Shown here: positions 1 to 21,906 of the stretch, in pieces | Numbering within the stretch: the stretch's first letter is position 1 | Layout: each line of letters opens with the position of its first letter | From: a virus | Length of the DNA stretch: 21,906 nucleotides | Direction: 5' to 3' (one strand) | IMG/VR virus record: IMGVR_UViG_3300030389_003465 | Location: 1 to 21,906 of that record | The notes under the pieces: model-generated | The model's database searches: none | What the model was told of the DNA's origin: nothing | The model's input: the letters and a program-made list of their open reading frames with translations, nothing else | Program-made: the position numbers and the translations under genes

Positions 1-29
1 AAGACTTTAGTTATGTATTCAAGTGACAT
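1..29 (-). CDS. Start of a divergent leftward gene, cut by window edge
   Basis: On the minus strand an ATG at 29-27 opens a frame reading MSLEYITKV to the window edge with no stop. It is preceded by AGAGGTCTAC, nearly the same ribosome binding site (GGAGGTCTAA) as the rightward gene at 131. The paired sites and the non-coding gap between them make a divergent gene start likely. Only nine residues are visible, so no function can be given. Calling it a gene is inference from the binding site and the open frame. Confidence 0.45.
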
Positions 30-82
30 GTAGACCTCTGGAATGAACTTTGCCACAGCAAAAAAAAATAGTAAAGAATTAT

Positions 83-110
83 TTGAAATCAAACTAATTT
101 TCTGTATCAT
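83..110 (+). promoter_or_regulatory. Predicted promoter of the recombination operon
   Basis: A sigma-70-like pair is visible: TTGAAA at 83-88, a 16-base spacer, and TATCAT at 105-110. Transcription would start near 117, leaving a very short leader before the GGAGG ribosome binding site at 121-125. The 30-130 gap also serves a leftward gene. On that strand the same bases give TGATACA, the -10-like string used by the promoters near 3619 and 18295, so the region may fire in both directions. Prediction from sequence only. Confidence 0.5.
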
Positions 111-130
111 TGTGTTTTACGGAGGTCTAA

Positions 131-787
131 ATGAGTAAATTAAAAATCTATGAAGCCCTTCAAAATGTACAAGAATATGTGCACAAAGAAGGAATAGAAA
201 AAGATAGTCACAACAGTTTTAACAACTACGATTACAGGTCTATCGACAAAGTGATTGAGTCATTCTCAAAACCACTCAGACAAAATAAAATATTAACTGC
301 TATTCAGCCTGATTTAGAAATTGTCATAAAACCTTTTGATGGCGGAGTCACTATGACTAAATTATCTGGCACATTGAGGTTTTTATCTTGTGAAGATGGA
401 AGCTATATTGATGTCATGTATGCTGGTCAATCAAAATCTAAACAAGGGAAAGACTTAGAAGCTGCAAAAAGTTTTGCCTTTAAAACATCTTTGCTTTCAA
501 CATTTTGTGTTCCATTTTCTGAGGGTGAACCAGAAGAAGAATACAATGTTGTAGAAAACAAAACAGAATCTTCAAAAGAAGAATCTAATGAATTTGTACC
601 AGAAAAAAGTTCTGGAGATGCTTTTTTTGAGGCGATACAAAAAGCAGATAAAAGCGAGTACAAATCTATTATAGAAAATTTTACTAAGGCAGCTACTTTA
701 TCTGGAGATGAAGAAACATTGAAAGTAATTAAAAATAAAGTTGAAGAATTAAAATCTGAAAATAAAAAAACGGAGAATGCTAAATGA
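131..787 (+). CDS. erf: ERF-family single-strand DNA annealing protein
   Basis: Predicted ERF-superfamily recombinase, which binds phage single-stranded DNA and anneals complementary strands for recombination or circularisation. At 218 residues it matches the family. The N-terminal part has the NYDYRSIDKV segment (about residues 32-41). The core has the ERF signature of a glycine/lysine turn followed by an A-S-F-A-F-K-T-S-L-L helix (about 106-122) and a CVPF end. After residue 140 the protein is Glu/Lys-rich and probably disordered. It opens with GGAGG six bases before the ATG, is first in its operon, and shares ATGA with the next gene. The YqaJ-type nuclease two genes on is its expected partner in a Red-like pair. 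Confidence 0.85.
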   Translation: MSKLKIYEALQNVQEYVHKEGIEKDSHNSFNNYDYRSIDKVIESFSKPLRQNKILTAIQPDLEIVIKPFDGGVTMTKLSGTLRFLSCEDGSYIDVMYAGQSKSKQGKDLEAAKSFAFKTSLLSTFCVPFSEGEPEEEYNVVENKTESSKEESNEFVPEKSSGDAFFEAIQKADKSEYKSIIENFTKAATLSGDEETLKVIKNKVEELKSENKKTENAK

Positions 788-1044
788 TAAAAACTGATTA
801 CACATTAAAAAAACATATATCAGCTTACTCGCAACTAAAATATGGTCATGATAATTGGTCATACTTTGAAGAGTTGCCTACAAGAATAAAGTTAATTCAT
901 AAGGAACACGGAACTTTAGAAGACGGAATATTTTTTTGGAATGAAGGCGGAATTTATTATGAATATTCAGACGAACAAATACGCAAAATAGTAGAAAATT
1001 TCAAGAATGCTTTTGATGTGCAGGAGGAAGAATGTCTGACATAG
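784..1044 (+). CDS. Small unknown protein between annealase and exonuclease
   Basis: An 86-residue protein I do not recognise. Its start overlaps the stop of the annealing protein (ATGA at 784-787), and its end overlaps the start of the nuclease by 13 bases, so translation of all three is probably coupled. It is rich in aromatic residues and has a C-terminal amphipathic stretch (IRKIVENFKNAFDV) followed by acidic residues. There is no signal peptide, membrane segment or clear metal-binding motif. Its position suggests an accessory role in recombination, but that is inference from neighbours only. Confidence 0.75.
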   Translation: MIKTDYTLKKHISAYSQLKYGHDNWSYFEELPTRIKLIHKEHGTLEDGIFFWNEGGIYYEYSDEQIRKIVENFKNAFDVQEEECLT

Positions 1045-1991
1045 TACAAGGCTCACAGGCTTGGCACGACCAAAGGACCAACAGAATTACAGGGACTAGG
1101 TTTGCAGGAGCAGTCAAAGAGCATATCTGGCTTAAAGGAGACCAATGGGATGCAATGGGTAGAGACATGTATAGAGAATGGAAGAAGCTCCCACAGGACC
1201 CGTTTGACCAAAGAGCACTTTATGCAATAGCTATGGGTAAAGAAAATGAACCCAAAGCTTTGAAAACATTAGAGAAGTTAGGCTATCAAATAGTGCAGCC
1301 ATCTTTTGTTGTGCATCCTAAATATGATTGGATGGGTATGTCTCCAGATGGTGTGCTTGTAAAAGGCAGGAACGGCAAAACGTCTGCAGTTGAAGTTAAA
1401 TGTCCACAAACAAAACCATGTACAAATGTTCGTGAAGAAAAAAGAAATTATTGGCATCAAATGCAGCTTGGCATGGAGTGCATGGACCTAGATGAGATGT
1501 TGTTTTTTCAATGGTATAGCGATACAGAATACCATCAAGAATGGGTAGAAAGAGAACCACAGTGGGCTAAGACTTACATACCTAAAGCAAAAGAATTTAT
1601 AGATTGGTATCACAAAGCATGTCAGGACCCTAAATATATTTCATCTTGGTCTGCAGATAGAGATGGAGTTGGTATTCAGTATAAGGAAGTAGAAAATACA
1701 GAAAAAACTGAAGAGTTGGCAGAGATACAAATTGCTTTGGCAGAAATATCTACAAAGAAAGACGAATTAGAAAAAAGAAAAAAAGAACTAGCAAAAGAGC
1801 TGGTTGCAGAAAATAAAGGTTCCTTTGAAACATTAACTAAAAATGGAAAGGTTAGATGCCACATGACACAAGCCAAAGGCAGAGTCAATTATTCTAATCT
1901 TGTTAAGGAGGAAAACATACCCTTTGAGGTTATTGAAAAATATAGACAAGAAGGGGACACAAGAATCTATACAAAACTAATAGAGGAGTAA
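1032..1991 (+). CDS. YqaJ/lambda-exonuclease-like recombination nuclease
   Basis: A 319-residue protein of the YqaJ viral recombinase family, predicted to resect double-stranded ends so the ERF protein can anneal the exposed strands. The family layout is clear: GSQAWHDQR near the N terminus with the TGTRFAGA segment (about residues 7-27), a GKENEP helix near residue 70, SPDG with Asp106, the E-V-K metal-binding strand (Glu121, Lys123), and HQMQLGM (His142, Gln143). This is the PD-(D/E)xK fold arrangement. Residues about 220-260 form a charged coiled coil, and a short domain follows. A strong AGGAGGA site lies just upstream of the ATG at 1032. The key catalytic residues are present, so it is probably active. 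Confidence 0.9.
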   Translation: MSDIVQGSQAWHDQRTNRITGTRFAGAVKEHIWLKGDQWDAMGRDMYREWKKLPQDPFDQRALYAIAMGKENEPKALKTLEKLGYQIVQPSFVVHPKYDWMGMSPDGVLVKGRNGKTSAVEVKCPQTKPCTNVREEKRNYWHQMQLGMECMDLDEMLFFQWYSDTEYHQEWVEREPQWAKTYIPKAKEFIDWYHKACQDPKYISSWSADRDGVGIQYKEVENTEKTEELAEIQIALAEISTKKDELEKRKKELAKELVAENKGSFETLTKNGKVRCHMTQAKGRVNYSNLVKEENIPFEVIEKYRQEGDTRIYTKLIEE

Positions 1992-1993
1992 AA

Positions 1994-2188
1994 ATGGCAG
2001 TAGAAATGCAAGACACTCAAAAGAGTACAAACAAAGTTGTTCTTTCAAGGATTTCTGAGAAAGATTACAACGCATTAAAGGACCTTACTGAAACTATGGA
2101 CCATGAGTTTTATGCAAGAAGTATATCTTCTTGTTTAAAAGCAATCATTGGAAGATATGTTCAGGCAGAGGAAAACAAGAAACTTTAG
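1994..2188 (+). CDS. Small ribbon-helix-helix-like protein
   Basis: A 64-residue protein starting two bases after the nuclease stop, with a GAGG binding site inside the end of that gene. From about residue 14 the pattern is a short strand (VVLSRIS), a helix (EKDYNALKDLTETM), and a second helix (SISSCLKAIIGRYVQ). This matches the ribbon-helix-helix layout of small phage and plasmid DNA-binding regulators. It could be an autorepressor of the recombination operon or an accessory DNA-binding protein. The fold call rests on this pattern alone and has not been tested against a profile. Confidence 0.55.
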   Translation: MAVEMQDTQKSTNKVVLSRISEKDYNALKDLTETMDHEFYARSISSCLKAIIGRYVQAEENKKL

Positions 2189-2204
2189 ACATAAGAGGTA
2201 AAAA

Positions 2205-2570
2205 ATGACTAAAACTTTCGACAACACAAACAGGGGCTCTGTATGGGGCAATAAGGATAAAAAGAATGAAAATTCTGCAACACACCAAGGCAGGGCTAAC
2301 ATTACTTTATCTACAACTAATTTAGATAATGACCCTAAAGGTTACAACACTGTTGATAACATAGAAAAATATTTAATTAGAAATGGAAATGGTGATATTA
2401 CAGGCATCAAAGTAGATGTGTTTGTAAACGCTTGGACTAGAAAAGCAGGTGCTAGTGAAAAATCACCAGCAATGAGTTTTTCTTTTAGCCCTATAAAGCA
2501 GCAAAAAATAGAGCAAAAAGAAATGGCGGTAGAAGAAGAAGGGTTTGAAGACACCAATATTCCGTTTTAA
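2205..2570 (+). CDS. SSB-like single-stranded DNA-binding protein (candidate)
   Basis: A 121-residue protein that opens with an NTNRGSVWGNK segment, typical of phage OB-fold-like proteins beginning NTNRGxxxKN. It ends in an acidic tail, EEEGFEDTNIPF, very like the -DDxIPF tip by which bacterial SSB recruits partner proteins. The middle alternates polar and hydrophobic residues (VDVFVNAW, AMSFSFSPI) as in a beta barrel. An AAGAGGT site precedes the ATG. With an annealing protein and an exonuclease upstream, an SSB role is the obvious reading. The fold is inferred, and it is shorter than typical SSB. Confidence 0.6.
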   Translation: MTKTFDNTNRGSVWGNKDKKNENSATHQGRANITLSTTNLDNDPKGYNTVDNIEKYLIRNGNGDITGIKVDVFVNAWTRKAGASEKSPAMSFSFSPIKQQKIEQKEMAVEEEGFEDTNIPF

Positions 2571-2624
2571 TTCTTTTAATTACAAAAGATATACAAAACA
2601 CCATTTTTTCTATAAAATTAGCCC

Positions 2625-2643
2625 AGAAAGATTAATTCTTTCT
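2625..2643 (+). repeat. Small inverted repeat before the DUF1289 gene
   Basis: A perfect 7-base inverted repeat (AGAAAGA, loop TTAAT, TCTTTCT) ends about 10 bases before the ATG at 2654. No run of T follows closely, so it is a poor intrinsic terminator. It may be an operator or a small hairpin affecting translation of the next gene, whose own ribosome binding site (TTGTAAG) is weak. The 83-base gap around it holds no other gene. Confidence 0.4.
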
Positions 2644-2653
2644 CATTTGTAAG

Positions 2654-3133
2654 ATGGAAACTAACTCAGAAAAGAGTCTTGCAAATTCAGCAAGGCTCTC
2701 ATCAATACAAGGGGAAGCTAGTTTGTCTGGCTCTCCTTGCAGGGGAGTGTGCACTACAACTTATGGAGACTTTAGGTGTAAAAGTTGTGGAAGAGAGCAG
2801 GAAGATATTACAAATTGGAATACTTACTCATCCTTAAAAAGAAAACTAATCAATCTAAAAAATGCAGGTCAAGGCTTTAAAATAAGGCAGCTTGAATCTC
2901 AAGAATATAGATGGAAGCAACTTTCAAAAATTTCTAAAATAGATAATCTTACTGTCAGAGATATGCTTTTGACTGTAATAAATGCCGCTACATTTCAATC
3001 TGAAGTCACATCTTCTGATTTAAAGTGTATTGAAATTGCAAAGAAAATAACTTCTTCTGACCACGCTTTCAACGAAGTCTCAGTGAAGTCTTTGTTATCT
3101 GAGGATGACTACAAGGAACTACAAAAAAAATAG
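2654..3133 (+). CDS. DUF1289-type cysteine-cluster protein
   Basis: A 159-residue protein with an N-terminal DUF1289-like module: SPCRGVC (Cys29, Cys33) followed by RCKSCGR (Cys42, Cys45) and an EDITNW tail. DUF1289 proteins are short proteobacterial proteins with a four-cysteine, probably metal-binding centre and no settled function. About 100 helical residues of no recognised family follow (IDNLTVRDMLLTVINAATFQSEV), unlike stand-alone DUF1289 proteins. The start has a weak ribosome binding site. The gene overlaps the next nuclease by 29 bases. It sits among DNA-processing genes, so a role in DNA transactions is possible but unproven. Confidence 0.65.
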   Translation: METNSEKSLANSARLSSIQGEASLSGSPCRGVCTTTYGDFRCKSCGREQEDITNWNTYSSLKRKLINLKNAGQGFKIRQLESQEYRWKQLSKISKIDNLTVRDMLLTVINAATFQSEVTSSDLKCIEIAKKITSSDHAFNEVSVKSLLSEDDYKELQKK

Positions 3134-3563
3134 TCAAGAAGCTTTTTATAGCGACTTAATTATTGGTAAAAACATTGAACAAAAAGTTCTTTCTTCAATA
3201 CAAAAAAAATATCCATCAGCTGTTTTGATACCTAGAAAATTTTCTAAGTATGATATTTTTGTGCCAGAAGTAGATAAAAAAATTGAAGTTAAGTTTGATT
3301 ATAAATCACAAGAAACAGGCAACATTTTAATAGAGTTGTTTATGTTTAAAAAACCATCAGCACTGTTAGCGACTGAAGCAGATTATTGGGCTATAGATAC
3401 AGGCAAAGAAATAATGTGGACCACACCAAAAAAAATACTTGAATGTATTTTAATTAACAATATAAAGTCACAAAAAATTACAGGGGATGGAGATACACAA
3501 GCCAAGATAGCTTGTTTGATTCCTATAAAATTATTTAAGAAATACACTGTGAATACATTTTAA
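3105..3563 (+). CDS. PD-(D/E)xK-family nuclease
   Basis: A 152-residue protein with the core of a PD-(D/E)xK nuclease: YDIFVPE (Asp50), a short turn, then the IEVKFD strand (Glu61, Lys63), followed by QETGNILIEL and an ADYWAI strand. The K-Y-D...E-V-K...T-G-N order is shared by small phage nucleases that act as endonucleases or junction resolvases. It would cut phage DNA during recombination or packaging, but the exact substrate is unknown. Its ATG lies inside the previous gene (29-base overlap), with only a weak GAGG-like site directly before it. Translation probably depends on the upstream gene. Confidence 0.7.
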   Translation: MTTRNYKKNSQEAFYSDLIIGKNIEQKVLSSIQKKYPSAVLIPRKFSKYDIFVPEVDKKIEVKFDYKSQETGNILIELFMFKKPSALLATEADYWAIDTGKEIMWTTPKKILECILINNIKSQKITGDGDTQAKIACLIPIKLFKKYTVNTF

Positions 3564-3573
3564 TCAAAAGATT

Positions 3574-3620
3574 TCACACAATTGTCACAAAACTATTTGG
3601 AATTATTTGTAATTGTGTGA
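3574..3620. promoter_or_regulatory. Inverted repeat overlapping a promoter, operator candidate
   Basis: TCACACAATT (3574-3583) plus ACAAA (3587-3591) is matched by TTTGT (3606-3610) plus AATTGTGTGA (3611-3620). This makes a 15-pair dyad with one three-base bulge and a 14-base loop. The right arm covers the spacer and first bases of the -10 box of the promoter for the gene at 3661, and the loop covers most of its -35 box. That placement suits a repressor operator better than a terminator, because no T run follows. Confidence 0.5.
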
Positions 3621-3624
3621 TACA
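3597..3624 (+). promoter_or_regulatory. Predicted promoter with shared GTAATnGTrTGATAC element
   Basis: TTGGAA (3597-3602), a 16-base spacer and GATACA (3619-3624) form a sigma-70-like promoter for the gene at 3661. The stretch TGTAATTGTGTGATACACTC recurs with few changes before the genes at 4243 and 18335. Each copy lies 34 to 42 bases before a start codon with an AAGGAG or AGGAG site. This points to a common phage promoter type. Confidence 0.65.
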
Positions 3625-3660
3625 CTCACAACTTAAACAACAATTCATATAGGAGAAAAT

Positions 3661-3945
3661 ATGAAAAATAAAAAACAAAAAATAGATTATGGAATGTCTG
3701 CAGAAATGCTAGATAACGTAGTTTATTATTCAGGTCCAAACTATAAATACACTTTAACTGATGAAAGTTTTCACAATCATAAAACTTTAGTAGTTGCACA
3801 AAAACATTTAAATATTTTAGAAAATAACACAGGTCTATCTGAGCAAAAATTGAAAAAACAAATTATTGAAGAATGGTTTTCTGCAGAAAACGAATCAGTT
3901 CGAGAAGCTAACAATAAAAAAAGGAGAGAAAAAAATGGGTCCTAA
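3661..3945 (+). CDS. Small charged protein of unknown function
   Basis: A 94-residue protein I do not recognise, first gene of the operon driven from about 3597 and preceded by AGGAG. The first half has aromatic residues (VVYYSGPNYKYTL) and a possible beta hairpin. From about residue 45 it is helical and charged, with an amphipathic stretch (LSEQKLKKQIIEEWF) and a Lys/Arg-rich end. There is no signal peptide or membrane segment. Its 3' end overlaps the next small gene by 11 bases, and that gene's ribosome binding site (AAGGAG) lies inside it. Confidence 0.75.
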   Translation: MKNKKQKIDYGMSAEMLDNVVYYSGPNYKYTLTDESFHNHKTLVVAQKHLNILENNTGLSEQKLKKQIIEEWFSAENESVREANNKKRREKNGS

Positions 3946-4018
3946 AGATTTTATTATTTTCCTGTTATCTGTCTGGCTGCTTTTTTTATTATTTAATACG
4001 GAATTTTATTTGAAATGA
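3935..4018 (+). CDS. 27-residue single-span membrane peptide
   Basis: A short frame with a strong AAGGAG site at 3921-3926 and ATG at 3935. It encodes MGPKDF, a run of about 16 hydrophobic residues (IIFLLSVWLLFLLF), then NTEFYLK. This is a single membrane helix with short polar ends, so it probably sits in the host inner membrane. It overlaps the gene before it by 11 bases, and its stop TGA lies in an ATGA that could start the next frame. Small membrane peptides in phage early regions often modify host functions, but none can be named here. It is well below normal gene-calling length. Confidence 0.6.
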   Translation: MGPKDFIIFLLSVWLLFLLFNTEFYLK

Positions 4019-4170
4019 TTTTGGTTAAAGATAAGGGTACCTCCAAAAATCGGTGCTTTCCCTCTGGTGTCGTATCTAGGCAAATGTGTGTGATACCTGT
4101 ACCCTTACACCACGAAACATTAGTGGTACATGAATGTGGGTTAATTTGCCACAGAGGGAGCTCAAATTAA
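4015..4170 (+). CDS. Possible 51-residue cysteine/histidine-containing peptide
   Basis: An ATG overlaps the previous stop (ATGA at 4015-4018) and opens 51 codons ending at TAA. The product contains four Cys (CFP, MCV, ECG, ICH) and several His. However, the same DNA holds long complementary segments and is about 47% G+C, well above its neighbours, and its third codon positions do not follow the A/T preference seen in nearby genes. The stretch may be a structured RNA rather than a gene. I regard coding as the less likely reading. Confidence 0.25.
   Translation: MILVKDKGTSKNRCFPSGVVSRQMCVIPVPLHHETLVVHECGLICHRGSSN
4032..4161 (+). ncRNA. Candidate structured RNA with pseudoknot potential
   Basis: This stretch is about 47% G+C within AT-rich surroundings and holds several complementary pairs. 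TAAGGGTAC (4032-4040) pairs with GTACCCTTA (4099-4107). GTATC (4072-4076) pairs with GATAC (4092-4096) inside it. ACCAC (4109-4113) pairs with GTGGT (4123-4127). CCCTCTG (4060-4066) pairs with CAGAGGG (4152-4158). GGCAAAT (4079-4085) pairs with ATTTGCC (4144-4150). The last two pairs cross the first, which gives a pseudoknot. It matches no ribozyme or riboswitch class I can recall by motif. It sits between two operons, downstream of the membrane-peptide gene and upstream of the promoter near 4174. Confidence 0.45.
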
Positions 4171-4173
4171 ATG

Positions 4174-4201
4174 CTTGTGTCATTTGTAATCGTGTGATAC
4201 T
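4174..4201 (+). promoter_or_regulatory. Predicted promoter, second copy of shared element
   Basis: CTTGTG (4174-4179), a 16-base spacer and GATACT (4196-4201) precede the gene at 4243. TTTGTAATCGTGTGATACTCTTAA is almost the same as the stretch at 3606-3629. Similarity extends beyond the -10 box, then becomes A/T-rich until the AAGGAG site. It probably restarts transcription for the genes from 4243 through the integrase. Unlike the first copy, no matching left arm of an inverted repeat is seen upstream. Confidence 0.65.
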
Positions 4202-4242
4202 CTTAACACATAAACCATTAAATAACATATTAAGGAGAAAAA

Positions 4243-4506
4243 ATGGAATATAGCAACTTCAAAATACAAATCCAATTACCTGACGGGTCCAAGCAATTAG
4301 TTTGGGAGCAAACTGTAGAAGGAGATATTGAAATCAATAAAGAGATGGATGCTTATGTCAAAGAGCTGGAAGCAGACGGACATAAAGTAGTTTATGCAAA
4401 GAGGGCAGTCTTTGGCGGCAAGAGTCTCTTCAATGACTTTAAAGAAAACAAACCTGAAAACTTTGTTGGCAGAATATTTAAGAACACAATTGTTAAGTTG
4501 AAATAA
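4243..4506 (+). CDS. Small unknown protein, first gene of third rightward operon
   Basis: An 87-residue protein I do not recognise, preceded by TAAGGAG. The N-terminal half looks like paired beta strands (FKIQIQLPDG, KQLVWEQTVEGDIEI). A helix follows (KEMDAYVKELEADG), then another strand (HKVVYAKRAVF) and a basic tail. A small alpha/beta fold in the cytoplasm is likely. Its stop codon shares one base with the start of the zinc-ribbon-like gene (TAATG at 4504-4508), so the two are probably translated together. Confidence 0.75.
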   Translation: MEYSNFKIQIQLPDGSKQLVWEQTVEGDIEINKEMDAYVKELEADGHKVVYAKRAVFGGKSLFNDFKENKPENFVGRIFKNTIVKLK

Positions 4507-4679
4507 TGGAATTAATTATTTATGAAAACGGAAGAATCACAGGTATCAAATATATTTGTGACGAATGCTCGGAACAAGTAACAGAAGATGAAGGTCTTTG
4601 GTCTGTAAAAGAAACTCAAATTTGTACGGAGTGTTTTAAAGAAAAACAAAGAGAAGAGAGAAAGAAAAATGGAAGATAA
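4506..4679 (+). CDS. 57-residue zinc-ribbon-like protein
   Basis: A short gene beginning in the stop of its upstream neighbour (TAATG). The 57-residue product has CDEC (Cys18, Cys21) and CTEC (Cys40, Cys43) separated by 18 residues, the classic four-cysteine zinc ribbon layout, followed by a Lys/Arg/Glu-rich tail. Small zinc-ribbon proteins of phages often bind nucleic acid or host polymerase, but the partner here is unknown. It overlaps the next gene by 11 bases and contains that gene's ribosome binding region (AGAGAGAAAG). Confidence 0.65.
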   Translation: MELIIYENGRITGIKYICDECSEQVTEDEGLWSVKETQICTECFKEKQREERKKNGR

Positions 4680-4863
4680 TTCTAAGATATACAAATTACC
4701 AGAAAGCAGCTGGAGAAAAATACTACAGCACAGACATTTGTCAGAAAGATTTGTAGCTTTAAAAGAAGCAGAGATTGCAGCAAAAAATCCAGAGTTCAAA
4801 AAAATGTGGAATGAAAAACTAAAACAACTTCTTAATAAAGATGACGAAGGTATGATGCAATGA
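4669..4863 (+). CDS. Small helical unknown protein
   Basis: A 64-residue protein I do not recognise. It is mostly helical and charged, with a KLPESSWRKILQHRHLSERF segment and a C-terminal KKMWNEKLKQLLNKDDEG stretch. No membrane segment or cysteine motif is present. It starts inside the zinc-ribbon gene and shares ATGA with the large gene at 4860. Its place in a tightly overlapped series supports it as a real gene; its function is open. Confidence 0.65.
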   Translation: MEDNSKIYKLPESSWRKILQHRHLSERFVALKEAEIAAKNPEFKKMWNEKLKQLLNKDDEGMMQ

Positions 4864-6227
4864 GGGGTAATAGATTAAGAAACAAGCAACAACTTTCAAG
4901 CGGGTTTTATCATGCACATGATGTTCTTAGTTTAGCTGATTTAAATAATGCTACATGGTCTCAAGGGCAGCAAGTAAGTAAAAAATTTAAAAATAATTAT
5001 ATTGATTTAATTAATCTCAACATGCTAGGAAATATGGCGGGTCTTAAACAAACTGCACCTGATTATGATTTCAATAATTCTTTAGAAAAGTTCATTAGTA
5101 TTTGTGGAGACGAATATGACAAGTGGCTCAAATCACAAAAGTACACTTACAATCTGACAACCTTGTTAGATGTGATGCCTAACAACACTACAGTCAATAA
5201 ATTTTTTGAGGACATAGTGATAAGAGTTCCATCCGAACAATGCTTGATAATTAAAGAACATCCTTTTTTTACAACTATAGTTGCTATGGAAGAATATCCT
5301 AAAGTTGAAAAACATAATCACATAAAAGATTTAATAGCAAAAAGGTCACAAGATTCTAAAACAGCTTTGAAAAGTTTTGACCAAATGACAAACTTTGAAT
5401 TTGACTGCTGGTTAAGATGCACAGTTACTTTCTCTTATTGTTTGGATGATGAGACAAAGAAAAATATATTAAATGATAATTTAGACCGTGAACTTAAAAA
5501 TGTATTGACGGGCAGAAAGTCTTTTTTTCTCCCCCAAGAATTTTGGATTCCAATTGGTAATCAGGTCAAAGTAAGTATGCTCGACAATGGTCTTATCTTC
5601 CCTTTACCTTTAATGCCTAATGACCCTTTTTCTGCTTGGGAACAAAACATACCAAATATAATTACACATTTATATAACCCAAACAGGGTTGTGGAAGCGG
5701 GTTACAAAAGCATTTATAAAGATGAATTTGTAGACAGTGCAAAACAGGAAAGAAAAGCCAGAGTTAAAAATTACACTGACACTGATTTTTCAAAAGAAAT
5801 AACTTCACCTCTCATGTCTACTTCGGAACATGTTTTGAATACTGTTATTGGCATTGGTATTTTATTCAACCCTGATTTTAAAGATGCTTGTGTTAGCTGC
5901 AAGAAACAAGGCTTTGTACAACCAAGCAACAAACAGTTTAACAAAGACAATCCTTATAAAAACAGACCTTCACATAAACCTAAGTTTGAGCATTACATAG
6001 TTTCATTAAACATACCTGACGAAGTTTCAACTGAATCAAAAACACAAGGTCACAAGAAAAGATTGCATTACAGAAGAGGGCACTTAATGAGGTCTACAAG
6101 TAAGAATGCTGTCAATGGCTTTGTTTGGAGAAAAGCTTGTTGGGTTGGTAACAAAGAAATTGGTGTAGTTACAAAAGACTATATCGTGAATGTAGATAAA
6201 GAAATAGGTCAATTAGAAACAGTATGA
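4860..6227 (+). CDS. 455-residue orphan with C-terminal RRGH module
   Basis: The largest rightward gene in the window, encoding 455 residues of no family I can name. The first 300 residues look like a mixed globular domain with many aromatic and acidic residues. Near residue 345 there is a CVSCKKQG pair of cysteines. The C-terminal 60 residues read KRLHYRRGHLMRST...WRKACWVGNKEIG, a His/Arg-rich motif (HYRRGHxxR then WVG) that I have seen at the ends of other phage hypothetical proteins. It overlaps both neighbours by ATGA. Its place before the integrase hints at replication or lysogeny control, but nothing in the sequence proves that. Confidence 0.8.
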   Translation: MRGNRLRNKQQLSSGFYHAHDVLSLADLNNATWSQGQQVSKKFKNNYIDLINLNMLGNMAGLKQTAPDYDFNNSLEKFISICGDEYDKWLKSQKYTYNLTTLLDVMPNNTTVNKFFEDIVIRVPSEQCLIIKEHPFFTTIVAMEEYPKVEKHNHIKDLIAKRSQDSKTALKSFDQMTNFEFDCWLRCTVTFSYCLDDETKKNILNDNLDRELKNVLTGRKSFFLPQEFWIPIGNQVKVSMLDNGLIFPLPLMPNDPFSAWEQNIPNIITHLYNPNRVVEAGYKSIYKDEFVDSAKQERKARVKNYTDTDFSKEITSPLMSTSEHVLNTVIGIGILFNPDFKDACVSCKKQGFVQPSNKQFNKDNPYKNRPSHKPKFEHYIVSLNIPDEVSTESKTQGHKKRLHYRRGHLMRSTSKNAVNGFVWRKACWVGNKEIGVVTKDYIVNVDKEIGQLETV

Positions 6228-6337
6228 AAACTAAAATTAAACATGCAGGAAAGTTATCCCAAAAGAGCTTGGATAATATAAGACATCAATTAAAAAAAAG
6301 GAGAAAAATAAATGAAGACTTGGAAAGAAGCACTTAA
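6224..6337 (+). CDS. Possible 37-residue basic peptide before integrase
   Basis: An ATGA overlap at 6224-6227 opens a 37-codon frame ending inside the integrase gene, a 26-base overlap with its start at 6312. The product is strongly basic (KTKIKHAGKLSQKSL, QLKKRRK) and could form one helix. It contains the integrase ribosome binding site (AAGGAG at 6299-6304), so its translation could tune integrase expression. A very small excisionase-like factor is conceivable, but no winged-helix pattern is visible. It could also be a chance frame. Confidence 0.4.
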   Translation: MKTKIKHAGKLSQKSLDNIRHQLKKRRKINEDLERST

Positions 6338-7112
6338 AGAATATTACAGATTTAAAAAGATGGGAAAGAATGATTTTTCATACAGAAAATATTTTGACCC
6401 ATTGTTAGAAAATAAGGATTTAAATTCTTTGACTAGAGCTGACATTGCTGCCATAAGGTCTGGCATCAAGGGTAAATCAGGGACAGTCAATAGATATTTA
6501 AGTTTCTTCAGAGCAATACTTAATTTTGCTTATGAAGAGTTGGGGTGGTTAGATACCAAGCCTTTCGTGAAAAGTGTCGATAATTCTCCCAAAAAGTCAC
6601 ACTACTTTTCGCAAGAGGATATTGAAAAGCTTTATGTTCATCTCCCCGAGCATTTAAAAAAGCCTTTCATTTTCTCCTTATTGACAGGAGTAAGAATGTC
6701 TAACTGCCTCAATCTTAGATGGGAGCAAATAGTAGAGGACCAAGTAGCTATAGAAGGTACAGAAACAAAAAATGGTAAAGTTTTATGTGTACCTTTGAAC
6801 AAAAAATGCAAAGAGCTTTTAAGCAGCATTGAAAGGAAAGGTCCTTATGTTTTTACCTATGCAGGTAGAAAAATAACCAGAGCATCTAATACAGGCTGGT
6901 ATAAAGCATTAGATAAAGCTGGTTTGAAAGGTATGCGTTGGCATGATTTAAGGCATACATGGGCTTCACATCATGTACAAAATGGTACGCCTTTACATAC
7001 GTTACAGATTTTAGGAGGTTGGTCAGATTTCAATATCGTGACTAGATACGCACATTTGTCTAAAGATTATCTTAATGATGCTTGTGAGGTGTCTAATAGT
7101 CTGGTATCTTGA
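6312..7112 (+). CDS. int: Tyrosine recombinase, phage integrase
   Basis: A 266-residue site-specific recombinase that would insert and excise the phage chromosome. The N-terminal arm/core-binding domain (about residues 1-95) has the usual SLTRADIAAI and a long FFRAILNFAYEELGW helix. The catalytic domain carries the full set: Arg128 in TGVRMSNCLNLRW, a beta-hairpin lysine near residue 155 (TKNGK), His211 and Arg214 in HDLRHTWASHH, Trp237 in LGGWSD, and Tyr246 in TRYAHLS. It is somewhat short for the family but nothing essential is missing. The start has AAGGAG nearby. It marks the phage as temperate and ends the rightward block, facing the virion genes. Confidence 0.93.
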   Translation: MKTWKEALKEYYRFKKMGKNDFSYRKYFDPLLENKDLNSLTRADIAAIRSGIKGKSGTVNRYLSFFRAILNFAYEELGWLDTKPFVKSVDNSPKKSHYFSQEDIEKLYVHLPEHLKKPFIFSLLTGVRMSNCLNLRWEQIVEDQVAIEGTETKNGKVLCVPLNKKCKELLSSIERKGPYVFTYAGRKITRASNTGWYKALDKAGLKGMRWHDLRHTWASHHVQNGTPLHTLQILGGWSDFNIVTRYAHLSKDYLNDACEVSNSLVS

Positions 7113-7126
7113 TGACTAGACCTTCG

Positions 7127-7190
7127 GCAGGGCAAGAGATTTTTTCATATTTTTCTCCCCTAAATAGGTTATGTTAATAGCTTGTCCTGC
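7127..7190. terminator. Inverted repeat between convergent gene blocks
   Basis: GCAGGGCAAG (7127-7136) faces CTTGTCCTGC (7181-7190), ten pairs with one G-T mismatch, across a 44-base T-rich loop that includes TTTTTT and TTTTT runs. It fills the gap where the integrase block and the leftward virion block meet. It may help end transcription from either side, though the loop is long for an intrinsic terminator. The attachment site of an integrase is often next to its gene, so part of this gap could be attP; no tRNA-like 3' end is visible. Confidence 0.35.
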
Positions 7191-7193
7191 TTT

Positions 7194-10100
7194 CTAATCC
7201 TCTTCATCATCTTTGGCTTTTTTTGCTTTTAATTCTTCTGCCATTAATTTTTTAACTTCATTAAAATCTTGATTGAAATTCTTTTTCTTTACTAAAATTT
7301 CTAGTTGTATTTCTTTTTTCTCAGCTTCTAATTGCATTTTTGTATCATAATCTTCAGCTGCCTGATAATCTAAATTTAACTGCCTTAGTTCTTTATTTTT
7401 TTCCTTTATAAATTTAGTTGTCTCATCGTAAATTGAGACATACCCAGCCTCTCTTATTGCTTTTCTTTCTTCTTCTGAACCTGTAAGTGTCAAATCTTCT
7501 AAACCAGAGCCAATTCTTTCTCTAAATTCTTCTTCCGTTTCTGACATTTTTTCTTCATCCATGTCAGTATCTGCAAATTCTCTCATTGCCTCTTGAAATT
7601 TAAGTACCTCTTGCACATTTCTTTCAAAGATTTCAGAGTCTACATAATCTCTGGGTCCAGCCAACACCCTTCTCAATCCAAGAACATCTGTACTCGGCTG
7701 TGTAAACTCTGTTGTCAATTGTTTACCAGCTTCGTAAAATCTAAAAGAGGTCCTTCCTAGTCCACCTGTAGCTTCGCCAATAAAATATTGTAAAGTTCTT
7801 GGGTCTATATCAACTGCACCAGAATAAAATTGATTGCCTCCTGTTAAATCATTTATAAAACGAGTCATGCCTTTTGTAAATTCAAAAGCTCTTTGTGATT
7901 GGTTATAACTCCTTGGCATAGTATCGCCAATAAGTCTTCTTACATCTTCGCTTGTTTTTATAGGGGAACCAAAATGGTCTTTATTTTGCATCCAATTTAC
8001 TACAGGTTTAAATGCTGAAGGTGATATAACTGCTGCTGCAGTTTCTCCAAATGTATCTCTATCAGAAAAAGTTAAAGGTGCATAATTGTGTAATAAAGAT
8101 TCAGTCAAATCTAGTGTTGCTTCTTGAAAAGAAACATCATAATTGTCTACAATTTTTCCTAAAGCATATTCTGTTGTGACTCTTCCTAAGTCATGAAACA
8201 GTGCATAACCATAAGGCTTTGGAATGCCCAAGCCTATTGGTAATTTTCTTTCTCCGTCATCGGAAATTAAATAATATTTAGAGCCTGTTCCCCATCTATC
8301 AACCTGCACCTTACCTTTAGAAATATCTATATCTGGAAACATAAAAATAAATTTAGTTTGTTTTTCCCAATCAGGTATTTTTTTATACCAATTAACACCA
8401 TCATCTTCGTCTTCTGCTCCATAAAGAATGTTCCACATGGTAGATAACGAGCCTAACAAACCTAAAGCTGCTGTTGCTTTTACTTTTCTTGATGATTTTT
8501 CTTTTCCTGCAAGACCTCTAAATACATTAACAGAACCTTGTATTGAAGCATTAAAAAACATGTAAAGTGCGTTTGCTGTAGGACCCATAGTTCCCATTCT
8601 GTTAAAGTTTATTGTAAGGTTTTTTGCCAAGACAGCTGCTTTTTCAAAATCTTTTGGAGTAGCCACATCAATCCCACCAATCATTTCAATGTAACCCTCA
8701 AAAGCAGTAAATCTAGCTGCATTCTCAATGCCCGAGTTAAACCTTTCAATAATAGCTAAAGAACTGTATAAACCATCTTTGACTTTTCCTTTAAAACTTC
8801 CAGAATAAATGTCTCTTAATCTTTCAAATTCCTGTGTCATTTGCTCAACATTTTTTTGGTCAATATATCCTGTCTCTCCACCGTATTTTTTAAACAAAAG
8901 CATTTTTGCATTTTTTAAAATTAAATTTTCTGAAAGACCATACTTTTGTCCAAGTTCTTTTATTGTGTCAGTGTTTATTTCTACACCCTCTCTTTGCATT
9001 TCAGCCATCTCTTCTCTCATAGATTTATTTGCAAGAGTTTTATTTTTTTCAAATTTAATTAATAGGGCTGAATTAGTCAGAATATTTTTAGATGTGAAAT
9101 ATTTTTTAGATATATCTAAACCTTTTGCTCTTCCGTTAGTAATTTCTTCTTCTGCCAATAAATTAAAATAAGCAGTTTGTACATCTCTTATAAAGTTATT
9201 AATCATAAAAGCTGGGTCTAAAGATGTATTGACCATTGATAAATATCTTGTAACAAATCTCATGCCTTTCATGGTAAGACTTGTTATTGTGTTATCAAAA
9301 TCATCAAAACCTTGTGCTAATCTTTTATCGTAAATTTCTACATATTTTTGTACCCCATCTTCTTTAAAACCAACTCTGCTTTTGCCTTTTGAGTCATCCC
9401 ATGCAGCATCAACAGACTCTAATTGACCAGCTTCTTCAATGACAAGCCAAAATTGGTCATTAGGAAAAGCCCTTGATAAATCAGCTAAAGATTTAACTAC
9501 TACATTCTTTTGGCTTTGCACTAATGCTGAGATAGTGTCTACGACAGATTGTTGTAAAGGTGAGTCAGCTAAAGATTCTCTACCTTTAGCTTTTCTTACC
9601 GTTGGACCAGAAACAGTCATTTGTGATTTTATTAAATTATTATTTGTCCTGAGTCTGTTTTTTTCTACTCCTGTTACAGGGTCTATTAGAGTGTCTTCCG
9701 CAAAACCCTTAAGAGGAACATAATAATTGTACCTTTCGTTCCAATCTGCAATTCTTTCTTGTGTGATTAAGCCTGAGTCGGTATAGACTTTACGCATATA
9801 TTCAATCATTGGTTTATGAAAGTTTTCATAAGCCTGTAAATATTTTTCACCTTTTTTATTTTTTGGTTTTGCAACTCCATTGCTGTATTCGATGCCATAA
9901 CCTTCTAAGTTTTTAACTGCTTGTTCTGTGGTCATGCCAGAACCACTCTCAGCTTTTTTCATTTTATTTCTTAAAGTAGTAAGCTTTCTTTTAGTATTTA
10001 TTAAATCTTGCTTTGCAGCATTAGGGTCGGCTTCTAATTTAAGTAATTCTAATTCTGTTTCTGCTATATCTTCAGTAAACTTTGTAGGCAAATAAGCATT

Positions 10101-13100
10101 TCTTTCTGGAGCATGAAGACTGTAAACAAAGTGATTGTACTTAGTTTCATTAATCGCATTTAAAGTTAAAAACTTAAGCATGGGTTCGTAGTAAACCTCT
10201 TGTAAATCTCTTAATAAATCTTTAACTCTACCTTGATAAATGTCTGTCTGTGTCGTGACTCTCCAATCTTTTGCATCGGGGTCCAATCCTAATTTTTTTA
10301 GTCTTTCAACAACACCTGCTTCACCAAACTGCTCAATCATGCTTTCTTCAAGAGTCCATTGTCTACCAAATCTATTTGCAACTTTTATGTTGATAGCTTC
10401 TACAAGGTCTTTATAAAAACCTAATTGCGGTATGGTAAATTCATCATTAGGGTCTGGTCCTTTTGGCGGAGGAGGAGGTCCTTCTGGGGGTTTTCTAACC
10501 TGTCCAGCTTCTATTGCATCGAGCAAAGCATTTTCTTTATTTATTTCATCTTGAGTTTTAGTTGGTTCCTTTGCATCTTTTCTTTTAGAACTAATTAATT
10601 TAGCTGGTTTGTCGCCTTTTATATCAACTACATTTGAAGGGAAAAAGCCCCATCTTGTAAGTCCGCCATTGCCATCAAATCTTATATCTCCAGCTCTAAT
10701 TTCATAAGTATGTAATTTAGATGGAGTCACATCTTGAGGTTGGAAAAGGCTATCCATAATATTTCTATTTCTTTCAGCAATTAAATCTACTGCACCTTTT
10801 TTTTCTATATCTTCTTCTCTTAATCTTTCTCTGTTTGCTTTATTTATTTGTTCTTGTGTAATTTTGGATTCTTCTACTTCAAACTCTGCATCTGCTTTAG
10901 TCAATGTAACCAAATCACCGTATCTTAATTCTGCAGTAGGAGCTGCTCGATAAACGGTCAAAATAGCATCAGGATTACCTTTTATTTCTAACAGCTTGTT
11001 TATTAACTGTCTTTCTTCTTGATACCTGCCGTCAAGAAAATATTTTAACTTTTCATAGTTTTCCCCTGCATCAAAAGAAAAAACAGAATAGCCTTTTGTA
11101 GTAAATTCTTCTGTAGCTTCCTGATTTAAATCGTGTGCGGGGGGACCGTATTGTGGGGGGACAAAATCTGCGGCATGACCCGAAGATTCATCTCTAGGGG
11201 TTAGAGTTTCAGACCCGACAGCTCTTGAACTTTGAGTGCTGCCTTGTTCGCCTGTAGTCGGTCTAAGTCGTTCTTCCTCTCTAGTTGTTGTAACTTGCCC
11301 GTCTCTTGTGTCTGTTGCATCTGTTCTATCATCTTCTCCCAATCGTTCACTTTCTTGTTGTTCTCTAAAGCTTCTGTTAGTGTTGAGGAAAGACTTGTTG
11401 AGTCTGTAGATTTCAAAATCTGGCTGGGAACTATCGTACCCAAAAGCAGTTCGTAATCCGCTACTAACTTCGTTAAAGGTGTTGAGACTGATTGCATTTT
11501 CTATATCTTCTATTAATTTTGTGGTTCTTGGTGCATTTGCCTTAAAGAACTCAGAATTAGTATATTTTAATGCAAATACTTGTGCAAACATTTCTGCAGC
11601 CAAAAACTCAGGAAAGTTATTTTCTTCCTTAGTTGTTTTAGGAACTCGCAAAGATGCCAAGCCGAAATTATTGTAGTAACCTTCTACTTCATTTAATGCA
11701 GTCTGCAATTCAGGTGTCATTGTAATATCACCCTCTTTTATTTGTTTTCTTACTGCTGCCACTCTAAAAGCATTTTCAGCATGAACAAAAAGGCTGTGCA
11801 TCGGATAAGATAACAAGCCGCCTGTTTTTTTATTTTTTAAACCAGCTTGAAATCTAGCTTCTCCTTCGGGCAAACTTCTGCCAAATACCAAAGTATCTGA
11901 CTGTATCTGTAAATTTGCGTTTCGATAAATATTATATATTTCATTAAAAACTTCACCCCCCGTTTTAAAAGAAAAATCTTCTAAATTTTGACCACTAGCT
12001 GCAAATCTTACATTTTCTTTTTTAAAGTCAGGAAAAGCAAAAAGTGGGGAGTTAAATGCCAGAGATATTCCAGAGCCATCAGGGTTTTGATTGTAAGAAA
12101 AATCAATGTGATGTGCTAACTCATGCAACAAAGTACCCGTTGCATTGTAATTTAAAAAATCTTTATTTTGTTCTGTATTAAAATATTCTTCATCAAGAGT
12201 AATGTTTGCACTGCTATGGTAATACTCACCTCTAAGAGACTCATCAATTTTATTTTTAAGAATTTTTATTCCATTAACACCTGTAAAAGCTTTTTCAGGA
12301 ACACCAAGAGAGAAAGCTATATTCAAAATTTCTGCCAATCTTAAATCTTCTACTTCCGTTGGGCTTCTATATCTACCAACAACTTTAAGCTCCTGATAAG
12401 TTAATGAAGGCTCAACAGTTTTATCTTTTGTATATTCTGGCTCTGGTAACTCTAAGTTGCCTTGAGATATTCCGATTATGTTTTTAATGTCCTCTTCAGG
12501 TATGTTATACAAATTTGTGCTTTCAAAACTTTCAACAGATGTAGAAAAACTTAAGCCCTCATCTTGTGTAGCTTCCCTTTCTTGTAACTCTCTAATCGTT
12601 ATAAAACCTGCACCTTTTTCGCTTTGCTTAGTTAAAAGGTCATTAACAAAGTTTTCTTTGATAGTATTTAACTCTTCTTGAGAAGCTTCTATAACAGGAG
12701 AGTCTGCTTCGCTAAATTCAAAACTTTGTAAAGTTTTTATTGGTACTTTGTATTCTTCTGTGTCGGGAAACTCATCTCTTGTTATGTCTCTGGATGCACT
12801 TACTGCTTGTGGTGTTGTCGTCTCTGCAGATGAAACAAAATTTATAAACTTATTTAATGTCTCTAAATCTTTTTGTAAATTTTCTTTCACATTGTCTTTA
12901 GCTGTAGTAATTCTTTCTTCGATGTTGTCTGCAAAATCTTTTACTTGTTGGTTGAAAGATTCTGAGTCTAGTATTTCAGTTGGAGAAACACCCATAATAT
13001 TCAAAACATTTTTATTAGTAAGTAAGAAATCCTCTATATCTAAACCCATGTCTTCTGACAAAGCTTCTGTATAAATCGAAGCAAGAAGTTTTTCTTCTTC

Positions 13101-14681
13101 TGACAGCTCAGTAATATTCTGGTCGTTTTTCAATAAGTTTTTGACAAGCTCAGAATCTACAAGAAAGTCAGGTGCTCCAAACTCAAAACTTTCTCTTGAA
13201 GGATTTAAAAGTTGTTCAATGTTTGGGTCATCTAGGTTAAAAGGTTCATTAGGAGAAAATCTTCCAAAGTTTTTTCCTAGAATGCCTTGTCTGTTTGCAA
13301 ATTTAGCCATGTCTAAAAATGTGTCATCCATTGCATGAAAGCTAGATTCTACTTCCCTTGACATAGTATCAAGTTCTCTAGCAACTCTTCTGCCGACATT
13401 TGGGTCTAAAGAATTTATAAATGATTTTATTTCTGGAGAATATGAAACTACACCTTGAGTTGTAACTATTCCTCCAGCACCAACGACTGTTGCTATTGCT
13501 GTCATTTCGGCATTGTCCCTTAATACATCAACCCAGCTAGGTCCTTGATAAGTTGGGTCATCTTTTAAATTCCAAGCTATATTCAGTTCATTTTTTACGC
13601 CTCTGACAGCTTTGTTAGTTTCTTGTAAAAAAGCATTTAATTGTTCTCCTCCTAATTCTGTTCCTAAAGTCACAAGACCGTTCATAGCTACATTTTTAAA
13701 CTTTCCTTTGTTCATTTTTCTAAATGCAGTAAGACCTTTTGTTGCATAAGGCAAAGGAATCATTTCAGTACCAATTTCAAAAGCAGCAGACAAATTAGCA
13801 GCATCAGCAGCTTCTCTATGAGTCAAACCACTTTGTAAAGATTCTCTATAGGTTGCAGAGCCTTCTAACAAACCGAAAACAGGTAACATTCCATAAACAA
13901 AACTCGGGTTTCTAGTTGCTGCGGTTGCTAACATTGCAGGAGCCATAAGTGCAAAAGATGTAACTCCTGAAGCAGCAGCTGAACCTTTTTTTCCAAGCCC
14001 ATGAGATTCATAAATATCTTTTATGTATTTTTCTCTTTCTTTTATTCTTGTTTCGAGCTTGTCGTAATCTTGTGTAAAGCTCTCTATAATTTCTGCTTTT
14101 TTTTCTATGGGAGTATTGTTCCAAGTTTCTTCTTGGAATTTTCTGTATTCGTCTTTTTTAACAGCAAGTTCAATATCAGAAAAAATAAAAGGATTTGGAG
14201 AAATAAATCCGCTTGGCGGCTCAGTTCTGCCTGTAGCAACTTCAACATTTTCTGCTATTGTTCTTTGCTGATAAATATCAATTGCATTACCTATTGAAGG
14301 TAGGGTAGATTTCAAACCTGCTGGTACTACATCTGTAAAAAATCCTGTAAAAGAATCATAAAGACTTGAAAGGTCTGACTTAAGTTTTTCTGGGTCAGGC
14401 AATGATTCTGAATTGATTGTAGATAAAGCAGGAATTGCTGCTGGTTCAAACAAAGAAGGTCCTTTGAAAGTCTTTCTAATTTCTAAATCTTTAGAAATAG
14501 AATTTAAAGCATCTGCTGATAAAGAAGGTCTTTGCTCTTTTTCAAGCTCTTCAGATGTAGGAGTTTCTGCTAAAGTTTGTAAAAGAGGCTCTTGTTTTTT
14601 TTCTTCTTCCTCTTCTTCAAGAATGTCTGTATTCGGCTGTATCTCAGCCAAAATATCGTTAAGTTCTTTCTGTGTAGCCAT
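7194..14681 (-). CDS. Giant multi-domain internal virion (ejection) protein
   Basis: A 2495-residue protein, last of the leftward virion genes. It has a charged N-terminal region, a hydrophobic small-residue stretch (about 230-275), and a zinc-peptidase motif LLHELAHHIDF (His853, Glu854, His857). An acidic/Thr-rich linker follows at about 1070-1170. A VYRAAP...GDLVTLTK...RWGFFP region (about 1243-1345) resembles ADP-ribosyltransferase-like domains of large polyvalent proteins. Then come a proline run (about 1395), a DPAFMINNFIRD segment (about 1810-1840) typical of phage polyvalent proteins, and a C-terminal coiled coil (2415-2495). GAGG precedes the ATG. Such proteins are packaged and injected; the peptidase and transferase calls rest on motifs. 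The role by position is like T7 gp16. Confidence 0.8.
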   Translation of the reverse strand: MATQKELNDILAEIQPNTDILEEEEEEKKQEPLLQTLAETPTSEELEKEQRPSLSADALNSISKDLEIRKTFKGPSLFEPAAIPALSTINSESLPDPEKLKSDLSSLYDSFTGFFTDVVPAGLKSTLPSIGNAIDIYQQRTIAENVEVATGRTEPPSGFISPNPFIFSDIELAVKKDEYRKFQEETWNNTPIEKKAEIIESFTQDYDKLETRIKEREKYIKDIYESHGLGKKGSAAASGVTSFALMAPAMLATAATRNPSFVYGMLPVFGLLEGSATYRESLQSGLTHREAADAANLSAAFEIGTEMIPLPYATKGLTAFRKMNKGKFKNVAMNGLVTLGTELGGEQLNAFLQETNKAVRGVKNELNIAWNLKDDPTYQGPSWVDVLRDNAEMTAIATVVGAGGIVTTQGVVSYSPEIKSFINSLDPNVGRRVARELDTMSREVESSFHAMDDTFLDMAKFANRQGILGKNFGRFSPNEPFNLDDPNIEQLLNPSRESFEFGAPDFLVDSELVKNLLKNDQNITELSEEEKLLASIYTEALSEDMGLDIEDFLLTNKNVLNIMGVSPTEILDSESFNQQVKDFADNIEERITTAKDNVKENLQKDLETLNKFINFVSSAETTTPQAVSASRDITRDEFPDTEEYKVPIKTLQSFEFSEADSPVIEASQEELNTIKENFVNDLLTKQSEKGAGFITIRELQEREATQDEGLSFSTSVESFESTNLYNIPEEDIKNIIGISQGNLELPEPEYTKDKTVEPSLTYQELKVVGRYRSPTEVEDLRLAEILNIAFSLGVPEKAFTGVNGIKILKNKIDESLRGEYYHSSANITLDEEYFNTEQNKDFLNYNATGTLLHELAHHIDFSYNQNPDGSGISLAFNSPLFAFPDFKKENVRFAASGQNLEDFSFKTGGEVFNEIYNIYRNANLQIQSDTLVFGRSLPEGEARFQAGLKNKKTGGLLSYPMHSLFVHAENAFRVAAVRKQIKEGDITMTPELQTALNEVEGYYNNFGLASLRVPKTTKEENNFPEFLAAEMFAQVFALKYTNSEFFKANAPRTTKLIEDIENAISLNTFNEVSSGLRTAFGYDSSQPDFEIYRLNKSFLNTNRSFREQQESERLGEDDRTDATDTRDGQVTTTREEERLRPTTGEQGSTQSSRAVGSETLTPRDESSGHAADFVPPQYGPPAHDLNQEATEEFTTKGYSVFSFDAGENYEKLKYFLDGRYQEERQLINKLLEIKGNPDAILTVYRAAPTAELRYGDLVTLTKADAEFEVEESKITQEQINKANRERLREEDIEKKGAVDLIAERNRNIMDSLFQPQDVTPSKLHTYEIRAGDIRFDGNGGLTRWGFFPSNVVDIKGDKPAKLISSKRKDAKEPTKTQDEINKENALLDAIEAGQVRKPPEGPPPPPKGPDPNDEFTIPQLGFYKDLVEAINIKVANRFGRQWTLEESMIEQFGEAGVVERLKKLGLDPDAKDWRVTTQTDIYQGRVKDLLRDLQEVYYEPMLKFLTLNAINETKYNHFVYSLHAPERNAYLPTKFTEDIAETELELLKLEADPNAAKQDLINTKRKLTTLRNKMKKAESGSGMTTEQAVKNLEGYGIEYSNGVAKPKNKKGEKYLQAYENFHKPMIEYMRKVYTDSGLITQERIADWNERYNYYVPLKGFAEDTLIDPVTGVEKNRLRTNNNLIKSQMTVSGPTVRKAKGRESLADSPLQQSVVDTISALVQSQKNVVVKSLADLSRAFPNDQFWLVIEEAGQLESVDAAWDDSKGKSRVGFKEDGVQKYVEIYDKRLAQGFDDFDNTITSLTMKGMRFVTRYLSMVNTSLDPAFMINNFIRDVQTAYFNLLAEEEITNGRAKGLDISKKYFTSKNILTNSALLIKFEKNKTLANKSMREEMAEMQREGVEINTDTIKELGQKYGLSENLILKNAKMLLFKKYGGETGYIDQKNVEQMTQEFERLRDIYSGSFKGKVKDGLYSSLAIIERFNSGIENAARFTAFEGYIEMIGGIDVATPKDFEKAAVLAKNLTINFNRMGTMGPTANALYMFFNASIQGSVNVFRGLAGKEKSSRKVKATAALGLLGSLSTMWNILYGAEDEDDGVNWYKKIPDWEKQTKFIFMFPDIDISKGKVQVDRWGTGSKYYLISDDGERKLPIGLGIPKPYGYALFHDLGRVTTEYALGKIVDNYDVSFQEATLDLTESLLHNYAPLTFSDRDTFGETAAAVISPSAFKPVVNWMQNKDHFGSPIKTSEDVRRLIGDTMPRSYNQSQRAFEFTKGMTRFINDLTGGNQFYSGAVDIDPRTLQYFIGEATGGLGRTSFRFYEAGKQLTTEFTQPSTDVLGLRRVLAGPRDYVDSEIFERNVQEVLKFQEAMREFADTDMDEEKMSETEEEFRERIGSGLEDLTLTGSEEERKAIREAGYVSIYDETTKFIKEKNKELRQLNLDYQAAEDYDTKMQLEAEKKEIQLEILVKKKNFNQDFNEVKKLMAEELKAKKAKDDEED

Positions 14682-14685
14682 CTAG

Positions 14686-16287
14686 CTACCTCAATGATTT
14701 TTGTAATAAAAATAAGATTTCTTTATCTTGTAAATCTATATTTCTTGCGTTTGCCACATTTCTTATAGTAGCAATTTCACCATCAAGAAAATCTTTACCA
14801 TATTTGTTTTCTAACTCTTGGATAGCAGCAGCAAAATTGCCTGAAGATATGTCAAAAGTTTCGGCTCCTTTCCTAAATGTCAAAGTATCTGTTTGTGGAA
14901 TGTCAGGAAAGCCTCTAGGAGTTACTTCTTGTCCTGCCATCAGGTCTGCTCTAATATCAGCCTTGCTTGGAAAAGTATTCATGTAAGCATTAAAAATTGA
15001 AGATTCTTCCAAACTACCTGTCCATTTTTTTAAGCCTTGTTCACGAAGGCTCTCATCAGGATGGTCCCCAACAAATTTCATAAATTCATTTCTTTTTGGA
15101 CCTAATATTTCTAGGACTTTTGCTAACTCTTGAGCTGTAGTTTTGTTATCTGGATTTCGTTTGTATCTGTCTAAAAGTCTTAAACCGCCTTTTGCTATAA
15201 AAGCCTCTCTGTTTGCCTCATAACTCTCAGCAAAAAAATCTGAAGCTTTTACATTAATGTCAGCTATATCTTTAGGGTCAAGCACATTTGCTCTGCGAAA
15301 AGAATTATCTTTTGCTTCTGAAACAAATCTAAATATTTCTGAATTACCTGTCTGTAAAATAGCATTTACAAGTTGTGTGCTGCTTCCCGCAAAATCAATC
15401 ATGTCTTTTACAGAGACTTGTACAGCATCACCCTTATTAGCGTTGGTTTGTTTAATTATGTCAGTAGAAATATCTGGCATAAAACTATTAAACTCTCTTG
15501 TAGATTTATTTTCTGCTTGTTCTTTACTTTCTCCTGAGGCAATAGATTTATCATAAATGTCTTGATTTCTTACTTTAAAAGTACCTCTTACTATTACAGA
15601 CTCAGCGTTTTCGGATAGCTCAGTATCTGCTAAATTAACATTAACATCTAAAATTTTGCCGCTAAAATTTCCATCTTCACTTACAAACTCTTTACCAAAA
15701 TAGTTTGTTGTTTTTGGTTTGAAAATTTCATTCAAAGAATCTGTGTTTTGTTGTAAAGCTTCCAAACCTTCTGGGTTGCCGTTTTGCAAAAGAGTCAAAG
15801 CTTCTCTTGAGTCTTTCAAAGCTTTTACATAAGTTGGAGAAATTGTTTCATATAGGTCGAGCCCATTCACACTAACTTGGTCTAAATATTCTGCAGCAAT
15901 ATTTACTGCTACATCATAAGTTGTGGTGCCTCTTTCTAAGTTTCCACTTTCTATTCTTTTAGCAGTATCTTCTAAAAAGGAAAAAGTATCTGACAAAATA
16001 GCTCTATCTATCTGTATGTTTGACATTTGTGCGGTTCTTTCTGAATTTTCAAAAGTAAGTTGTTTTATATCAGCGGCATAATTTTTTTCTTTTATATCAG
16101 CAAAAGTTTCTGTTTCTAATGATGTAGCATCTCCGCTTTCTACTGATTCTTGCAAGTCTGCAAATGGAGTTTGTGCTATCTCTAGCTTTTCTTTATCTAG
16201 TTCGTCTTCAGCTTTTCTTGCATATCTTCCAGCGTACATCATAGTACGCATTGCACTATCAAATCCTGAAGCAAAACCCGTAGACAT
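14686..16287 (-). CDS. Internal virion protein, coiled-coil type
   Basis: A 533-residue protein just upstream of the giant gene (4-base gap). Its N terminus is TGFASGFDSAMRTMMYAGRYARK, a segment common at the start of podovirus inner-core proteins. The rest is mostly helical, acidic and glutamine/asparagine-rich, with coiled-coil-like parts and no membrane segment, cysteine cluster or enzyme motif. It starts directly after the glycine-zipper gene, with no gap. By order it corresponds to the middle ejection protein of T7-type phages (gp15 position). That equivalence is positional, not shown by sequence. Confidence 0.65.
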   Translation of the reverse strand: MSTGFASGFDSAMRTMMYAGRYARKAEDELDKEKLEIAQTPFADLQESVESGDATSLETETFADIKEKNYAADIKQLTFENSERTAQMSNIQIDRAILSDTFSFLEDTAKRIESGNLERGTTTYDVAVNIAAEYLDQVSVNGLDLYETISPTYVKALKDSREALTLLQNGNPEGLEALQQNTDSLNEIFKPKTTNYFGKEFVSEDGNFSGKILDVNVNLADTELSENAESVIVRGTFKVRNQDIYDKSIASGESKEQAENKSTREFNSFMPDISTDIIKQTNANKGDAVQVSVKDMIDFAGSSTQLVNAILQTGNSEIFRFVSEAKDNSFRRANVLDPKDIADINVKASDFFAESYEANREAFIAKGGLRLLDRYKRNPDNKTTAQELAKVLEILGPKRNEFMKFVGDHPDESLREQGLKKWTGSLEESSIFNAYMNTFPSKADIRADLMAGQEVTPRGFPDIPQTDTLTFRKGAETFDISSGNFAAAIQELENKYGKDFLDGEIATIRNVANARNIDLQDKEILFLLQKSLR

Positions 16288-16596
16288 CTAACTAAAAAGC
16301 TCCCCAAGCAAATAACCGCCTACTAAACCAATAACGGCTCCGACAGGACCTGCTGCTGCTCCTGTAGCTGCACCTATTCCTGCTCCACTTGCTGCTGCAC
16401 TAGCACCTGCAATATAACCTATAGCTGCACCCGTTCCTGCAAGTGTACCTTTTGTTTGTGCTTCAGCCATTTTTCGTTGTTGTTCTAAAGCTTTGTTTGC
16501 CATTTCTTGTTCTGCTTCTAATTTAGCAGACTCAGTAAGAGCTCTCATTGCTTGTTCTTTTTGAACTCTTCCTACTCCTATTAACCCTTTAGCCAT
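16288..16596 (-). CDS. Glycine-zipper membrane-active virion protein
   Basis: A 102-residue protein in two parts. Residues 1-48 are a charged helix (VQKEQAMRALTESAKLEAEQEM). Residues 50-98 are a run of Gly and Ala at zipper spacing (GAAIGYIAGASAAASGAGIG, then GPVGAVIGLVGGYLLG) that would pack into membrane helices. Glycine-zipper proteins are common in ejection modules, where they may help form the channel for DNA across the envelope. It sits between two internal virion genes (2-base gap before, none after), which supports that role. A holin is a less likely alternative. Confidence 0.6.
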   Translation of the reverse strand: MAKGLIGVGRVQKEQAMRALTESAKLEAEQEMANKALEQQRKMAEAQTKGTLAGTGAAIGYIAGASAAASGAGIGAATGAAAGPVGAVIGLVGGYLLGELFS

Positions 16597-16598
16597 AT

Positions 16599-17156
16599 TT
16601 ATACCGTTGTTGAAGTTCTTTGTTGTGCGATACTGCCAAGTCCGCCTGATAAAATTTGTAATCTTCTTTCTTCTGCTCTCATTCTAGCAAAGTTTCTTGC
16701 TGCAACAATTGCACCTGTCTCTGCACGGTCAAGAGCTGCATTTGTATTACCATCAACATTCATTCCAAAACCTGCTCTTCTTCTTTGTTCTTGCCCTCTA
16801 ATATTTGCAAATGTTCTTGCGGCTGTTCTTTGGGCTCGATTTATTTCTGCTTGTTGCTGTTCAGCAAAACCTTCTTGCATGTCAAACATAAGCCTTTGCT
16901 CAACAGGAAAAAATCTTTGTAAATAATCCTGAAATTCTGCATCGTATAATCTTGCAAGAGTTTCTTGAGCCCCAAAGTCTCCTTCTGTAGTCGGGTCTAC
17001 AAAAATACTTGCAAATGGGTCTGGATAAAATCCATCATTATCTCCAGCGATAGGATTCATAATACCTGTTGATAAAACGGTAGGAAAACCACCAGCTGCA
17101 GCTTCAGCAGCTGCTAATCCTATGTCGCCATCGCCTTGTGCTAAACCGTAGCTCAT
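16599..17156 (-). CDS. Internal virion protein, related to its upstream neighbour
   Basis: A 185-residue protein with a Gly/Ala-rich N-terminal third, an EFQDYLQRFFPVEQRLM segment (about residue 75-90), and a long charged helical C-terminal half containing RRRAGFGMNVDGNTNAALDRA. The gene before it has a matching order: an NLYQKYFVPLENQYI segment, then ARGMDPTSGQFRG, then alanine/glutamine-rich helix. The two are probably diverged duplicates that make up a virion inner core or a head-tail inner part. It overlaps its upstream gene by ATGA. No enzyme motif is seen. Confidence 0.6.
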   Translation of the reverse strand: MSYGLAQGDGDIGLAAAEAAAGGFPTVLSTGIMNPIAGDNDGFYPDPFASIFVDPTTEGDFGAQETLARLYDAEFQDYLQRFFPVEQRLMFDMQEGFAEQQQAEINRAQRTAARTFANIRGQEQRRRAGFGMNVDGNTNAALDRAETGAIVAARNFARMRAEERRLQILSGGLGSIAQQRTSTTV

Positions 17157-17740
17157 GCAGTATCAAAGCCTCCTGATGCCATGTATAAACCAGCTCCTGT
17201 GCCAACAGCGGTGCCTAATAATTGTTGTCTACCTAAATAATCTGTGGCTGCAGTTTTAGCTTCTGATTTTGCTCTTTCTAAAGCTAAAGTTGCTACATCG
17301 CCTAATCCAGCTATAGCCTGTCCTGCTTGTCCTTGCCCCATCTGTATAACATTTTGCATCCCCTGATACATTCTATCTACTTGAGCTGATTGGGCTTCTG
17401 CACCGCCAAGAGCTCCTCCTCTTGCAGATGATGTAAGTAAGTTTTGAATGTTTCCTCGAAATTGACCGCTAGTTGGGTCCATGCCTCTTGCAAAAGCTTC
17501 AGCTTGAATACCTTTTCTTGTAGCTTGATATTCTGGCTGTTGCAAAGCATTAATGAACGCATCAACGCTTTCAAAAGAAGAATCATCTCCCAAACTGAAA
17601 ACATCTGATATATATTGATTTTCAAGCGGAACAAAATATTTTTGATAAAGATTAAATCTTTTAGCAGCAAGTTCTGCTAATTTTTTTTGAGCCGCTGTAT
17701 CTTTTACTGAGGCTGGACCGCCTCCACCGCCACCGCACAT
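17153..17740 (-). CDS. Internal virion protein with Cys-Gly N terminus
   Basis: A 195-residue protein beginning MCGGGGGGPASVKD, an N terminus often seen in podovirus inner-core or ejection proteins. A helical KRFNLYQKYFVPLENQYI segment follows, then a QAEAFARGMDPTSGQFRG motif (about 80-97), then a long alanine/glutamine/glycine-rich helical tail with a weakly hydrophobic end (GTAVGTGAGLYMASGG). Cys2 followed by glycines is not a normal lipobox, as no signal helix precedes it. One base separates it from the GNAT gene upstream. It is likely the T7 gp14-position member of the ejection set. Confidence 0.6.
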   Translation of the reverse strand: MCGGGGGGPASVKDTAAQKKLAELAAKRFNLYQKYFVPLENQYISDVFSLGDDSSFESVDAFINALQQPEYQATRKGIQAEAFARGMDPTSGQFRGNIQNLLTSSARGGALGGAEAQSAQVDRMYQGMQNVIQMGQGQAGQAIAGLGDVATLALERAKSEAKTAATDYLGRQQLLGTAVGTGAGLYMASGGFDTA

Positions 17741-17741
17741 A

Positions 17742-18200
17742 TTAAATCCTCTTCTTTGTTATGAATCCAACGTCTGTATAGCCATTAGACTCTAAATATT
17801 TTTTATAGTTTTCACTCACCTGATTTGTTGAAGCACCAATGCAAATTTCAACAGCATTTTTTTGTTTAGCCCAAGATTCAAATCTTTCTAACATAACTTT
17901 TAATCCCTCATAAGCATTGCTTCTATAATCAGGCAAAAATAAAACTATTAGGTCTTGAGCTAAAATCTTCTTGGAAAAAAAATATTCACTTACATATCCA
18001 AAAAATATGCCAATGATTTTTCCTTCTAGGTCTGCGACACAAGCAAAAACATCTGAACTTGCATCAACTCCTTGAATTATCAGATTATTATATTTATCAC
18101 TATCCCATCCAGCGATAGAAAAAACACTATTCTCTTGAAAGCCTTTTCCTATCTCAAGGCATTGATGATAATCATCTAGCTCAAGTTGCCTAATAATCAT
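17742..18200 (-). CDS. GNAT-family acetyltransferase
   Basis: A 152-residue protein with the GNAT fold pattern: IRQLELDDYHQCLEIGKGF at the N terminus, a central strand with VFACVADLEGKIIGIFFGYV (beta 4), then LIVLFLPDYRSNAYEGLKVMLERFESWAK (beta 5 and the acetyl-CoA-binding loop region with helix 3), and IGASTN...YKKYLESNGYTDVG at the end. The loop is RSNAYEG rather than the usual R/QxxGxG, so cofactor binding may be altered. GNAT proteins sit near virion genes in several podoviruses and may modify virion or host proteins. It is the first leftward gene after the embedded rightward cassette; GTTTCTAAGAAGA lies upstream, and the binding site is weak. Confidence 0.75.
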   Translation of the reverse strand: MIIRQLELDDYHQCLEIGKGFQENSVFSIAGWDSDKYNNLIIQGVDASSDVFACVADLEGKIIGIFFGYVSEYFFSKKILAQDLIVLFLPDYRSNAYEGLKVMLERFESWAKQKNAVEICIGASTNQVSENYKKYLESNGYTDVGFITKKRI

Positions 18201-18229
18201 ACAGTTTCTAAGAAGATACCATTTTTTAA

Positions 18230-18244
18230 GCTTTGTATCAAAGC
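18230..18244. repeat. Perfect palindrome between divergent genes
   Basis: GCTTTG, centre TAT, CAAAGC: a perfect six-base dyad in the 92-base gap between the leftward GNAT gene (start 18200) and the rightward cassette promoter (about 18273). No T run follows on either strand, so it is not a clear terminator. Its place between two divergent starts suits a repressor operator. A single copy was seen. Confidence 0.45.
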
Positions 18245-18272
18245 AATCCTTATACTTGCTGGTCTAAATAGA

Positions 18273-18300
18273 TTTGCATTGGATGTAATAGTATGATACA
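18273..18300 (+). promoter_or_regulatory. Predicted promoter of embedded cassette, third shared element
   Basis: TTTGCA (18273-18278), a 16-base spacer and GATACA (18295-18300) form a promoter for the gene at 18335. ATGTAATAGTATGATACACTTA matches the elements at about 3608 and 4185 closely in sequence and spacing. This is strong reason to think the cassette is expressed in step with the left-half operons and against the flow of virion transcription. Confidence 0.65.
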
Positions 18301-18334
18301 CTTAGACTTTAACAATCAAACTAAGGAGAAAAAA

Positions 18335-18538
18335 ATGATTGATAAATTTGTAATAACAGTTGAATGTCCTGTTGAAAAAAAAGACATACACTTCGATTTC
18401 TCTTATTTAGAGAATAAACATAAATGGATAGTTTCTGACAGAAGAATAGCCTCTGGGTCTAGTCTTATGTATGAAGCTCACAATCTACAAGATGCTGTAA
18501 AAGATATTCTTAGCATTGCACCTGCGGAGGTCAAATGA
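18335..18538 (+). CDS. Small unknown protein, first gene of embedded cassette
   Basis: A 67-residue protein. I place the start at 18335 because it follows TAAGGAG at 18322-18328. The earlier in-frame ATG at 18293 lies within the promoter's -10 region and has no binding site. The product is a likely small beta-rich fold (DKFVITVECPVEKKDIHFDF, KHKWIVSDRRI) with a short C-terminal helix (LQDAVKDILSIA). No family is recognised. It shares ATGA with the next gene, so the two are probably made together. Confidence 0.7.
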   Translation: MIDKFVITVECPVEKKDIHFDFSYLENKHKWIVSDRRIASGSSLMYEAHNLQDAVKDILSIAPAEVK

Positions 18539-19017
18539 AAACCTCTAAAGAATCTTTGAAAATTTATAAAAAGATAAATGGTCTTTGGGAAGAAAATGGT
18601 CATAAAACAGCTAACACAATACTGCATGAAAAAGGTTTATCTAATTTTGTGCCTAGCAAAATAGATTACAAGTTGGCTAAATTAATTTGTCGTCAAATTT
18701 ATAAAAGGACCCTCCAAAAGAAATGTCCGTTTGTTTTTGAAAACAAAACAGGGCGTAGACATAATTGGAGAACTTGGAGTAAGAAAAATGTTTACAACAT
18801 TAATACCGATACAGGCTGGGCTTGTTTGACGCATGATTTTTCTCATTGGATGCACCATGAAAAATATAACGGAAGTAAAAGACCTCATTGTGCAGAACAC
18901 GCAGCTTTGGAATTGCGTATGACTAAGTTGGTTATAGAAAAGCTTAGTAAACTTAAGCAGGAGGTGCAGGAAACTCAATATCATCTGCCGTGCTTGACTC
19001 GGTTAGAAATTGAGTAA
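18535..19017 (+). CDS. Unknown protein with HDxSHxxHH...HxxxH signature
   Basis: A 160-residue protein with a basic N-terminal half and a histidine cluster: HDFSHWMHH (His100, Asp101, His104, His107, His108) followed by PHCAEHAALE (His118, His122, Glu126). The spacing resembles metal-binding sites of small metalloenzymes, with H-D-x-S-H in place of HExxH. I do not know the family; similar WxCLxHxxSHxxH phage proteins exist, of unproven function. It is the second gene of a two-gene rightward cassette. Its 3' end overlaps the end of the leftward tail chaperone-like gene by 65 bases, tail to tail. A role in lysogen or host modification is inference. Confidence 0.65.
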   Translation: MKTSKESLKIYKKINGLWEENGHKTANTILHEKGLSNFVPSKIDYKLAKLICRQIYKRTLQKKCPFVFENKTGRRHNWRTWSKKNVYNINTDTGWACLTHDFSHWMHHEKYNGSKRPHCAEHAALELRMTKLVIEKLSKLKQEVQETQYHLPCLTRLEIE

Positions 19018-19201
19018 TATCTCTTAACTGTTGTCTGTAGGTAGCCCACTCTGTTTTCTTTTCTTCAGATAAAGGGCTATCTGCAGCTTGGGTCCAATCA
19101 CATGCTGCTAACAGTTCATTTCTTTTATTTCTAATATGTTCAGAAACTATAACTGTATCTCCGTACTCACCATTACTGTCTTTGCCTCTAATGTACATCA
19201 T
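18953..19201 (-). CDS. Tail assembly chaperone-like protein
   Basis: An 82-residue protein with the pattern RNELLAACDWTQAADSPLSE followed by EWATYRQQLRDI. This RxxLLxxxDWTQxxDxPLS...WxxYRQxLRD motif is typical of phage tail-fibre assembly/chaperone proteins (Phage_tail_APC/XkdW type) that help fold or attach fibres. It starts at the stop of the fibre-like gene (ATGATG overlap at 19198-19201), where such chaperones belong. Its last 65 bases overlap the end of the rightward cassette on the other strand. The C-terminal tail FPAPPA is short and proline-rich. Confidence 0.75.
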   Translation of the reverse strand: MMYIRGKDSNGEYGDTVIVSEHIRNKRNELLAACDWTQAADSPLSEEKKTEWATYRQQLRDITQFLTESSTADDIEFPAPPA

Positions 19202-20517
19202 GCCGATAACCCGTTTACATGTATGCTAATAGTACCAAATCCTAATTGACCACTAGCGTTTGTAGTGCAATTTCTAAAATTACCATGCACTCTAAAATAT
19301 CTTGTAGCGTTTGATGGAATTGATAAAAGCAAAGTTAATGTTGTTTGTGTTCCTGCCAAGGTTCCTGTACTTACAAATTGTTGAAATGATGATGGATTAG
19401 TTGCATGAGCACTGCTACTCGATACGCTAAAAGTGCTTATAATTTCTGCGTTTGAAGGGAATGTACCAACAGGCTTAAATGTACATACAGCTACATAATT
19501 TTTGTTAGCTCCATTAGCATGTACAGGAAAACTCAATGCAAAATTTACTAAATTTGTTTGGGTGGTTGAGCCACTTGTCAAAGGATTCCCACCAAAAAAA
19601 TTTGTCAAATCAAAAGTCAAATTACTAGGTGAACTGTTTTGTGTAGTCTGATTAAAACCGACCTTACCCATCGTTCCGCTAATAGCTTTGCCACCTACAT
19701 TTAAAGTATTTGCAATTATTTTGTCTGCATTTAAAGTTCCTATTTTTGCATTGGTGATTTCTCCATCTCCTATCTTTGCTGAATCTATAGTAGCGTTAGC
19801 TATCTTTGCACCTGTTACTGCTAGGTTAGCTATCTTTGCTTCATCAACTGCTAAGTTTGCTAACTTTGCATTTGTGACTGCCAAGTCTTCAAAATCAACT
19901 GTATCAATACCAACCGTTGTAGCAGTAACCCCTGTAGTGCTATGAACAGGTCCTGCCACTCCGTTTTTATTAATATGCCTTACCCAATAAAACTTTGTTT
20001 GATTATTTCCCACTGCATGATTAAAAACCGTTGCTGTAGTTTGTCCTAAAAATTTTGGTGATAATCTGCCTTTTGTTATTTCAACAGAAGCAAAACTGTT
20101 AGCATCGGCTACAAAAACTTCTGTATGTGAATGACCTTGATACGTTGGATAATCCCAATCAATAATTATATTTTTAAATGCTCCGTCTGCACTTACTCCT
20201 GAAGGTGCGGTTGGGAAATCTACACCTTCCTCAGAAACTGATTTAAGTATATTTACAACACCGCCACCTGCTGCAGAAATAGTGCTGCCGCCTCCTGCAA
20301 CTTGTATATTGCTTTTTTCTGCTAATCCCGAGTTTATTAAATCGCCAAAAGTAACAGCACTGTCAAGCTTGTTACCCTTTTCTCCTCTGAGTTGTTGTAA
20401 GGAATCATTTACAAACTGTGCAAATCTTTTACCTTCTGGACTAAAGTCACTAGGAACAGGAAAGGAACCTATTGTCCCTTTTCTTCGTTTACCACCTTTT
20501 AATAAATCTTCTGCCAT
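19198..20517 (-). CDS. Tail fibre-like protein with tandem helical repeats
   Basis: A 439-residue protein probably used for host recognition. Residues about 100-200 look like a fibronectin-type/beta-sandwich domain (IIIDWDYPTYQGHSHTEVFV, FYWVRHINKNGVAGP), as in the J-type tail tip proteins of siphoviruses. From about residue 208 to 270 it has tandem short repeats of the form AKIANLAVxx (NAKLANLAVDEAKIANLAV), typical of trimeric fibre shafts. A beta-rich C-terminal head follows (280-439). A linked tail chaperone gene directly downstream supports the fibre role. The start shares one base with the stop region of the structural gene upstream. It is the part most likely to vary between related phages. 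Confidence 0.75.
   Translation of the reverse strand: MAEDLLKGGKRRKGTIGSFPVPSDFSPEGKRFAQFVNDSLQQLRGEKGNKLDSAVTFGDLINSGLAEKSNIQVAGGGSTISAAGGGVVNILKSVSEEGVDFPTAPSGVSADGAFKNIIIDWDYPTYQGHSHTEVFVADANSFASVEITKGRLSPKFLGQTTATVFNHAVGNNQTKFYWVRHINKNGVAGPVHSTTGVTATTVGIDTVDFEDLAVTNAKLANLAVDEAKIANLAVTGAKIANATIDSAKIGDGEITNAKIGTLNADKIIANTLNVGGKAISGTMGKVGFNQTTQNSSPSNLTFDLTNFFGGNPLTSGSTTQTNLVNFALSFPVHANGANKNYVAVCTFKPVGTFPSNAEIISTFSVSSSSAHATNPSSFQQFVSTGTLAGTQTTLTLLLSIPSNATRYFRVHGNFRNCTTNASGQLGFGTISIHVNGLSA
19780..19900 (-). repeat. Short tandem DNA repeats coding for fibre shaft
   Basis: About four imperfect copies of a roughly 30-base unit occur here, each containing GCTAAGTT/GCTAGGTT next to GCTAACTTTGC/GCTATCTTTGC on the plus strand. 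They encode the repeated AK(I/L)ANLAV units of the fibre shaft. Tandem units of this kind can gain or lose copies by slippage or recombination, which could change fibre length. Confidence 0.6.
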
Positions 20518-21906
20518 TATGTAATTTCTTGAGGGCTCTCATAAACACAAACTTCATTAATAGTGTCAGTTCCCTCTAGTTGTACTTCTATGGATTTGCA
20601 TCTATAACCGCTTGGCAGCCTAAAAAAATTACCGTTAGTTACAGTTTGTGTATGTTTTAGAACTCCGTCAGCAAATAATTTAAAAGTAAGAGAGCTGTAA
20701 GATTCAGCATTTACTTTAGCTACCGAAGGACAAATATCGACATTACTATAAAAATCTTTAGATTTCCAAAGATAACTTCTAGCAGTAGTTCCTTGTGCAA
20801 AAGCTTTCAAGTTACCATCAATGACCAAATACAGGATGTCATTAAGTCTGTCGTTATATCCAGCAGTGGCATAAAAATCTAAATTGACAAAAGCATTCTT
20901 GCCTCCTCTTGGGTCAAAAATAAATCCTTTTTTTGTGGCATTGTTAGAACCATCAAAAGTAAAACCAATATATTTACCCTCATATTCATAACCTTCAATA
21001 TTTGAAGGATAATAATTTTGCCATTGGTCTCTTGTAAAAATTTGCTCTGTAACAACTGAAACTCCACTTGCAGATACAGAAACTAAACCATCTGGGGAGC
21101 TGTATATAGCATATTCACCCATATCAACTAAAGACCTTTTGTTTGCATTAGGAAGGTTTGCATCTATTTCAACCATACCCATAGCACTTGGGTCTGTTCC
21201 AGATACCAACAAAGGTTTGCCTGTCGTTGTTACTAACAAACCTTGTGCTATTGATGCTATCCCCACAATATCATCCCTGCTAGTCAATTGATTTCCTTCT
21301 GGATAAGAATGGGGTAAATAAGATTCACTAAACAATAAAGTCTTTCCAGAAAATCCTGCTGTTATTCCGTTAGGCATAGCTGTAATGCCTAACATCGGTC
21401 CATCAGGGTGTGTCGAAGTATCATCATCTGGAGGAGCCAGATTGTCGCTTGACTCTAATTCTTCACCTAGCAAACTATCCACAACTGTTTCTGTGAAGTT
21501 TCCTGAAGATGTACCAGCTATGTCAGTAACAAATCTAAACAAACCATTCACATCTGTTCTATATAATCTTCTCTTTGAGATACTAAGGTTTCCTGAACTT
21601 GCAGCAGGTAATGTTAATGTGACACTAGCCCCATCAGCTGCATCAACTATTTGACTTGAAGTGACTGCTGAAGGAGGACCTTCTTCACCAAAAGTTGTAA
21701 TCTCTGTATAAAGATAAGCCCTCGAAGAAACACTTGCATTTGGAACAGAAGAGTTATTTACAGAAATAGAAGAGATAGCTGCAGGAGTTGGTAAGCCTAA
21801 TCTAAAAGAGGCGGCTGGATAAGGTCCAGAACCACTTATTAAATTAGCTTGACCTCCATACTTTGGAAAGCCACCATTGCCCGTAAAGTAAATTCTATTA
21901 AAAGCA
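20517..21906 (-). CDS. Tail/virion structural protein, N terminus beyond window
   Basis: The frame stays open past the GTG at 21551 to the window edge, so the visible 462 codons are the C-terminal part of a longer protein. Just inside the edge it reads YLYTEITTFGEEGPPSAVTS, then SISKRRLYRTDVNGLFRF. This fibronectin-like pattern (YxYTxVxxFGEEGPPS...RxYRT) is common in large phage tail or structural proteins. The middle has beta-propeller-like strands (GMVEIDANLP, YAIYSSPDGLVSV). It is followed directly by the fibre-like gene, so a tail tube/hub or fibre-base role is likely. The start is not visible. Confidence 0.7.
   Translation of the reverse strand, partial: AFNRIYFTGNGGFPKYGGQANLISGSGPYPAASFRLGLPTPAAISSISVNNSSVPNASVSSRAYLYTEITTFGEEGPPSAVTSSQIVDAADGASVTLTLPAASSGNLSISKRRLYRTDVNGLFRFVTDIAGTSSGNFTETVVDSLLGEELESSDNLAPPDDDTSTHPDGPMLGITAMPNGITAGFSGKTLLFSESYLPHSYPEGNQLTSRDDIVGIASIAQGLLVTTTGKPLLVSGTDPSAMGMVEIDANLPNANKRSLVDMGEYAIYSSPDGLVSVSASGVSVVTEQIFTRDQWQNYYPSNIEGYEYEGKYIGFTFDGSNNATKKGFIFDPRGGKNAFVNLDFYATAGYNDRLNDILYLVIDGNLKAFAQGTTARSYLWKSKDFYSNVDICPSVAKVNAESYSSLTFKLFADGVLKHTQTVTNGNFFRLPSGYRCKSIEVQLEGTDTINEVCVYESPQEIT

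Follow-up and report, generated by a model that had tools for sequence, protein, structure and literature searches.

In the HDV ribozyme the strands follow the order P1, P2, P3 hairpin, P1', P4 hairpin and P2'. The HDV ribozymes fold as a nested double pseudoknot (PMC8256844). In temperate phage early operons the nascent RNA can itself act in cis, as in HK022, in which about 270 nt separate the PR start from the downstream putR site (PMC9378689). A third group of related systems is formed by the orphan RNA motifs of metagenomes (Weinberg et al. 2010, PMC2864571), to which no function has been assigned. The element analysed here lies at positions 4032-4161 on the plus strand of the window, i.e. 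the whole stretch of 21,906 nucleotides that was studied, which is a 21.9-kb virus record. Similar to the put RNA, it would be a structured RNA within a temperate phage early transcript, about 410 nt from a promoter motif at 3608. The put RNA is about 70 nt long and has two adjacent stem-loops (PMC9378689), whereas the present element has 130 nt with three crossing helices, and a terminator was not recognised near it. The put RNA is the closest functional precedent, with a different architecture. With the orphan motifs the element shares that it is noncoding, covarying, without assigned function and from uncultured marine sequence; it differs in being outside the 4227 families of Rfam 15 and in being found in one phage clade only.

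The plus strand of the window encodes an ERF-type annealing protein, a YqaJ/RecE-type exonuclease and an integrase (int), the last being 2.1 kb downstream of the RNA element, and the late region is on the minus strand. The internal virion protein is about 30% identical to that of temperate-type podoviruses, e.g. Vibrio phage douglas 12A4, and the virus is called a putative temperate podovirus on the basis of this match. No isolate was found to match at the DNA level. The element is followed by o87 (4243-4506, plus strand), an 87-aa protein of unassigned function, and by o57 (4506-4679, plus strand), a small Cys-rich protein, both of which accompany the RNA in all six versions known. The structure prediction of o87 had a pLDDT of 70 and gave no convincing fold match. 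The interval from o152 to int (3563-6312) is a variable cassette slot, in which close relatives differ in gene content with syntenic flanks. The same slot holds a 455-aa protein (4860-6227, plus strand) carried by only part of the clade; PHROG, Pfam, PADLOC and PDB sequence searches gave no match for it, and structure modelling from three sequences gave nothing usable. A toxin-antitoxin RNA was dropped as a candidate, the 455-aa gene being missing from other carriers.

The helices of the element were located in the window by an exact-helix search. P1 is formed by TAAGGGTAC (4032-4040) and GTACCCTTA (4099-4107) with 9 bp, and is followed by the linker J1/2 (4041-4058), in which CTCC and TGCT recur in all lineages. 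P2 pairs TCCCTCTG (4059-4066) with CAGAGGGA (4152-4159). The third long helix, PK, has 7 bp and joins GGCAAAT (4079-4085) to 4144-4150, crossing both P1 and the P3 hairpin. The P3 hairpin (4067-4096) is drawn tentatively, as 4067-4071/4092-4096 or alternatively 4072-4076/4092-4096, with 86-90% of cells paired and two-sided changes in neither version. The P4 hairpin (4109-4127) has 5 bp in the window (4109-4113/4123-4127, ACCAC/GTGGT); it is replaced by GTCAT/ATGAC in L002 and by AGGG/CCCT in L004, it was aligned by hand to fit, and is not significant alone (such hairpins are expected in 27-53% of shuffles; P 0.27 and 0.53). The initial annotation, made from the sequence alone, had listed complementary pairs of 9, 7, 7, 5 and 5 bases; all were found, one of the 7-base pairs (P2) being actually of 8 bp. 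Its claim that two helices cross the 9-bp helix was borne out beyond chance, for both P2 and PK cross P1. A helix of at least 9 bp alone appeared in 2.7% of 20,000 dinucleotide shuffles, three disjoint helices of at least 7 bp in 0.19%, and three such helices totalling the observed 24 bp in 0.01% (about 2 of 20,000). The nested minimum-free-energy fold was unremarkable (z of -1.58 for the plus strand and -0.31 for the minus strand), which is expected because the strongest helices cross one another. The raised G+C content noted earlier was also seen, with 45% over 4028-4165 compared to about 22-35% in most neighbouring stretches.

Protein and pattern searches revealed the element in seven further viral contigs, all of uncultured podoviruses, giving six distinct sequences including the window. 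These form three lineages, the first with the window, L003, L010 and L012, the second with L002, and the third with L004, which is identical in L008 and L009. P1 differs among the three lineages and yet is complementary in each, being AAGGGTAC/GTACCCTT in the first, GGTCTC/GAGACC in L002 and GAGTCTC/GAGACTC in L004, and its place directly behind the P3 hairpin is constant. The probability of such a helix given shuffled arms was 0.02 for L002 and 0.005 for L004, each taken separately. Five pairs of P1 changed on both sides, and in P2, which was paired in 100% of cells, one pair changed from C-G to U-A. Counted on a hand-trimmed structural alignment of six sequences in three lineages, and so on few events, 11 pairs had changed on both sides, compared with a mean of 4.3 in shuffles, and none of 500 shuffles reached 11. 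The paired cells came to 94.1% against 87.1% in shuffles (0 of 500 reached this value) and 38-47% in slid controls. The initial annotation had proposed a pseudoknotted RNA between two early operons, had called for homologues and a covariation check, and had named absent covariation as grounds for giving the proposal up; the covariation found in the six versions supports the proposal. Since the relatives have changed paired bases on both sides and can still pair, the 130-base stretch most likely gives rise to an intricately folded RNA, whose family is small and previously undescribed.

The core of the RNA consists of two invariant blocks, TATCTAGGCAAATGTGTGTGA (4073-4093), which comprises the P3 loop and part of its stem, and GGTTAATTTGCCACAGA (4138-4154, plus strand), which comprises the PK 3' strand and the start of the P2 3' strand; the blocks are joined by PK and together amount to 21 + 17 = 38 invariant nt, part of this identity being due to ascertainment, as the core pattern had served to find several loci. 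Protein-based searches, in which the core was not used, gave no carrier with a changed core. For comparison, fourfold-degenerate sites of four nearby genes were identical between the window and the L004/L008 lineage at 109 of 208 positions (52%), that is 41/74 in int, 16/36 in o152, 48/84 in the exonuclease and 4/14 in o87. PK is invariant in all six versions and cannot be tested by covariation; its support is therefore that the two invariant blocks would share a 7-bp match by chance with a probability of only 0.9%. G·U pairs occur in P1 of L003 and in P3 of four versions, and as they would be C·A on the other strand, the plus strand is modestly favoured.

The distribution of the element was narrow. 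It was present only in clade members whose integrase is at least 84% identical, and about 30 relatives with an integrase of 70-74% identity and synteny on both sides were without it, as judged by sequence and covariance model. All carriers had o87 and o57, and no relative without the RNA showed either gene. When viral contigs were scanned with patterns in which the 7-bp PK was masked or the remainder relaxed, the same six versions and chance hits were returned; a scan of genome contigs with a 14-base core gave chance matches only, and blastn against phages and plasmids gave no match. A descriptor of the pseudoknot alone was much too unspecific for AT-rich DNA. The covariance model, whose P3 pairs are one column off with minor effect since the score is mostly sequence, was run on the relatives, whole clade contigs and 754 genomes from two bacterial classes, and found no carriers other than the known ones. 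An integrase search for the host in the same 754 genomes gave one distant hit only. The Rfam scan suggested earlier was carried out with lax filters on three versions against the 4227 families of Rfam 15, and yielded chance-level hits only, none at the gathering cut-off.

The position of the element relative to promoters gave an insight into its possible role. The motif TGTAATNNTNTGATAC, a recurring imperfect palindrome that is conserved in carriers, has three copies in the window against 0.02 expected (3608-3623, 4185-4200 and 18284-18299, all on the plus strand), each before an early operon, and is likely an early promoter with a repressor operator. Of the plus-strand promoter candidates recognised upstream of the RNA, the copy at 3608-3623 is the nearest. 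The copy at 4185-4200 (TGTAATCGTGTGATAC) follows the RNA end, i.e. P2, by 26-28 nt in all six versions although the spacer sequence varies. As this copy is downstream, transcripts started at 4185 would lack the RNA, which would instead be included when transcription reads through from 3608. This speaks against a simple leader riboswitch of o87; a role in read-through or where the first transcript ends is favoured. Of the regulatory, riboswitch-like and self-cleaving options of the initial annotation, the riboswitch-like one was weakened by this position; the others are weighed below.

The crossing helices, the compensated P1 and P2, the invariant core, the constant motif spacing and the constant company of o87 and o57 make it very probable that the structured RNA at 4032-4161 is real. 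That it represents a narrow new family of plus-strand RNA, putatively cis-acting on early transcripts, is judged on balance probable, and its assignment to a cis-acting function at the operon boundary is more tentative. In the proposed mechanism, the RNA would be part of the transcript started at the motif near 3608, would fold during transcription where that early operon ends, and would act in cis where the o87 operon adjoins. Its invariant loop may bind RNA polymerase, a protein or a small ligand, and this binding would tune the read-through, processing or stability of the early transcript. An intrinsic terminator on the plus strand, consisting of a GC hairpin and a T run, was not found at the element, and none was recognised between the RNA and o87, so that an antiterminator would be without a visible local target.

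A trans-acting phage small RNA is an unlikely alternative. It would be transcribed from its own promoter or processed out of the upstream early transcript at its 3' end, and would regulate host or phage messages or bind a protein. In its favour are the stable compact fold, the exposed invariant loop rich in GTGTGTG and the location at an operon end, the genes of this operon differing from phage to phage. Against this, neither a promoter just upstream nor an intrinsic terminator just downstream of the RNA was recognised. A DNA-level element is less probable again. The tight link to the downstream promoter could reflect a role in DNA, and the constant spacing, the integrase 2.1 kb downstream and the restriction of carriers to the most similar integrases would suit an attP core, a replication origin or protein-binding sites upstream of the o87 promoter. 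However, the compensating changes in P1 and P2 would be needless for double-stranded DNA sites, and the G·U pairs favour RNA. Two further observations make attP less likely. An inverted repeat immediately 3' of int is conserved in carriers and in most non-carriers examined and is a better candidate for attP or a terminator, and no tRNA was found in the loci.

It is improbable, slightly more so than a DNA-level element, that marine temperate podoviruses process or gate their early transcript by a new class of catalytic or ligand-sensing RNA, whose nested pseudoknot is HDV-like and whose core differs, loop 3 being paired to J4/2. A self-cleaving ribozyme with the HDV helix arrangement, cutting the early transcript between the two operons, is the more doubtful of these two. 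The strand order is that of HDV, with a P1/P2 pseudoknot enclosing the P3 hairpin and P4 between P1' and P2', and the P3 loop and the strand from P4 to P2 (J4/2) have invariant bases at the places of the HDV active site. In contrast, P1.1, the G-C pairs from loop 3 to the P1/P4 junction, is missing, and the junction is C, AAAA or AA by lineage and contains no conserved G; a 7-bp helix joins loop 3 to J4/2 instead. The base of P1 is U-A in four versions or G-C in L002 and L004 and not G·U, P1 is of 6-9 bp with ragged outer ends, J1/2 is long, and the HDV models of Rfam were unmatched. Lacking P1.1 and a G·U at the P1 base, the element was not assigned to the HDV-like ribozymes; the likeness is one of topology, as had been proposed from the outset. 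A short protein-coding gene of 51 codons can practically be dismissed: the frame is open at 4015-4170 (plus strand) and its ATG is kept in four versions, but it is shifted by a one-base insertion in L012, runs past the stop in L010, is without a start in L002 and stops after CAAGGG in L004, PHROG and Pfam gave no match, and block 2 is identical even where it is out of frame or behind the stop, so that coding does not explain the conservation and the frame is not the conserved unit, in accordance with the initial annotation.

If the preferred reading of a cis-acting structured RNA is true, the marine temperate phages of this uncultured clade have a compact double-pseudoknot RNA, absent from the libraries and fixed at the junction of two early operons. 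It would be a naturally evolved addition, with a different core, to the few HDV-like crossing RNA folds, and would point to RNA control of the lytic or lysogenic early programme in phages of ocean bacteria. The element is small enough for probing, cleavage tests and crystallisation.

Some other features were observed in the vicinity. A frame for a hydrophobic peptide of 27 codons (MGPKDFIIFLLSVWLLFLLFNTEFYLK) lies at 3936-4018 (plus strand), its stop overlapping the ATG that begins the 51-codon frame. L010 and L012 share this overlap, and in L003 the hydrophobic frame at that place is a different one. In non-carrier relatives, a second conserved noncoding element occupies the same variable slot just upstream of int (5840-6001 in L251, and also in L250, L249, L266 and L267). 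Its sequence, TGCCCAGCGG ... CCG(C/T)TCATTGAGGG-TGGCTC-CCCAAG(AA)GGCAAAACGAGC, is partly duplicated and contains the complementary segments GGCTC/GAGCC and TGCCC/GGGCA; the L251 version had no Rfam match, and the element may be a structured RNA or an attP region. The inverted repeat directly downstream of int is located at 7117-7190 of the window, reads GCAGGGC ... GTCCTGC with variants in relatives, and is kept in most phages compared, which makes it a candidate attP or bidirectional terminator.
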